Shown here piece after piece: positions 1 through 64,000 of a DNA stretch of 64,000 bases (the stretch's first letter is position 1; each line of letters begins with the position of its first letter). The stretch lies in assembly GCF_024362805.1 (NCBI RefSeq), contig NZ_CP093299.1:248001-312000 (forward strand), written 5' to 3'. Source of the DNA: Salipaludibacillus sp. LMS25 (GTDB taxonomy: Bacteria > Bacillota > Bacilli > Bacillales > Salisediminibacteriaceae). A program made the translations under genes and the position numbers. Below the pieces are notes generated by a model. The model did no database searches. It was not told where the DNA came from and was given only the letters and a program-made list of their open reading frames with translations.

Positions 1-215
1 GCAAAAACCCCCTTGTATAAGCATAATTTGTCCACAATTAACAAACTACCTTATTTTTTTTATGAATACAAGAATCTTGTCATTTAAAATGGATTTACAG
101 CTTTTTTAGAAATTTAGGTATTCATCCATTCCATGTAAAAGCATTTGCATAGCATGTTAGTACGCCGCACATTGATGTGTGGTATTAAAGAATTTACAAA
201 GGAGGCATTCATATT

Positions 216-395
216 ATGTACGGACACGGTGGAGGATTTTGTTGCGACCCTTGTGGATTCGGCCAACCATACCCTAGTTATGGTTATCCAACACAAGTAG
301 CCGGTGTAGGAACCGGAGCAGGGAAAGGGTTTGCGTTAATCGTGGTACTTTTCATATTGCTCATTATTGTAGGAGCTTCGAAATTCCACGGATAA
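216..395 (+). CDS. YjcZ-family small sporulation-type membrane protein
   Basis: This 59-residue protein starts with a Gly/Cys/Tyr-rich segment ([16 protein letters not shown]) and ends with one hydrophobic helix at about residues 39-53 followed by SKFHG. That layout is typical of the YjcZ/SscA family of tiny spore-associated proteins, which are thought to act in the spore envelope. The start has a strong site, GGAGG, 10 bases upstream of ATG. It is monocistronic, followed at once by its own terminator. The family assignment rests on composition and the C-terminal helix; exact function is unknown. Confidence 0.8.
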
Positions 396-410
396 TCACT
401 TTTTTTCGTC

Positions 411-445
411 GGAAGTATCCAACTACGGATACTTCCTCTTTTCTT
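411..445 (+). terminator. Rho-independent terminator after the YjcZ-like gene
   Basis: A perfect 10-bp stem GGAAGTATCC / GGATACTTCC with a 6-base loop is followed by a T-rich run. Confidence 0.85.
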
Positions 446-524
446 CGGCTAAAAAAGTGTATATGATAGACTAAGTAAGACAAACTGGCGAATTAACCAA
501 AATTGCCAGTGAAAGGAGCATACT

Positions 525-1103
525 ATGTTGACAATGAACGATATTATTCGGGAAGGACATCCTACCCTTAGAAAGAAAGCAAAGCCCGTCCCATTACCAC
601 CAACCCCTGAAGATAAAGAAACATTAAAAGAAATGTCGGATTTTCTCGTACATAGCCAAGACCCGGAAATGGCTGAGAAACATGGGCTTCGTCCTGGTGT
701 TGGCCTAGCAGCCCCTCAAATTGATGTTAGTAAACAAATGATGGCTATACGTTCTACAGATCACAATGATAATATCGTTGAATATACCTTATTCAACCCA
801 AAAATTATTAGTCATTCTGCTGAAACAACCTACTTAGAAAACGGCGAAGGGTGCCTTTCAGTTGATCGAGAAGTTAACGGCATTGTGCCGAGGTATGCAA
901 GAATAAAAATTGAAGGGTACAACCTAGAAGGTAAGAAGGTAACGGAACGATTACGCGGTTTCTTAGCTATCGTATTTCAACATGAATTAGATCATTTAAA
1001 TGGGATTATGTTTTATGATAGAATTGACCAAGATGACCCTTATAAACAACCCCTGCCCCCTGGGGAAATAATCATTCGCAATGATACAGACACTCCCCTC
1101 TGA
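525..1103 (+). CDS. def: Peptide deformylase
   Basis: Removes the N-formyl group from nascent proteins in the cytosol using a metal ion. All three family motifs are present: GVGLAAPQ (residues 58-65), EGCLS (108-112, metal Cys) and HELDH (153-157, two metal His and the catalytic Glu). At 192 residues, with the insertion typical of Gram-positive type II enzymes, it matches B. subtilis DefB (YkrB), which is also near rpoY and rnjA. The start is preceded by AAAGGAG at good spacing; ATG at 534 is a less likely alternative. The stop codon lies inside the terminator stem. Confidence 0.96.
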   Translation: MLTMNDIIREGHPTLRKKAKPVPLPPTPEDKETLKEMSDFLVHSQDPEMAEKHGLRPGVGLAAPQIDVSKQMMAIRSTDHNDNIVEYTLFNPKIISHSAETTYLENGEGCLSVDREVNGIVPRYARIKIEGYNLEGKKVTERLRGFLAIVFQHELDHLNGIMFYDRIDQDDPYKQPLPPGEIIIRNDTDTPL

Positions 1104-1126
1104 ATCAATCGATACAGAGGGATTTT
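1096..1126 (+). terminator. Terminator of def, overlapping its stop codon
   Basis: CCCTCTG pairs with CAGAGGG across a 12-base loop and is followed by ATTTTTC. The left arm includes the TGA stop of the deformylase gene. Confidence 0.8.
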
Positions 1127-1572
1127 TCAATATTAAGCCTTTTGTAATAGGTGGGAACTGTTTATGCCATACTACTATATAACTTATCCGTTATGTGATT
1201 TAAACTACTTACTAAACGCACTTTTTGTAAGTAGTCATGTCACTGTTTTGGTTAAAATAGCTTCATTCGTAAACATGAGCCTTGAATTGAGCGGATAGAG
1301 GGTTTAAAATGTTGAAAAGGTGGATAGAACGTTTACTGAAAGATACCCGGCAATAATTATAGTCTCACTTAATGATGATAACCCATTCTTCCATCCTTCC
1401 TTCTACGTGAGGACTGAAAATAGGGATGATCTTTTGTGTTACCATGTTAACAGGACTATATGAATGTTTTTCACATTTGTTACATAGGCACTTGCTCTTT
1501 AGGTGAACGATCCGGAACGCCAAAAGAGCCCTATATATTAACTTGTTTTATACAGATAAAGGAGAGGATTAC
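1127..1572. other. Intergenic region with an unexplained inverted repeat
   Basis: No convincing gene is seen. A perfect 9-bp inverted repeat ACTACTTAC (1204-1212) / GTAAGTAGT (1227-1235) with a 14-base loop lacks a following T run, so it is not an obvious terminator. An open frame of 15 codons at 1309 is too short to call. The promoter for rpoY-rnjA should lie in the right half. Confidence 0.5.
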
Positions 1573-1785
1573 ATGATTTTTAAAGTGTTTTATCAAGACA
1601 CTCTAGAGGAAACACCTGTAAGGGAACGTACTAACGCTTTGTACATGGAAGCATCAACTGAGGAAGAAATACGCAAGAAACTGGCTGAACGCCGCTATAA
1701 TATTGAATTTGTGACCCCATTATCAGAAGAAGCACTTCAATATGAGAAAGAAAATAACGAAGACTTTCACGTGGAGAGTCTGTAA
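1573..1785 (+). CDS. rpoY: RNA polymerase epsilon subunit
   Basis: RpoY is a small auxiliary subunit of Firmicutes RNA polymerase that binds near the jaw of the enzyme. The 70-residue protein begins MIFKVFYQD, as in the family, and matches its usual length of about 70. The frame is open further upstream to 1543, but ATG at 1573 has the correct site (AAAGGAGAGG) and the expected N terminus. It ends 3 bases before rnjA, and the pair is conserved together in Bacillus (ykzG-ykqC), so both are probably cotranscribed. Confidence 0.93.
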
Positions 1786-1788
1786 TAG

Positions 1789-3453
1789 ATGAAAGCTAAA
1801 AATCATCAAGTTGCGATCTTTGCCCTCGGGGGTCTGGGCGAAATTGGGAAAAACATGTACGCTGTCCAATTTCAAGATGAGATTATCATTATTGATGCAG
1901 GTATTAAATTCCCAGAGGATGAACTGTTAGGGATTGATTACGTTATTCCGGATTATACGTATTTAGTCAAAAATGTAGACAAGATTAAAGGCCTTTTCAT
2001 TACGCACGGACATGAAGATCATATCGGGGGAGTTCCTTATTTATTGAAGGAGATCAATGTTCCTATTTATGGTGGTAAGCTTGCCCTTGCTTTAATCAGA
2101 AACAAACTTGAAGAGCATGGCCTTCTTCGTACAGCAAAGCTTCATGAAGTTAATGAAGACGATATTATTAAATTTCAAAAAACAGCTGTCTCGTTCTTTA
2201 GAACGACACATAGTATTCCTGATTCATTTGGTATCGTCGTTAAAACACCATCAGGGAATATCGTGCAAACAGGTGATTTCAAATTTGATTTCACTCCTGT
2301 AGGCGAGCCAGCTAATTTATCAAAAATGGCTAAAATTGGAGAAGAAGGCGTCCTTTGTCTCCTCTCAGACAGTACGAATAGTGAAGTGCCAGGCTTTACT
2401 ATGTCGGAGCGAAAAGTAGGAGAAAGCATCGATTCCATCTTTAGAAAAGTGGATGGGCGTATTATTTTTGCGACGTTTGCATCCAACATTTATCGCCTTC
2501 AGCAAGCTGTAGAATCCGCAGTCAAGTATCATAGGAAAGTGGCAGTGTTTGGACGAAGTATGGAGTCTGCCATTAGAATTGGACGTGAGCTAGGCTACAT
2601 TAAAGCACCTGAAAGTACCTTTATTGATGCATCGCAATTAAATAAAATTCCAGCTGACCAAGTTTTAATATTATGTACAGGCAGTCAAGGAGAACCGATG
2701 GCAGCATTATCTCGAATTGCTCACGGAACCCACCGGCAAATTCAGATTATTCCTGGAGATACTGTTGTATTCTCCTCTTCCCCTATTCCGGGGAATACGT
2801 TAAGTGTCAGCAAGATTATAAACCAACTCTTTAAAGCAGGGGCAGAAGTGATTCACGGCTCACTCAATGATATCCATACGTCTGGACACGGTGGGCAAGA
2901 AGAACAAAAACTGATGCTTCGTCTTATGAAGCCTAAATATTTCTTACCAATTCACGGTGAATATCGCATGTTAAAGATGCACACTAAGCTTGCTGCAGAC
3001 TGTGGTGTACCAGAAGAAAATTCATTTGTAATGGATATTGGTGATGTGCTTGCATTAGATAAAAATGAAGCGGTACGCGCTGGCAAAATCCCTTCAGGTT
3101 CTATCTACGTAGATGGAAATGGCATTGGAGATATAGGAAATATCGTCCTACGCGACCGCCGTATCCTATCTGAAGAAGGATTAGTTGTGGTCGTTGTGAG
3201 CCTAAATATGAAAGAATTTAAAGTGGCTTCAGGCCCAGATATTATTTCCCGTGGATTTGTTTATATGCGGGAGTCTGGCGATTTAATAAATGAAGCACAA
3301 AAAAAGCTCGCTGGCCACTTAAACAATATGATGGAGAACAAAACATCACAATGGTCAGAAATTAAAAATGAAATTTCCGATACGTTAGGTCCATTTTTAT
3401 ATGAAAAAACAAAGCGTAAACCAATGATTTTACCAATCATAATGGAAGTCTAA
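1789..3453 (+). CDS. rnjA: Ribonuclease J1
   Basis: A metallo-beta-lactamase/beta-CASP nuclease with endo- and 5'-3' exonuclease activity, central to mRNA turnover in Bacillus. The zinc motif HGHEDH is at residues 73-78, and the beta-CASP region and C-terminal RNA-binding part follow. The length of 554 residues equals that of B. subtilis RNase J1 (about 555). The ribosome site GGAGAG overlaps the end of rpoY, so translation is likely coupled. A strong terminator follows the stop. Confidence 0.97.
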
Positions 3454-3461
3454 GCAACGTA

Positions 3462-3487
3462 AGACAGGGAGAATTCCCTGTCTTTTT
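3462..3487 (+). terminator. Terminator of rpoY-rnjA
   Basis: AGACAGGGA / TCCCTGTCT stem with a 4-base loop, followed by TTTTT. Confidence 0.9.
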
Positions 3488-3527
3488 AATTTGACTATTA
3501 CGCTCTCGTTAGTGTTAAATGTGTAAA

Positions 3528-3662
3528 TATAACACGACCCTTCAATCAGCGGGCGTTGAGTGAATCAGGACATTAGCCTCCGTTTTCTCACACCTATATA
3601 GATTTACCTCTGCTCTCTATTTTGAGGTGGGAGTTTTCGGATGGTGGGTTATCTGTGATAAA
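3528..3662 (+). repeat. Interspersed repeat, family B (copy B1)
   Basis: Family B runs from ATAAAACGACC through a Fur-unlike hairpin-rich body to GTTATCTGTGATAAA. This copy has lost part of the first hairpin (only CAATCAGCGGG is left) but keeps the second: CTCACACCT...AGGTGGGAG flanked by CTATATAGA/TCTATTTT. Its final GATAAA is shared with the start of the adjoining A1 copy, so the two form one composite between the 3' ends of rnjA and ktrC. Confidence 0.75.
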
Positions 3663-3816
3663 GCTAAGCTTCAATCAGTGGGAGTTTCCCTTCATCCCCC
3701 ACTGATTGTTCGTTTAACTTATGGGACCTTTAGGGGCAGTTTATCCCCCGCCTAAACTTTTCGACCTTCTTAAGTTTTGAGGTGAGGGTTTTACTGCCCC
3801 TTAAGAGTGGGATAAA
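3657..3816 (+). repeat. Interspersed repeat, family A (copy A1)
   Basis: Family A starts ATAAAGCTAAGCTTCAATC and ends GAGTGGGATAAA. Hairpin 1 is CAATCAGTGGG / CCCACTGATTG. Hairpin 2 is long and nested: AGGGGCAGT / ACTGCCCCT outside, CCCCC(A/G)CCT / AGGTGGGGG inside, and AAACTT / AAGTTT innermost. Other copies in this window are A2 18543-18704, A3 20297-20453 and A4 21481-21638, with partial copies A5 and A6. Confidence 0.85.
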
Positions 3817-4028
3817 AAAGCTGGCTCAGAGAAAATAACTTATTCGTCAGAGGAAGCCTTAATATTTGTCAATCCCACTTAGTTAAGTATGCTCAAATCC
3901 GTTTTCTGCACCAGAGGGCATCCACTCAGCGGACTAAGAAGGGACAAAAGGTAATGTGGTGGTGATAACTCTTAGTGTAAAAATGAGTGGATGGTATAGC
4001 AACACCTACTTTCACAGATTCAGGAAAA

Positions 4029-4054
4029 TAAAAAAGCTACAAGTTTCTGCAGCT
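4029..4054 (-). terminator. Terminator of ktrC
   Basis: On the minus strand AGCTGCA / TGTAGCT forms a short stem directly after the ktrC stop and is followed by TTTTTTA. Confidence 0.75.
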
Positions 4055-4057
4055 CTT

Positions 4058-4726
4058 TTAATCTTCTTCATCAAATAAATCTTTTTCCATCCTGGTAATA
4101 TCTTTGTCCGCCCCGATCACTATGATAATATCACCATACCTTAGTACTTCATCAGCAGATGGAGAAACATTAATCTCCTCATCGCGCTTTATTGCCATAA
4201 CATTACATCCGTAATTAGCCCGAATGTCTAAATCTATCAATGTGCGATTGTTAACTATTTGACCCGCTTCTAATTCAACAATACTGTACTCATCAGATAA
4301 TTCCAAGTAATCAAGGACATTTTTTGAGACAATATTATGAGCAATTCTCACACCCATATCACGCTCTGGATGAACTACTTTATGAGCACCAATCTTATTC
4401 AGCACTTTCTCATGATAATCGTTTTGAGCTTTCACTGTAATATGGTTCACACCTTGTTCTACAAGCATTAATGTGGTGAGTATGCTTGATTGTATATTGT
4501 CTCCGATAGCAACTACTACATGATCAAAATTTCTAATCCCTAGGCTTTTCAAAGTATTTTCCTCGGTCGTATCAGCTACTACAGCATGTGTGGCAATGGA
4601 TGCAAACTCATTTACCTTATCTTCGTTTGTATCGATCGCAAGCACTTCCATCCCCTGCTCACTTAACGATTTGCATATACTCCCACCAAAACGCCCTAGT
4701 CCTATAACAGCAAATTGTTTTTTCAT
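4058..4726 (-). CDS. ktrC: Ktr potassium-uptake gating subunit (RCK protein)
   Basis: A cytosolic RCK ring protein that gates a KtrB/KtrD-type potassium channel in response to ATP/ADP and c-di-AMP. The Rossmann motif GLGRFGGS lies at residues 9-16, the RCK_N domain spans about 1-125 and the RCK_C domain about 135-220. The length (222) and the position beside rnjA match B. subtilis KtrC (YkqB). No channel subunit is in the window, so its partner must be encoded elsewhere. A paralogue lies at 15206-15862. Confidence 0.92.
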   Translation of the reverse strand: MKKQFAVIGLGRFGGSICKSLSEQGMEVLAIDTNEDKVNEFASIATHAVVADTTEENTLKSLGIRNFDHVVVAIGDNIQSSILTTLMLVEQGVNHITVKAQNDYHEKVLNKIGAHKVVHPERDMGVRIAHNIVSKNVLDYLELSDEYSIVELEAGQIVNNRTLIDLDIRANYGCNVMAIKRDEEINVSPSADEVLRYGDIIIVIGADKDITRMEKDLFDEED

Positions 4727-4890
4727 TCTAATCCCCCGGTTCTTTTTCTTTCACTATTAGTTATCATACATAGAAAATCGCAAAGTATCAATTAGGAAGT
4801 CTATATGCACCCAGAAATGGCGGTAATTCATTATCAAATAATATAAATGAATGTCCCAATTGAACTTTCAACACAAACAAATCGACAATG

Positions 4891-5050
4891 ATAAAACGAC
4901 CCTTCAATCAGTGGCTGTTCGTTCTCCTCCCACTGATTGAAGGGTGAGGTGAATAAAGACATTAATTAGCCTCCGTTATCTCCACCTATATAGATTTATC
5001 TTTCCTCTCTATTTTTTTGAGGGCGTTTTCGGACGGTTATCTGTGGTAAA
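4891..5050 (+). repeat. Interspersed repeat, family B (copy B2)
   Basis: It begins ATAAAACGACCCTTCAATC and ends GTTATCTGTGGTAAA. Both hairpins are present: CAATCAGTGG / CCCACTGATTG, then the CTCCACCTATATAG ... CTCTATTT part. It lies in the 590-base gap between ktrC and the peroxiredoxin gene. Nothing else is seen in the rest of that gap except the promoter side of ktrC and the peroxiredoxin terminator. Confidence 0.8.
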
Positions 5051-5272
5051 CCGTCTCTATCACATGGTCGTCTATAAAAAAGGACTGCCGTGACAGACGG
5101 TGACTTCCAGAGGACCAGCGCTGTCTGAAGATCCAAAAATGCAAAAGCTTTTATCACATCATATAGCAGAAACTTAGCCCTTGGAAAGCGTCCGTCGTAG
5201 TGGATTGCCAATGTATGAGTCGTTTTTTACAGGTGTCGTTTGTACGGTAAGATTATCGTCTCGTGTAAATAC

Positions 5273-5302
5273 AAAAAGCCTGGCAGCGTTTTACTACCAG
5301 AC
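5273..5302 (-). terminator. Terminator of the peroxiredoxin gene
   Basis: On the minus strand GTCTGGTAG pairs with CTGCCAGGC, with two G-U pairs, and is followed by TTTTTG. Confidence 0.7.
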
Positions 5303-5319
5303 TAAGGCTGTAAGTATAA

Positions 5320-5871
5320 TTAAACTGTAAGCGTATCTTGACCAGGCTTCCAGTTAGCCGGGCATAAACCGCCAGTTTGCAAGGCCTGTAGGACACGTAA
5401 TGTCTCGTCCACATCACGACCAATATTATTATGGTTCACAACAGCGTACATTAATTCACCTTCAGGGCTAATAATGAATAAACCGCGAAGTGCTACGCCT
5501 TCTTCCTCAATAAGTACCCCATAATCACGAGAAACTGTGTGATTCGTATCTGCAGCTAAAGGATATTTTAAATCACCTAGTCCGTTATCATCACGATCTG
5601 TGTTAATCCACGCTAAGTGGGTATGAATCGTATCCGTAGACACTCCGATAACCTCAGCATCTAAGTCCTCAAATTCATCGTAACGGTCACTTAATGATGT
5701 AATTTCCGTTGGACATACGAACGTAAAGTCCATTGGATAGAAAAAGAGAACTGTCCATTTGTCCTGCTTCATATTGTCTTCAAGACTCACTTTTCCAAAC
5801 TCTTTATTTGCCATCACAGCATCCATCTCAAATCGTGGTGCTTGTTTAGCAACCATACGCTTTTCTGACAT
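5320..5871 (-). CDS. Typical 2-Cys peroxiredoxin (YkuU-like)
   Basis: Reduces hydrogen peroxide and organic peroxides through a cysteine thiol in the cytosol. The peroxidatic Cys is in FVCPTEI (Cys53) and the resolving Cys is in GLCPANWKPG (Cys170), so it is a 2-Cys enzyme; 183 residues is normal for AhpC/TSA proteins. The frame is open to 5943, but ATG at 5871 follows GGAGGG and gives the usual N terminus MSEKRMVAKQAP. The order peroxiredoxin, MscS, UPF0180, DAP genes matches B. subtilis ykuU-ykuT-ykuS-dapL-dapH. A Fur/PerR-type box lies upstream. Confidence 0.93.
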   Translation of the reverse strand: MSEKRMVAKQAPRFEMDAVMANKEFGKVSLEDNMKQDKWTVLFFYPMDFTFVCPTEITSLSDRYDEFEDLDAEVIGVSTDTIHTHLAWINTDRDDNGLGDLKYPLAADTNHTVSRDYGVLIEEEGVALRGLFIISPEGELMYAVVNHNNIGRDVDETLRVLQALQTGGLCPANWKPGQDTLTV

Positions 5872-5920
5872 TCCAAATCCCTCCATTATATATGTGCAAT
5901 ATTGAACAATTAATATTATA

Positions 5921-5935
5921 TGATAATGATTACAA
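5921..5935. promoter_or_regulatory. Fur/PerR-type operator upstream of the peroxiredoxin gene
   Basis: TGATAATGATTACAA matches 13 of 15 positions of both the Fur (TGATAATNATTATCA) and PerR (TTATAATNATTATAA) consensus as 7-1-7 inverted repeats. It lies about 50 bases upstream of the start. PerR control would fit a peroxiredoxin, but the two regulators cannot be told apart from sequence alone. Confidence 0.5.
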
Positions 5936-6054
5936 CTCGTCAACCAAACCTTTTTCTTTTTGCCTTGTTAATAGCATATGTTTAACTAACATACCTGTTG
6001 TGGTAAACTCTTAAAGTAACACAATTTCAATAAAAAAAGAGAGGTGATCATGTT

Positions 6055-6894
6055 ATGCAGCCATGGATTCAATCGATTAATTGGTCTGAAATCGGGACGA
6101 AAGCGTTGACTGTTTCATTTCAATTAGTTGGTATCCTCATTGTTTTCCTTATTATTCGTGCTGTTGGCAAGAAATTTATTGCTACAAGCTTTAAAAAAAT
6201 GCGTTCTCAGCGTAACATTTCTCACGGACGAGTTCAAACATTAGAAAAACTCGCTTCAAATGTGTTTTCATATATGTTACTTTTTATCGTTATTACTCTT
6301 ATAGTGGGCGTATTTGAATATAATATAGCGCCATTAATTGCCGGTGCAGGTATTGTTGGTTTAGCCATCGGTTTTGGTGCTCAAGGCATAGTCAGCGATA
6401 TCGTTACTGGCTTCTTCATTCTCCTAGAACGCCAATTAGAAGTAGATGAATATGTCACGGTCGCTGGGCTCGATGGTATTGTAGAAGAAGTAGGTTTACG
6501 CACGACACGTTTAAGAGGATTTGATGGAACTGTTCATTACATTCCAAACCGAGAAATCAGCAGTCTTAGTAACCATTCTCGTTCGAATATGAGAGCATTA
6601 GTGGATATGAGTATTAGTTACGACGATAATATTGACGAGGCAATGGAAGTGATGCAAAAAGTGTGTGACAGGATAGCCGCGGAAGAAGAGCTCATTAAAG
6701 AAGGGCCGCATGTTGTGGGTGTGCAAAATTTAGGTGATAGTGACGTTGTCATCCGCGTTATTGCCCAAACAGCTAACATGGAGCAATGGGCTATTGAGCG
6801 CCGCCTAAGAAAAGAAATGAAGGAAGCACTCGATGCTCATGGTATTGAAATCCCGTTCCCTCATCAAGTTAACTTACGTAAAGAAGCGAATTAA
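6055..6894 (+). CDS. ykuT: Small-conductance mechanosensitive channel, MscS family (YkuT)
   Basis: An inner-membrane channel that opens under membrane tension to release solutes after osmotic downshock. Three hydrophobic segments lie at about residues 15-37, 65-85 and 90-125. The pore-lining Gly/Ala-rich helix is GIVGLAIGFGAQGIVSD, followed by the beta domain (GLDGIVEEVGLRTTRLR) and a C-terminal alpha/beta domain. The length of 279 and the neighbours match YkuT. ATG at 6055 is better spaced from GAGGTGATC than ATG at 6051. Confidence 0.93.
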   Translation: MQPWIQSINWSEIGTKALTVSFQLVGILIVFLIIRAVGKKFIATSFKKMRSQRNISHGRVQTLEKLASNVFSYMLLFIVITLIVGVFEYNIAPLIAGAGIVGLAIGFGAQGIVSDIVTGFFILLERQLEVDEYVTVAGLDGIVEEVGLRTTRLRGFDGTVHYIPNREISSLSNHSRSNMRALVDMSISYDDNIDEAMEVMQKVCDRIAAEEELIKEGPHVVGVQNLGDSDVVIRVIAQTANMEQWAIERRLRKEMKEALDAHGIEIPFPHQVNLRKEAN

Positions 6895-6996
6895 ACATCC
6901 ATCCCTACATCACATACCAAATTTACTTTTTCCATTTTATTAAATAATGAGGTCAGTGATAACCAAATATTAATCAAATTCCTCTTCAAAAAGATT

Positions 6997-7036
6997 AAAA
7001 CCAGACTCGTATAACGGTACGTAGTCTGGTTTTTAA
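6997..7036. terminator. Bidirectional terminator between ykuT and ykuS
   Basis: AAAACCAGACT pairs with AGTCTGGTTTT, with A and T runs on both sides, so it can stop transcription from both converging genes. Confidence 0.88.
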
Positions 7037-7049
7037 CATGCTGTTGTTA

Positions 7050-7295
7050 TTAATGTTTGATAGATTGCTCTACTCGTTCACACACTTCATTTGCGGTTAA
7101 GCCTTGAGCTGAAATAACTGCTGACTGTGTATTCGTATCTTGTATACCCATCATGTTTTCTTGTTGACCAGATACGACACAACAATCACATTGAGCTGCA
7201 TCCTCTTGATTTTGCAAAGATATTACATCGTATCCTTTGGCCTGGAGAGCTTGCTCCACATCTTTTAAAGATGGTTCTACACCAACTTTTGGCAT
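7050..7295 (-). CDS. ykuS: UPF0180 protein YkuS
   Basis: An 81-residue protein of unknown function starting MPKVGVEPSLKDVEQAL with a central CDCCVVSG segment, as in the UPF0180 family. The frame is open to 7325, but ATG at 7295 follows AAGGAGG and gives the family N terminus. It lies 75 bases downstream of dapL on the same strand with no terminator between, so it may share the dapH-dapL transcript, as in B. subtilis. Confidence 0.88.
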   Translation of the reverse strand: MPKVGVEPSLKDVEQALQAKGYDVISLQNQEDAAQCDCCVVSGQQENMMGIQDTNTQSAVISAQGLTANEVCERVEQSIKH

Positions 7296-7370
7296 ATTAA
7301 ACGCCTCCTTTTCTTTATTGCACACTTAGTTTACCCATCAATTAACATCATATGCAGTAAGAAAAATAAC

Positions 7371-8492
7371 TTAGCGTCTCCCTAACCATTCCTTTAAAAA
7401 CTGAACGGCGGGAAGCAACGCCTCTTCACTGGCATTTAATTTAGCTGAATGTAGACCAGCTTCACTCTCTACCCCAAGCCAGAACATAGCTCCAGGAATT
7501 TCTTCAAGAAAGTAACCAAAATCTTCGCCTGTCATTGCCTTTTCACATGGCTCAAATATTAGATGATCTGATGTACGAGCAAAGTCAATGAGCTCATGAG
7601 TTATATCCTCATCATTGTACACTTGGCAGTAATTAGCACCGTAATCAATTGTTAAATGGCACTTGAAGCTTGATTCAATCCCTTTAGCTATGCCTTCAAT
7701 GCGCTCTTTAATATCTTCCATAGCACCGCGTGACAACGTACGGATCGTTCCTTCAACTCGCGCATGTTCAGCAATAATGTTTTGTTTCGTTCCACCTTCG
7801 ATTTTCCCAATCGTTACCACTGCCGAATCAAGTGGCGCCACATGCCGTGCTACAATTGTCTGTAGTTGCGTCACTAAATGACTGGCAGCTACCACCATAT
7901 CTTCAGTTAAGTGAGGATAAGCGGCATGACCACCCTTACCATGTAAATCTATAAATAATTCACTCGTATTAGCAAACAAAATCCCTGGCTTTGTGGCCAT
8001 TGTTTTCACCGGGAGCTCCGGCGCGATATGAAGAGCATATATTTCTTGTGGTTTCCATTCTTGGAACTCTTCAGATGCTAACATCGGTTTAGCTCCCCCT
8101 GGCCCTTCTTCAGCAGGCTGAAATATAAAGACAAGGTTGTGATTGGGTTGCTCAACAGAGAAATGCTCAACAAGCGCTAATGCGATTGACATATGCACGT
8201 CATGCCCACACGCATGCATCATGCCTTCATGGATGGAAGAAAAGGAGCATGCCGTTTCTTCACTAATCGGTAAGCCGTCCATATCCGTCCTATAACCGAT
8301 CGTTTTACTACCGTCCTTTCCAGCTATAAACACGAAGACGCCCGTCTTCCATGTTTTGTACGATACATAATCATCAGGACACTGTTTAACGATATTTAAA
8401 ATGAATTGCTGAGTTTTTATCTCCTCAAAACCCTTTTCAGGAATTTGATGAAGCGCCCGGCGACGGGTCACCAGGCGCTCGTGTAATGACAT
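7371..8492 (-). CDS. dapL: N-acetyldiaminopimelate deacetylase
   Basis: Removes the acetyl group from N-acetyl-L,L-diaminopimelate, the third step of the acetylated lysine/DAP pathway feeding peptidoglycan and lysine. The M20 peptidase-family metal motif HACGHD is clear, and [15 protein letters not shown] near the C terminus is typical. The frame is open to a GTG at 8525 that overlaps dapH by 8 bases. ATG at 8492 gives the N terminus expected for the family, though no start has a strong ribosome site. It is directly downstream of dapH. Confidence 0.92.
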
Positions 8493-8517
8493 ATCATCTT
8501 GATGTAACATCACGCCA

Positions 8518-9234
8518 TCACTCACTTAGCTTTCTAAGCTCTTGCTTTATTTCTGTTTTCCCTTTGGTTTTCTCATCGATTTCTTTAATGACTTTTGCCG
8601 GTGTTCCTGCCACTACAGTATTAGGCGGTACATCTTCCGTGACGATAGCACCCGCTGCAACAACAGCCCCTTTGCCAACCGTCACCCCTTCTAGAACAAC
8701 AGCATTAGCGCCAACGACGACACCGTCTTCAATAATAACCGGCTTAGCTGATGGCGGCTCGATAACACCTGCTAATACAGCCCCCGCACCAATATGACAA
8801 TTCTTCCCTACTGTTGCCCGTCCACCAAGAACAGCGTTCATGTCAATCATCGTTCCCTCGCCGATGACAGAGCCAATATTTATGGAGGCACCCATCATGA
8901 TCACAGCAGAGTCACCAATGTCAACCTGATCTCGAATGAAAGCACCTGGTTCAATACGAGCATGGATATTTTTCATATCTAGTAAAGGGATAGCTGAATT
9001 CCGACGATCATTCTCCACGACAAAGTCCTCTACTTTTGCTTCATTGTCTTTAATCGCCTGTTGAATTGCCTTCCATTCACCGAACAAGACACCTGTATGA
9101 CCCTGAATAAATGATTTCGTCTCGTTGCCGAAATCAATTCCTTCCAAGTCACCTTTAATATGTACTTTTACGGGTGTTGATTTCTCACTATTTGAGATAA
9201 AACTGATAATTTCATTTGCATCCATTTGTTTCAT
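8518..9234 (-). CDS. dapH: Tetrahydrodipicolinate N-acetyltransferase
   Basis: Acetylates tetrahydrodipicolinate with acetyl-CoA, opening the acetyl branch of DAP/lysine synthesis. The N-terminal domain (about 1-85) contains [10 protein letters not shown]. The C-terminal part is a left-handed beta-helix of hexapeptide repeats (for example [15 protein letters not shown] and [15 protein letters not shown]), ending in [15 protein letters not shown]. The 238-residue length fits the family. The start at 9234 follows AAGGAGG; the longer frame to 9270 has no such site. Confidence 0.95.
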
Positions 9235-9755
9235 AACATATTCCTCCTTATAAAAAAGATCGAACTCCATTACATCATAGACATTTCATCAAAAAAATGC
9301 AATCATGTCTTCCTATCATTTTAATAATAATGATTATTTACTTCAAAAAACCTCGTCGTGAGATTTAAAAAGAGTGAGTAAATACATACTCAGTATGCCG
9401 AATGAGATGAGACATAAAATTGATTTCATTGACAGATGACATTCGTCACTTAAATCTGTCATACGCCTCTATCTACTCATTTTTAACGAAGAGTATCCCT
9501 ATTACAACACCTGGTCATTAGCCTATCAAGATTCCAGTATCCTTAAACTTTTCTCATTAACTCCTTGAAAGTAAAGCATACTTAGAACATAGTTCCATTA
9601 TCACGGAATCACCTTTATTTTTTTCGTGTTATTGTTTCATAACTAATGATGAGTCAGTCGTCTAAATTTCACTTAACTCTGTTTGAACCTTTAAGCTCGC
9701 TTTTAAAAGGAACATACGTCAAGTAAAGCTTTAATCTCAATGTTAAAGGTGTGAC
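9235..9755. other. Intergenic region upstream of dapH and the HAD pseudogene
   Basis: No gene is seen. TAATAATGATTATTT at 9325-9339 is a 7-1-7 near-palindrome weakly like a Fur/PerR-type box (12 of 15 to the PerR consensus). In such AT-rich DNA it may be chance. Confidence 0.35.
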
Positions 9756-10591
9756 ATGAAGAAAATTATTTTTTTCGATGTAGATGGTACATTATTACGC
9801 ACATGGTGTCATTCCTGAATCGGCAAAGGTTGCCGTTAAAAAGCTAGAGAAAAAGGACATCTTGTCTTTATTTGCACAAGGCGCTCTAAAGCTGAGCTCT
9901 TCCCTGGCATACTAAACATCGGATTTAGTGATATTATCGGGGCTGCGAGAGGCTACATTGGAAATAGGAGAAGAGGTATTAATACATGAGCGTGTGAAAA
10001 AAGAGGCTGTCAAGCATGCCGTGAACTTTTTTGACACTTACGACATTGACTTTTATTTAGAGTCTAATGGCGGCTTGTTCGCTAGTAAAAATTTCAAAAA
10101 GAAGATCCGTTTCATTATTGAAAAAATAATTCATGAGAATCCTGAAGCCAGAGAAGATATAGAAAAGGGAATTCAACCTTCCCAATGATAGTTTAATAGA
10201 AAACGAAGACTTAATCAGAGATGATATAAATAAAATGTCCTTTTTGGGCTCTTTCGTACAGATAGAAAGAATTCGGCAAGAATTTGAAGACACCTTTACC
10301 GTTATCTCTAGCACTGTCCCTGCGTTCGGTAGGAATAGTGGCGAATTATCAGTTCCTGGGATCCATAAGGCCGCAGCTATTGAAAACGTGATAAAACATT
10401 TAAAAATAAAGAAAGAAAATACCTTTGCCTATGGCGATGGGTTAAACGATTTAGAAATGATTGAATTCGTTCACTATAGCATTGCAATGGGGAATGCCAT
10501 AGACACACTAAAAAAAGCTGCTAATGATGTTACCGATACACCTGATAATGTTGGCATTTATAATAGCTTTAAAAAGTACGGTTTAAGCTAA
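9756..10591 (+). pseudogene. Broken Cof-type HAD phosphatase (YkrA-like)
   Basis: The frame opens at 9756 with the HAD motif I DVDGTLL, then shifts after about 20 codons. It resumes as HGVIPESAKVAVKKLEKKG, runs through an open stretch at 9928-10188, and shifts again to 10235-10591, which carries motif IV GDGLNDLEM. At least two frameshifts separate the pieces. The rebuilt length of about 270 residues and the closeness to the def/rnjA block suggest B. subtilis YkrA. Sequencing error cannot be excluded, but several separate lesions favour real decay. Confidence 0.85.
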
Positions 10592-10643
10592 ACCATGTCT
10601 TACACTTAAGGCCATGTATTATCATGATCACCATTTTTAAGGT

Positions 10644-10674
10644 TAAAAAACAGTTTCCCATGATTAACGGGAAA
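10644..10674 (-). terminator. Terminator overlapping the stop of the 10664 gene
   Basis: On the minus strand TTTCCC / GGGAAA closes a 9-base loop containing the TAA stop and is followed, three bases later, by TTTTTT. Confidence 0.7.
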
Positions 10675-11200
10675 ACAAGTGATGCTCCGTAAGCCATACA
10701 AGCTCTATGTTCTCTCGACCATCCCTATATTCAATAACCACTTCATAGTCATTATCCTCATAAATCTCTATCCATGTATTTTCAGCTTCATTATTATAAG
10801 TGAGGATAGCCGACTTACGGCGTAATTCAGCTATCGTATCCATATCTCTTTTAGTTAGATTCTTTGCATGAGTGGCGACTGCTACGACAGGGCCCTTTGC
10901 ATTAGCGAAAAAATAGGTGACGTCTGGATAACGATAAAACGTTCCCCCTTCATACGCCCCTGTCTCATTGAAAGAACCATGCTTCTTCTCGATTTCCTTC
11001 AAGCTCTTCCCTAGCCCTCCACTCATAAACTGCAGATGAGAAGCTTGCTCATCTTCTCCTGATAACAGAGTAGCTGACGTGTTCAAATAGCTCGAAAAAA
11101 TAAAATAGGAAGTCGCAATCATGATGAGGAGTGCCAAGCTAACTATGATCTGAAACATCCGGTTTTTCACTTTTCCCACCCCCTTACTCTTCCTACACAT
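10664..11200 (-). CDS. Uncharacterised membrane-anchored protein
   Basis: A 178-residue protein with one hydrophobic segment near the N terminus (about residues 15-38, FQIIVSLALLIMIATSYFIF) and a soluble remainder, so it is probably anchored facing outward. The C-terminal half contains YEGGTFYRYPDVTYFFAN and alternating charged strands. I do not recognise the family. GTG at 11170 has a GGGGGTGG site and is an alternative start giving 168 residues. It is isolated on the minus strand. Confidence 0.7.
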   Translation of the reverse strand: MCRKSKGVGKVKNRMFQIIVSLALLIMIATSYFIFSSYLNTSATLLSGEDEQASHLQFMSGGLGKSLKEIEKKHGSFNETGAYEGGTFYRYPDVTYFFANAKGPVVAVATHAKNLTKRDMDTIAELRRKSAILTYNNEAENTWIEIYEDNDYEVVIEYRDGRENIELVWLTEHHLFSR

Positions 11201-11264
11201 CTTATTCCTGTTTAACGTTTTTTAGAAACACGACACATTATTCTTTGATGCTAAACCTTCCTAC

Positions 11265-11300
11265 TAAAAAACTTGCTGCTTTAATAAAGCAACAAGTTTT
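11265..11300 (-). terminator. Probable terminator of the HD-GYP gene
   Basis: On the minus strand AAAACTTGTTGCTTT pairs with AAAGCAGCAAGTTTT (one mismatch/wobble) and is followed by a T run, about 140 bases downstream of the HD-GYP stop. Confidence 0.7.
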
Positions 11301-11441
11301 GAGAAGATATATCATGTCTCGTTCCCACTGACAAAGGTAAATGTTTATGGCCTTTTACACGATAGTGAATTTGCAAAGACATATTTTTAAGTCACTTCAA
11401 TCACTTACACATACAGATAAAAAGTGCTATAAAAGATACCT

Positions 11442-12494
11442 TTATGAATAGACTTTTGTAATAAACATAGTTGTTTCTTTTGCTAAATCCACTTCATTAA
11501 ATATAAAATGTTCCCCCTCCTTTTGGAAAGTCCGTATTTTAGGACGTTGTGGCAACCCTTTATGCTGTTCAGTCACAATACCAATGGCGCCATTACTTAA
11601 TTTAACCTGGGTGCCAGTAGGGAAAAAAGCAACACATCGTAAAAATTTAACAACAACTTTATGATCGTAGCGAGACTCTGTTAAACTCATTATTCTCTCA
11701 CAAGCTTCGTGAGGAAATAACCCACCATTTTTTTTAATATTGGAAATAAGATGATCATAATCATTAACAACAGCTACAATTTTAGCTAAAAAATGAATAT
11801 CTTCTTCAGTCATACCTCTCGGTTCACCAGTACCATCCACATTTTCATGATGTGTCAAGGCAATGTGAGCTGAAAGTGTACTCACTTCTTGTGATTTCCT
11901 TAAAACATTAAACCCTTTCCATGCGTGATGATTCATAAGGTCTTCTTCATGTTCATAACCTGTAGGAATGTCAGTTGGCTTCACCTCTCCTACGAGCTTA
12001 CCGATATCATGAAGTAACGCACCAACAGCAAGCTCTTGGATGCGCTTCCTATTGAGACCTAGTTGTACGCCTATTATACATGACATCATACATACGTTAA
12101 CGGAGTGAACAAATAATGCGTTATCTTCCGTTCTAATTTCCGTTAAATGAATGAGAATATCTGAATTAGCCAGCACGTCATTGAGAATATCTTCCACTGA
12201 CTCACTAATGGCCTTTCCGTCGATCGGTTTATCTTCTTGGATATATTGTATCGACTGTGCTAACGTGGCAATCGCTTTTCGTTTTGTTCCTTCAGATATT
12301 GGCTCCTCCACTTCTACGTCAGCAAATCTATCATCTTTAACAAAAATAGTATTTACTCCCATATGTCTTAATTTAGATATAAGTCCTACAGTTAACGTAA
12401 TGCCTTCACTAAGCAAAATCCTTCCATCACTTGAAAAAATATGTTTCCCCAGTTTTTCCCCTTGTTCAACCTTGTCGATAGCTACGTATCTCAT
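11442..12494 (-). CDS. HD-GYP domain protein (predicted cyclic-dinucleotide phosphodiesterase)
   Basis: HD-GYP proteins hydrolyse c-di-GMP or related signals. Residues 1-65 form an N-terminal domain (VEQGEKLGKHIF...). The HD motif HDIGK is at 162-166 and the second motif HHENVDGTGEP at 215-225, where GEP stands in place of the usual GYP. The length is 350 residues. The start follows GGGAG. It stands alone on the minus strand, so its signalling partners are unknown. The GYP change may alter substrate choice but the metal ligands are kept. Confidence 0.87.
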   Translation of the reverse strand: MRYVAIDKVEQGEKLGKHIFSSDGRILLSEGITLTVGLISKLRHMGVNTIFVKDDRFADVEVEEPISEGTKRKAIATLAQSIQYIQEDKPIDGKAISESVEDILNDVLANSDILIHLTEIRTEDNALFVHSVNVCMMSCIIGVQLGLNRKRIQELAVGALLHDIGKLVGEVKPTDIPTGYEHEEDLMNHHAWKGFNVLRKSQEVSTLSAHIALTHHENVDGTGEPRGMTEEDIHFLAKIVAVVNDYDHLISNIKKNGGLFPHEACERIMSLTESRYDHKVVVKFLRCVAFFPTGTQVKLSNGAIGIVTEQHKGLPQRPKIRTFQKEGEHFIFNEVDLAKETTMFITKVYS

Positions 12495-13171
12495 GCTGCT
12501 CCCTCATTTCAATTTCATATAATAAAAAGTAATAGGTTTAAATTGCAATCACAACCACATCGTCGTCCCTCTTATATTGAGCCAAAATTATCCGTTACTA
12601 TTTTTTAACTTATATTTAAAGTGGGGCAATATAGGGGATTGGAACTATATCTTTATCTGTGTAAGGTACAATTGCTTCAAAGATAGGGGGTTAATACTCT
12701 ATATTTATAAATTCTACACGATGTACTAAAAACGGCTATAGTCATTTATTCAAAAAAACTAGGCTATAAGTCACCCTTTAATAGTCCTCTTTTTTGTTTG
12801 TAGCCCCCTTGATAGTGAGAATAAATCAATATATGTCCCTAAACTACTAGAAGAAGCTGAGACAAAAGGGCTGCACTCTCTTTTAACGACGAACCATCAC
12901 CCATGTGAACATTCTAACCTGACTATCGGGCATACACGTCGTTTCCCGTGAGCATCTCCTAATCTAACAATCAACCCGGTAACCCTTTAAATCTTTAAAA
13001 CGGTACACAAAAAAAATACCTTCTGATAAAGTTAACGCTGCTAAACGAAACCACAATCGGAGCTATCCTTATGTTAAACATTAAACGATGTATCCCTCTT
13101 ACGTTAAATTGAATGCGACACTTCAGAAAAGGTAGGACAGAGCTGATGCCAAAAAAACAGAAGGGTGAACT
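12495..13171. other. Long intergenic region with no recognisable gene
   Basis: About 680 bases between two minus-strand genes. Both strands were read. No ORF with a ribosome site, no repeat of family A or B and no tRNA was seen. It may hold remnants too decayed to identify, plus the promoter of the HD-GYP gene near 12500-12600. Confidence 0.4.
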
Positions 13172-13209
13172 AAAAAGGTTCCAACCATCATTAATATGAT
13201 GTGGAACCG
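13172..13209 (-). terminator. Terminator of the second mscS gene
   Basis: On the minus strand GGTTCCACATCAT pairs with ATGATGGTTGGAACC (one bulge) and is followed by TTTTTAG. Confidence 0.85.
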
Positions 13210-13217
13210 TTTAATCA

Positions 13218-14321
13218 TTATTTAGCTTCGTTATCTCGCACGTCCATGCCCTGTTCTTTTTCCATCTCATCAGCCTGCTTTTCCATATAGATACTTCTGC
13301 TCGGAAAAGCGACTGTCACCTCTTCCTCGTTTAAAATATCTAATATTTTTAAATTCACTTCTTGTTTTATCTCCATATAGTCTAGCCAAGCAGTAGGAAC
13401 CGTAAAGAAATAGATCATAATATCTAAACTACTATGATTAAATTCATTAAATTTTACAATAATAATTTCCTGATCAATGTCTGCTCTGCTACGCAAATAG
13501 GATTCTATCCGCTCAACACACCGCTCTAACTTCTCGTTTGGTGTGGCGTACATGACACCTAAATTAAATGAAATTTGTCTTTTTCGCATTTTAGCCCAGT
13601 TTTCAATAGGTTCATTAGCTAACGTTGAATTAGGAACAACGACAACAGAGTCAGCGAATGTCCTGATTTTTGTACTTCTAAACGTAATATCTTCCACAAC
13701 ACCTTCAACAGACGGGGTTTTAACCCAATCACCGAGTGTAAACGGCTTTTCCGTGATGATGACAACACCACCGAAAAAATTGCCGATAGAGTCTTGTGCT
13801 GCTAAAGCGAATGCTAGCCCACCTAAGCCTAAACCTGCCACAAAGCCACTGACATTATACCCCCACTCATCTGCAATAATGCTTAGTGTCATGGCGACAA
13901 TGGCAAAACGCACAAGTTTCGATAAAAACGGAAGTAAAATATCATCCACTTCAACATCTAATTTTTCTCCAATCTTAGTAAAAACTTGTGAACTACTGGC
14001 AGATAAATTAAAGAGTCCCCAAGATAAATGCACAATAATTAACGTTCGTATGAGTTGTAAAAAGAGACGATTATAGTCTGCTGGAAATGGCAAATACCTT
14101 AAAGCAGCATAAAGGCCGATAAAGACAAACAACAGCCTAATTGGTTTTTCAAAGGCCAATAAAATGTTCGTCATAAGGTCGGTTGGCGCTTTTCGAGATA
14201 AAGCTAAAATCAATTTAAACACATACGTTGTCATCACTTTTCTTAAAAGTAATACAACAGAAAAAATGCAGGCAGCTATCGCTAAGTTTTCCCACGTCAC
14301 ATTTGCTATCAACTCATTCAT
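13218..14321 (-). CDS. Mechanosensitive ion channel, MscS family, larger type
   Basis: A membrane channel of 367 residues with hydrophobic segments at about 12-30, 60-85, 100-125 and 145-165, then the pore helix GFVAGLGLGGLAFALAAQDSIGNF and the beta domain (VEGVVEDITFRSTKIR). It is longer than YkuT and is a separate subfamily. The frame is open to 14393, but ATG at 14321 follows AAAGGAG, and the upstream stretch is repeat B3 rather than coding sequence. The C-terminal tail is highly charged (KQADEMEKEQGMDVRDNEAK). Confidence 0.9.
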   Translation of the reverse strand: MNELIANVTWENLAIAACIFSVVLLLRKVMTTYVFKLILALSRKAPTDLMTNILLAFEKPIRLLFVFIGLYAALRYLPFPADYNRLFLQLIRTLIIVHLSWGLFNLSASSSQVFTKIGEKLDVEVDDILLPFLSKLVRFAIVAMTLSIIADEWGYNVSGFVAGLGLGGLAFALAAQDSIGNFFGGVVIITEKPFTLGDWVKTPSVEGVVEDITFRSTKIRTFADSVVVVPNSTLANEPIENWAKMRKRQISFNLGVMYATPNEKLERCVERIESYLRSRADIDQEIIIVKFNEFNHSSLDIMIYFFTVPTAWLDYMEIKQEVNLKILDILNEEEVTVAFPSRSIYMEKQADEMEKEQGMDVRDNEAK

Positions 14322-14355
14322 TGTCGTCTCCTTTACTCGTCTCTGTCCTGTTTCA

Positions 14356-14511
14356 TTTATCACAAATAACCGTCCAAAAAACTCTCGCCACAAATTAGAG
14401 AGAAGATTAAACTATTTAGGCGTGAGATAACGGAGGCTAATATCCTAATTCATTCAACTACCAATCAGTGGGAGAAGAACGAAAGCTCCCACTGATTGGA
14501 GGTCGTTTTAT
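14356..14511 (-). repeat. Interspersed repeat, family B (copy B3), reverse orientation
   Basis: On the minus strand it reads ATAAAACGACC, hairpin CAATCAGTGGGAG / CTCCCACTGATTG, GGTAGTTGAATGAATTAGG, the second hairpin, then GACGGTTATTTGTGATAAA. It ends 34 bases upstream of the mscS start, inside an artefactual N-terminal extension of that frame. Confidence 0.88.
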
Positions 14512-14571
14512 GCTCTCATGCCGGTTTGCTATTAAGCATTTATGCCCGACACGTCTAAAAATAGAGTAAAT

Positions 14572-14600
14572 AAAAACTCTCTTCATTATAAAGAGAGTTT
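14572..14600 (-). terminator. Terminator of the uspA-type gene
   Basis: On the minus strand AAACTCTCTT pairs with AAGAGAGTTT and is followed by TTTATTT. Confidence 0.8.
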
Positions 14601-14660
14601 GTTAACTTTTCCATTATACCAAAAAGTAATAGGATGTCATGAGACTAGAGTTATAGTGAT

Positions 14661-15095
14661 TTACACATGCTTATAGGTATGATCTGGAACTACAGTGACA
14701 GGACAAGGAGCCAAATGTAGTACCCCATAACTGACACTTCCCAATATGGCACTGATGACGGGGCCGTTCCCACGTGATCCCATGACGATGCTAACAGCCT
14801 CTTTTTCTTTCGCTTCTTCAGCAATTTCTATAGTAGGGACACCAATTCTTACTTTTGTTTCATAAGGCACTTTATCCGCTACAAGGGCAATAGCTTCTTG
14901 TAAGTGATCATTTCCTTCTTTTATTAGACTTTCTGTTTCTAATTGTTTATCCGTATTTTCACAAGAAAGGGTTGATTCTTTCTCTCGTTGCACGTTTAAT
15001 AATAATAGAGAAGCTTCATAATGGTTTGCCATAGATATTGCATAGTCAAGTGCCTTTAATGAATGGGATGACCCGTCGATAGGTACAATAATCAT
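14661..15095 (-). CDS. Universal stress protein, UspA family
   Basis: A cytosolic nucleotide-binding stress protein. The 144-residue sequence has the N-terminal strand IIVPIDGS and the C-terminal ATP-loop motif GSRGNGPVISAILGSVS, ending APCPVTVVPD, which is the ATP-binding UspA subtype. It is transcribed divergently from the Ktr gene at 15206, suggesting shared control of ion and stress responses, though no common operator is evident. Confidence 0.92.
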   Translation of the reverse strand: MIIVPIDGSSHSLKALDYAISMANHYEASLLLLNVQREKESTLSCENTDKQLETESLIKEGNDHLQEAIALVADKVPYETKVRIGVPTIEIAEEAKEKEAVSIVMGSRGNGPVISAILGSVSYGVLHLAPCPVTVVPDHTYKHV

Positions 15096-15144
15096 TGCGA
15101 TCCCTTCTTCCTTTTAGAATGCTAGCTACTACCTTAATATTAAC

Positions 15145-15174
15145 TTGAAAAAAGCCATGTGTAAATGTTATACT
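15145..15174 (+). promoter_or_regulatory. Predicted sigma-A promoter of the second Ktr gene
   Basis: TTGAAA (15145-15150) and TATACT (15169-15174) are separated by 18 bases, with the start codon 32 bases downstream. No c-di-AMP (ydaO/yuaA) riboswitch fits in the short leader. Confidence 0.5.
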
Positions 15175-15205
15175 TTAACATCATTAAACGTAAAGAGGGA
15201 ATTTT

Positions 15206-15862
15206 ATGAAGAAACAGTTTGCCATCATCGGACTCGGTCGATTCGGTTCAAGCATTTGCCGGGAACTTTATCATATGGGACATGAAGTCCTAGCGATTGA
15301 TAAAGATAAGAAAAAGATCGAACAAATAGCGGATTTCACTACCCATAGCTTACTAGCAGATGGGACAGATGAAGCTGAATTAACAAAAATAGGCATACGG
15401 AATTTTAATCATGTGATTGTAGCCATTGCTGAGGATATTCAAGCTAGTATTCTTTGCACCTTACATTTGAAGGATATGGGAATTCCGAAAGTGTGGGTGA
15501 AAGCTCAAAACCACTATCATCATAAAGTTTTGGAAAAAATCGGAGCCGATAAAATTTTTCATCCTGAACATGATATGGGGAACCGCATTGCCCAATTTTT
15601 AACTTCCGAAAAGGTGATCGACTACATTGATTTGTCTGCTGACTATAGTATTGTAGAAATTCTTGGCACACCAAAAATTAATGGGAAAACACTTATTGAA
15701 CTCGACATTCGCGCCCGATTCGGCTGTACCATTCTCGCTATTAAGCAAAATGGAAAAGTCAATATCACACCTGAACCAGACATTCCTCTTAACGCCGGTG
15801 ATGTCTTTACTATGATTGGTAGCAAACAAGATTTACGCCGATTTCAAGAAGACGTTTTGTAA
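15206..15862 (+). CDS. ktrA: Ktr potassium-uptake gating subunit (RCK protein), second copy
   Basis: A 218-residue RCK protein with GLGRFGSS at residues 9-16 and a C-terminal RCK_C domain, closely similar to the protein at 4058-4726. B. subtilis likewise has KtrA (YuaA) and KtrC; having two here implies two Ktr systems or one shared channel. KtrA is assigned by exclusion because KtrC is fixed by synteny. The start follows AGAGGG. No membrane subunit follows; a terminator comes after repeat B4. Confidence 0.85.
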   Translation: MKKQFAIIGLGRFGSSICRELYHMGHEVLAIDKDKKKIEQIADFTTHSLLADGTDEAELTKIGIRNFNHVIVAIAEDIQASILCTLHLKDMGIPKVWVKAQNHYHHKVLEKIGADKIFHPEHDMGNRIAQFLTSEKVIDYIDLSADYSIVEILGTPKINGKTLIELDIRARFGCTILAIKQNGKVNITPEPDIPLNAGDVFTMIGSKQDLRRFQEDVL

Positions 15863-15863
15863 C

Positions 15864-15914
15864 ATAAAACACCCCTTCAATCAGTGGAAGGTTACGGACA
15901 ATTATCTGTGATAA
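15864..15914 (+). repeat. Deleted family B repeat (copy B4)
   Basis: Only the two ends remain: ATAAAACACCCCTTCAATC AGTGG joined to GGACAATTATCTGTGATAAA. All of the body between hairpin 1 and the final segment is missing. Confidence 0.75.
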
Positions 15915-15940
15915 ATATGATCTTCAACAAAAATCGATAC

Positions 15941-15977
15941 AATGAGCGACGATGTAAAAATCCTCGCTCATTTTTTA
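15941..15977 (+). terminator. Terminator downstream of ktrA
   Basis: AATGAGCGACGAT pairs with ATCCTCGCTCATT (one mismatch) and is followed by TTTTTATTT. Confidence 0.85.
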
Positions 15978-16298
15978 TTTACCTTAAACAAACAGTGCCT
16001 CTAGTCTGAAAACACCGAGTAGTGTGTCACCCATTACTAAAAGAGCTTTTGCTTAAGAGAACTGGCATTGCCACAAGACATCTTAACGCGTTTATACACA
16101 TTGAAAAATAATCACTTATTTAACTACCAGTACAAAGAAGGAAAAGTTATTCATAGATTGTATAACAAAATTGTCAATCTTTTCTCGTGAATATGGTTTC
16201 TTTCACGATGCATTCATGGTTTAATATGGAGAGAAGGTATTTCTATATTATGCCAGTCCAACTGGGACGGCAAAAATTACACTTGGGGGTGCTGAACA

Positions 16299-16997
16299 AT
16301 GAATGCCGTGGAACTAACGAACGTTTTAAAGCGTTTTTCAAATGGAAACGGCTGTGATATGACTATTCTATTTGAAAATATGGATTTCTCTGTTCGTGAA
16401 GGGGAACTCGTTGTAGTCTCAGGAGATCAAGGATCCGGCAAGTCAACACTGCTGCAGATGATAGCCGCCATGACACCTGCCAATAAAGGCACCGTTCATG
16501 TTTTTGGGGAAGATTTACTCTCCGTTCATAAGCGAACAGAATGGCGTTTAAATAACATCGGATTTATTAACGCTGACAGTTGCCTTATGCCCTATTTATC
16601 GGCACGCCAAAATCTGCTAATTGGGTTTAAGAAAGAAGATATTTGTTATGAAGATAAACAGGCTCAAGCTACAGCCATATTAAGTGAGCTCGGCTTCTCA
16701 GAGGAAACGATGGATGAATCAATCGAAGCACTCGATGACAAACAACAATTATTAGCTACTATCGGCCGGATTTTTATGACCCAGCCTAAGCTTATTTTAG
16801 CAGATGAACCTGCTAAAGCACTTAAAGAGGAAGAAAGTGAAGAACTACTCACTAAACTCATACATTTCTCTCGGCAACACGGGTTAACTGTCATCATTGC
16901 CACCAACGACTCATCAATCGTACAACAAGCTGATCGCCATGTTGTTTTGGAAGATCATCATCTCGTAGAATACCCAATCGAAAAAACCTGTCAATAA
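16299..16997 (+). CDS. Orphan ABC transporter ATPase with degenerate signature
   Basis: A 232-residue nucleotide-binding protein most like the MacB/LolD type of ATPase. Walker A is GDQGSGKST (42-50) and Walker B LILADE (165-170). The LSGGQ signature is replaced by ALDDKQQL (144-151), and the usual T of ADEPT is A (ADEPAKAL). No permease is adjacent, so it may act with a distant permease, or be regulatory or inactive. It has its own terminator and so appears to be a single-gene unit. Confidence 0.85.
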   Translation: MNAVELTNVLKRFSNGNGCDMTILFENMDFSVREGELVVVSGDQGSGKSTLLQMIAAMTPANKGTVHVFGEDLLSVHKRTEWRLNNIGFINADSCLMPYLSARQNLLIGFKKEDICYEDKQAQATAILSELGFSEETMDESIEALDDKQQLLATIGRIFMTQPKLILADEPAKALKEEESEELLTKLIHFSRQHGLTVIIATNDSSIVQQADRHVVLEDHHLVEYPIEKTCQ

Positions 16998-17018
16998 GCC
17001 TGCACAAGCGGGCTTTTT
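16997..17018 (+). terminator. Terminator of the ABC ATPase gene
   Basis: AGCCTGC pairs with GCGGGCT (one G-U pair) over a 4-base loop, then TTTT; it overlaps the last base of the stop codon. Confidence 0.75.
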
Positions 17019-17051
17019 AAAGTGACATTAAAAACTTTCGACAAAAACTTT

Positions 17052-17162
17052 TCAGCCACCACTGTTTATAATGGCTAATATCGTCATAATACTGTAAGTG
17101 ACACTAATACCGCCGACTCCGATAAGTAACATGATAATCATTATCTTTTTAACCTTATCCAC
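17052..17162 (-). CDS. Possible 36-residue membrane peptide
   Basis: A GTG start follows AAAGGTG at 9 bases. The product begins MDKVKKIMIIMLLIGVGG and continues as one hydrophobic helix ending INSGG. A positively charged N terminus and single transmembrane helix are typical of small membrane peptides. No homologue is recognised and the frame is short, so it may be chance. Confidence 0.35.
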   Translation of the reverse strand: MDKVKKIMIIMLLIGVGGISVTYSIMTILAIINSGG

Positions 17163-17222
17163 GTTTATCAACACCTTTATGTAAACACCCCCACTTCTAG
17201 TATGCCAAGAAGCACTCTTAAA

Positions 17223-17336
17223 GTAAACCGAGCCTTTAATTCAGGACATTACCGTCCGTTATCTCCCACCAATATAAATTTATCTCTCCTCTCTATTTTG
17301 ACGCGGGAGTTTTTAAGAACGGTTATCTGTGATAAA
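17223..17336 (+). repeat. Partial family B repeat (copy B5)
   Basis: The start (TAAACCGAGCC) is joined to TTCAGGACATTACCGTCCGTTATCTC. Hairpin 1 is missing, but hairpin 2 and the end GAACGGTTATCTGTGATAAA are kept. Confidence 0.75.
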
Positions 17337-17520
17337 GCCCCAAACATGATGGACGATTCTTTTAAAAGGTTTTAACACAGAAACTTTTCAACTTAACATG
17401 ACATTCCCTCGCCATCTCTCCATCATAGCCCTTCTTATGTGCACGAGGGCAGAAGCCCACTCACCCATTCGCTTCACAACATATGTTAATACTGGATGAA
17501 CGGTCAAAGAGGTGAGGAGA

Positions 17521-17961
17521 ATGAGTGACAGAAAAAAACGTGAGATTCAACCTATTCATGAAAAACCTTTTGGAGATATTTTGCATTCAATGGACCATTT
17601 TTTTACTCAGGCTATTCAACATTTCCACACACCGAGAGTAATCCCGGTGCACCAATACGAAACAGCTGATGAGTATATTATTGAGGCTGAATTGCCAGGT
17701 ATTAAAAAAAATCAAATCAATCTCGATATTTTCCAAAATTATATTAAGATCAGTGTTCAAGATGAAGCTTTTACCGAAAAAAAAGATGATGCACATAAAA
17801 TAACAGAGCAATCATTACGTTATCAACGAGCTGATCGCCTAGTAACCCTTCCATTTGCAGTTAATCAATCGGACGTAAAAGCGAGTTTGTCCCAAGGATT
17901 ATTAGTTATCCGAATTCCAAACAGACGCAAGCGTATTCCAATTGATACGAAGGAGGTGTAG
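17521..17961 (+). CDS. Small heat shock protein, Hsp20 family
   Basis: An ATP-independent chaperone that holds unfolding proteins. The alpha-crystallin domain spans about residues 40-140, with the typical ADEYIIEAELPGIKKNQINL and the late motif LSQGLLVIRIP. The length is 146. The frame is open to a GTG at 17512, but ATG at 17521 sits correctly after GGTGAGGAG. Two bases separate it from the next gene, so the two are an operon. Confidence 0.92.
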   Translation: MSDRKKREIQPIHEKPFGDILHSMDHFFTQAIQHFHTPRVIPVHQYETADEYIIEAELPGIKKNQINLDIFQNYIKISVQDEAFTEKKDDAHKITEQSLRYQRADRLVTLPFAVNQSDVKASLSQGLLVIRIPNRRKRIPIDTKEV

Positions 17962-17963
17962 AG

Positions 17964-18275
17964 ATGTTCTTTTCTCATCCGTCCCAGCACCACCCATATC
18001 AACAGCAACATCCCTATCATCATCCCTATCCTCCACCCCATCAAGGGCCTTATCAATGGCCACAACCGCCTGCTCATGGGTATAACCCTGCGCCTCACCA
18101 ACAACAAGGTGGGCAACAAAATCCCGGTGCAAAGCTTATGAGCGCCTTTCAAACGAGTGATGGGAAATTTGATATCCAAAAAGCTATGACAACGATGGAT
18201 CAAGTAGTCAAAACGGCTAACCAAGTAAGTCCCCTCGTTAAGCAAGTTGGCAGTTTCTTTACAACAAAAACGTAA
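17964..18275 (+). CDS. YppG-like protein
   Basis: A 103-residue protein whose first half is rich in His, Pro, Gln and Tyr (HPYHHPYPPPHQGPYQWP). The second half resembles the B. subtilis YppG C terminus (FQTSDGKFDIQKAMTTMDQ...QVSPLVKQVGSFF). The role is unknown; the composition suggests a spore or surface coat-like protein. It starts 2 bases after hsp20 with its own site GGAGGTG. The stop lies within the terminator. Confidence 0.8.
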   Translation: MFFSHPSQHHPYQQQHPYHHPYPPPHQGPYQWPQPPAHGYNPAPHQQQGGQQNPGAKLMSAFQTSDGKFDIQKAMTTMDQVVKTANQVSPLVKQVGSFFTTKT

Positions 18276-18306
18276 CAGAGATAAAGCCCTCTCTGTTACG
18301 TTTTTC
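18270..18306 (+). terminator. Terminator of the hsp20-yppG operon
   Basis: ACGTAACAGAGA pairs with TCTCTGTTACGT over an 8-base loop, then TTTT. Confidence 0.9.
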
Positions 18307-18542
18307 ATTTATTATCTGTATATAAGTGGCTTTGGCAAAAATCTGAATACGGTTGACTGCTGTCGAAAGTGACCCCCCGCTACTTTCCTACCATGTAGGC
18401 ACGTTCATACACCCTTAAGGACTTATTTAATTTAAGGATCTAGCACACCCCTTTGCCACACTTCGCTCACCTAACAAACCTTATCATTCGTTTCCATGTC
18501 AAAGTAATTTTTGCTATGCCTTCCTCACATTTCTCCCGGTTG

Positions 18543-18704
18543 TTATAAAGCTAAGCTTCAATCAGTGGGCGTTTTCCTTCATCCCCCACTGATTGTTCGT
18601 TTAACTTATTGCGACCTTTAGGGGCAGTTTATCCCCCACCTAAACTTTTCGACCTTCTTAAGTTTTCAGGTGGGGGGTTTACTGACCCTTAAGAGTGAGA
18701 TAAA
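18543..18704 (+). repeat. Interspersed repeat, family A (copy A2)
   Basis: A full-length copy with both hairpins, ending AGTGAGATAAA 71 bases upstream of the nitroreductase start. The promoter for that gene must lie within or just after the repeat. The 240 bases before it (18307-18542) show no gene. Confidence 0.88.
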
Positions 18705-18775
18705 TGTTTATGACCGCTTTATTTCTGACAATATGTTACACTGTCTATAAAATACGCTGGGAAGGAGATGAACGT

Positions 18776-19525
18776 ATGAATGACACTATAAAAATGATGC
18801 TGAATCACCGTTCAATAAGAAAATTTAAAGATGACCCACTCTCTCAGGAAGACATTACAACAATCATACAAGCTGCCCAGATGGCTTCCACTTCTAGTTT
18901 TATTCAAGCTTATACGATAATAGGGGTAACAAATAAAGCGGTCAAATCTGAATTAGCACATCTATCAGGACCTCAGCCTTACGTTGAACAAAACGGACAT
19001 TTTTTTGTGTTTTGTGCTGATCTTTATCGTCACACTATCGCTGGCACAATGGAAAAGACGGCTGTTACGACATCCTTAGAGTCAACAGAAAAATTTATGG
19101 TGGCAGTCATTGATGCCTCACTCGCCGCTCAAAACGCAACTATAGCTGCCGAATCCATGGGATATGGTATTTGTTATATTGGTGGCTTACGAAATGATAT
19201 GGAAAAAGTCTCACAGTTACTGTCTTTACCTGATTATGTGATCCCATTATTCGGACTCGCAGTCGGTATCCCAGATACCCAATCAGACCAAAAACCACGG
19301 CTACCTATGAATAGTATCTACTATGAAAATACGTATCCTAATGACACACATACTATTTACACGGATTTAGAAAGCTACAATGACACAATTGCCAACTACT
19401 ATAATGAACGGACACACGGTGAGCGACAAGATCGATGGACTGAACAAGTATCGCGCATGTTGAACAAACCAAAACGAACAGACATGAAAAAGGTGGTGCA
19501 ACAAAAAGGTTTCTTAAGAGACTAG
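18776..19525 (+). CDS. NAD(P)H-dependent flavin/nitro reductase, NfrA type
   Basis: A 249-residue FMN enzyme that reduces FMN and nitroaromatics with NAD(P)H. It opens with the FMN-binding segment NHRSIRKFKDDPLSQ and has the helix ASLAAQNATIAAESMGYGICYIGG typical of nitroreductase-fold flavoproteins; the C-terminal part (YYNERTHGERQDRWTEQVSR) is diagnostic for the NfrA group. ATG at 18776 follows AAGGAG; the longer frame to 18704 runs into repeat A2. Confidence 0.9.
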   Translation: MNDTIKMMLNHRSIRKFKDDPLSQEDITTIIQAAQMASTSSFIQAYTIIGVTNKAVKSELAHLSGPQPYVEQNGHFFVFCADLYRHTIAGTMEKTAVTTSLESTEKFMVAVIDASLAAQNATIAAESMGYGICYIGGLRNDMEKVSQLLSLPDYVIPLFGLAVGIPDTQSDQKPRLPMNSIYYENTYPNDTHTIYTDLESYNDTIANYYNERTHGERQDRWTEQVSRMLNKPKRTDMKKVVQQKGFLRD

Positions 19526-19715
19526 TCCTTTTAAAAAGTATCACATATGTTAAGAAGCGCTATCATAACGCCCTTAATGCCACAACGTCTAGCCTACTCA
19601 ACCATACACCTCTGTTAAATGACGTACAAACTAACAAGCAAGTAAAAATGATTCGAAACTGTTAAAATAAAGGGCGTAACCGATGTAAACTAATTTTATA
19701 AAGGAGGCTATCATC

Positions 19716-20180
19716 ATGACACAAAAGATGAATGTAGAAAGTTTTAACTTAGACCATACAAAAGTAAAAGCGCCTTACATCCGCTTAGCAGGAACAACAA
19801 AAGGCGCTGCGGGAGATATTATTTATAAGTACGACCTTCGATTTTGCCAGCCTAATAAAGATCATATGGATATGCCTGGCCTTCATTCCTTGGAACATAT
19901 GATGGCAGAGTTTAGCCGAAATCATCACCAACAAATCGTTGACATCAGTCCAATGGGGTGTCAAACAGGCTTTTATTTATCTATCATTAATGATGACAAC
20001 TACGAGACGGTCATTAAGCTCGTAGAAAAGACGCTAAACGATGTGTTAACTGCAACGGAAGTACCTGCGTGCAACGAAGTCCAGTGTGGCTGGGCTGCCT
20101 CCCACTCCCTTAAGGGTGCCAAGGATATTGCCCGTGATATGCTAGCCCATAAAGAGGAATGGCGAGATATTTTCCGCTAA
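19716..20180 (+). CDS. luxS: S-ribosylhomocysteine lyase
   Basis: Cleaves S-ribosylhomocysteine to homocysteine and DPD, the precursor of autoinducer-2, in the activated methyl cycle. The metal-binding HSLEH is at residues 57-61, the third ligand Cys124 in NEVQCG, and the catalytic Cys82 in MGCQTGFY. The 154-residue length is standard. The start follows AAAGGAGG, and the gene is monocistronic. Confidence 0.97.
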
Positions 20181-20202
20181 CTTACCTTATCTTACGACAA
20201 AA

Positions 20203-20238
20203 AACGGTCTGCTTATAGTTAAGCAAGGCCGTTGTTTC
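20203..20238 (+). terminator. Terminator of luxS
   Basis: AACGGTCTGCTT pairs with AAGCAAGGCCGTT through a small internal mismatch, then TGTTT. Confidence 0.75.
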
Positions 20239-20296
20239 TATCTGTTCGGTTTTTCTATAATGCTTTTCCTAATTGTAACATGAAGGATGTCTGCAT

Positions 20297-20453
20297 CATA
20301 AAGCTAAGCTTCAATCAGTGGGCGTTTTCCTTCATCCCCCACTGATTATTCGTTTAACTTGGGACCTTTAGGGGCAGTTTATCCCCCACCTAAACTTTCG
20401 ACCTTCTTAAGTTTTGAGATGGGGGTTTTACTGCCCCTTAAGAGTGGGATAAA
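20297..20453 (+). repeat. Interspersed repeat, family A (copy A3)
   Basis: A full-length copy downstream of luxS, with both hairpins and the GATAAA end. Confidence 0.88.
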
Positions 20454-20532
20454 ATGGATTTGAGACAGGTCAGCTTTTGCCACACCATCTATAAATCTGA
20501 AGACGGCCAGCTGCAACAGGAAAATTATACCC

Positions 20533-20603
20533 ATAAAACGAGCCTTCATTCAGCGGGATCTCCCACTGATTGGTAGTTGAGTGAATTAAGCCATTAGCGT
20601 CTG
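20533..20603 (+). repeat. Truncated family B repeat (copy B6)
   Basis: It starts ATAAAACGAGCC, keeps a shortened hairpin 1 and GGTAGTTGAGTGAATTAAG, and stops before hairpin 2. The remaining 310 bases to the next gene (20604-20914) show nothing recognisable. Confidence 0.7.
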
Positions 20604-20914
20604 TGCTAAGAAATTAGCTTTACTTTCTGTATCATTAGCTACCATCTCTTACTGACGCATCCCTATCAGGTTAAAAGCTTTCAAGTCCCTTAACCTTACA
20701 TTGATTAAGCTAGTGATCTGAAACTCAATGATAGCAACATCTTCTTTTCTCATCTCGTTTCAATGAAAGCGCCAACAGTGAGGCATGCTTTCCACTAGCC
20801 ATGCATACGTCTCTTCCAATTAGGAATAATTAGGGAACTATCTCACATTACCATGTCACGTCGATAAATATGGTAAACTATTAGTAAGCTTAACTAGAAG
20901 AGGAGTGTCAGCAG

Positions 20915-21475
20915 ATGTCCAAGAAACAACCTGTTCATTGTCACGTCGTTGAAGCCGCTGCAAGAACGTTATTAAAGGAACGTGGCGTAGAACTAGAAGC
21001 CATCGCACAAATCGTTTATGATATGCAAAGTGAATATAATGAGTCACTATCTATGAAAGAATGTTTGGAAAGTGTTGACGCAGTTCTAGAAAAACGAGAA
21101 ATTCAACATGCCATTCTTGTAGGCATTGAATTAGATAAATTAGCTGAACAGAAAAAATTATCTGAACCGCTTCAATCGATTGTTGAAATGGATGAAGGTT
21201 TATTTGGAGTTGACGAAACAATTGCCATCGGTTCAGTGTTTGGTTATGGTAGTATCGCCGTTACCACATTCGGGTATCTCGATAAACAAAAGATCGGTAT
21301 CATTAAACAACTTGACTCAAAACCCGGTGATCGTGTTCACACGTTCCTAGATGATTTAGTCTGTAGTATAGCAGCCAATGCTTCCAGCCGACTTGCTCAC
21401 CGAATACGTGACCGAGAAGAAGACTTACGTGAAGACGAAATTAAGCATCGTGATGAAGAAGAACGTATTGGCTAA
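20915..21475 (+). CDS. PgpA-related protein (YutG-like)
   Basis: A 186-residue soluble protein related to phosphatidylglycerophosphatase A. It carries the family segments LFGVDETIAIGSVFGYGSIAV, TTFGYLDKQKIGIIKQLD and HTFLDDLVCSIAANASSRLAHR. The family dephosphorylates phosphatidylglycerophosphate, but the Bacillus YutG branch lacks membrane helices and its role is unproven. The C terminus is strongly charged. The start follows AGAGGAG. Repeat A4 begins 5 bases after the stop. Confidence 0.87.
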   Translation: MSKKQPVHCHVVEAAARTLLKERGVELEAIAQIVYDMQSEYNESLSMKECLESVDAVLEKREIQHAILVGIELDKLAEQKKLSEPLQSIVEMDEGLFGVDETIAIGSVFGYGSIAVTTFGYLDKQKIGIIKQLDSKPGDRVHTFLDDLVCSIAANASSRLAHRIRDREEDLREDEIKHRDEEERIG

Positions 21476-21480
21476 TGATC

Positions 21481-21638
21481 ATTAAACGAACCTTCAATCA
21501 GTGGGAGTTTTCCTTCATCCTCCACTGATTGTTCGTTTAACTTATCGAACCTTTAGGGGCAGTTTATCCCCCACCTAAACTTGTCGATCTTCTTAAGTTT
21601 TGAGGTGGGGTTTTACTGCCCCTTAAGAGTGGGATAAA
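21481..21638 (+). repeat. Interspersed repeat, family A with a family B-like left end (copy A4)
   Basis: It starts ATTAAACGAACCTTCAATC, the form seen in family B, then continues with hairpin 1, the family A hairpin 2 and GTGGGATAAA. It looks like a hybrid of the two families. Confidence 0.85.
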
Positions 21639-21715
21639 CTTAAGCTACCTTCTTGATTCTAGTTCATAACGGTGGTAGGATTTTGTTCAATGAATCTTTA
21701 TCAGGAGATGGAAAA

Positions 21716-21895
21716 ATGTCACGTAAACCAAAATGGATTTATTGGAAACAAATTTTCCCTTCAAAGTTTCAAGCAAGTTGTCAAAAAGCTAAGATAGAAG
21801 ACAATTGGATAAATGGCTATGAGGTAGGCCCTTTAGTTGAAATTCGCAAACTTAAAGATGATCGCTATATCGTCCGTTATACGTTTGATGAATAA
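21716..21895 (+). CDS. Small conserved protein (WIYWKQ family), copy 1
   Basis: A 59-residue basic protein beginning MSRKPKWIYWKQIFPSK and ending VRYTFDE, closely similar to the one at 33829-34014. Two copies under purifying-type similarity (identical cores SKFQASC, KAKI, DNW, NGYE) argue that it is a real gene. The start follows CAGGAG. Function is unknown; it has no signal peptide or membrane segment. Confidence 0.72.
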   Translation: MSRKPKWIYWKQIFPSKFQASCQKAKIEDNWINGYEVGPLVEIRKLKDDRYIVRYTFDE

Positions 21896-22485
21896 CAGGC
21901 TCCCCTTTCATATAGCAATTGTAAAGGCTGGGATTCAATGTGGTTAGCATACGAAACAAGACGGCAGAGTAGAACCCCCATTCATGTTAAATTTACTTTA
22001 ACAACCTAACAAGACGCCTATTATTATTTTTAGAACCTACGAGAAATTTACAGTTATCTTTTTTCAACTCCGTCTCCCCTCCTTAATATGTAAAAAAATC
22101 ACAAAAATCTACTTAACGAAAGTTTTCGAGGGTCACTTATACGATTGTATTCATCAAATCACTGATGAACTGCATTGTTATTGTGTGTCCTTTGTATATG
22201 ACAGCTTCTAATAGAAGGCATTCTGTTTAGGCTCTGAACACGTCATATGATGAAATTGGAAGTTATGATAGCACCAATGAACACTCATGGATAAAACATC
22301 AACTATATGAGTTCTTTAGGTGTTATCCCCATGTTATGTGTGATTAATTCTCTATAGACTAATTATAATTCCTACGTTTTTCAGAGCCTTTTTTCAAGAG
22401 GTTTTCGTCATCCGACAAAAATTTTCAATAAAACTATTGACTCTGGCTTATTTTTCTTATATATTAATATTTGTCGTCACATTTA
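21896..22485. other. Intergenic region before tRNA-Val
   Basis: About 590 bases with no ORF, repeat or RNA recognised on either strand. It should contain the promoter of the tRNA. Confidence 0.4.
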
Positions 22486-22561
22486 GTTCCGTTAGCTCAG
22501 TTGGGAGAGCGCCACCTTGACAGGGTGGAGGTCACTGGTTCGAGCCCAGTACGGGACACCA
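22486..22561 (+). tRNA. tRNA-Val (anticodon GAC)
   Basis: A 76-base cloverleaf. The acceptor stem GTTCCGT / ACGGGAC has one G-U pair, the D arm is AGCTCAGTTGGGAGAGC, the anticodon stem CCACC/GGTGG encloses TTGACAG, the T arm is CTGGTTCGAGCCCAG, and CCA is encoded. Anticodon GAC reads GUC/GUU (Val). Confidence 0.95.
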
Positions 22562-22573
22562 TAAAAAAACGCT

Positions 22574-22606
22574 AAACCCCTTGGTACACAAGGGGTTTTA
22601 TTTTTG
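22574..22606 (+). terminator. Terminator of tRNA-Val
   Basis: AAACCCCTTG / CAAGGGGTTT stem with a 5-base loop, followed by TATTTTT. Confidence 0.9.
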
Positions 22607-22707
22607 GTTTAAATTAACAAAAACACCATTACCCTATTTTTGGGACCAACGAGAAAAAATATTGATTTTCAGAACAAATGTTTGTATGTTAATAGTGAGG
22701 TGATTAC

Positions 22708-22917
22708 ATGACAGACTCAGAACGTAAAGTGTATCGTATTGTATTTAATCATAATCATTTAAAAGGACAGCACACTAAATATAGCAACTTACTTAAATTC
22801 ACAGGTAAAACGCCCAAAGACTTGGACAAGGCACTTGATGCACTCGTGGAAAAGCAACTCGTCTGGTGGGATAAGGACAAAAGTAAGGATGTGGCGTTGA
22901 GGGAGAAACAGTGGTAA
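22708..22917 (+). CDS. Small uncharacterised protein before the toxin remnant
   Basis: A 69-residue protein (MTDSERKVYRIVFNHNHLKG...) with a helix-rich, winged-helix-like pattern (KYSNLLKFTGKTPKDLDKAL). The start follows GAGGTG at good spacing. The next frame overlaps its stop, so the two were probably translated together. I do not recognise a family; its place directly upstream of toxin sequence suggests it belongs to that cassette. Confidence 0.6.
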   Translation: MTDSERKVYRIVFNHNHLKGQHTKYSNLLKFTGKTPKDLDKALDALVEKQLVWWDKDKSKDVALREKQW

Positions 22918-23718
22918 GTGTTTTCTTTGACTTGTTACAAAAGCGATCAGCAGAGATTAAATCAACGACTGATCCAAGGGAGAAAGAACTGGCGAGACTT
23001 GAAGCTGAGCAAGCGGCCATCGAAGCAGAGGAAGCACGCCTAGTTGAACAGCAAGCGTAGAAGAGGACAAATCGTGGTGGTCGAAAACAGTCTCAGCTGT
23101 GGTGGACACGGTGGAAAAAGCAGTGGATACGGTTGGCAATGCCGGCGTCAAGTGCGTATAATTATGTCACAGCGAACCCCACCGCAAGCCTCTCAACGGT
23201 CGTTGATTTCGTCCCAGTCGTCGGTAATCTAAATGCTGGTATCGAATCTGTCACAGGTCGGCGTTTAGAACCGTGGGAGCGCGCGGTCCCTGGTGGTGCT
23301 ATTCTCGGCGGAACAGCAGTTAAAGGTGCTAGTTTGCGAAGAATACAGATAATGTTGGATATATGGTAATAACTTCGGAAATGTAACTAAACAGACTGGA
23401 AACACTCCAAAAAATGTATTTAAACACGAGATATTAAAAAAAGATTATAAGTACACTCAACGATACGGCACTAATTCTAAGAAAGAGCTAATAGATGGTA
23501 GAATCCGTTATTATGATTCTGTCCAACCTGCCAAAAAACCAGGTGAAATGATCGGACGAAGAAAAGTACAAGAGTTAAATCCTAATACAGGACAAGTAAG
23601 AACTTGGCATGAAACGTTAGGTAGTGGAGGGGAAATTAGACAAGTAAGACCGCAACTCGGGCCTGACAAAACTCATTATCAATTTGATATAAATGGAAAC
23701 TACATAGGAAAGTGGTGA
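22911..23718 (+). pseudogene. Broken polymorphic (LXG-type) toxin gene
   Basis: A coding stretch from GTG 22911 (SVFFDLLQKRSAEIKST, then Glu/Ala-rich) shifts frame near 23058 to EEDKSWWSKTVSAVVDTVEK. It shifts again near 23133 to NPTASLSTVVDFVPVVGNLN and GRRLEPWERAVPG, a pre-toxin linker typical of LXG/WXG-secreted toxins. After a further break near 23370 comes the toxic tip, ending KTHYQFDINGNYIGKW at 23718. The N-terminal secretion domain is absent. The tip class is not identified. The intact immunity gene follows at once. Confidence 0.75.
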
Positions 23719-23722
23719 TCTT

Positions 23723-24004
23723 TTGTATAAGCCAACAGTCAAAGAAATCATTCACCAATTAAGATTAGTATTAGACGGCTCTTTAACTAGAGAAGAAGTA
23801 TCTAACTGGGCAGAAAATTTGAGTCAAGAATTAGAAAAAGAGCAAGGGTTAAAAGATAACGATTTGCTAGTGTGGAAATACTTAGATATCGTTTCCGGTA
23901 TTGATCTAAAAGATTCTCCAACCAGCTATTTGCATACTGAAGAAGAGATTATGGAGTGGATAAAAGACTTTAACAATGAATATGCTTCTAAACGTACATT
24001 ATGA
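23723..24004 (+). CDS. Probable immunity protein of the adjacent toxin
   Basis: A 93-residue acidic helical protein (MYKPTVKEIIHQLRLVLDGSL...). It starts with TTG 4 bases after the toxin stop, with the ribosome site GTGGTG inside the toxin end, so translation was coupled. Position and size fit the toxin-then-immunity order of polymorphic toxin loci. It is intact although its toxin is broken. The family was not named. Confidence 0.65.
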   Translation: MYKPTVKEIIHQLRLVLDGSLTREEVSNWAENLSQELEKEQGLKDNDLLVWKYLDIVSGIDLKDSPTSYLHTEEEIMEWIKDFNNEYASKRTL

Positions 24005-24030
24005 TTTTTGTCTACCATTACTTAACGAAG

Positions 24031-24052
24031 GCCCACCGGCAATTGGCGGGCT
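24031..24052. terminator. GC-rich hairpin between immunity and membrane-protein genes
   Basis: GCCC(A)CC / GGCGGGC around GGCAATT forms a stem that can end transcription of the converging genes, although the T run is weak. The same hairpin recurs at 50969-50991. Confidence 0.6.
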
Positions 24053-24061
24053 TAATACGTT

Positions 24062-24355
24062 TTATTTCGTGAAGTCTTCATGCGAGTTATAATCGCGATC
24101 ACCGACCATCCTATTTAGTGTCGTAGGCTCGGCCTTCCTCGGTTTCATCTCTCCGTTGGACTCCTCTAGTTTTTCGGCAATGTCGGCCAGGGCGAAGAAA
24201 AAGAACGCGCACACTACGCCAAGCAGTGTTATGCCGCCCGCATACCACCAACGCAAAGGATGCTCAACGGCTGCGGTTATGTCGAGATTAATACCAACAA
24301 TTAACACGGCTACCACGCCTATAACGAGTGTTGCTACCACTAGCTTGCGGATCAT
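24062..24355 (-). CDS. Small two-helix membrane protein with conserved C-terminal tail
   Basis: A 97-residue protein with two hydrophobic segments (about residues 4-22 and 35-58) and a charged cytosolic tail, EKLEESNGEMKPRKAEPTTL then NRMVGDRDYNSHEDFTK. The tail is almost unchanged in decayed copies at 48869-49015 and 51001-51134, and a fourth divergent copy lies at 48430-48600. Each is convergent with or beside immunity-type genes, so it is probably part of the toxin/immunity cassette or marks its boundary. The family is unknown to me. Confidence 0.7.
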   Translation of the reverse strand: MIRKLVVATLVIGVVAVLIVGINLDITAAVEHPLRWWYAGGITLLGVVCAFFFFALADIAEKLEESNGEMKPRKAEPTTLNRMVGDRDYNSHEDFTK

Positions 24356-24652
24356 TCCGACGTTACCATGTTAGAGGCACTCTTCGTTTTTTCTATTGCA
24401 CATCTATACCAATAATAGTTAATTTAAACATACGGAAAGAGACTTTAGCTCCATCGCCGTATAAACGTAAGCGCGAAACGATTTACGCATCATTCCCGTT
24501 TTATACGTAAATAGACGTCTTAAGCACGTTTACGGTGTGATCTATTAGCCCTTTAATCTCGCGTTTAAATAACACCGGTTATCATAAGGCGTGTATTTCG
24601 GTAGCAAGAAAGAACGACCGTGCTGCTTTCGTAAATTCGGTCCGGTTTGTCT
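24356..24652. other. Intergenic region before mnmA
   Basis: About 300 bases downstream of mnmA and upstream of the small membrane-protein gene; no terminator or gene is clear. Confidence 0.3.
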
Positions 24653-25771
<1,119 letters not shown>

Positions 25772-25873
25772 TTATTCTCCTGTCTTTCTATAATTCTTTC
25801 TATCATAAAACAGTAATCCCTACCGCTAGGGGGAGGTAAAGATCATAATATGGTTTACACTTCCCTTTACACT

Positions 25874-26712
25874 CTATGAAATGCCCACTTTTAATAATGT
25901 TTCTAAATCTTCTTTACTATAATAGTAGTTTTCATTACAAAAATGGCCATCCGTATCTATCATATCTCGGATTTCTTCGCTTCCTAGACTGATAATAGCG
26001 TTCGAGATTCTATCTCTAGAACACTCACATCGGAATTGAACTGGGATTTTTTCAAGAATAGTCATATTTTTTTCACCAAGTAATTGTTTAAGGATGAATT
26101 CTGGTGTTACACCTTGCCCTATCATCGAAGGAATGGAAGGTGTCGGATGGTCTTTTCTTCAGTATTTGGCAACAGCTGAATAATAAAGCCTCCAGCTGCT
26201 TGGATAGTAAAGTCCGTGTTTACAAGGACACCTACACCAACAGAGGAAGCTACTTGTTCGGAATGCAATAAATAAGAAGCAAAATCCTCACCGATTTAAC
26301 CGGATGCAATGGGAACCTGCCCAATAAAGGGTTGATTTAGACCAATATCTTTGGTTACGGAAATAACTCCATTTGTTCCCACTGATGATTTAATATCAAG
26401 TAAACTCAGCTGATTTAGTCCTGCATCCGCATGGGGATTTGAAACGTTCCCTCTCACTTCACCCTTAGCATTTGCATCAACTAAGGTGTTCCCAATTGGG
26501 CCACCACCATTCATTTTTATGGTTAGTTTTTCTTCCCCTTTTAGCATGATGCCAAGTATAACTCCTGCTGTCATAGCACGTTCCAGAACCACAGTACTGA
26601 CCACTAGCATATCATGGCGGCGCCTTGCTTCCTCGACCGTTTCGGTTTTAATCGCGGCATCTGCACGGACTTGCTTGTTATGAGCAATTGCTTTTACTAT
26701 ATAATCCTTCAC
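25874..26712 (-). pseudogene. hslO: Broken Hsp33 redox chaperone gene
   Basis: The N-terminal part (MKDYIVKAIAHNKQVRADAA ... LTIKMNGGGPIGNTLV) ends at a TAA where the family has Glu (ASG-stop-IGED). Reading resumes as [10 protein letters not shown] and [11 protein letters not shown], then shifts frame near IPSMIGQG. The zinc domain keeps FRCECS, but the second pair has lost one Cys (DGHFCN where CxxC is expected). One nonsense codon, one frameshift and a lost ligand make the gene dead. Confidence 0.9.
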
Positions 26713-26729
26713 TTTAATCTCTCATTCTT

Positions 26730-26945
26730 TTAATCTTTTTTTAACTTGTGGACTTTTGCTGGTGTTACATCATTCCCAAGTGAATCCTGTATCTTCATCC
26801 CTGAGAAAGTATGAAGAACTTGTCCTCGTATTTCACGTAAATAATCTTCTCTAAGCACTTGCTGCTCGACTTTTTCAGCATTTGTCAAGCCTTCTTCACG
26901 CTGCTTTTTCGCTAATTCATTAATTCGTTGCAGAAAATCAATCAT
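26730..26945 (-). CDS. DUF896 (YnzC/UPF0291) family protein
   Basis: A 71-residue protein, MIDFLQRINELAKKQREEGL..., with the family core LREDYLREIRGQVLHTFSG and GNDVTPAKVH. Members are small cytosolic helical-hairpin proteins; in Bacillus some belong to the LexA regulon. The frame is open to 27017, but ATG at 26945 gives the family N terminus. It is intact between two pseudogenes. Confidence 0.88.
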   Translation of the reverse strand: MIDFLQRINELAKKQREEGLTNAEKVEQQVLREDYLREIRGQVLHTFSGMKIQDSLGNDVTPAKVHKLKKD

Positions 26946-27003
26946 GTATTTCACCAACCTTCTTTTCATATTTACTCTATAATTTCTGTATGGAAGCAAA
27001 GTT

Positions 27004-27470
27004 TCATATTTCTTCAAGGTCAGTAAATGTCGCTACACCTCGTTTATGAATGGCTTTTTTGAAACTTTCTGCGTCTGCTTCTGCAACTGTTAACAAGTCA
27101 CAAATATCCGTACACACCCCAACAGTATGATTTTTTTAGTTTCAGCCAAATCTGTTTGAAAGAATGCATTATAGTTCGCTTTAGACGTATAAATTAAATG
27201 GTCATTATCTTGATTACCTTGAAACCAATCATATAATTCTCCATATGCCTTTGTACCTACACTATTATGTGATGGCCATAATTCAAAGTGTGAGTCATTT
27301 GATTGGTGGGCATCCATTGTTACAACAACTATCTCCCCCTCTGATAAAAACCTTTTCGCCAATACCTTAATATAAGGCACTACTTCTTGTGCAAGTTTAC
27401 CCGCAGTTAATGCTCCATTATCAGCCACAAAATCATTACTAAGTCCAACTTATCTAAACAATAAATACAT
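27004..27470 (-). pseudogene. pncA: Broken nicotinamidase gene
   Basis: Isochorismatase-fold nicotinamidases convert nicotinamide to nicotinate. The frame starts 8 bases after pncB with MYLLFR, meets TAA, and continues VGLSNDFVADNGALTAGKL, where Gly replaces the catalytic Asp of VDxxNDF. It contains VVTMDAHQSND and shifts frame just before VCTDICDLLTVAEAD, which holds the catalytic Cys. A premature stop, a frameshift and a lost active-site Asp show inactivation. It sits as the last gene of the NAD cluster. Confidence 0.88.
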
Positions 27471-27477
27471 TCTTACC

Positions 27478-28941
27478 TTATAAGGGTACAGATTTTTGGA
27501 TTTGAATTTTTGCTTCCTCTATGTTTTTCATTTTATTATTCCAACAAGCCTGACTTAAATCCACAGGATATTCTGCTGGATTCAATGATCGTTTGTACTC
27601 TATCCATAAAAGATTAAGTTGTTGATGTACATAGGATTGAATCTCTTGGACCCGTGGACATTCATACACAAGTGTCCCATTGTGGAAAATATCTTCGTGC
27701 AAATCTTTGGCCGTAAAATTTGTGACTAAATTTCCAATGTACGTGTGCACAGGATGAAACATGTGAAGTTTGGTTTCGTTTTCTGGTTGTTCGTTGGCTA
27801 AAGCAATATAATCTCCTTCTGATTTTTTAGTATGATTGTTAATAATACGGTAAACTTTTTTTATTCCTGGTGTCGTGACTTTTTCTGGACTGGAAGAAAT
27901 CTTAATGGTATCGGTCATCTGTCCATTGTCATCTTCAATGGAGACCAGTTTGTACACTGCACCTAATGCCGGCTGATCAAAAGCAGTAATTGCTTTGGTA
28001 CCAACTCCCCAAGCATCAATTTTCGCTCCTTGTGCCTGTAAGCTCATAATGGTATATTCATCGAGATCATTTGAGGCATAGATTTTAGTGTCAACGCATC
28101 CTGCTTGATCTAATAATTTTCTTGCTTCTTTAGATAGATAAGCCAAATCTCCACTATCTAACCGAATACCTACAAAATTTATATTGTTACCTAGTTCTTG
28201 GGCGACTTTGATCGCGGTAGGCACACCTGATTTTAGCGTGTCATAAGTATCCACTAAAAAGACACAGTTTTTGTGACGCTTTGCGTATTTATGGAAAGCG
28301 GTGTATTCATCTCGATACGCTTGAACAAAGGAATGAGCGTGCGTTCCTGAAACAGGAAGATCAAATCGCTTTCCTGCTCGAACATTACTTGTGCCAGAGA
28401 AACCACCAATATAAGCAGCTCTTGTCCCCCATAATGCAGCATCGAATTCATGTGCGCGTCTTGTTCCAAACTCTAAGACAGGTTTGTTACCTGCAACTTG
28501 TTTGATTCGAGAGGCTTTAGTTGCGATGAGAGTTTGATAATTTACGATATTTAATAAGGCCGTCTCAACGAGCTGCGCTTCGCCTAAAGGTGCTTCGATA
28601 CGCAAGATGGGCTCGTTACCAAATACAACTTCCCCTTCTTTCATGGCACGAACAGTTCCTGTAAAACGTATAGTTCGCAAAAATGCCACATAGTCTTCTC
28701 CATAGCCAATTTCTAGTAAGTAATCCAAATCGCTTTCAGAAAAATGAAACGCTAGAAGGTAATCAATAATCCGTTCTAATCCAGCAAAAATAGCATAACC
28801 GTTACCAAACGGCAATTTTCTAAAATACAAGTCGAATACAGCTTTTTTGGTATGAATGTTGTCTTCCCAATAAGCTTCTGCCATATTAATTTGGTACAAG
28901 TCCGTGTGCAGGGCGAAGCTATCATCCAAATACTTGGTCAT
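27478..28941 (-). CDS. pncB: Nicotinate phosphoribosyltransferase
   Basis: Converts nicotinate and PRPP to nicotinate mononucleotide in NAD salvage. The 487-residue sequence has LHTDLYQINMAEAYW at the N terminus, the signature EFGTRRAHEFDAALWGTRAA, FSGTSNVRAG and the phosphate-binding GIRLDSGDL. It is intact, with start site AGGAGG. It follows the HD gene on the same strand after a 250-base gap and precedes the broken nicotinamidase, so nicotinate from food or from another amidase would be its substrate. Confidence 0.95.
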   Translation of the reverse strand: MTKYLDDSFALHTDLYQINMAEAYWEDNIHTKKAVFDLYFRKLPFGNGYAIFAGLERIIDYLLAFHFSESDLDYLLEIGYGEDYVAFLRTIRFTGTVRAMKEGEVVFGNEPILRIEAPLGEAQLVETALLNIVNYQTLIATKASRIKQVAGNKPVLEFGTRRAHEFDAALWGTRAAYIGGFSGTSNVRAGKRFDLPVSGTHAHSFVQAYRDEYTAFHKYAKRHKNCVFLVDTYDTLKSGVPTAIKVAQELGNNINFVGIRLDSGDLAYLSKEARKLLDQAGCVDTKIYASNDLDEYTIMSLQAQGAKIDAWGVGTKAITAFDQPALGAVYKLVSIEDDNGQMTDTIKISSSPEKVTTPGIKKVYRIINNHTKKSEGDYIALANEQPENETKLHMFHPVHTYIGNLVTNFTAKDLHEDIFHNGTLVYECPRVQEIQSYVHQQLNLLWIEYKRSLNPAEYPVDLSQACWNNKMKNIEEAKIQIQKSVPL

Positions 28942-29192
28942 AACACTTTCCTCCTAAGTAACAAAAATTCAGCTTGGACTTCCTCTGAGAAAGGACATTG
29001 AAATATTGAATAAATCTTTATACGTGTTTGTTTACTAAATTCAGGAGAAAGCCTAAGGAAATTAGACAAAATCGTGTTTTTATACATATAACATTTCAAA
29101 ACACTCCACTCCCCAAACACTTGCTGATACAACAATCAACAGTTGTGTTCATGAAAATATGAAAACGGAAAGTAGATTCCCCTCTCTATTTT

Positions 29193-29771
29193 TCAGGAAT
29201 TAGTTTCATTACTTTTTTGTAATAGATCTTTTGCAAAGTCAACAAGTCTATGTGCTTCTTCTGTCCGAAGCATATTTACATTCAATGCATTAGGGCCTAG
29301 ACGAAAGCGATCTAGTGCGTCAGCATCCTTGAAAATCTTATATAGCAGTACGCCCCGTTCTCTGACAACAGGCGAATTTGTAATTTCTGACAAACCAAAC
29401 GAATCATCCTGATCATGGTAAGAGGTGATGTAATAGGTTTGCACATCGTAGGGTAATTCGTGTTCACGACAAAAATCTTTGTAATACTCCGCCGCACGAA
29501 TACCATGTCCTTTATCAACCCCATCATTAAGGCGACGCGAATCATGGAAAGCAGCCGCCATTCCCAGTGTATCCTTTTCCTCATGACTCAGACCTTTTTG
29601 ATGTCCTATGAGGAGTGCTAGTAGCAGCACGCGAGCACAATGATTTTTAGTATGCAATTCACTATCCGGAAGCCAAAACTCGACATTCTTATCCATAAAT
29701 GTATACCATTGATCATAAGACTTTTTGATTGGTTGACAGTCAGACTCATTTAGAACATTTGTTAGAAACAC
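29193..29771 (-). CDS. HD-domain hydrolase
   Basis: A 192-residue HD phosphohydrolase. Metal ligands are His44 (TKNHCARV), the pair His76-Asp77 (AAFHDSRR) and a later Asp in FKDADALDRFR. The fold is that of small nucleotidases or phosphodiesterases; the substrate is unknown. It starts with GTG after AGGAGGGG, 39 bases downstream of the sirtuin gene, so the two are co-transcribed. Context suggests a nucleotide or ADP-ribose-related substrate, which is inference only. Confidence 0.85.
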   Translation of the reverse strand: MFLTNVLNESDCQPIKKSYDQWYTFMDKNVEFWLPDSELHTKNHCARVLLLALLIGHQKGLSHEEKDTLGMAAAFHDSRRLNDGVDKGHGIRAAEYYKDFCREHELPYDVQTYYITSYHDQDDSFGLSEITNSPVVRERGVLLYKIFKDADALDRFRLGPNALNVNMLRTEEAHRLVDFAKDLLQKSNETNS

Positions 29772-29810
29772 CTTTCATCCCCTCCTATGTTTTTCTATAG
29801 TTGAATCAAC

Positions 29811-30656
29811 TTATTTCATATACACTAGTTGCTGTAACACTTCGGCGATATCCCCATCGATACCAATAGATTTAGCAGAAATTACATCTGGAATATAAAG
29901 CTCCCGCCCCTTATTAAGAGTAATATAGGTAGCATTTTCCTCACGATTAGTTAAATTCATAAATGGAGCTTTAATTAATTGATTTCTTGCGCCTACACCT
30001 AATTCCAGCAGAACCAACCTTTTACCATGAACGTTCTCGATAAAACCCTGATAGGCTTGATAGCTCGCTTGCCAGGACTCACCCTTTAGAAAATGTCGAT
30101 CGACTTCGAGATGAACCTGCATAGGACTGTCACACTGGGAACACTTAGGAATAAGAGCCGGAGGAACCTCTCCATTCTCTTGTTTTTGGGCCATCTTGCT
30201 CAATATGTCATCGCCTGGATAAATTTGATTATGACAACCATTCACACATTGGAGATTCCGACAATTTCCTTCTACTTCGAAGAGTCGTTCCTTCGGAAAT
30301 CCTGCCTGTCTGAAATGATCATCTATATTAGAGGTAACAACAAAATAGTTTTTATCCTTCACCAGTTCATAAAGATTCTTCATAACTGGACTGGCTTCCG
30401 TTTTGTATAAAAAGTAGTCGTACATCCGGCTGAAAAATGCCCATTTTTCTTCTTGGGAGGGATAGTGATAAAAGCATCCTTGTATGATACTGTGAAAACT
30501 ATACTTTTCACGGAAATCTCCAAAATGTTCCCGAAATGATGAGTTATCTGCAAAAATATGAATTCCTTCCGAAATAGAGAGGCCGTTACTTGCGCCGATA
30601 ACAATCCCGTCAGCCTCTTGAATTTTTGTTAAAACCTTACTATATTTCTCTATCAT
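29811..30656 (-). CDS. Sirtuin-like protein, class M type, with Glu at the catalytic base position
   Basis: Sirtuins use NAD to remove acyl groups or transfer ADP-ribose. The NAD loop is GASNGLSISEG, the Asn/Asp motif VTSNIDDHF (Asn110, Asp112), and zinc Cys are C-x3-C (QCVNGC) and C-x2-C (KCSQC). Where classical sirtuins have HG and SirTM proteins have QG, this one has FEVEGNC (Glu129). The length is 281. ATG at 30656 follows GGAGG; the longer frame to 30668 has no site. It lies 245 bases downstream of a paralogue at 30902. Confidence 0.82.
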   Translation of the reverse strand: MIEKYSKVLTKIQEADGIVIGASNGLSISEGIHIFADNSSFREHFGDFREKYSFHSIIQGCFYHYPSQEEKWAFFSRMYDYFLYKTEASPVMKNLYELVKDKNYFVVTSNIDDHFRQAGFPKERLFEVEGNCRNLQCVNGCHNQIYPGDDILSKMAQKQENGEVPPALIPKCSQCDSPMQVHLEVDRHFLKGESWQASYQAYQGFIENVHGKRLVLLELGVGARNQLIKAPFMNLTNREENATYITLNKGRELYIPDVISAKSIGIDGDIAEVLQQLVYMK

Positions 30657-30762
30657 GTGATCCTCCATCCTTATCTAAATTCGATACAAATTCCGAAGTA
30701 CTCTTGCAATACATGCATCCATCGTAATTCCTTATTTTTTTATGAATAGTAGTTGCGGGCTT

Positions 30763-30829
30763 GCCTTTATTAGTGGCGAACTAATATAGCGTCTAGCAAG
30801 CTATACCATTTGCCACTTACAACAAAGGC
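30763..30829. other. Long imperfect hairpin between the two sirtuin genes
   Basis: GCCTTT / AAAGGC, AGTGGC / GCCACT and TATAGC / GCTATA nest around an 8-9 base loop. There is no T run on either strand. It may be a processing site or attenuator controlling the downstream sirtuin, HD and pncB genes. Confidence 0.5.
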
Positions 30830-30901
30830 CGATTAAATTTGCTTTAATCAGAATCAAAAGCTAATCTTCATTGTTCATGTGGTTGAGTCTTGATGATCAT
30901 G

Positions 30902-31786
30902 TCAAACCGCACCTTTTTTCGTTTCTTTTTGCTGTTCAGTCAGAGTATCTCGCAGTACTTGCGCTATATCTTCATTAACGGCGAGCCCCTTATCCTTCAG
31001 TTCCCCAGGCAGTATGTTATGCTCCGGATTTGGATTGATGGTAATGTAGTATGCATTCGGCCAGCTATGAGTCATATTCCAGAAAGGTTCTTTTATGAAC
31101 ATCGGAGTCATTAGACCGACACCTAACTCTAAAAAGAGAACTTTCTTATGTTGATTTTCCAAAAGAAACTCACGATATTTTTTATGCTCATCTCTAAATT
31201 TGGCTCCTTCCAAAAATACAAAGGAACGTACCCAAAGTTCCATAGGGCCGCCGCACTCAGGACATTTAGGAACCATGTGGGATGGGATTCTTGTACCTTC
31301 AATATGGGCACACAATTCCTTTGCCTGTTCCGTATAAGGATAAATACCATCATGACAAGGACCAGAACACTGTAAATATGTCCAGTTACCCTGAATAGCA
31401 CTGACTTTTTCCTCTGGGAATACTTGTGAGAACTGAGTGTCCTGATTTGTCGTAAGAATATAATAGTCTTTACCACTGAGAATTTGATATAAATCCTTAT
31501 AAGGTTGGCCTGTAGGGACCTCCGCTACGAAGTTGATTAAAGTGGCAAGGTATGCCCAGCGTTCTTCCTCAGTGCGGAATTTATAGTAAAACCCTCCAAA
31601 AATACTGTCAATCCCATATTCTTGCGCAAATATGTTAAAATGCTTACGGAAATTTCCATCATCTCTGTACCAGTTATATCCGGCAGCCGCAGACATGCCG
31701 GCAGCACCACCAACTACAATCGCCTCAGCTTCTTGAATTTTTTGCAATAATGTATCTATGTTTTCTTGATATAGTTGTGATATCAT
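30902..31786 (-). CDS. Sirtuin-like protein, class M (SirTM) type
   Basis: The NAD loop is VVGGAAGMSAAAG, followed by LTTNQDTQF (Asn114, Asp116), then AIQGNW with Gln132 at the catalytic position and zinc Cys 140, 144, 175 and 178 (YLQCSGPC, KCPECGG). Gln in place of His and the FLELGVGLMTPMFIK C-terminal segment match SirTM proteins, which in other Firmicutes are ADP-ribosyltransferases acting on a lipoylated GcvH-like protein. No macrodomain, GcvH-L or LplA2 is nearby. The start follows AGGAGG. It is divergent from the HxlR gene. Confidence 0.86.
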   Translation of the reverse strand: MISQLYQENIDTLLQKIQEAEAIVVGGAAGMSAAAGYNWYRDDGNFRKHFNIFAQEYGIDSIFGGFYYKFRTEEERWAYLATLINFVAEVPTGQPYKDLYQILSGKDYYILTTNQDTQFSQVFPEEKVSAIQGNWTYLQCSGPCHDGIYPYTEQAKELCAHIEGTRIPSHMVPKCPECGGPMELWVRSFVFLEGAKFRDEHKKYREFLLENQHKKVLFLELGVGLMTPMFIKEPFWNMTHSWPNAYYITINPNPEHNILPGELKDKGLAVNEDIAQVLRDTLTEQQKETKKGAV

Positions 31787-31957
31787 ACTTTTTTTGTCCT
31801 CCTAGAAATTTCTTCATTGTTAAAAAACGTTACCTTAATATAGCAACTCAACCAAAACCATTAGTAGATTTGAGAGTGTATTATATTTTTTATTATGTTT
31901 GAACACTCCTTTACTTGAATTTAAATGTATTATATAGTCAATATAGAATCGCAAACA

Positions 31958-31982
31958 AGTATGCACTTTTTCGACGCATACT
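31958..31982. promoter_or_regulatory. Inverted repeat in the hxlR/sirtuin divergent promoter (likely HxlR operator)
   Basis: AGTATGC (31958-31964) and GCATACT (31976-31982) form a perfect 7-bp inverted repeat spaced by 11 bases, 25 bases before the hxlR start. The same AGTATG...CATACT pair is kept at 34478-34502 in a decayed copy. Autoregulation and control of the sirtuin cluster are inferred. Confidence 0.6.
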
Positions 31983-32003
31983 ATCTAGGAGGATAGTGTA
32001 ATT

Positions 32004-32366
32004 ATGAAAAAATCGAAAGTTAATGTTGCTGACAATCAAGAGACTTTTTTTGGCTATACACTTTCTATTATTAATGGTAAATGGAAATTGCTAATTATTT
32101 ACTATTTATCCCAAAATGGCGCAGTACGCTATAATGAACTTCAGCGTATGATTGGTAAAATAACTTATAGAACTCTTAGTTCGACATTAAAGGAAATGGA
32201 GAATGATGGTTTAATTCACCGTGAGGAATATCCACAAATCCCCCCAAAGGTTGAATATAGCCTTACTGAAAAAGGGCAAACTCTTTGGCCTCTTATCCAA
32301 GAAATGTGCCAATGGGGAGAACATAATAAGGGAAAAACAGATACGCTGAATGGAGGAATGGATTAG
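32004..32366 (+). CDS. HxlR-family transcriptional regulator
   Basis: A 120-residue winged-helix repressor/activator with the family pattern YTLSIINGKWKLLIIYYLSQ, RYNELQRMIGKITYRTLSST, LKEMENDGLIHREEY and VEYSLTEKGQTLWPL. HxlR proteins often sense electrophiles or aldehydes through a conserved N-terminal Cys. That Cys is absent here; the only Cys is C-terminal (EMCQWG). It is divergent from the sirtuin cluster with an inverted repeat between, and has a strong terminator. Confidence 0.92.
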   Translation: MKKSKVNVADNQETFFGYTLSIINGKWKLLIIYYLSQNGAVRYNELQRMIGKITYRTLSSTLKEMENDGLIHREEYPQIPPKVEYSLTEKGQTLWPLIQEMCQWGEHNKGKTDTLNGGMD

Positions 32367-32389
32367 AAAGAAGTATAGATCTCTAAGAA

Positions 32390-32434
32390 AAAAAGGTATA
32401 ATACCTCAATATTCGAGGTATTATACCTTTTTTG
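32390..32434. terminator. Strong bidirectional-type terminator after hxlR
   Basis: AAAAGGTATAATACCTC pairs perfectly with GAGGTATTATACCTTTT across a 6-base loop, with T runs on both strands. Confidence 0.9.
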
Positions 32435-32530
32435 ATGTTTTAATTTTATCCCACTATTAAACCATAAAAATACAAATAACATAACTGTTAATCGTAAACT
32501 TTTCCATTTAAAAGAAAACGTTGTTTTTGA

Positions 32531-32971
32531 TCATGTGGCAGTTAACGGATTCTGTTGTTTAATCTCTTTTATTGATAGATTTAAACTATAGTTCCCATAA
32601 TCGAGAATACTATTAAGAAGAAGATTCAATTGTTCTTGGGATTCAACTTTTATTTTCAAATGGTAACAGCCTTCACCCGATACTCGATGAGCTTCAACTA
32701 CCTCATGTCGATTATCAATAAAACGTATAAACGAATCATGGTTAGCTGTTTTCATATAGATAATGACAAAAGCTGTAAAGGTTAATCCTATTTTTATTTC
32801 ATCTATTATTAGAGAGTAGGCTTTAATTACACCACTATCCTCAAGTTTTTTAATACGACTCCCTACCGCCTGTCCCGTCATATGAATTTGTTCACCTAAG
32901 TCTTTCCATTGAATACGTGAATTTTCCGATAGTAACCGCAGGATCTGAAAATCAATGTTATCTAGTTCCAT
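32531..32971 (-). CDS. Lrp/AsnC-family transcriptional regulator
   Basis: A 146-residue regulator with an N-terminal HTH (DNIDFQILRLLSENSRIQW ... GQAVGSRIKKLEDSGVIKAY) and a C-terminal RAM ligand-binding domain (VSGEGCYHLKIKVES). It is transcribed divergently from the isochorismatase-like gene at 33093, the usual arrangement for a local regulator and its target. The ligand is unknown. Confidence 0.92.
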   Translation of the reverse strand: MELDNIDFQILRLLSENSRIQWKDLGEQIHMTGQAVGSRIKKLEDSGVIKAYSLIIDEIKIGLTFTAFVIIYMKTANHDSFIRFIDNRHEVVEAHRVSGEGCYHLKIKVESQEQLNLLLNSILDYGNYSLNLSIKEIKQQNPLTAT

Positions 32972-33092
32972 AATAAATTCCTTTCACCATGAAATGATTT
33001 AATATAAAAGTGTTTCATCAAAGTATCGATAGAAATTAAGATATTGTATATCATTATACTTGTAATAAAAACTTTTTGATGAGGTGGATTAA

Positions 33093-33647
33093 ATGAGTAC
33101 AGCATTAATCATTGTGGATATACAAAACGACTATTTTCCAAATGGGAAGATGGCGTTAAGAAATCCTGATAAGGCAGCCGCTAACGCTTCTAAAGTTCTT
33201 GCGTGGTTTAGACAAAATAACAAAGATACTATTTTTCATGTTCAGCATATCGCGAGTAATCCGGAGTTAGGTTTCTTCCTTCCGAATACAGATGGGGCTG
33301 AAATACATGAAACTGTTCTACCAATTGAACACGAAAACATTATCGTGAAGAATTTCCCTAATAGCTTTATGAAGACTAAGTTAGAAAGAAAATTAAGAGA
33401 AAAAGATGTAACTAAGGTAGTAGTTGTAGGTATGATGACACATATGTGTATTGATGCAACAGTTAGAGCCGCAGTGGATTTAGGCTTTGAAACTACACTT
33501 ATTGAAGATGCATGTGCAACAAGAGATTTATCTTATCAAAATAAAATGGTTCCCGCTGAACAGGTTCATTATGCATTTGTCAGTGCACTTGACAGTATGT
33601 ATGCTAATGTCATTTCGACCGAGGACTTCCTCAACAAATCCCTGTAG
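33093..33647 (+). CDS. Isochorismatase-family cysteine hydrolase
   Basis: A 184-residue hydrolase with the catalytic triad of the family: Asp in IIVDIQNDYF, Lys in VKNFPNSFM and Cys in GMMTHMCIDAT. Family members include nicotinamidases and other amidases; the pattern here is closer to the general cysteine hydrolase group (cis-peptide GMMTHMC) than to the pncA remnant at 27004-27470. It could still replace the broken nicotinamidase. The start follows GAGGTGG. Confidence 0.88.
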   Translation: MSTALIIVDIQNDYFPNGKMALRNPDKAAANASKVLAWFRQNNKDTIFHVQHIASNPELGFFLPNTDGAEIHETVLPIEHENIIVKNFPNSFMKTKLERKLREKDVTKVVVVGMMTHMCIDATVRAAVDLGFETTLIEDACATRDLSYQNKMVPAEQVHYAFVSALDSMYANVISTEDFLNKSL

Positions 33648-33741
33648 AACCAATGTAAGTGGGGGTTTGTTCAAAAACAAGCTTCTTTATACCGCTGTTT
33701 GACTTATTATCTAAGTTATATCGTCGAGTTTCCTGTAAATG

Positions 33742-33784
33742 TGCAATTAACCGTCTGTTTAGGACGATTAATTGCATTTTTTCT
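33742..33784 (+). terminator. Terminator after the isochorismatase-like gene
   Basis: TGCAATTAACCGTC pairs with GACGATTAATTGCA (one mismatch), then TTTTTT. Confidence 0.85.
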
Positions 33785-33828
33785 TCGTATTTCAGATGAG
33801 GATCGGCTCCTTATATTTACAGAAACTA

Positions 33829-34014
33829 TTAGATGATTTCATCATACGTATAACGGACCACATATTTATGAGTCTTTAGTTTCCTTATCTCAACATACGG
33901 ACCAATTTCATAGCCATTGAACCAATTGTCATCAATCTTTGCTTTCAAACAGCTCGCTTGAAATTTCGAGTGGAAGGTTTGCTTCCAATATATCCAACGT
34001 GGCTTCTTTGTCAT
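33829..34014 (-). CDS. Small conserved protein (WIYWKQ family), copy 2
   Basis: A 61-residue protein, MTKKPRWIYWKQTFHSK ... VRYTYDEII, paralogous to 21716-21895 with an identical core SKFQASC, KAKI and DNW. The start follows AAAGGTAG. It has no recognised domain. Paralogy within one window and preserved frame support it as real. Confidence 0.72.
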   Translation of the reverse strand: MTKKPRWIYWKQTFHSKFQASCLKAKIDDNWFNGYEIGPYVEIRKLKTHKYVVRYTYDEII

Positions 34015-34286
34015 CTTCGTTCTACCTTTCCAATCCTTTTTACTAGGGAAAAGGATGATTTTCTCTTTTTAATGTGAGGAACCATTACATGGTAACTCCA
34101 ATAACTTTAATTGCAAGAGAGCTATTTTTCTAATATTAGCAACACCTTGTTGTTTTTTAATCACTCACCCTTACACCAGTAAAATAAGTGATAAAAAGGT
34201 TGAGAACAAGGAAAACTAGATGCTAAAATTCCTCTGCGAATGCAACCCATATGGTAGTAGACTCCAAAAACCTCCTCCTATTAAGG

Positions 34287-34416
34287 CTAAACATAATTAG
34301 CTTTATTAATTAACCGTTGTAATTCTATTTCACTTTCCTCATCAATACCGATTGATTATGCATGAATCACACACTCTGAATGATAGAACGCCAGAGATGT
34401 ATATTCTATTCTTCAT
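34287..34416 (-). pseudogene. Remnant of a third sirtuin gene
   Basis: A start codon with site GGAGGGG (ATG 34416, MKNRIYISG) is followed after a short decayed stretch by SIGIDEESEIELQRLINKAN and a stop. That tail aligns with the C terminus SIGIDGDIAEVLQQL of the sirtuin at 29811. Nearly all of the gene body has been deleted. It faces a decayed hxlR promoter, copying the intact divergent arrangement. Confidence 0.55.
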
Positions 34417-34439
34417 TTTCAACCCCTCCGTGACTTGGA

Positions 34440-34560
34440 TTAGAACGTATTATATAGTGGATATATACCGACAAACAAGTATGTACTTTATTTACTCATA
34501 CTATCATTAAGGATAGTGAAATTATAAAAAAATTCAAAATTACAGTGTAAGCTGTCTAAT
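34440..34560 (+). pseudogene. Remnant of a second hxlR gene and its promoter
   Basis: Sequence from GTATTATATAGT through ACAAACAAGTATG, CATACTATC and AGGATAGTG to ATTATAAAAAAATTCAAAAT parallels 31925-32025 base by base. The start ATG has become ATA and the frame is lost soon after. The inverted repeat AGTATG (34478-34483) / CATACT (34497-34502) survives. It is clearly a degenerated duplicate of the hxlR control region. Confidence 0.75.
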
Positions 34561-34761
34561 CTTATGACCATATAGTTAATAATAGTATTTCCAAATAATT
34601 TGTCCAAATGGGGTATTTCACTCCTAATTTCGGACAGTAAGTTTGGAATTTCTTCAAGGACATAAAACGTAGTTGGCGGACCAATATATTCAGCAAAAGA
34701 TATATCAAAATGGAATATTCTAGAAATCCTAAACTAAGCCTGGTCTTCATTTTCACACAAA

Positions 34762-34798
34762 AAAGTGAGAACAAGATTACGATGTTCTCACTTTTTTA
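34762..34798. terminator. Bidirectional terminator at the end of the glycan operon
   Basis: AAAGTGAGAACA pairs with TGTTCTCACTTT around a 9-base loop, with A and T runs on either side. It is about 110 bases beyond the glycosyltransferase stop. Confidence 0.85.
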
Positions 34799-34881
34799 TC
34801 CCACTCTTAAGGGGCAGTAAGTTAAACTAACAATCAGTGGGGGATGAAGGAAAACTCCCACTGATTGAAACTTAGCTTTAT
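34795..34881 (-). repeat. Family A repeat lacking hairpin 2 (copy A5), reverse orientation
   Basis: On the minus strand ATAAAGCTAAG and hairpin 1 (CAATCAGTGGGAG ... CCCACTGATTG) are joined through TTTAACTTACTGCCCCTTAAG to AGTGGGATAAA. The left arm and loop of hairpin 2 have been removed cleanly. Confidence 0.82.
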
Positions 34882-34905
34882 AGTTGATCTATCATTAACT
34901 TTTAG

Positions 34906-35922
34906 CTAATTGAACCCTACAAACCTTTTTGATACCTTGTAGGCACATACAGAAATACTGCGCCCGAACCGGCCTGGTAAATTAATTAGTCGCCCCATCC
35001 ATCCATACCGAATATTGTTATACAGCACTAAATCTCTTTCCTTAATAAATTTCATTAATTCCCTTTTCTTTCGCAAGTTTTCATTTGTCCCAGAACGAAT
35101 TAACAAAATAGAAGAGATTACTGTAACAATCTCCAGTTGATGCATCATATATCTTTGAAGCTTTGGACTTTCAATTGTTTCAAGCTGCACATGGTCAACC
35201 ATGAGCTTATTTACTTTGATTTGTTGGTCGATTCTTCTAATCATGACGCTTTCATTAACTGATTGATCTTCTCTGCCAATAAAATAACGATAAAAATCAA
35301 CATTTAAATAAAAGATTTTTTCAACATGTCTAAGTGGGGTGTAGACATATAAATTGTCCACATAAAAAGTATGCTTAGGTAGCTTCAAATCACACTCTCT
35401 CAGAAGCTGCGTTCTATATAAAATAGAATGCATCATAAGGTATTGCCCTTTACGGAAGTCCTTTATATCATCCCAGGAAAAGATCACATCCTCTGGTAGA
35501 ACATCGTCATATTTCATAACCTTCTTATACTTTTCCCCTTCTTTTTCATAAACAAAATTACTAATCATCATATCGACGGGTTGATTGTCTTCAACAAAAA
35601 GACGAAGGGTTTCTAGAACTTTGAGGTAGGCACGAGTATCTACCCAATCATCACTGTCGACAACCTTAAAATACGTACCGGTTGCATTGCGAATCCCCGT
35701 ATTCACAGCTTCTCCATGTCCACCATTATCCTGGTGGATTGCTTTCACAATGTTGGGATATTTTAATGCGTAATTATCAGCAATTTCTACTGTTTTGTCA
35801 TAAGACCCATCGTTGACAATAAGAAGCTCTACCTCTTCACCACCTGGCAAAAGGGACTCGATGCAATTTCTAATATACTCTTGAGAATTATAACTCGGAA
35901 TAACTACTGATAATAATTTCAT
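34906..35922 (-). CDS. GT2 family glycosyltransferase
   Basis: A 338-residue GT-A enzyme that transfers a sugar from a nucleotide or lipid-linked donor. The N-terminal strand LSVVIPSYNS, VNDGSYDKT and the DxD-type motif VVDSDDWVD (about 88-94) are typical. There are no membrane helices; the C terminus is basic. It is the last gene of a four-gene minus-strand operon with GtrA-like and GH3 genes, so the product is probably a surface glycan. Confidence 0.9.
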   Translation of the reverse strand: MKLLSVVIPSYNSQEYIRNCIESLLPGGEEVELLIVNDGSYDKTVEIADNYALKYPNIVKAIHQDNGGHGEAVNTGIRNATGTYFKVVDSDDWVDTRAYLKVLETLRLFVEDNQPVDMMISNFVYEKEGEKYKKVMKYDDVLPEDVIFSWDDIKDFRKGQYLMMHSILYRTQLLRECDLKLPKHTFYVDNLYVYTPLRHVEKIFYLNVDFYRYFIGREDQSVNESVMIRRIDQQIKVNKLMVDHVQLETIESPKLQRYMMHQLEIVTVISSILLIRSGTNENLRKKRELMKFIKERDLVLYNNIRYGWMGRLINLPGRFGRSISVCAYKVSKRFVGFN

Positions 35923-35938
35923 ACTTTCACAACCTTTA

Positions 35939-36571
35939 CTAGTTTCTCCCGTTCTCAGGCACCTGCTTAAAAATTATTTTAAATATAGGGAAGAATACCC
36001 AGAACGAAATCGCACTATTAATAATCATCGTAAAAATGTCCGCTGTCGTTTCCCCAAAGGAACCCCATCCCAATGAGTTCATGAAAAAGTTATATACAGG
36101 AGCTTGGTATAAGCCTAGAGCAGCAGCTGCAACTATCGTAATAATGACGTAAGCAACAAAGTACCAGAATGCTGCCTTCCAGATGCTACTATTCGATTTA
36201 AACGTAATACTTCTTTGGGCAAAAAAGTTGATAATCTGTGCAATGGCGATAGCAATTTGAACAGCAAGGAAATAAGCGAGACCACCGCCACCACCAGTAG
36301 CTATTGCACCTGCAGCATAGTCAAATATATAATAAGGACTTCCATCCGTATTTGTACCAACTTGCCAAACTTGAAAACTGGTACTTACTAATGTAGTTTG
36401 AGCAAATATACTCCTGAAAACAGGCATTAACACTAACTGAAGTACAGTTATCCCGTTACTAAGCATAAAGAAAACGAAAAATTGAGCACTATTTGGATAC
36501 TTTTCCTTTATTCTAGTCCACAGGCCAACTACTCCTGAAAAGAGACTAGTTTGTACATCATCCTTACTCAT
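35939..36571 (-). CDS. GtrA-like multi-pass membrane protein
   Basis: A 210-residue protein with about four membrane helices (near 30-50, 95-115, 130-155 and 180-200) and the GtrA-type segment QIINFFAQRSITFKS. GtrA proteins help move polyprenyl-linked sugars across the membrane. A loop of about 45 residues between the first two helices, rich in Gly and aromatic residues, is longer than usual. It overlaps the upstream GH3 gene by 4 bases (ATGA) and lies 16 bases from the glycosyltransferase, indicating a tight operon. Confidence 0.8.
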   Translation of the reverse strand: MSKDDVQTSLFSGVVGLWTRIKEKYPNSAQFFVFFMLSNGITVLQLVLMPVFRSIFAQTTLVSTSFQVWQVGTNTDGSPYYIFDYAAGAIATGGGGGLAYFLAVQIAIAIAQIINFFAQRSITFKSNSSIWKAAFWYFVAYVIITIVAAAALGLYQAPVYNFFMNSLGWGSFGETTADIFTMIINSAISFWVFFPIFKIIFKQVPENGRN

Positions 36572-39027
36572 GATACCTCTCCTTTGCCGCTGGTTGTAGT
36601 GTTAATAATTCCCTTACCATTTGTGGACTTTACCATCTTCTTTCTCTCTCTGAGAACATGACGCAATCCTTTAAAAAATTGACCGTTCACAATCATTAAC
36701 ACACCATCAAGCATCGGCATATTCATGAGACCGCCTGTCATTCTTGCCATTCCTCTAAATGGCATGTGATAGACTGACATCATGATCAAGTTCGCAGTGC
36801 TTTTTTTACCTATCTTCCATAGGAACCAGTGGGAAAACTCTACCATCCAATAAGCAATTCTTGCAAAGCTGCCTCTCGCATACTGGCATTGTGCAATCGT
36901 ATCATTGTATCCAAGAGGTTTTGTCCGATCCCATGTGGCAACTGGTACTTTATAACCGAGAAGAGCCTCGAACTCCTCCACACTAACATCATTCGCTTTC
37001 CCAGAGTAATAGGCTGGTAGCTTTTCTTTATCATAAGGATTTGGCGCACCCGTTCCCTCAACGAAGATGCTCTCTTCTAGACGGATATCTGCACTTGATG
37101 CACCAATCATAATTATATATTCCGCCTCTTCAATCTCCCACTTATTCGTTACAACGTTAAAGTAACGGAATGTTTTATCATCAAATGGGATCGTTACTGT
37201 CGCGGAATCACCCGGATGTAAATATACTTTTGTAAATCCTTTTAATTCCTTCTTTGGTCTAAAAATAGCTTCGGACGCGCATCCAACATATAGTTGAGCC
37301 GCTTCACTACCTGCAACTTCACCTGTATTTGTAATAGTAAAGGTAACACCATCCTTAGAGACACATAATTCGGAGTATCTAAAGGTAGTATAGCTCAGTC
37401 CAAACCCGAACGGATAAAGGACATCCACTTTTGCTGTATCGTAATAACGATAGCCAATAAAAGGCCCTTCCCGGTACTCCACACTTATTTCCTTTCCGGG
37501 GAATTGGTGATAAGCAGGGGTATCTTCATATTGAATCGGATAGGTTTCTGCTAATTTACCAGATGGATTCACATCCCCAGTAAGGATACGAAGGATTGCT
37601 AAGGCTCCTGCCTGTCCGCTTAAATAAGCATGTAATAACCCTTTCAGCTTGTTCACAAACGGTAGTTCCACCGCTGCACCACAAGAAAGGACAGCCACAA
37701 TATTAGGGTTCACTTCATGTAATGCATTCACTAATTCGATTTGGTTTTCGGGAATGGTCATATTCTTTCGGTCTAAACCTTCTGCTTCAGTAACTTCATC
37801 TAAACCAATATATAAAAGAACAATATCTGCCTTTTTTGCAAGCGCACAAGCTCTGTCCACTAATTTGTTATTTTTCTTTCCATAACGGTCAAAACCTTGC
37901 TCAAACCCTATGCAATTGCTCCCGGATCCTTCAAGAGATTCCAATGTATTTACCAGGACTGTTGGATTAACAATCGAAGAACCTGCACCTTGATAGCGTG
38001 CTTCTTTAGCAAAGTCACCGATAACAGCCACTTTCTTCCCTTTTTTCAGTGGGAGAATATTCTCTTCGTTTTTCAAGAGAACAATAGATTCTTCTGCTAC
38101 TACTTGTGCCATTTGATGATGCTCTTCTACATCGAATTCTTTTGCAGGTTCTCTAAAAACTTCCTCTGTTGAAAAAATAAGGTCGAGTAACCTATCCACA
38201 CATTCGTCTAAAACTCCTTCCTTCAATTTTCCATTTCGGATAGATTCCACTATTTCTTTGTTCGTCTCCCCAGCCGTCGTTGGCATTTCTAACTCATTGC
38301 CAGCAAGAAGACCCGCTACTCGATCATTACTTCCTCCCCAATCGGTTACGACAACACCATCGAAGTTCCATTCGTCTCTTAAAATATCTCTCATTAGATG
38401 AAGGTTCTCGTTTGTGTACGCACCATTTAACATGTTGTAGGCAGACATCACCGTTTTTGATTTTCCTTCTTTAATGGCAATTTCAAAGGCAGTCAAATAA
38501 ATTTCTCTGAGAGTTCTTTCATCCACGATCGTATCAATGGACATCCGTCTTTCTTCTTGATTATTCACCGCAAAATGTTTCACACAAGCTGATATTCCAT
38601 GGGATTGAATGCCTCTGATCATACCTGCAGCCAGTTTACCAGCAAGATATGGGTCTTCACTGAAATACTCAAAGTTTCGTCCCGCTAAAGGACTTCTCTT
38701 CATATTAACTCCAGGTCCAAGTAGAACATTCACCTTCTGTACAACAGCCTCTTTTCCTAGATACTCTCCCATTTTTTGTCCGAGTTCTTCATTCCAGCTG
38801 TTTGCTACAGTTGCCGCAGTAGGAAAACAAGTTGCTTCAATGCTTGGATTAAGTCCTAAGTGGTCTGCAGCTTCTGCCTGTTTTCGAATTCCATGAGGAC
38901 CATCTGCAAGAAATATGCTATTAATACCAAGGCGCTCAATATCCACTGTTTGCCAGAAATCTTTCCCAGACATTAATGATGCTTTTTCTTCTAATGTCAT
39001 GTTCTGAATGATGTCATTGTATTTCAT
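36568..39027 (-). CDS. GH3 family glycoside hydrolase (beta-glucosidase-like), conventional order
   Basis: An 819-residue enzyme without signal peptide. The N-terminal barrel (about 1-290) has FLADGPHGIRKQ, KHFAVNNQEE (Lys150-His151) and the nucleophile Asp229 in GVVVTDWGGS. The alpha/beta sandwich and the fibronectin-like domain follow. The last 100 residues carry hydrophobic and basic stretches (ANLIMMSVYHMPFRGMARM), which might associate with the membrane. It likely cleaves beta-glucosides or related glycans inside the cell. The start follows AGAGGA. Confidence 0.92.
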   Translation of the reverse strand: MKYNDIIQNMTLEEKASLMSGKDFWQTVDIERLGINSIFLADGPHGIRKQAEAADHLGLNPSIEATCFPTAATVANSWNEELGQKMGEYLGKEAVVQKVNVLLGPGVNMKRSPLAGRNFEYFSEDPYLAGKLAAGMIRGIQSHGISACVKHFAVNNQEERRMSIDTIVDERTLREIYLTAFEIAIKEGKSKTVMSAYNMLNGAYTNENLHLMRDILRDEWNFDGVVVTDWGGSNDRVAGLLAGNELEMPTTAGETNKEIVESIRNGKLKEGVLDECVDRLLDLIFSTEEVFREPAKEFDVEEHHQMAQVVAEESIVLLKNEENILPLKKGKKVAVIGDFAKEARYQGAGSSIVNPTVLVNTLESLEGSGSNCIGFEQGFDRYGKKNNKLVDRACALAKKADIVLLYIGLDEVTEAEGLDRKNMTIPENQIELVNALHEVNPNIVAVLSCGAAVELPFVNKLKGLLHAYLSGQAGALAILRILTGDVNPSGKLAETYPIQYEDTPAYHQFPGKEISVEYREGPFIGYRYYDTAKVDVLYPFGFGLSYTTFRYSELCVSKDGVTFTITNTGEVAGSEAAQLYVGCASEAIFRPKKELKGFTKVYLHPGDSATVTIPFDDKTFRYFNVVTNKWEIEEAEYIIMIGASSADIRLEESIFVEGTGAPNPYDKEKLPAYYSGKANDVSVEEFEALLGYKVPVATWDRTKPLGYNDTIAQCQYARGSFARIAYWMVEFSHWFLWKIGKKSTANLIMMSVYHMPFRGMARMTGGLMNMPMLDGVLMIVNGQFFKGLRHVLRERKKMVKSTNGKGIINTTTSGKGEVS

Positions 39028-39154
39028 ATTGATTCCTCTTTTAATAGAATTTTAGCGGTACTTCCAAAAGAAGCACCGCTATTTTTTTGTGAAATTAATG
39101 AAACGATACTTTCTACAATAAGAATTCCTATATTCAATATAGTGTTTGTTAAAA

Positions 39155-42010
39155 TTACTCTCTCATCATGCGAGACTTCCTGTAAATCCAAATACCGCTA
39201 GCTAAGAATAGAATTCCTAATAATACATTGATCGTAATGGCTACTTTTTGCCAAGGTAACAAGCCCAACTCAATATTGTCGCTCTCATAAGCCCAACTGT
39301 TGACAACCGTATACATGATGTTCTTAGAAGCTGTACGCATAGCATTCACACTTGTAGGATGAGTTGGATCATTCACAAAGTTAGGACCACCTTCAAACGT
39401 CGCCAACATGCCATCCACACCACCAGCAAGGGCCGAATCCGCATTCATGAAGCCATGCCCATTGTTTCGGAAAAAGTCAGTGATAGCCATACCACGGAAT
39501 CCCCACTCATCACGTAGAACCGTATTCATCAAGTTACTATTTTCTCCAACCCATCTGTGCCCAAGGAAATTCCATCCAACCATAACTGCATCTGCCTGCC
39601 CTTCTTTTACAGAGAGTTCAAAAGGTTTAAGATAGATTTCACGAATGGCCTGCTCATTTGACCATATACTAACCATCTTTCCGTTAGCATCATACAAAGC
39701 AAAGTGTTTTATAAAAGAATAAACCCCATGGTTTTTTGCTCCTGTAATCGCATTTGCTGCAATTCTGCCAGCAAGGACTCCATCTTCGGAGTAGTATTCA
39801 TAATGTCGTCCCCCAAATGCCATACGATGTGTATTCATGGCAGGAGCGTACCAACCTGCAACATTCATTTCTTTTGCCATTTTCCCCATCATTTCTCCAT
39901 ATTTAAGAGCTAAGTCTTGGTTCCAAGTCGAAGCAATAACAACAGCAATTGGAAAACCAATAGATCCAGCATTAGTAAAGTTGTTATTTAGTGCCGCAGG
40001 ACCATCGGCATCTACCGTAGCCACCTTACCTACTGACTCCACAGTAGCTGTCTGATAACCTGCCAAAGCAATCAGTTGTGACATTTCATCAACAGTTATC
40101 TGATCTAGAAGTGACTCCCAACGTGGATCATCATAATCAGCACCACGTAAATCAGCAAGCTCCATTCCATTATCAGCACCTGTCGTAGGCATGTCATCAT
40201 CATCGTTGAGAATGGCTGTATAATCATAATTCTCATTCAAATGATATTCCGATGCATACGGCTCAGGAAGGATCATAGACGTAGGTTCAGCCGTAGCAAT
40301 ATCATAATTAGCAAAGCTATCCTCACGGGAAAGATACGTCACGTCACCAGCTACATTATCAAACTGGTTAGTGGCCGTTAGATGATCACTCGAACGTCCA
40401 TTATCACCAGCATATATAACGGTAGAGTTCAATGTGTAAGTTTGTTCGTCAAGTATTGTATTGGAGTTACTATTAATAGAGATGGTATAGTCTCCTTCCT
40501 CCAACACATAGGCACTTGCTCCCAATGCATCATAAGAAGCCATATCTTCAGCAGGGAATGTAATGGTTACTGTCTGTGATGCTCCTGGATCCAATACTTC
40601 TGTCTTATCAAATGCCACCAAATTAGCAGTCGATTTCTCTATCCCACCATTTGTGTAAGGTGGATTATAATAAACTTGTATAACTTCCTTACCAGCAACA
40701 GACCCCGTATTGGTAACGGTCACATCAAAGCTAAGCATTCCGTCATCTTCGGAAATTGATCCCATTTCTTGAGTAAACGTTGAATAACTAAGACCGTGAC
40801 CAAATGGATATTGCACCGCTTCCTCATAATTTATTAAACCCTCTTGTGCTGCTGTCTCATAGAACTTATACCCTACATAGATGCCCTCCACATAATTCGT
40901 AAAAGAAGGATAATAAACTTCAGGCCTACCTTGATTCATACCATCAGTAGCTAAATGAGTCATGTTTTCATATCGGAACCTATCCCAATTGTTCCACCAA
41001 GGTGCAACCGTCATATCGTAAACAAACGTATCTGATGTTTTACCAGAAGGGTTCACTTCACCACGCATAATTTGACCAAGGGCATTAAAGCCTATATTAC
41101 CAGGACCAGGAGCCCAAATAACGGCTTGAATCTCACTATATTCATCAACAAAGCCAAGTTCAAAAGGATTGGCACCATTATAAACTAAAGCTACTTTATC
41201 AAAATTCTCCGTCACCATATTGATCATATCTTCTTCTGACTGAGAAAGCTGAAGATAATGATCACCAGCTGAGAAGTCCTCGTATTCACTAGAGTTTTGA
41301 TCAAATGACACGTCGCTAACATCTCCAGGCATATCACTGTGTCCTTCCCCAGCTGCCCGTGTAAGTACCACAACTGCTACATCCGAAAATTCCTGCGCTC
41401 CTTGAATAAGTTCTTCTGGATATGTAGCTACGGGTGGTTCCGGAAGTGTCCAACTTTGTTCTTGAATCGACATCTCCGGTCTCTCGGAATTATAACTAGT
41501 GTAAAAAGCAAGTAGCTCTTCATTTACATTGAATCCAGCATTGTCAAGTCCCTCCGACAAACTAACAATGGGGAAAAGATCGTTAATTCCACCGGATCCC
41601 GACCCTCCATAAAGGGGGTTAGAAGATGCCCAACCAAAAAGGTTTACATTCGTCGTTTCGTCTAACGGAAGAAGACCATCATTTTCAAGTAAGACGATCC
41701 CCTCTTGTGCCACCTGTAAAGCTGCTTCATTCGCCTCATTAGCTCTCTCTTCACTAATCGTACCGCTACCAGTAGAAAGACTAATAATAGTAGACATAGG
41801 TCCAAAACTAATCATGTTAATAAGTATTACTAAGACAAGGATCATAGCCAAGACAGTATTCCCACGAATCAAAAACTTCTTCGAACGTGACATCTTGCGA
41901 CAAGCAATCATAATGCCAATACCAAGAATGATGGTGATACCAAAAACAATGAAATAAGGTATACATATTTTTAAAATTGCTAATACATCCGCCATTTCAA
42001 TTTGTATCAT
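39155..42010 (-). CDS. Membrane-anchored, circularly permuted GH3 glycoside hydrolase
   Basis: 951 residues. Two N-terminal helices (about 10-35 and 48-70) are followed by the alpha/beta sandwich that is normally C-terminal (ALQVAQEGIVLLENDGLLPL), a fibronectin-like part, then the TIM barrel (DGPAALNNNF, FIKHFALYD, nucleophile candidate Asp845 in GMAITDFFRNN), and a final helix (about 925-945). Reversed GH3 order is known from Ruminococcus albus enzymes. The enzyme should face outward. The start follows GGAGG. It is first in the operon. Confidence 0.9.
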   Translation of the reverse strand: MIQIEMADVLAILKICIPYFIVFGITIILGIGIMIACRKMSRSKKFLIRGNTVLAMILVLVILINMISFGPMSTIISLSTGSGTISEERANEANEAALQVAQEGIVLLENDGLLPLDETTNVNLFGWASSNPLYGGSGSGGINDLFPIVSLSEGLDNAGFNVNEELLAFYTSYNSERPEMSIQEQSWTLPEPPVATYPEELIQGAQEFSDVAVVVLTRAAGEGHSDMPGDVSDVSFDQNSSEYEDFSAGDHYLQLSQSEEDMINMVTENFDKVALVYNGANPFELGFVDEYSEIQAVIWAPGPGNIGFNALGQIMRGEVNPSGKTSDTFVYDMTVAPWWNNWDRFRYENMTHLATDGMNQGRPEVYYPSFTNYVEGIYVGYKFYETAAQEGLINYEEAVQYPFGHGLSYSTFTQEMGSISEDDGMLSFDVTVTNTGSVAGKEVIQVYYNPPYTNGGIEKSTANLVAFDKTEVLDPGASQTVTITFPAEDMASYDALGASAYVLEEGDYTISINSNSNTILDEQTYTLNSTVIYAGDNGRSSDHLTATNQFDNVAGDVTYLSREDSFANYDIATAEPTSMILPEPYASEYHLNENYDYTAILNDDDDMPTTGADNGMELADLRGADYDDPRWESLLDQITVDEMSQLIALAGYQTATVESVGKVATVDADGPAALNNNFTNAGSIGFPIAVVIASTWNQDLALKYGEMMGKMAKEMNVAGWYAPAMNTHRMAFGGRHYEYYSEDGVLAGRIAANAITGAKNHGVYSFIKHFALYDANGKMVSIWSNEQAIREIYLKPFELSVKEGQADAVMVGWNFLGHRWVGENSNLMNTVLRDEWGFRGMAITDFFRNNGHGFMNADSALAGGVDGMLATFEGGPNFVNDPTHPTSVNAMRTASKNIMYTVVNSWAYESDNIELGLLPWQKVAITINVLLGILFLASGIWIYRKSRMMRE

Positions 42011-42371
42011 TGCTTAACCTCCATATTAAATTAATGATTAATGCCCACTTTTTTAAGATAATAAAAATTTTTCTAGCAATCCAAACATTTTGTAAGGGTT
42101 TTCATATCGTGCTGTAAGAAACAAAATTTGTTTTATTGAATGGCTATTCTTATTATCACTTCCCTCTTACGTTAACTTGAGGAAATCTTAACATGCTTTA
42201 CTTTTTTGTAAACAAAATTCGCATGAACGGTAGATTTTTTTACACGAACTGCATATGAACATCCATATTTTTCAGGAGACAATGGTAAACTTCGTTGTTA
42301 AGCTTCGCGCTTGCATCTTCTCTTGGATCAACAGTGCTTAAAAATCACTAATATCATTTACACATATTAAC
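42011..42371. other. Intergenic region upstream of the permuted GH3 gene
   Basis: The promoter region of the four-gene glycan operon. I looked for paired LytTR sites (AgrA-like direct repeats) and did not find a convincing pair. No small peptide gene with a ribosome site is seen. Confidence 0.4.
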
Positions 42372-42409
42372 AAAAAGGCTTGTATATGCGAAGACACATA
42401 TTCCAAGCC
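42372..42409 (-). terminator. Terminator of the two-component operon
   Basis: On the minus strand GGCTTG / CAAGCC encloses ATATGTG / CATATAC and is followed by TTTTT. Confidence 0.8.
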
Positions 42410-42446
42410 ACTGGGAACCTATTATTTTTTATTATTTCCTACTAAG

Positions 42447-43754
42447 CTAAGACAGTATTGGAATTAATATTTTTAGTTCAAACCAATTGCCCTTCTGATC
42501 CACCTTGACTACACCATCATATTTCTGTACCGTATATCTAATACTCTTTAAACCATAACCATGATAATATTTATCTTTCTTCGTTGTGACAGGTAAGTCT
42601 CCATCAAGAATAAGATCCCCTTCAAAATAATTTTCAAAACGAATCATCAAGAATCCTTTTTGCGTAAAAAGTGAAACATGTATCAGTCTTTTTTCTTCTT
42701 CTTTGATTTGTTTTTCATATTCTATTGCATTGTCTAAAGCATTACCAAAAATAGTACAGATATCAATTACATCCATATCGTTAAGTAATGTTCCGTCCGC
42801 TACACAGGTTAAGGTAATCCCATTCTTAATACAATACATGCTCTTACTCGCAAGCAATGTATCTAAGACATTATGCCCAGTCTTATGCTGTGCTTCGAAC
42901 GACTTGATATCATTTTCCATTTCGGTCAAATATGCATTTCTTTTTTCCGGATCTTCTTCAGCTCTAAGAGCAATAATGTGGTTCTTTAAATCATGATATT
43001 TATAGTTAATTATTCCTATACTTTCTTTCGATTGTTGATATTGTGCATATTGATTCTGAAGTATATTTTGCATAGCTTCTAGTTCGTGTTTTATCCTTAT
43101 TTCGTTTAATTGGATATGGTAAGCATATAATATAGCGAATCCACCTAAATTTACTAAAGTTCGAATATTAAATATTTCTTGAGCATATTGACCGCTAAAA
43201 GGTGTATTAGCTGTCACAAAACTTAAATTACTAATGCCAAAAATCACTGCCCCTATCACAACGGTTGACCATAATTCACGGTGTTTTATATTCAACTTAC
43301 CCTCACCAGGTATATGTGGGCTTTCCAGTATCCAAATTAATAAAAAGGCCCCGCTATACATAACACTCAATAGAAGTATTCCTAATAACATATTACTATT
43401 ATCGCCATTCCATAAATAGAAATGTACTTGCCATTGAAGTGAGGCAACTAATTCTGCAGCTACAAACGCTTTTACACTAAAATAGCCTGCTTCAGTAGCG
43501 GTAATCTTACAACTTATAATAATAAATAAAAACATTATTCCTACAGCTACAAGCATACAAGGAATCCAAAAAACAATTGGTAAATCTTTTGTCAATATCA
43601 AAAAAGCCGATTGTATAATCAAAACACCACAAGAGAAGGTAAAAAGCTTCCACCCTTTTATTTGTTTTTTGAGTATGGAAATGTAAACAATACAAGCCAT
43701 CCACTCAGCCAATGCTGTATATAACCTAGGTATATCAGGAAGAACGTCATTCAT
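42447..43754 (-). CDS. AgrC-like sensor histidine kinase
   Basis: 435 residues with about six membrane helices in the first 220, then a coiled segment and the phosphoacceptor HDLKNH (His254), as in the AgrC/HPK10 group. The GHKL ATPase follows with GNALDNAIEY and YHGYGLKSIR. The ATG at 43754 overlaps the response-regulator stop (ATGA). The longer frame to 43850 lies inside the regulator gene. Unlike agr loci, no peptide precursor or AgrB gene is present. Confidence 0.9.
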   Translation of the reverse strand: MNDVLPDIPRLYTALAEWMACIVYISILKKQIKGWKLFTFSCGVLIIQSAFLILTKDLPIVFWIPCMLVAVGIMFLFIIISCKITATEAGYFSVKAFVAAELVASLQWQVHFYLWNGDNSNMLLGILLLSVMYSGAFLLIWILESPHIPGEGKLNIKHRELWSTVVIGAVIFGISNLSFVTANTPFSGQYAQEIFNIRTLVNLGGFAILYAYHIQLNEIRIKHELEAMQNILQNQYAQYQQSKESIGIINYKYHDLKNHIIALRAEEDPEKRNAYLTEMENDIKSFEAQHKTGHNVLDTLLASKSMYCIKNGITLTCVADGTLLNDMDVIDICTIFGNALDNAIEYEKQIKEEEKRLIHVSLFTQKGFLMIRFENYFEGDLILDGDLPVTTKKDKYYHGYGLKSIRYTVQKYDGVVKVDQKGNWFELKILIPILS

Positions 43755-44461
43755 TTCACCACTTCTCCCCAGTAATTCACTAAAGCTTCCATGAATCGTT
43801 TCCTTTTTGCACGGCTCACAGGAAGCTCGTCCCCCTGTACTATAGCACAACTTTCATTCATTCCATCTACATGTTCCAAATTGATTAAAAAGCCCTTATG
43901 TCCACGGAAAAAGTGGTAGCTAGATAAGTCATCCTCTAACTCCTTCATGGTACCTGTTGTCACATACTTGCCTTCTTTCGTAGAATATAGCAGCTTATGT
44001 CCCCGACTTTCCACATAATAGATATCAGAAACCTTCAGGCGTGTTACCCCACTTTTTACTCTTATGGTAATAGAACGGGATTCTCTTTTCTTCATTCGAT
44101 CAATTGCTCGATTCAAGCGTTGAGAAAACGAAAAATAGGGAATAGGTTTTAATACATAATCTAATGCATCCACAGCATACCCTTTGATAGCGTACTGCGC
44201 CATATTAGTAATAAATATAATTACAACTTCAGAATCGATCTTTCTTATTTCTTCTGCTGCAGACATACCATCCATTAGGGGCATCTGAATATCCATTAAT
44301 ATGATGTCAAATTGCGCTTTGTAGTTTTCAATAAATTCATCACCATCAGTATATGTTGTTATTTCAATGTTTTTACCATAATCTCTTTCGAACCTGCGAA
44401 GAAAGTCTATTAACTGTTCTTGGTAATTAATTTCATCCTCAACTATTGCAATTTGGATCAT
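43751..44461 (-). CDS. LytTR-family response regulator
   Basis: A 236-residue AgrA/LytR-type regulator. The receiver domain contains VEDE at the N terminus, the phosphoacceptor Asp57 in ILMDIQMP, and Lys in YVLKPI. The LytTR DNA-binding domain (about 140-235) has YVESRGHKLLYST and FFRGHKGFLINLEHV. ATG at 44461 follows AAAGGAGG; the frame is open to 44626 without need. With the kinase it forms a two-gene operon upstream of the glycan genes, its likely target. Confidence 0.92.
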   Translation of the reverse strand: MIQIAIVEDEINYQEQLIDFLRRFERDYGKNIEITTYTDGDEFIENYKAQFDIILMDIQMPLMDGMSAAEEIRKIDSEVVIIFITNMAQYAIKGYAVDALDYVLKPIPYFSFSQRLNRAIDRMKKRESRSITIRVKSGVTRLKVSDIYYVESRGHKLLYSTKEGKYVTTGTMKELEDDLSSYHFFRGHKGFLINLEHVDGMNESCAIVQGDELPVSRAKRKRFMEALVNYWGEVVK

Positions 44462-44878
44462 TTTACTTTTTGCCTCCTTTGAGGAATGCGTTTTCAAACA
44501 CTTCCATTGATACTTAAGAATATAAGCTAAGTCGTTTAATTGCTGTCTAAAAATACACCTTGTAAACTCTTCAAGAAATTGAGTAGGACCCTGTATTCCA
44601 CTTAGAGTAGAAGAAAAGTTGCGCATGTACGATGGATTTTAGCCAGGATACGTTTATAATTCGGTGTTTTTCGACAAATATACTGATAGTGTAACATAAT
44701 CATTATTTCCCTAACTACTGTCATTTTTATGAAGCTAGGAGTAGATAAAAGCTTTCATTTAACATACATGTTGCCAAGTTAATTTTATTATGAAAAAATG
44801 AAAATGAATCAATTTGAAGCTTTTGTAGGAAATTAACTAAACCATGTAATCTGATAGGTATTTAATAAAGGAGAATTT

Positions 44879-45997
44879 ATGATGTATAATTATTTAGTAA
44901 TAGGTTCTGGTTTGTTCGGATCCGTTTTTGCTCATGAAGTAACAAAGAGAGGAAAAAAGTGCCTCGTGATTGATAGACGAAATCATGTGGGAGGAAACAT
45001 ATTTACAGAACAAATCGAAGGCATTAATGTCCACAAATACGGTGCACATATATTTCACACTAACAATAAAAGAATTTGGGATTATGTAAACCAATTTGCT
45101 AAATTTAACCGATATACAAACACTCCAGTAGCAAATTATAAAGGGGAAATCTATAACCTCCCTTTCAATATGAATACCTTTAACAAATTATGGGGGGTAA
45201 TTACTCCCGAAGAGGCAAAACAAAAAATTGAAGAACAAAGAAAGACAGCTAATATCTCGACACCTAATAATTTAGAGGAACAGGCAATCTCTTTAGTAGG
45301 AACCGATATATACGAAAAGTTGATTAAGGGTTACACAGAAAAACAATGGGGACGCTCAGCGAAAGAATTACCACCTTTCATTATTAGACGACTTCCAGTT
45401 CGCTTTACCTATGACAACAACTATTTTAACGATAAGTATCAGGGAATTCCAATAGGTGGATATACTGGAATAATTAAAAATATGCTGAAGGATATTGATG
45501 TTCGCTTAAATGTAGACTTTTTTGAACATAGAGAAGAATTAGAAGCACTAGCAGATAAAGTGGTTTTTACAGGAATGGTTGATCAATATTATGAATACCG
45601 TTTTGGTGTTTTAGATTATAGGAGTTTACAATTTGAAACAAAGGTTATTGACAGCACAGACAATTTTCAAGGAAATGCCGTTATTAATTATACGGATAGA
45701 GAGACGCCCTATACTCGTATCATCGAACATAAACATTTTGAGTTCGGTACTCAAGATACAACTGTCATTACGGAAGAATATCCAATGGAATGGAAAAAGA
45801 ACCTCGAACCATACTATCCAATAAACAATGAAAAAAACAATAAAATATATAAGAAATATAAAGAATTGGCAGACAAAGAATCTAAAGTTATCTTCGGTGG
45901 TAGATTAGCTACCTATAAATACTATGATATGCATCAAGTGATTGCAGAAGCATTGACTACTGTTCACAGAGAATTACTTAAATCCCCTTCAAACTAA
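44879..45997 (+). CDS. glf: UDP-galactopyranose mutase
   Basis: An FAD enzyme that interconverts UDP-galactopyranose and UDP-galactofuranose, the donor for galactofuranose in surface glycans. The 372-residue protein opens with the FAD motif YLVIGSGLFGSVFAHE and has NKYGAHIFHT-type and KQWGRSAKELP segments with the catalytic RLPVRFTYDNNYFND. ATG is at 44882 or 44879. It is divergent from the two-component genes and may supply the glycan operon. Confidence 0.94.
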   Translation: MMYNYLVIGSGLFGSVFAHEVTKRGKKCLVIDRRNHVGGNIFTEQIEGINVHKYGAHIFHTNNKRIWDYVNQFAKFNRYTNTPVANYKGEIYNLPFNMNTFNKLWGVITPEEAKQKIEEQRKTANISTPNNLEEQAISLVGTDIYEKLIKGYTEKQWGRSAKELPPFIIRRLPVRFTYDNNYFNDKYQGIPIGGYTGIIKNMLKDIDVRLNVDFFEHREELEALADKVVFTGMVDQYYEYRFGVLDYRSLQFETKVIDSTDNFQGNAVINYTDRETPYTRIIEHKHFEFGTQDTTVITEEYPMEWKKNLEPYYPINNEKNNKIYKKYKELADKESKVIFGGRLATYKYYDMHQVIAEALTTVHRELLKSPSN

Positions 45998-46009
45998 TTA
46001 AGAAACACA

Positions 46010-46046
46010 AAAAGGCAACGGCCTAAATATAGGTTAGTTGCCTTTA
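46010..46046 (+). terminator. Terminator of glf
   Basis: AAAGGCAAC / GTTGCCTTT stem with an inner CCTA / TAGG pair and a short T run. Confidence 0.8.
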
Positions 46047-46205
46047 CTCTACATTACAAGAATCATTCCCAAAACGATTGGAACTGACTGAAAACCTTCT
46101 ACTCTGAGAATGTCCAATTATCCCAAAAAACAGTCATCATCCATACATCAAAAAAGTTGCGCTAATTGATATTGTAGCGTCCATCCTATGAAAAAATAAT
46201 TGGGT

Positions 46206-46363
46206 TTATAAAACGAACCTTCAATCAGTAGAGTTTTCGTTCTTCTCCCACTGATTGGTAGATAGTGAAGCAAGACATTAGCGGCCGTTAGCTCACGCCT
46301 ATATAGCTCTCTCTCATCTCTATTTTCAGGCCGGCGTTTTTCGGACGGTTATCTGTGATAAAA
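46206..46363 (+). repeat. Interspersed repeat, family B (copy B7)
   Basis: A full-length copy: ATAAAACGAACC, hairpin 1 with a decayed left arm, the second hairpin (CTCACGCCTATATAG ... CTCTATTTTCAGGC) and GACGGTTATCTGTGATAAA. The rest of the gap between glf and the next frame (46047-46500) shows nothing else. Confidence 0.85.
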
Positions 46364-46500
46364 AAATAAGACTGATATAATTAATCCCCTTAAACAGGGA
46401 ATAAAAAGAACGCAGCTTAAATTTTGTTGAGACAGTAGCCCTTTCTTAATTAAACGAAATTAGTCCATCTAGACTCGTACTTATTACTACCTATCGTTAG

Positions 46501-47211
46501 TTAGTTTATTGGCGATATGAATTTTTAATCGATCCAATGTTAAGAGATAAAGGCACTATTCCCTCTTTCCCTTCATTCAAACACAACAACTCAAATAATC
46601 CTTTATTTATTGACGATATTATTCAAAATATTGATGCTGTCATTGTCACTCATCTACAGAAAGACCATTGGGATGATACAGCCAAAGAAGCATTGCCCAA
46701 AAATATAAAACTGTTTAGTCAAAACGAAGAAGATGCTGCAGAAATAAGACATGCTGGTTTTCAAAATGTAGAAGTACTAAAAGAGAATACAGTCTTTGAA
46801 GGTATTCAATTAATTAAAACAAGAGGGGAGCACGGAAGAGGCGAAGTCTTAAAGCTTGCTGGTCTAGTATGTGGCGTAATATTCAAACACCCAACAGAGA
46901 AAACATTATATATTGCTGGAGATACCGTTTGGAATCAGTATGTTCAAGAATCTATTGAAACACATAACCCAGAAATCATTGTTGTCAATGGTGGGGATAA
47001 TCAACTCCCTGAAGGCGGTTCTCTATTCATGGGGAAAGACGACATTTATGACGTGCATACTGCTGCAGATAATGCAAAGATTATTTCTCTCCATATGGAA
47101 GCTGTCAATCATTGGACATTATCAAGAGAAGAATTAAAAAGCTTTATTAAAGAAAAAGGAATCTTCTCGAATGTTTTAGTTCCTAATGACGGAGATTCTT
47201 ACACATTCTAA
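46501..47211 (+). pseudogene. N-terminally decayed metallo-beta-lactamase-fold hydrolase
   Basis: The readable part runs from WRYEFLIDPMLRDKG to the stop, with ATG at 46537 the first start. A TAG lies at 46498 in the same frame. Homologous folds have about 20 more residues before FLIDPM, including the first strand. The metal motif reads THLQKDHWDD, with Gln where HxHxDH needs His. IAGDTVW and ISLHMEAVNHW are kept. A missing N terminus, no ribosome site and a lost metal ligand suggest a dead gene, though a short product is possible. Confidence 0.65.
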
Positions 47212-47829
47212 AAATGAACAAATAGACTAAGTTTATTATTTTTATAGAGAGGATATAATATCCGGTTATTTTATATTTGAAGCTATATCAGCGTTCCGGT
47301 AAACATGTTATATTCTATCTTATGATTCAGTTACGAATTGTTTAAGACTAGATTATTGAGACTAATTTTAGATGTTGATGTGAATGACATTTTTCGGCAT
47401 CTTAACGCTTAATTTTTAAAGATAGTTTGTATATAACATCAGACAGGGGACCTTCTAAAGGTCTCTTTTGTCGTTCTGAAAGCTGTCAATCCAATCTATA
47501 TGGAATGTGACTATCTTGCTAGTACGTATCTTATATTTCTCTAACCCAAATGAATGAATCCTTATCAGACACTCTCTTCAGCTAACCCTGCCCTGTAGTT
47601 GCAATTTTAAGGATCCACATGAGCGAGAGAGTCATTGTTTTGCTATTATCTTAAGTATGGGATTCTAAGCTGACAATGGTTCTCACCCAAACATTAAAAA
47701 CTTACCGTTTCCCAGCTATGTTACTCACTCGTTATTTTAACAATCTGAACATTGAAGACATTACTACGATTCAATTAAAAGAATACAAGCAGTTTTATTA
47801 GTTTAGAGCATATTTAGGAGATGATAACA
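47212..47829. other. Intergenic region after the decayed hydrolase
   Basis: About 600 bases. A hairpin at 47442-47473 (GACAGGGGACCTT / AGGTCTCTTTTGTC) may be a weak terminator. No gene is recognised. Confidence 0.35.
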
Positions 47830-48162
47830 TTGAACAATTTAAAGGAAGTCATTGATTACTGTTTAGGATTGGGAAACGCTTATAAAGATAAGCCATTTCG
47901 TGATAAGAATTGGACAGTCATACGACACATAGATAGCAAAAAAGTTTTTGCATGGATATTTGAAAAAGATGACTATCTTTTAGTCAATGTAAAAGATGAA
48001 CCTGATTTAATAGACTTGATGCGTCAAATTTATCCTTCGGTGGTTCCAGGATTTCACCTTAATAAAGACCATTGGAATTCTATCATTCTTGACGGTACTA
48101 TTCCTAAGAAAGAAATACACGATATGATAAGAAAAAGTTATTTATTAACAAAAAGAAAATAA
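47830..48162 (+). CDS. MmcQ/YjbR-family protein
   Basis: A 110-residue protein of the YjbR/MmcQ fold (CyaY-like, often called DNA-binding): EVIDYCLGLGNAYKDKPF, VFAWIFEKDDYLLVNVK and PGFHLNKDHWNSIILDG are diagnostic. An ATG at 47821 directly abuts the site AGGAG and is too close, so TTG at 47830, about 10 bases downstream, is more likely. The cellular role of the family is not established. Confidence 0.85.
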   Translation: MNNLKEVIDYCLGLGNAYKDKPFRDKNWTVIRHIDSKKVFAWIFEKDDYLLVNVKDEPDLIDLMRQIYPSVVPGFHLNKDHWNSIILDGTIPKKEIHDMIRKSYLLTKRK

Positions 48163-48429
48163 AAGACGAGTTTTTATATATTAATTTAAGGACATGTTAA
48201 ATACTACTGTGAGTTTTTGTATGTTATTACTATCGTTGTTTAATGATCTAGTAGCTGCTTCAATAGAGTCATGACTTTTAATTTTAAAAATGTCCGTATA
48301 ACTAATCTGTCATGTTTGCTTTATTTTTCACAAAGTCACCTAAAAATGACGATATTTATTGCACAGTATGTGTCTACTATGTAATACATGAATTAATCTG
48401 GTTATGAGAACGTCATATTAAAAAAGGGA

Positions 48430-48600
48430 TTCAGAGGTAGCTGCCCCGGCTTGACCTTTCCGTTTGTTTCTTCAAGTTCCGTGCTGATTACGTATATAAT
48501 GTATAATATAAATTCGCTAGCTGTCGTAAATAGCGCTAGCATGCCTGCGAAAATCCACTGTACTGGATGTATGACTTCTTCCTCAAGTATTCAACTCGTG
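48430..48600 (-). pseudogene. Decayed, divergent copy of the small membrane-protein gene
   Basis: On the minus strand, after an in-frame TGA, the frame reads ILEEEVIHPVQWIFAGMLAL, a hydrophobic helix, then STELEETNGKVKPGQLPLN. This parallels VEHPLRWWYAGG...AEKLEESNGEMKP of the protein at 24062-24355. The conserved EPTTLNRMV tail is not seen here. It is identified only by pattern and position. Confidence 0.5.
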
Positions 48601-48720
48601 ATTGAGACTTCATACTCCAGGTATAATAAGCAGTTCAAGGAGTATACACACGTAGCTGACGTTAGTTAACGTATTGTTGTTGATTTGCATTAAAAATCGT
48701 CGCCCCTCATTATCTTTCTC

Positions 48721-48866
48721 ATAAAACGCCCCTTCAATCAGTAGGAGAGTAGGAGTATTCGTACTTCACGTTGGTAGTTGAATGATTCAGGACATTAGCG
48801 TCCTTTAATCTCCCATCTAAATAGAGTTATCTCTTCTCTCTATAGTTGACGGTTATCTGTAATAAA
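48721..48866 (+). repeat. Interspersed repeat, family B (copy B8)
   Basis: ATAAAACGCCCCTTCAATC, degraded hairpin 1, TGGTAGTTGAATGATTCAGG, shortened hairpin 2, and GACGGTTATCTGTAATAAA. It directly abuts the tail of the decayed membrane-protein gene that follows, replacing the hairpin found there in the other copies. Confidence 0.8.
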
Positions 48867-48868
48867 TG

Positions 48869-49015
48869 TTATCCCGTGAAGTCCTCATACGGATCGGGAC
48901 TACTTACCATTCTATTTAGCGTTGTAGGCTCGCCTTTACCCAGTTTTCCCTTTCCGTTGGATTGCTCTAGTTTTTCGCCAATACTAGCAGAGCGACTAAA
49001 AAGAATGCGAACACT
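48869..49015 (-). pseudogene. C-terminal remnant of the small membrane-protein gene
   Basis: On the minus strand the frame gives KLEQSNGKGKLGKGEPTTLN, RMVSSPDPYEDFTG and a stop, matching the tail of the intact copy at 24062-24355. The membrane part upstream is frameshifted (VVFAFFLVALLVLAKN then stop). Confidence 0.75.
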
Positions 49016-49081
49016 ACACTAAAACAACCTTGTAATGATGATCCTCATATTTATTTCAATAAGTAAAGGAGCGGCGTAGAG

Positions 49082-49561
49082 ATGTCAAATAGGCAAAACA
49101 TCATTCGCGAAAAAATTGCCCTAATGAGAGCTAGACAAACAGTTGAGCAATTTACACATTTACAACTTATAAGTTTTGAAAACGTTGATTCTTCTTGGAT
49201 CCAAGTATTTGATGAACCCTTAGAGGTGTTTAGCTATATAGATTCCACACCAACTTACTCAAAACCTATAGGAGAGAGTGAAAAAAGTTATCTACGTTGG
49301 TTTGAAGATTCATTATCTTTTCTGAAAGAAAAAAACGAATGGTTTATATTAGTGCCAAATTGCCTCCTGCCTATTTGGGCGAATGTTAAAGTGACACATT
49401 TTACTAAAGCTATCGAAGAATTATGGGCTATCTCCGAATCAAATGATTTTCTAATCGCTGATAAAACGACAGGAAACGTTGCTCATATATTTTGTGAAGA
49501 AAAAGATTACGAAATACATGTTGGAAAGTGTGATATTACGAGGTTAAAAGAAAATAACTAA
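49082..49561 (+). CDS. Uncharacterised protein, possible orphan immunity protein
   Basis: A 159-residue soluble protein (MSNRQNIIREKIALMRARQT ...) with WFILVPNCLLPIWANVKV and FLIADKTTGNVAHIFCEEKD. The start follows AAAGGAG. It lies in a run of immunity-type genes without toxins, beside a remnant of the cassette-associated membrane protein. Immunity function is inferred from context only. Confidence 0.65.
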   Translation: MSNRQNIIREKIALMRARQTVEQFTHLQLISFENVDSSWIQVFDEPLEVFSYIDSTPTYSKPIGESEKSYLRWFEDSLSFLKEKNEWFILVPNCLLPIWANVKVTHFTKAIEELWAISESNDFLIADKTTGNVAHIFCEEKDYEIHVGKCDITRLKENN

Positions 49562-49735
49562 ATAGACACTTTTAGTAAAACTTGTATAACCTTTTTTAGT
49601 TTTATTATTTAAATCACACTCATGGTTGTGAATTAAAACACCGCCCTTCAATTTATATGGTCCATGCAGTTAAATAGAGTGAGACATTTTAATACTATTT
49701 ATGAAACTCACTATGCTCAGTAAAGGATGAAACTG

Positions 49736-50431
49736 ATGAAGATAATTTATGAGAGAGACATGTTTAACCTATTTGAATGGGTTAATAAACATGAAGCTGT
49801 AAAAATAACTGGCTTATTGCTAGAAATAAGTGCTTTAAGTATATACGGGATTATGGACAAAGATTTTGAAGACAAAGAAGATTTCTTTCAAAGGTCAGTT
49901 GATATCATCACTGAAAAGATTTCACCTTTATTAGTTAATAAAGGGTACACACTTTATTTATTTGTGGCAGATGACATACAAAGCTCACCTTCTAGACTTA
50001 TAATGTACAGAAAAATATGGAAAAAACTAGAGGCATCATGGAACCTTGATGGTTTTAAATACGGGCCTGAGTTGTTACAAGAAAGTGATAATAGTCGTTT
50101 CTTTATAAGCATTGCTGAAATAGATCGTTCAAACTTAATTACGGCACTAACGTTACAGCATAACCTTATAGGGAGATCTTTTCTATTTGCTAGTCATAAG
50201 CAAGATGTGCTAGAAGAAAAAAATATCATATCATTGTTTAAGACTGCTTTTAATTCTAATAAAAAATTCCCTATGTTTAACAACCATAATAAAACAGTCG
50301 ATTATTTCAATTTGTTTTTTAAATATTGCCCTCAAGAAGACATTTTTTTTAGAATAGGAGATTCCTCAGAAGAAATGGCAGTAGATGTGATTTTAAAATC
50401 TGACTTATTTAAAAGTTATATAGCCAACTAA
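49736..50431 (+). CDS. Uncharacterised protein, possible orphan immunity protein
   Basis: A 231-residue protein (MKIIYERDMFNLFEWVNKHE ...) without membrane segments or recognised domain. An ATG at 49727 directly touches the AAAGG site, so ATG at 49736 is preferred. It is AT-rich, has its own ribosome site, and lies between two candidate immunity genes in the same direction. Confidence 0.65.
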   Translation: MKIIYERDMFNLFEWVNKHEAVKITGLLLEISALSIYGIMDKDFEDKEDFFQRSVDIITEKISPLLVNKGYTLYLFVADDIQSSPSRLIMYRKIWKKLEASWNLDGFKYGPELLQESDNSRFFISIAEIDRSNLITALTLQHNLIGRSFLFASHKQDVLEEKNIISLFKTAFNSNKKFPMFNNHNKTVDYFNLFFKYCPQEDIFFRIGDSSEEMAVDVILKSDLFKSYIAN

Positions 50432-50471
50432 ACTAAACCGACATGCTTAGAAAATAAGAGGAGTTACTTTT

Positions 50472-50936
50472 ATGGACATCGCTATTGAATCAGCTAAATT
50501 AAAGAATAATCGTTTCCTTCGAAATGAACATGAAATAGAAACATTTGAACAGGCTATAGTGAGTATTTTAAAATTGAAAGATCCTCAACATATTGCATTA
50601 CTGTGTGAAGGTTTTGACGACTCGACTGAAAATCATGCAGTTATGTTTGGACTTGTACATGCTATTGAGTCTTATGACGACATTGTTAATTCTCAAACGT
50701 CTTTAAATATACTAGCAAATTCGATTCCTAAAATGCTTCCACATGCTAAAGAATGGCTAAAAATACTTCATAAGAGAATTTTAAATCATGAGCCATCTTT
50801 ATTAATTTATAAAAATAGTCTTACATCCTTAAACAAGGACATTCAAGATTACATTGTGTCTCAATTGGAAAGTATTAAAGAAAAGAATCCAATACAATTT
50901 GAAAAAAGTGTGAATTCAATTCTAAAAAGCTTATAA
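50472..50936 (+). CDS. Imm30-family immunity protein
   Basis: A 154-residue helical protein with the pattern of immunity protein family 30: KNNRFLRNEHEIETFEQAI, LLCEGFDDSTENHAVMFGLV, IPKMLPHAKEWLKILHKRI and a helical tail. Such proteins neutralise polymorphic toxin tips. The start follows AGAGGAG. No toxin gene precedes it, so it is an orphan that may protect against toxins of related strains. A GC-rich hairpin follows. Confidence 0.8.
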   Translation: MDIAIESAKLKNNRFLRNEHEIETFEQAIVSILKLKDPQHIALLCEGFDDSTENHAVMFGLVHAIESYDDIVNSQTSLNILANSIPKMLPHAKEWLKILHKRILNHEPSLLIYKNSLTSLNKDIQDYIVSQLESIKEKNPIQFEKSVNSILKSL

Positions 50937-50968
50937 AACTTCGTGACAACATAACGCAAGCAAGCGAA

Positions 50969-50991
50969 GGCCCGCCGGCAATTGGCGGGCT
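50969..50991. terminator. GC-rich hairpin after the Imm30 gene
   Basis: GGCCCGCC / GGCGGGC(T) around GGCAATT is nearly identical to the hairpin at 24031-24052 and sits in the same position relative to the membrane-protein gene. Confidence 0.6.
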
Positions 50992-51000
50992 TAATACGTT

Positions 51001-51134
51001 TTATCGCGTGAAGTCCTCGTGCGGGTTATAATCGCGATCACCGACCATCCTATTTAGTGTCGTAGGCTCGGCCTTCCCCGGTTTCACCTCTCCGTTGGAC
51101 TCCTCTAGTTTTTCGGCAATGCCGGCCAGGGCGA
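51001..51134 (-). pseudogene. Small membrane-protein gene cut off by a repeat
   Basis: On the minus strand the frame encodes FALAGIAEKLEESNGEVKPG, KAEPTTLNRMVGDRDYNPHEDFTR and a stop, nearly identical to the intact copy at 24062-24355. At 51134/51135 homology to the gene ends and repeat A6 begins, so the two membrane helices are missing. Confidence 0.85.
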
Positions 51135-51222
51135 ATAAAGCTAAGCTTCAATCAGTGGGAGTTTTCTTTCATCCCCCACTGATTGTTCGTTTAACTTATG
51201 GGACCTTTAGGGGCAGTTTATC
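51135..51222 (+). repeat. Truncated family A repeat (copy A6) at a gene breakpoint
   Basis: TAAAGCTAAGCTTCAATC, hairpin 1, and TTTAGGGGCAGTTTATCC are kept. The copy stops at the inner TTTATCC of hairpin 2 and continues into unrelated toxin-like sequence. Its left end lies inside the membrane-protein gene. Confidence 0.82.
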
Positions 51223-51340
51223 CTGAATCTCAACCAACTAGACAAAGCCAAATTGAAGCAGATCACATTATACCCACCAACCTGGAAGATTAGTGATGTT
51301 AGAGAGAATCCAATAAGTGAGTTAATTAAAGCCAAATGAC
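51223..51340 (+). pseudogene. Possible fragment of an HNH-type toxin tip
   Basis: One frame reads YPESQPTRQSQIEADHIIP before a stop at about 51292; the EADHIIP pattern resembles HNH nuclease tips of polymorphic toxins. A second frame in the same DNA reads WKISDVRENPISELIKAK to a stop at 51340. Only a fragment remains, so the identification is weak. Confidence 0.3.
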
Positions 51341-51343
51341 ATT

Positions 51344-51580
51344 ATGTTCGATTGTTATGATTGTCAAGACTATTTATCCCACCCTACTACTAACGAAGGC
51401 AAGGTATATAATTGGTTGCTACAAGGAAAAAGTCCAATGGTTGAAATTTCTCTCTATGATGAGTCACCAACTACCGTCTCTTTAGCTGACGGCCATACTG
51501 ATTGGGAAAGGGGATCATACGTAAGTCATTTAAATGCCGTAAGTCCCTCCCGCAATAGCCGAACTTTAAAACGGTCCTAG
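51344..51580 (+). CDS. Short ORF of unknown nature
   Basis: A 78-codon frame (MFDCYDCQDYLSHPTTNEGK ... LKRS) without a ribosome site. It could be a remnant in the toxin/immunity debris. No family recognised. Confidence 0.25.
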   Translation: MFDCYDCQDYLSHPTTNEGKVYNWLLQGKSPMVEISLYDESPTTVSLADGHTDWERGSYVSHLNAVSPSRNSRTLKRS

Positions 51581-51755
51581 CGCGCTTATAGATCCGTACC
51601 TATCATGCCATGATTTAGTCATTTCCTCAGTTTCCTTTAATTAACGTCATAAGATTTTCACAAATAAACACCACTCTATTCGTTATGCATGCTAAAATAC
51701 AAGTGTCTATCGTATCGATGACTTTTCGAAAAAAGCATTAAGGGAGGTACACATT

Positions 51756-52295
51756 ATGAAAGTAAAATTTATAACAGCTTTCGGTCTAGCTGCTATCATA
51801 TCAGTCATATATCTCTTTATTGCAGGAACTGGCGATAACCGTGTTGTAGAAGAAAAGGATGAAGAAACTATTAAAGAGATGGTAGCCGCTTATAGTACTG
51901 GTAGTGTGGACGATGAAACAGCCTCAATAACACCTACTGAACTTATCATTACGGACAGTGACGATCAAGACGTAACGTACGACTTACTAGGTGACGACTT
52001 TTTTGTTTCTATTGCCCCTTACGTTGACGAGACGCACCCTTGCACTTATCACAACCTTACAGGGTGTCAAGGAGAAATGGTAGAAAAAGAGTTTGACGTC
52101 TACATTGAAAATTCAGAAGGGGATGTTATGATTGATGAAGCTTTAACTTCCCTTACTAATGGCTTTATTGATTTGTGGCTACCGCGGGATGACACCTATT
52201 ATATCACGATTGAACACGACGGAAAAAAGGTTAATTCTGAATTCTCTACGTTTGAAGATGATGCCACATGTATTACGACTATGCAGCTCCTTTAA
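51756..52295 (+). CDS. CueP-family metal-binding protein, membrane-anchored
   Basis: A 179-residue protein with an N-terminal signal/anchor (ITAFGLAAIISVIYLFIAG) and an extracytoplasmic domain. The segments FFVSIAPYVDETHPCTYHNL, TGCQGEM, NGFIDLWLPRDDTYYI and DDATCITTMQLL are those of CueP, the periplasmic copper-binding protein known from Salmonella. The three cysteines are kept. In this Gram-positive setting it would bind copper at the outer membrane face. The start follows GGGAGG. It is a single gene with its own terminator. Confidence 0.87.
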   Translation: MKVKFITAFGLAAIISVIYLFIAGTGDNRVVEEKDEETIKEMVAAYSTGSVDDETASITPTELIITDSDDQDVTYDLLGDDFFVSIAPYVDETHPCTYHNLTGCQGEMVEKEFDVYIENSEGDVMIDEALTSLTNGFIDLWLPRDDTYYITIEHDGKKVNSEFSTFEDDATCITTMQLL

Positions 52296-52312
52296 TAACC
52301 GTTCCATTTGAG

Positions 52313-52351
52313 TTGCACCGAGAGGGATCCTGTCGGTGCAGCTTATTTTTT
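52313..52351 (+). terminator. Terminator of the cueP-like gene
   Basis: TTGCACCGA pairs with TCGGTGCAG around an 11-base loop, followed by TTATTTTTT. Confidence 0.85.
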
Positions 52352-52441
52352 GGCGTTACAGCTTGAATTCGAAGTAAATGATGTCATAACCTTTATCAAG
52401 ACTGTTTAATGGCAGCGTTTTTTCTCTCTCTTACATCGGCC

Positions 52442-53566
52442 TTAGGACACCTTCTTCTTCGTGCTCTTTTTCTCAAAGGCAGAACGAATCCAAATGCCTA
52501 CGATCAACAAAAGAGGAATATATAACTGAAAAATAAGATGAAGATAATAAGGCACGAGCTCTAGACCGATATACAAATGCTCGATAAAATCCTCCGCAAT
52601 GTAAAATGAAGCAACTAACGGGACAATCGCCAAAAACCCTTGCATAAATATTTTTTTCTTTATATTTAGCATCTGATTTAATGCAACGATTGCCGCGTAA
52701 ACAAACAAGGTAATTTTGTAAAAACCGCCAATCACTAAAAAAATGATTCCAATAGGATCAAGCCGCTGAATAATATCAGCTATATTAATTTTTTTTATGG
52801 CGTCAAGAAGTGGAAAAGCAAGATTTTCCATGACTTCAGACGCATTAATGGCGATAACGAGTGCCGATAATCCAGCTAATGTCACCCCGCTAACAACAAT
52901 CGCACTTAAACCAGTCATGAGGAGTTTTTTTGTTTTAAACTCTTTCAAAAATGGGAAGAGCACTGTAAAGGCTACTAATTCACCAAAGGGGAACGTTGTG
53001 CCGACAGGAAAGGCGTTCGTAAACACTCGTCCCCACCCTTCCTCTAACACCGGTTGAAGTCGTGAAAAATCTGGTAAATCGTCGATAAACGTAAACACAA
53101 TGACAAGACTGCCTAATCCCACCCAAAGGACGATCGCCAGCTGTGCTGTTCTTGCAATGACTTCAATACCGAGTGAACAAGCATATATCACAACGATAAT
53201 TATGGCGATGGCAATAACGTAATTCGGAGTATTCATCATTAACTCAATAATAATTAAGTCAGTAAAATCTCTCGTCACCCGGGCAGCAATATACAAGAAA
53301 TACCCGACATAGCCAATTGATAACAGTTTACCGATAATTTTCCCGAAAACCTCTTCCATCGTTGTTATTAAAGATTTCCCTGGATGCTTAAAAAAAATGT
53401 AGCCGTACAGCAAGAAAAAAGCGCTTCCAAAAACTGTGCTCACCAATCTAGTTAACCATGCATCTTGTGTCGTACCCATTTCTAAACCGACGACTACAGC
53501 ACTACCAAGCATAAACAACACCATTAGTAAGAACATTTGATAAAACGTTATTTTTTCCTTACTCAT
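52442..53566 (-). CDS. Spore germination permease, GerAB family
   Basis: The B subunit of a GerA-type germinant receptor in the spore inner membrane, a 10-helix APC-fold transporter-like protein that binds the nutrient germinant. 374 residues with regular hydrophobic helices, starting MSKEKITFYQMFLLMVLF. ATG at 53566 is preferred over GTG at 53575. It is the last gene of the operon in the order A, C, B. Confidence 0.92.
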   Translation of the reverse strand: MSKEKITFYQMFLLMVLFMLGSAVVVGLEMGTTQDAWLTRLVSTVFGSAFFLLYGYIFFKHPGKSLITTMEEVFGKIIGKLLSIGYVGYFLYIAARVTRDFTDLIIIELMMNTPNYVIAIAIIIVVIYACSLGIEVIARTAQLAIVLWVGLGSLVIVFTFIDDLPDFSRLQPVLEEGWGRVFTNAFPVGTTFPFGELVAFTVLFPFLKEFKTKKLLMTGLSAIVVSGVTLAGLSALVIAINASEVMENLAFPLLDAIKKINIADIIQRLDPIGIIFLVIGGFYKITLFVYAAIVALNQMLNIKKKIFMQGFLAIVPLVASFYIAEDFIEHLYIGLELVPYYLHLIFQLYIPLLLIVGIWIRSAFEKKSTKKKVS

Positions 53567-53588
53567 GATAACCACTCATTCCGCTTCG

Positions 53589-54779
53589 TTAATTCACAGG
53601 CTTATATCTATTTCCTGTATATTCAATGGACATATCCACATCCGCGGTTATCTCCAATTGGGCAAACTCGTCCTCCCATTTATCCTTTAACTGTTTCCAC
53701 AAACGTGGATCTTCTTTCCTTACAAGCTCGCCAAAACCAAACACGTCTGTCTTATGCTCCTGGGCTACCCCTAAAGAGTCTTCTACAAACTCCTTAACTT
53801 TGTCACTTCCCGCTTGATTAACCTTTTCTATTTCTGCCGGGTCACTTAAGTCAATATCTCCTTTCACTTCAACGATGGTCCATTCACCTGTTATTGTAAT
53901 ATCTCCTTTCACCTCACCTTTATCAACAGTGACCCCTAGCTCACTATCAGCGTGAAGCATCTGACCTGATATTAACGATCCATCAACAGAAATAACACCG
54001 AGCGTCGTGTCGATATTACCCATAATATAATTAAAGCCTTTACTTTGACCTTCAGACATCCAATAACATAACTTATCGTCCTTAAATGCCCCAATGGTTA
54101 AGAAGTTTATAAATGCGTCTCCTTCAAATTTCATCGCATTTTCAGGCAATTTCCCTTTCTCTTTATCCCCTTTTATTTCAACCCCTGTTAAGACAGGTTC
54201 TTTCCCTTCAAGCTCTAAATCAATGATTAATTCATCTAAAAAAATGCCAACAGTAGGAGCCCACATCTTTTCTGACAATTCTAAAATGGTGAATAAGCCG
54301 CTTGCTGGTATTTTCTCTAGCCGTGTAAAAACGTTTAAAATATCTTTCGCGCTACTATCGCGTGCGATCGCAATGTAAAAATCCGTTCTCAATTCATCGT
54401 GGCGTGAGAGTAGATCAAGAAAACTTGTGAGACCTTCTTCCTCCGCAATTTCTTCACTAATAACGATAAAACGCAAATGAAATAAATAAAATTCTTTAGA
54501 TGTTTGGGTAGATAACCGCATTAACGCTTCTGAAACAGAGGCACCTGACTCTGTAAACGTGGCTGCCGGTGCCCGCTCAGACGTTTCTTGCTGACCAATT
54601 TCTGACGGGTTAATGACTTGGGCCGACACACGGTAGTCCCCATTGTCTGCTTTATCAATTGCCAGACCGAAAATAATCCCTAAATCTCCTAATTCATTTG
54701 CATCCCAACAGCCTGATAAAAAGGGCGCCAGTATTAACAAACTCCCGAGAAACATATATTGAACAGTTACTCGTACCAT
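53589..54779 (-). CDS. Spore germination lipoprotein, GerAC family
   Basis: The C subunit of the GerA-type receptor. A lipoprotein signal with lipobox LSGC (Cys24) is followed by WDANELGDLGIIFGLAIDK, typical of GerAC, and the alternating domains of the family. The length is 396. Its start overlaps the end of the upstream gene by one base, so the operon is translationally coupled. Confidence 0.95.
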   Translation of the reverse strand: MVRVTVQYMFLGSLLILAPFLSGCWDANELGDLGIIFGLAIDKADNGDYRVSAQVINPSEIGQQETSERAPAATFTESGASVSEALMRLSTQTSKEFYLFHLRFIVISEEIAEEEGLTSFLDLLSRHDELRTDFYIAIARDSSAKDILNVFTRLEKIPASGLFTILELSEKMWAPTVGIFLDELIIDLELEGKEPVLTGVEIKGDKEKGKLPENAMKFEGDAFINFLTIGAFKDDKLCYWMSEGQSKGFNYIMGNIDTTLGVISVDGSLISGQMLHADSELGVTVDKGEVKGDITITGEWTIVEVKGDIDLSDPAEIEKVNQAGSDKVKEFVEDSLGVAQEHKTDVFGFGELVRKEDPRLWKQLKDKWEDEFAQLEITADVDMSIEYTGNRYKPVN

Positions 54780-56263
54780 TATGAACCACCTTCCACTGCT
54801 GGCTGCTGCTTTTGCTGCCCTTGTTCCGAGCTCCCTTTCCCCTTCTTTTTTAGCTTAGATAACATTGGCAATTGTAGATATAGGACACTAAACGAACGCA
54901 AGCTACAGAGATGAAGGGTTAAAATAACGAGTCCTAAAAGAACGCCATACAACCCTAAGAAAGAAGCTAAAACCATAAAAACGAACCTTAGTAACCTAGC
55001 TGCAATTCCAATGCTGTAAGAAGGACTAACAAAACTACATATAGCCGTAAGTGATACGACAATTACCATTCCTCCTGAGACGAAGCCCGCTTCCACAGCT
55101 GCTTGGCCGATGACAAGAGCCCCTACAATCGAAATAGCTGACCCGATAGCTCGTGGCATTCTTATTCCCGCTTCTCTTAATATTTCAAAGGTAAATTCCA
55201 TTGCTAACGCTTCTACAATGGTTGGAAAAGGCGTGCCTTCCCGTTGAGCAGCTAAACTAAATAAAAGCTGGGTTGGAAGCATCTCTTGATGAAATGTCGT
55301 AATAGCAATAAATAAAGATGGGATGAGCAATGCTTGGATAAACGCAATGTAACGAATAAAGCGGATGAAGATCGTAATATCTAAGCGTTGATAGTCATCC
55401 TCCATTGACCGAAAAAAATGATCGAATAAAGCTGGGACGAGTAAAACAAAGGGAGTCCCATCAATGAGAATAGCAATTCGGCCTTTTAACAAACCTGCCG
55501 AAATATTATCTGGTCGTTCACTATTGTATACAGTTGGAAAAGGACTATAAGGTTCGTCTTGAATTTTTTTTTCTATATGCCCACTTTCTAAAATGGACTC
55601 TTCGTCAATATTTTCAATTCGCGTCGTAATTTCTTCCACGATAGTCTTCTCACAGAGGCTATTAATAAATATGACGGCTATCTTCGTTTTCGTTCTGTTC
55701 CCCACGTGATGATATTTGACCGTTAAGTCTGAATCATTTATCTTTCTGCGAACGAGAGCCACATTTGACTTAAGACTTTCACTAAACGCTTCTTTCGGCC
55801 CTCTGACGACTGTTTGTGTACTAGCTTCTTCTACACCGCGTTCGTCCCATTGTTTTGAAGCAATGAGTGAACATTCATCTAACCCCTCTAACAAAAAAAC
55901 CGTGTCTCCAGAAAGTAAAGCTGTCACGATATCGTCGATCTTTTTCTCATAAGCATATTCTGTCATATAAAGGACGTTCTCATGAAGGGCTCTCAATATA
56001 TGATCAATTGTATGATAATCATTTACGACTGTTGCCCCTTCTCGCATAAGCGGTTCAATGACAGCTGTTTGCAGTAGATGGTCATTTGTGAGACCATCTG
56101 TGTAAATGAGTGCTCCCTTTAATCTCGAGGAACCGACATTGACAGTTCTAACAATGATATCTTCACTATGCCCCGTTCCCCAACGGATCAAATTAATGTT
56201 TTCTGACAAATCGTATGTCAGCTTCTCGATTTGAGGTTTTTCATGGTCATTCGGCATAGACAT
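54779..56263 (-). CDS. Spore germination protein, GerAA family
   Basis: The A subunit of the GerA-type receptor, with a cytosolic N-terminal domain (about 1-270) and five membrane helices, including PFVLLVPALFDHFFRSMEDD, QREGTPFPTIVEALAMEFTF and the conserved RAIGSAISIVGALVIGQAAV. The length is 494. The cytosolic C-terminal tail is rich in Lys and Gln. A promoter should lie in the preceding 300 bases; no clear sigma-G match could be fixed. Confidence 0.95.
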   Translation of the reverse strand: MSMPNDHEKPQIEKLTYDLSENINLIRWGTGHSEDIIVRTVNVGSSRLKGALIYTDGLTNDHLLQTAVIEPLMREGATVVNDYHTIDHILRALHENVLYMTEYAYEKKIDDIVTALLSGDTVFLLEGLDECSLIASKQWDERGVEEASTQTVVRGPKEAFSESLKSNVALVRRKINDSDLTVKYHHVGNRTKTKIAVIFINSLCEKTIVEEITTRIENIDEESILESGHIEKKIQDEPYSPFPTVYNSERPDNISAGLLKGRIAILIDGTPFVLLVPALFDHFFRSMEDDYQRLDITIFIRFIRYIAFIQALLIPSLFIAITTFHQEMLPTQLLFSLAAQREGTPFPTIVEALAMEFTFEILREAGIRMPRAIGSAISIVGALVIGQAAVEAGFVSGGMVIVVSLTAICSFVSPSYSIGIAARLLRFVFMVLASFLGLYGVLLGLVILTLHLCSLRSFSVLYLQLPMLSKLKKKGKGSSEQGQQKQQPAVEGGS

Positions 56264-56581
56264 TCTCCCTCAAGTAAATCGTGACGTTGCAGTTAGCTTC
56301 TGCAAATCATAAAACAATATACGGAATGAATAGTAAAATGATGCTATTAATGAATATAATGGTTCTCACGTGAATTAAAACAAGGTGAAAACGGCCCTCA
56401 GACTATGAGAGCCACTTTCACCATATTGAAGGTTTCCTTAAGAGTTTTAAAAATTCCCCTGTTTTTGGAGGACTTCATGCCACGTTAGGATAACACTCGT
56501 TAAACGATCTTGCTGACCATCGCTTTATAAGTTGCCTGACCTTTTTCAGATCTTAATAGATCTCACCTCACTTTTGTTAAT
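56264..56581. other. Intergenic region upstream of the gerA operon
   Basis: It contains a hairpin at 56384-56422 (GGTGAAA / TTTCACC with inner GGCCCTCA / TGAGAGCC), which on the minus strand is followed by TTGTTTTAATT and may weakly terminate the gene at 56582-56797. No further gene is seen. Confidence 0.45.
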
Positions 56582-56797
56582 TTAATTATAGTAAGATGAC
56601 TGCTCCCAATCAGCGTATGCTCCACTGCCCTCACACGCCTCACAATGAAAGTAATTAGGCGAGATGTAAAATTCACTGATCGGCATGTTATATCCTTTTC
56701 CGTAACATGCTGGACACGCGCCTTCATCTTTCATTTTCGCCATTCTTTTCTCATGTCGCACCTCTTGCCACTGTGATAACACATTAAGTAGGTTCAT
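56582..56797 (-). CDS. Small zinc-ribbon protein with DnaJ-type CxxCxGxG motifs
   Basis: A 71-residue protein with CPACYGKG and CEACEGSG, two halves of a DnaJ-like zinc ribbon, after a basic helix (QWQEVRHEKRMAKMKDEG). It is probably a metal-binding accessory or chaperone-like protein; no function is known to me. The start follows GGAGGTG. Confidence 0.8.
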   Translation of the reverse strand: MNLLNVLSQWQEVRHEKRMAKMKDEGACPACYGKGYNMPISEFYISPNYFHCEACEGSGAYADWEQSSYYN

Positions 56798-56932
56798 TTA
56801 AGACACCTCCGCTTTTTATCTTTAGTATTTTGGAAAATGGAGGGATTTATACATTAAATCAAAAACGTCTTTTATATTTACACACTTAATTGGGCGTACG
56901 CATATATTAGGAAGAAAAGGAGGAATAAACTA

Positions 56933-57328
56933 ATGTCAACTCATTTACAGAATAATCAGGAACAAACGCAAGGCTATAAAGAGGAGGAAAGCCGCCACTC
57001 CCATCCTCACGAGCAAGATATGAAAGAAATGTGTCACCATTATCATTTATTTTTCGTTCAAATTCAGATGATGGACGGATCGTTACATGAAGGAATTATC
57101 GAAGATGCAGATAATGAAGGCGTCACGTTACTTATGCCTTTTGAACAAGACCCCCACCATGACGCTTCGCGACAATTCGGCACAGGGGTTGGAGGCTTTG
57201 GTACGTTTTCACCTTATGGTTTCGGCTATGGACCAGGATACGGTGTTCCATGGCGTTTCAGGCGCTTTAGACGTCGAAGGTTCCCCTTTTATGGCATCGG
57301 TGGCTTCTATTTTCCTTTCTTCATTTAA
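56933..57328 (+). CDS. His-rich N-terminal, Gly/aromatic-rich C-terminal small protein
   Basis: 131 residues. The N-terminal part has many His, Glu and Gln. The middle, LFFVQIQMMDGSLHEGIIED, resembles a small Sm-like beta fold (GxxxxGIIED). The end is Gly/Tyr-rich, then basic and aromatic (RRFRRRRFPFYGIGGFYFPF). Such tails are common in Bacillaceae spore or surface proteins. The start follows AAAGGAGG; a strong terminator follows. Confidence 0.75.
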   Translation: MSTHLQNNQEQTQGYKEEESRHSHPHEQDMKEMCHHYHLFFVQIQMMDGSLHEGIIEDADNEGVTLLMPFEQDPHHDASRQFGTGVGGFGTFSPYGFGYGPGYGVPWRFRRFRRRRFPFYGIGGFYFPFFI

Positions 57329-57374
57329 AAAGAGAGACCTGTCTACTGAAAGTGTTGACAGGTCTCTCTTTTTA
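57327..57374 (+). terminator. Strong terminator after the 56933 gene
   Basis: AAAAAGAGAGACCTGTC pairs perfectly with GACAGGTCTCTCTTTTT. Confidence 0.92.
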
Positions 57375-57532
57375 AATGTTCATTATTAACTCTTTTCACC
57401 ATCTATTATTAATCGGACATGTAACAGTCTATCGTTTATGCTTATAACATTTTAACGTGTTTAAGATTCTTTTGTTATGGAAATAGATTAACTAAACCTT
57501 ATAAACATAATTCTGCAAAGGAGGAAATATAA

Positions 57533-57826
57533 ATGCCATTGCTTGAAATTAGTGTTGTCCCTGTAGGTACAGGCACTGAAAGCTTTAGTCATGACGTAGA
57601 AAAGGCGGTTTCCGTTATTGAGCAAAATAATTTGAAATATCAGGTGACACCTACTTCCACTATTATTGAAGGAGAACTAGATAAATTAATGGATGTGGCC
57701 CAAGTGATTCATCTCAATGAAATTCAAAACGAAGCAAAACGCGTGGTGACAACGATTAAAATCGACGATCGAACAGATAAACCAATCTCCCTTGAAAGCC
57801 AAGTTAACAAGGTTTCAGATCACTAA
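57533..57826 (+). CDS. MTH1187/YqgV-type thiamine-binding-fold protein
   Basis: A 97-residue ferredoxin-like-fold protein of the DUF77 family: LLEISVVPVGTGTESFSHDV, YQVTPTSTIIEGELDKLMDV and VVTTIKIDDRTDK. Family members bind thiamine-like ligands or hold regulatory roles. The start follows AAAGGAGG. It is a single gene. Confidence 0.88.
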   Translation: MPLLEISVVPVGTGTESFSHDVEKAVSVIEQNNLKYQVTPTSTIIEGELDKLMDVAQVIHLNEIQNEAKRVVTTIKIDDRTDKPISLESQVNKVSDH

Positions 57827-57857
57827 TTGACTATTTACCTAACAATAATGGAAATGA

Positions 57858-57897
57858 AAAGAGCCGGACTTAAGAACAAGCATAAGTCCGGCTTTTG
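57858..57897. terminator. Bidirectional terminator between the YqgV-type gene and gltD
   Basis: AAAGAGCCGGACTTA pairs with TAAGTCCGGCTTTT around a 10-base loop, with A and T runs on both sides. Confidence 0.9.
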
Positions 57898-57910
57898 TTA
57901 GTCGCCTGTA

Positions 57911-59398
57911 TTATGGTAAATTTGTCGTCCCCATGAGATAACGGTCACATTCTCGTGCTGCTCCGCGCCCTTCATTGATTGCCCAGACGATTAAGCTTTG
58001 CCCTCGTCTCATATCACCAGCTGCAAACACACCTTCTACATTCGTTGCATAGTGATCATAGTCTGCTTTAACAGTAGAGTGTTCCTCAGTTTCCACCCCT
58101 AGCTGGTCGATTAAACCTTGTTCTGGTCCAGCAAAACCGATAGCTAAAAGGACGAGATCTGCTGGCCATACTTTTTCACTTCCAGGTATTTTATTGCGAA
58201 TTTTCCGCCCATTTTTATCGAAAACTGTTTCTACATCAATAGTATGAACTTCTTTAACATGCCCATTTTCATCACCGACAAATTTTGTCGTCATGACGGC
58301 ATAAGCACGAGGGTCTTTACCAAAAACAGCTTCTGCTTCTTTTTGGCCATACTCAATACGATGAATAACCGGCCATTGGGGCCACGGGTTATTATTTTCG
58401 TCTCTAGCTGTCCCTTTTTTAGTATAAATATCAAACTGCGTTAAGCTTTTACAGCCGTGCCTCAGTGATGTGGCAAGACAATCTGTCCCTGTATCTCCCC
58501 CACCGATGACGATCACATTTTTGTCAGCTGCTGAAATATAGTTACCATCTTCATGATTTGAATCTAATAAACTTTTCGTATTAGCATGAAGGAAATCCAT
58601 GGCATAATGGATTCCTTTAAGCTCTCGTCCCTCTGCTGGTATATTTCGGTGTACGGTAGCTCCTCCACAGAGGATCGTCGCATCGAACTTCTTTTCCAAT
58701 TCATCAGCTGTTATATCTTTGCCCACTTCTGTGTTTGTCACGAATTCGATACCTTCTTTTTCAAGAATATCCACCCGGCGCTTCACTACATCATAAGGCA
58801 ATTTCATTTCGGGGATGCCGTAAGTCAACAAGCCGCCGATACGATCATGACGCTCATAAACTGTCACGGAATGTCCCGCTTTATTTAATTGAGCTGCCGC
58901 TGCTAGTCCAGCTGGGCCTGAACCTACGACCGCTACCTTCTTACCTGTACGCTTCTCAGGCGGTTCAGGGACTACCCACCCTTCTTCAAATCCTTTTTCA
59001 ATAATGGAACGTTCTACGGTTCTAATAGCAACTGGAGGCTCATTAATACCTAGCACACAGGCTCCTTCACATGGTGCTGGACAGGCCATACCAGTAAATT
59101 CAGGGAAATTATTCATTTCATGTTCTTTTTTCAACGCTTCTTTCCATTGACCACGATAAACAAGGTCATTCCATTCAGGGATTAAATGATAGACAGGACA
59201 CCCGGTCGTGGCACCGTCGATCTCCATCCCATGATGACAGGTCGGGACGCCACAGTCCATGCAGCGCGCCCCTTGTTTTTTTAACTCTTCCTCCGACATC
59301 GGATTTGTATAATCCTCCCAATCCTTCGTGCGTTCAGAAGGGTGTCGTTCGTGATAAGACTGTCGTTGATATTCCATAAAGCCAGTCGGTTTTCCCAT
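57911..59398 (-). CDS. gltD: Glutamate synthase, small subunit
   Basis: The NADPH-oxidising subunit of GOGAT, passing electrons to the large subunit. Iron-sulfur cysteines are in [13 protein letters not shown] (Cys46, 49, 54) and [12 protein letters not shown], the FAD motif is [12 protein letters not shown], and the NADPH motif is [11 protein letters not shown]. The length of 495 is standard. It lies 17 bases downstream of the large subunit. In B. subtilis naming this subunit is GltB. Confidence 0.96.
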
Positions 59399-59415
59399 AG
59401 CAGATACCCTCCTTT

Positions 59416-62400
59416 TTATTTCAAGGCTTCGACAGCAATTTTACTTTCTTCAAAGGCAGTCATTTCTGCTTCATGCCGTTCTTTTCCTTCTTGCATGAGC
59501 TGTTGAATTCGGTTTTGTACTTGACGATAATCTTTAGGAATGATTTTCACAAACTTAGGAACCATCTCTTCCCAATTTTTCAGGATATACGTTGCACGAT
59601 CACTATACGTATGCTCAATATGGGTTTTGAGTGTGTGATATAGTTTGTTAATGTCGTCTGAATCATGAAGTGATTCCAAGTGAATTAACTCATCGTTACA
59701 CCGAGAAGCAAAAGACTCTTTACTCTCATCAAGAACGTAAGCAACTCCTCCAGACATACCAGCTGCAAAGTTACGGCCTGTTGGACCGATAACGATGACT
59801 TCACCGCCTGTCATATACTCACACGCATGATCACCTACACCTTCAACCACTACTTTAGCACCACTATTTCGTACACAGAAACGTTCACCTGCAATACCAT
59901 TTATATAAGCTTCACCGCTAGTAGCGCCATAAAAACATACATTACCTGCTACGACGTTTTCTTCTGGTTTAAAAGTTCGCTTTCTCGATGGTCGAACGAT
60001 AATTTTCCCACCAGACAACCCTTTTCCAACGTAGTCATTGGCATCCCCTACAAGCTTTAAAGAAATACCTTGTGGAATGAAAGCACCGAAGCTCTGACCA
60101 GCAGAACCTTTAAACGTAAGGCGAATAGTATCTTCCGGCAATCCTGCTAATCCATAACGGCGTGTCACCTCACTTCCGAGGATCGTACCCGTTACGCGGT
60201 TAATATTTCGTATCGCAAAAGTCCCTTTAACTGGTATTTTATCTTCTAGTGCATCTTCACAGAAAGGAATAAGTTCTTGCATGTCCATTGAGCTCTCTAA
60301 ACCATGTTCTTGCTCGATAGATGCAAAACGTGTCACTTTATCAGTAACATCCGGTCGATGCAAGAGAGCCGATAAGTCCACCCCTTTCGCTTTCCAGTGG
60401 TCCACAGCCTCATTCGTCTCTAAAAGATCAGTACGTCCCACCATCTCATTCAAGGAACGGAATCCTAGTTCAGCCATAAGCTCACGTGTTTCTTGCGCGA
60501 TAAACAGCATGAAATTCTCAACATGGTCGGCGTTACCAGGGAACTTTTTACGTAATTCTGGATTTTGGGTGGCTACTCCTACAGGACATGTATCAAGATG
60601 ACATACACGCATCATGACACAGCCTAGTACGACTAAAGGTGCTGTTGAGAAGCCATATTCTTCAGCTCCTAGCAACGTGGCAATCACGACGTCACGCCCA
60701 CTCATCATCTTACCATCCGTTTCTACGACGATGCGGTCTCTTAAATGGTTGAGTAAAAGTGTTTGATGTGTTTCTGCTAACCCTATTTCCCATGGAAGGC
60801 CAGTATGCTTTAAACTCGTTCTTGGTGCTGCACCTGTTCCGCCTTCATAACCGCTTATTAACACGAGGTCAGCTCGACCTTTTGCTACCCCTGCAGCGAT
60901 TGTGCCTACACCAGCAGCTGACACGAGTTTAACGCTGATTCGAGCCCGTGGATTCGCATTTTTCAAATTATGAATGAGCTCTGCTAAATCTTCAATAGAA
61001 TAAATATCATGGTGTGGAGGCGGTGAAATCAACTCTACTCCTGGTGTTGATCCACGAACTTCAGCAATCCAAGGATACACTTTTTTACCAGGAAGGTGCC
61101 CCCCTTCTCCCGGTTTTGCACCTTGAGCCATTTTTATTTGAATTTCATCAGCATTGACTAAATAATGACTGTTTACTCCGAAGCGTCCAGATGCTACTTG
61201 CTTAATGGCACTTCGTCTTAAATCGCCATTGTCATCAGGGGTAAAACGATCGATGTCCTCGCCGCCTTCACCACTATTACTTCGAGCCCCAATCCGGTTC
61301 ATAGCAATGGCTAACGCTTCGTGGGCTTCTTGACTTATAGCACCATATGACATAGCACCTGTTTTAAATCTTTTGCATATGTCTTCAACTGGCTCAACTT
61401 CCTCAATCGGGACGGGTGTCCGCTTTTTAAACGATAAGAGGCCGCGTAATGATTGAAGGTTGTTTTTCTCGTCTGTTAACAGCTTTGAATATTTTTTAAA
61501 TGTCTCATAGTTGTTCGTTCTACAGGCATGTTGGAGCAAGTGAATCGTTTCTGGGTTATAAGAATGGTCTTCTCCCCTTACTCTGTATTGGTACTCATCC
61601 CCTGCTTCAAGTAGCTTAGCTGAACCTCGATCTTCGCCAAAACCGTTGACATGTCTTAACAACGTTTCTTTTTCAATCATGTCAAGATCAATACCGCCAA
61701 GTTTGGATGATGTTCGAGTAAAATAACTGTCGATCACATCTTGGTGAATCCCTATAGCTTCAAAAATTTGTGCCCCTCGGTAGCTTTGAATCGTGGAAAT
61801 TCCCATCTTAGAAAGCACTTTAATCACACCATCAGTGGCTCCCTTTATATAACGATTAATTGCGTCATCGAGTGGCATATTTAATTCATCAAGGTTAATT
61901 AAGTGATGAACCGTGTCAAAGGCTAAATACGGATTAATCGCTTCTGCACCGTAGCCTAACAAAGTAGCAAAGTGATGCACTTCTCTCGCGTCACCAGATT
62001 CTAGCAATAAACTCACTTTCGTACGCGTACCTTGTCGAATCAAATGATGATGCAGACCTGAAACAGCCAACAATGATGGAATAGCCGCCTTTTCAGTATT
62101 AATCCCTCTATCTGAGAGAATCACTAACGTCGCCCCATTATTAACCTGTTCGTCCGCCTCTTTAAACAGCTGATCCATGGCCGATTTTAAGTGTCCTTTC
62201 CCGCCTTCTGCCGTGAATAAAATCGGTAAGGTTACAGCTTTAAACCCATCCATGTCTTGCTGTCGCAGTGTTTCAAGCTGATCATTGCGCAACACTGGAC
62301 TATCGAGCCAAATATGTCTACAGCTTTGTGAATTCGCGTTAACTAAACTTCCCTCAGCACCGATTGTTGTTCCTACTTGAGTAATTAACTCCTCACGTAT

Positions 62401-64000
62401 AGCATCAATCGGAGGATTCGTTACTTGAGCAAACAACTGTTTAAAGTAATTATATAAAAGCTGTGGTTTTTTTGACAATACGGCAAGTGGTGAATCGTAC
62501 CCCATCGAGCCTACTGGGTCTTTTCCACCCGAAACGAGAGGCTTAATCATTTTATTTAATTCCTCAGTTGTATAACCAAAAGCGAGTTGATGATTAACGA
62601 GTTCCTCTTTATCGGTAATCGTTTTAATTTCTTTTTGTTGGGGAAGTTCATCTAAACGGATAAGATTCTCTGAAAGCCATTCGCCGTATGGTTTTTCATT
62701 TGCAATTTGTAATTTTATTTCTTCGTCAGGAATGATTTTCCCTTGTTCCAAATCGACCAATAACATTTTGCCTGGCTTTAAACGGTCTTTGTATAACACG
62801 TCATCAGAAAAAATATCCAGTGCACCTACTTCAGAACCGAGCACGATCAAGCCATCTTTCGTGACGTAATATCTCGCCGGTCGTAGCCCGTTCCTGTCAA
62901 GACAGGCCCCGATTTGCTTACCGTTAGTAAAAGCAACGGCTGCAGGTCCATCCCACGGTTCCATGAGAGTACTGTGATATTCATAAAAAGCGCGCTTGTC
63001 CGGATGGATAGTTGGATCATTTGCCCACGGCTCAGGCATCATCATCATCGCCGTATGAGCAAGGGAACGTCCAGATAAGTGAAGGAATTCAAAAGCATTA
63101 TCGAACATCGAAGAATCACTGCCATCTTTATCAATTACAGGAAGAATCTTGTCTAGATCTTCTTGACTGAAATAGTCAGACTGACAGAGTTGTTCTCTGG
63201 CTCGCATCCAATTCACATTTCCACGTATCGTATTAAACTCACCATTGTGAATGGTGTATCGATTTGGATGTGAACGTTTCCAGCTAGGAAACGTGTTTGT
63301 ACTAAATCGCGAATGGACGAATGCCATAGCTGTTTTAAAGTCTGGGTGGTTTAAATCAATATAAAATGAATCCAATTGTTCCGGGATTAACATGCCTTTA
63401 TACACAACCGTTCTAGTTGACAGGCTAGTAAAGTAAAAATCATTCGTCTCACTATATCGGGCTATTTCAATTTCAGTCCGCTTACGAATAATATACAGAC
63501 GTCTCTCAAAGTCATCTTGATCCTTAATTTTGTCTGAGGGGAGAATAACCACTTGCCTGATATACGGTTTAGTCTTTTTCGCCTCTTTACCTACAAACGA
63601 GTCGTTTACAGGCACCGTACGCCAGCCAAGGATTTTCTGGCCCTCTTCCTCTACAATATTCTCAAAGATTTTTCTGCTTTTTTTCCGGTCTTGATGGTCT
63701 TGTGGAAAAAAGATCATTCCTAAGCCATAATGACCTTCAGAAGGGAGTTCAAGATCCTCTTTATGAAACTGTTTCTCAAAAAAACGATGCGGAATTTGCG
63801 TCAAAATTCCTGCACCGTCACCAGTACTGACATCTGCTGATTGTCCTCCGCGGTGCTCTAAGTTACATAAAATCGTAATCGCATTTTGAACGATATCATG
63901 CGATTTCGTTCCATCAATATGGGCGATCATACCAATACCACAGGCTTCGTGTTCAAAATCTGGGTGGTACAGCCCTTGCGGTAAAGGTGTTCTTGAATGT
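59416..64000 (-). CDS. gltB: Glutamate synthase, large subunit (start beyond the window)
   Basis: Makes glutamate from glutamine and 2-oxoglutarate. About 1,527 residues are visible against about 1,520 in B. subtilis GltA, so only a few N-terminal residues are missing. The frame continues past the internal Met at 63930 to the window edge and includes HEACGIGM, whose Cys (codon near 63942) is the glutaminase nucleophile after propeptide removal. The FMN/synthase domain and the 3Fe-4S motif [15 protein letters not shown] follow, then the gxgxG beta-helix. Confidence 0.96.

What the first reader, a model, noticed from the sequence alone, without database searches (positions are those of the whole stretch)
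27004..32366. NAD-centred cluster: HxlR regulator, two SirTM-type sirtuins, HD hydrolase, NAPRTase, nicotinamidase
Seen: five minus-strand genes in one direction (sirtuin, sirtuin, HD hydrolase, pncB, decayed pncA), divergent from an HxlR regulator. Known: sirtuin chemistry releases nicotinamide, which nicotinamidase and nicotinate phosphoribosyltransferase recycle to NAD; SirTM proteins ADP-ribosylate targets, usually beside macrodomain, GcvH-L and LplA2 genes, none of which is here. Inferred: a stress-switched ADP-ribosylation or deacylation system with its own NAD recycling and an HD enzyme for a nucleotide by-product. I do not know this exact arrangement as a described system.
Basis: partly seen in the sequence, partly recalled or inferred. 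Interest (0 to 1): 0.75.

Follow-up and report, generated by a model that had tools for sequence, protein, structure and literature searches.

The report
Paired-sirtuin NAD stress cassette
A mobile bacterial gene cassette with a conserved DNA switch of its own pairs two unusual NAD-using sirtuin-type proteins with enzymes that rebuild NAD; it looks like a protein-modification circuit for thiol or copper stress that lacks the usual eraser enzyme.

Summary
The order HxlR / sirA (1-2 copies) / sirB / HD / pncB / pncA, often with DUF896, hsp33 and a second mnmA, recurs in Bacillaceae, Paenibacillus, Sporosarcina and others; here it lies in a ~28-kb island missing at that locus in two sister genomes. 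New: (1) SirA keeps the SirTM catalytic residues (QG in 120 of 120 listed homologues); SirB has EG there (119 of 119 listed) and no partnering arginine, so it is a distinct partner, not a second SirTM; one natural SirB-SirA fusion was found. (2) A conserved inverted-repeat operator (exact at 31958-31982) occurs in 22 of 22 cassette genomes/records searched and 0 of 7 sister genomes; elsewhere it also precedes ccdA, nadD-nadE, a copper operon, metA and an MBL hydrolase. (3) A macrodomain gene is present at 19 of 26 loci of more distant relatives, at 0 of 29 cassette loci. Best reading: an HxlR-switched thiol/copper-stress ADP-ribosylation module with its own NAD recycling. Target, eraser and SirB's role are inferred. 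pncA, hsp33 and ccdA are decayed here.

The parts
31958..31982 (-). operator: exact inverted repeat AGTATGC-N11-GCATACT in the HxlR/sirA gap, overlapping or next to a -35/-10 reading TTGTTT-N18-TATAAT for sirA (read by eye)
   Evidence: 2 matches in the window at up to 2 mismatches, 0.11 expected; near HxlR in 23 of 24 HxlR-bearing loci; 22 of 22 cassette genomes/records searched, 0 of 7 sister genomes, reversed-pattern control 0
32004..32366 (+). hxlR, divergent HxlR/DUF24 regulator; no N-terminal Cys, one C-terminal Cys
   Evidence: PF01638 112.4 bits; Cys survey
30902..31786 (-). sirA, SirTM-like sirtuin (Asn, QG and Arg retained; GVGxMTP)
29811..30668 (-). sirB, EG-type sirtuin paralogue (ASNG loop, EG for QG, Arg lost)
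   Evidence: AF2 pLDDT 90, top Foldseek match 5a3a, TM 0.90
29193..29771 (-). HD-superfamily hydrolase; H43, H75, D76, H88, H118, D150 invariant in 15 aligned homologues
27478..28941 (-). pncB, nicotinate phosphoribosyltransferase; no close paralogue in the genome
   Evidence: (909.5 bits, cut-off 776)
27004..27470 (-). pncA-like isochorismatase-family gene, broken by frame disruptions here; intact copies exist in relatives
   Evidence: best alignment over >=80% of the query in 10 of 31 loci
26730..27017 (-). DUF896 protein, cassette member in some relatives
   Evidence: PF05979 85.9 bits
25874..26712 (-). hsp33, broken into two open pieces (26296-26712 and 25874-26125)
   Evidence: best alignment over >=80% in 4 of 31 loci, one of them (L050) also split
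24653..25768 (-). second mnmA (tRNA 2-thiouridylase), cassette type
   Evidence: 69% to the own chromosomal MnmA, 83-87% to the cassette MnmA of four other loci
32531..32971 (-). Lrp/AsnC regulator, found with the cassette at a varying distance
   Evidence: 18 of 31 loci
33093..33647 (+). isochorismatase-family cysteine hydrolase, divergent partner of lrp
   Evidence: 18 of 31 loci
34478..34502 (-). second operator copy (2 mismatches in the arms), followed by DNA resembling the start of ccdA but without an open ccdA

Best explanation
This is a horizontally moving, HxlR-controlled thiol/sulfur/copper-stress module built on a SirTM-like ADP-ribosylation circuit. Supported by sequence: a conserved operator, next to HxlR, heads the sirA-sirB-HD-pncB-pncA run; in relatives the same operator heads ccdA, nadD-nadE, a csoR-type/copZ/copA run, metA and an MBL hydrolase; SirA keeps the SirTM catalytic set; SirB is a nearly constant, divergent partner. 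Inferred: HxlR binds this operator. On induction SirA uses NAD+ to ADP-ribosylate a target that is not GcvH-L, releasing nicotinamide. PncA and PncB (with the host's or the cassette's NadD/NadE) turn it back into NAD+. SirB does not transfer ADP-ribose but binds NAD/ADP-ribose or the target as a partner of SirA. The HD enzyme does the clean-up (product or modified target) that a macrodomain does in related SirTM systems. In this genome pncA, hsp33 and ccdA are decayed, so the local copy is eroding, while sirA, sirB, HD, pncB and mnmA show purifying selection.
For: Gene content of 31 loci (best alignment >=80% of query + shorter): SirB 29+1, HD 20+5, HxlR 24+0, pncB 14+2, pncA 10+3, mnmA 14+0; intact nadD-nadE in L012, partial or broken in L029 and L051. 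In 397 genomes of the order HD occurs in 4, all among the 5 with a strong SirB hit and beside it. Operator in 22 of 22 cassette genomes/records searched, 0 of 7 sister genomes; its targets. QG 120/120 and EG 119/119 of listed homologues; SirB-SirA fusion P0241. Macrodomain gene at 19 of 26 related loci (4 of the 26 are HG-type, not SirTM) and 0 of 29 cassette loci; none in the own genome. pN/pS 0.07-0.31. SirTM residue roles and loss of activity on mutation: PMC4518038 (passages).
Against: No biochemistry. SirA departs from class M in GVGxMTP (for GVGx[NT]TP) and has GGAAG where 5a3a has GIGAG. The cassette HxlR lacks the N-terminal Cys used by YodB, so redox sensing is not shown. HD is missing from 6 of 31 loci. 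The four clostridial-type loci (L023, L025-L027) have the sirA-sirB pair without HxlR, operator or pnc genes (L027 alone has an HD piece, 40% identical), so the NAD and HD parts are lineage additions to the pair. PncA scores 40-44 bits against a nicotinamidase cut-off of 174. Copper/thiol neighbours are in a minority of loci (3-7 of 30). The fusion rests on one metagenomic sequence.
Confidence: 0.55

Rival explanations
1. A deacylation or other sirtuin reaction (or plain NAD hydrolysis) rather than ADP-ribosylation: SirA/SirB remove an acyl or sulfur-containing group, and the HD protein hydrolyses the acyl-ADP-ribose by-product.
For: Deacylating sirtuins also release nicotinamide, so pncA/pncB would fit equally well; relatives are annotated as deacetylases.
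Against: SirA has Gln where deacylases have the catalytic His in 120 of 120 listed homologues. PMC4518038 reports that SirTM Gln137 to His loses all activity, and PMC11490716 describes SirTMs as apparently the only sirtuins with transferase activity alone (passages).
Confidence: 0.2
2. An anti-phage defence module: SirA/SirB deplete or modify NAD/ADP-ribose on infection and the salvage enzymes restore NAD.
For: Patchy, horizontally moving, on plasmids and in an island; SIR2 domains occur in defence systems (recalled).
Against: No PADLOC model matched SirA, SirB, HD or two Lactobacillus relatives. Operator targets are thiol/copper/NAD genes. No SirB relative confirmed in viral contigs and one distant SirA hit (31%) in 50,697 phage records.
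Confidence: 0.08
3. Only an NAD-salvage locus: the sirtuins are regulators or hitchhikers, and the selected function is vitamin B3 salvage into NAD.
For: pncB of this type is the only close copy in the genome; nadD/nadE join in some relatives.
Against: pncB passes the threshold in only 16 of 31 loci while sirB is in 30 (L029 has a further pncB at 44%), and the operator sits before sirA also in loci without pncB.
Confidence: 0.07

Closest known systems
Class M sirtuins (SirTM) with Zn-macrodomain, GcvH-L and LplA2 (Rack et al. 2015, PMC4518038; PMC11490716; passages read)
   Same: SirA: same family, Asn118/Gln137/Arg192 equivalents, zinc cysteines; an oxidative-stress link is reported for the known systems; HxlR genes also lie near 6 of 20 related loci of the phylum sample
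   Different: No macrodomain, no GcvH-L; a second EG-type sirtuin; HD hydrolase; NAD salvage genes; an HxlR without the N-terminal Cys
HxlR/DUF24 redox repressors such as B. subtilis YodB (PMC8063818, passages read)
   Same: HxlR domain, divergent gene, inverted repeat at the neighbouring promoter
   Different: Lacks the N-terminal Cys (Cys6 in YodB); keeps one C-terminal Cys in 23 of 24
Preiss-Handler NAD salvage (PncA-PncB-NadD-NadE)
   Same: PncB above an equivalog cut-off; NadD and NadE of L012 above cut-offs
   Different: Embedded in a sirtuin operon with the HxlR operator; PncA below the nicotinamidase cut-off
HD-superfamily hydrolases (2pq7, exopolyphosphatase/GppA, HD-GYP, SidE/Dup-type phosphodiesterase domains)
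   Different: Near-ties between different HD groups, in the range that the tool warns of for helical proteins; no Foldseek match at E<=0.001, so no activity can be assigned

Membership tests
Class M sirtuin (SirTM) | QG in place of the catalytic HG | tested here: met
   SirA: QG in 120 of 120 listed homologues, window AIQGNW. SirB fails: EG in 119 of 119 listed homologues
Class M sirtuin (SirTM) | Asn118 and Arg192 equivalents | tested here: met
   SirA keeps both. SirB keeps Asn but has Glu (Ala or Met in three clostridial-type rows) for Arg
Class M sirtuin (SirTM) | GVGx[NT]TP motif | tested here: not met
   SirA GVGxMTP (one row GIGxMTP); SirB mostly GVGxRNQ. The 16 macro-linked rows shown have [NT]TP
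Class M sirtuin (SirTM) | genetic linkage to a macrodomain | tested here: not met
   0 of 29 cassette loci by blastp to 8 macrodomain proteins; no PF01661 in the own genome
Class M sirtuin (SirTM) | GcvH-L substrate in the extended operon | tested here: not met
   One canonical GcvH elsewhere plus a sub-threshold match inside a 438-aa frame; LplA2 not tested. Minimal SirTM/macro pairs also lack GcvH-L (PMC11490716, passages), so this feature marks the extended operon only
Class M sirtuin (SirTM) | protein ADP-ribosyltransferase activity | not testable with these tools
   needs biochemistry
HxlR/DUF24 redox repressor | HxlR winged helix, divergent gene, conserved inverted repeat between the two | tested here: met
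   binding itself not tested
HxlR/DUF24 redox repressor | N-terminal redox-active Cys | tested here: not met
   Absent in the 24 cassette HxlRs (one, L013, has a Cys only in a long upstream extension); present in 6 of 6 HxlRs found near the related phylum-sample loci
Nicotinamidase (PncA) | NCBIfam nicotinamidase equivalog cut-off | tested here: inconclusive
   PF00857 87.7 bits for the L005 copy, but 40-44 bits against a cut-off of 174 for two copies
HD superfamily hydrolase | HD metal-ligand pattern and fold | tested here: met
   invariant H/HD/H/H/D in 15 rows; model and fold matches; Pfam score of the window copy is under its cut-off (18.6 of 22)
Known anti-phage SIR2 systems | match to a PADLOC model | tested here: not met
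   0 families for 5 proteins at E<=0.01

The most novel reading that the evidence does not exclude
The sirtuin fold itself has split into a writer (SirA, QG) and a second enzyme (SirB, EG, glutamate-based) that hydrolyses or re-routes the ADP-ribose mark. Together with HD and a dedicated NAD-regenerating pathway it would form a self-contained, macrodomain-free ADP-ribosylation cycle under a thiol/copper-responsive HxlR switch.
Probability: 0.12. Interest if true: 0.9.

Novelty: new variant of a known kind. Interest (0 to 1): 0.72.

Why it matters
PMC11490716 (passages) says that GcvH-L is so far the only known SirTM target and that targets and physiological role of other SirTM systems are elusive. 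This cassette gives a compact, testable system: a conserved operator to find the inducer, a Gln/Glu pair of sirtuins to dissect, an enzyme in the place of the eraser, and an NAD-consuming signalling enzyme encoded together with the pathway that rebuilds its substrate.

Tried and rejected
Phage origin: SirB profile against viral contigs gave 41 pattern matches, none confirmed; SirA gave one distant phage record of 50,697. Defence: no PADLOC match. HD by sequence against solved structures: three hits at E 0.35-1, taken as chance. HD by fold: HD superfamily with near-tied groups, no activity claimed. HD relatives in the phylum sample: 11 of 398 genomes including the own at E<=1e-12; three of the ten others were fetched, the closest 36% identical, and none of the three has a sirtuin in the stretch; the other seven were not looked at.

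Tree: the first build used a wrong outgroup (a peptidase-like frame of L001 instead of its canonical sirtuin) and is discarded; one search repeats it. SirA (41 rows, 100/98) and SirB (30 rows, 100/100) are clades; their union has 94/75. Nesting inside macro-linked SirTMs is starred (95/90), but the test that the other QG-type rows form one clade is only borderline rejected (p-AU 0.047); an earlier test with a badly drawn group is not used. So 'macrodomain lost' is likely, not shown.

Thiol/copper neighbours: the control loci come from other taxa, so the contrast (3-7 of 30 against 0-1 of 26) is weak; the operator evidence does not depend on it. The four other cassette genomes of the order sample lie on contigs of the same lengths as L008, L010, L013 and L028, so they show linkage in an unselected sample but are not new species. 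Of 22 non-own phylum genomes with a SirB-profile hit, 20 were fetched; L100-L103 among them have HG and group with the canonical sirtuin.

A simple 8+8 palindrome rule missed the operator; shared 10-mers in the same call and the arm search found it. The operator search over genomes was given 24 of the 30 cassette loci; L011 and L019 are not held, and L016, L023, L025, L026, L027, L031 were not given. In the stretches held, L023, L025-L027 and L031 have no site. Promoter-like sites in 26000-33200 are at chance level (24 against 24.1); whether 31786-27478 is one transcript is not settled, and the gaps of 233 and 251 bp here are wider than in most relatives.

Literature: ten searches listed no paper that I recognised as describing this arrangement. 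Read as passages: PMC4518038, PMC11490716, PMC9503650 (two reference-list hits only), PMC8063818; all others seen as search listings. Only open-licence PMC text is searched, so a description elsewhere is not excluded.
Full report
OBSERVATION. Searches give HxlR (PF01638, 112 bits), two sirtuins (170.8 and 137 bits to the S. pyogenes SirTM 5a3a), an HD protein (18.6 bits, under its cut-off), a nicotinate phosphoribosyltransferase (909.5 bits, cut-off 776) and a broken isochorismatase-family pncA. HxlR, sirA, sirB, HD, pncB, mnmA, lrp and iso have pN/pS 0.07-0.31 against up to six loci.

IT IS A RECURRENT, MOBILE CASSETTE. One scan of genome contigs with SirA gave 28 loci; two plasmid loci were added. 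In these 30 plus the window (31), counted as best alignment over >=80% of the query + shorter pieces, with identity thresholds set by hand: sirA 28+3, sirB 29+1, HD 20+5, HxlR 24+0, pncB 14+2, pncA 10+3, mnmA 14+0, DUF896 6+6, hsp33 4+2, iso 18+0, lrp 18+0. An alignment over 80% does not prove an open frame (hsp33 of L050 and pncB of L006 are split), and some loci end at contig ends. The set was selected on SirA, so only the other genes count as evidence. In an unselected sample of 397 genomes of the same order, the HD family (E<=1e-30) occurs in 4 and strong SirB (E<=1e-130) in 5; all 4 HD genomes are among the 5, with HD beside or overlapping SirB. By hand, the chance of four falling among five of 397 is about 5e-9, ignoring kinship. 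In 60 genomes searched with SirA, own genome included, only the own genome has it.

HORIZONTAL TRANSFER. The cassette mnmA is a second copy: 69% identical to the genome's own chromosomal MnmA but 86% to the cassette MnmA of a Paenibacillus, while chromosomal MnmA of five same-genus species compared is 79-94% and of two same-family genera 78-79% identical to the own chromosomal one. Two sister genomes lack the stretch at this locus: alignments over 150 bp reach window 23,358 (G001) or 22,715 (G005), beside tRNA-Val 22486-22561, and resume at 51,647. The cassette thus lies in an island of about 28 kb.

TWO DIFFERENT SIRTUINS. SirA keeps the residues shown by mutation to be needed in SpySirTM (Asn118, Gln137, Arg192; PMC4518038, passages). 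The 26 SirB rows all have an ASNG loop, EG for QG and no Arg at the 192 position; the GVGx[NT]TP motif reads GVGxRNQ in most. In the listed homologues QG is found in 120 of 120 SirA and EG in 119 of 119 SirB (these are the best 120 of 1268 hits and the best 120 of 5528 less the fusion, so close relatives). SirB still folds as a SirTM (pLDDT 90; top match 5a3a, TM 0.90). SirA and SirB are separate clades (100/98 and 100/100). Two Lactobacillaceae plasmids examined carry a SirA-clade gene followed by a SirB with a C-terminal Cupin_5 domain (Pfam run on one) and the same SirB signature. One metagenomic protein, P0241, is a SirB-SirA fusion. The pair is therefore old and nearly inseparable (L018 alone has SirA without SirB). 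By the published mutants SirB should lack SirTM-type transferase activity; this is inference.

NO MACRODOMAIN, BUT AN HD ENZYME AND NAD SALVAGE. Of 20 stretches fetched for more distant sirtuins of the phylum sample and 6 of the order sample, 13 and 6 hold a macrodomain gene by blastp; four of the 26 (L100-L103) are HG-type, so 19 of 22 others. The cassette loci hold none (0 of 29). Eight of those macrodomains were identified by Pfam and used as queries. The own genome has no PF01661 match and only one canonical GcvH. The HD protein has an invariant H/HD/H/H/D set in 15 homologues. Its model (pLDDT 89) matches different HD enzymes at similar Z (2pq7 13.1; SidE/Dup phosphodiesterases 11.1-12.6; exopolyphosphatase 12.3), a range that the tool calls uncertain for helical proteins, so it is called an HD hydrolase and no more. 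pncB has no close paralogue in the genome. In L012 intact nadD and nadE (144 and 383 bits, over the cut-offs of TIGR00482 and NF001979) stand between HxlR and sirA, behind an operator of their own; L029 has nadE with a partial nadD about 2.4 kb upstream of sirA, and L051 has remnants. That is the strongest support for local NAD recycling.

OPERATOR AND REGULON. The HxlR/sirA gap holds AGTATGC-N11-GCATACT, exact at 31958-31982 (at up to 2 mismatches 2 found in the window, 0.11 expected). It is near HxlR in 23 of 24 loci with HxlR (L031, a fragmentary locus, lacks it). A wider pattern with up to 3 mismatches gave 40 sites in 29 genomes/records: the 22 that carry the cassette have 1-4 each, the 7 sister genomes none, and the reversed-pattern control none (not all cassette loci were given or held, see Tried and rejected). 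Beyond sirA it precedes nadD (L012; remnant in L051), ccdA (L005, L006's genome, L030, and a copy in pieces on the Mesobacillus plasmid), an MBL-fold hydrolase (L019, L021, L022), and on that plasmid a csoR-type/copZ/copA run and metA behind sirA remnants. One site (G824:C74, 3 mismatches) was not assigned. The four clostridial-type loci (L023, L025-L027) have no HxlR and no site; three of them have an Rrf2-type neighbour (family grouping, Pfam on one). In the window the second copy, 34478-34502, is followed by DNA that aligns at 72% over 395 columns to the operator-ccdA stretch of a relative but has no open ccdA. The targets are thiol, sulfur, copper and NAD genes, so the inducer is probably a thiol-reactive, polysulfide or copper stress. 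The cassette HxlR lacks the N-terminal Cys of YodB and keeps one C-terminal Cys in 23 of 24 (YodB facts from PMC8063818, passages), so how it senses is open.

MECHANISM AND STATUS. Supported by sequence: the cassette, its transfer, its operator, two sirtuin types, absence of the macrodomain. From family knowledge: SirTM chemistry releases nicotinamide; PncA and PncB recycle it. Inferred: HxlR is the operator's ligand, SirA is the writer, its target is new, HD (or SirB) is the clean-up step, SirB is a partner. The most stable core is the sirA-sirB pair; HD, NAD salvage and the HxlR operator are typical of the Bacilli-type loci (and Sporomusa L029). Novelty: a new variant of the SirTM kind of system, with SirB as a new conserved sirtuin type. 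Ten literature searches (listed in Tried and rejected) showed no description of it; subscription papers are not held.

Noticed in passing
window 20296-20455 and 21473-21643: ~155-bp interspersed repeats that match dozens of places in the sister genomes G001 and G005. Other short stretches, 14355-14511 and 46206-46366, hit one shared place in each sister stretch and may be a second repeat.
   Followed up: partly
window 22671-22913: Another repeated segment, overlapping the 69-aa ORF 22708-22917, matches several places in G001 and G005; no Pfam match.
   Followed up: no
window 23400-51600: Island content besides the cassette: GH3 glycosidase, LytTR/GHKL two-component pair, UDP-galactopyranose mutase, MBL-fold protein, Imm30 immunity protein; no integrase among the ten ORFs scanned.
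   Followed up: partly
window 51756-52295: CueP periplasmic copper-binding protein (PF21172) just outside the island border, in a stretch conserved in the two sister genomes.
   Followed up: no
L052:7902-10074, L053:7899-10089: Lactobacillaceae plasmids carry a SirA-type gene and a SirB with a Cupin_5 tail (Pfam run on L052), with no HxlR, HD or pnc relative found in the stretches held.
   Followed up: partly
L027:3045-6962, L025:7968-10686: Clostridial-type loci with four and three sirtuin genes in a row beside a divergent Rrf2-type regulator.
   Followed up: no
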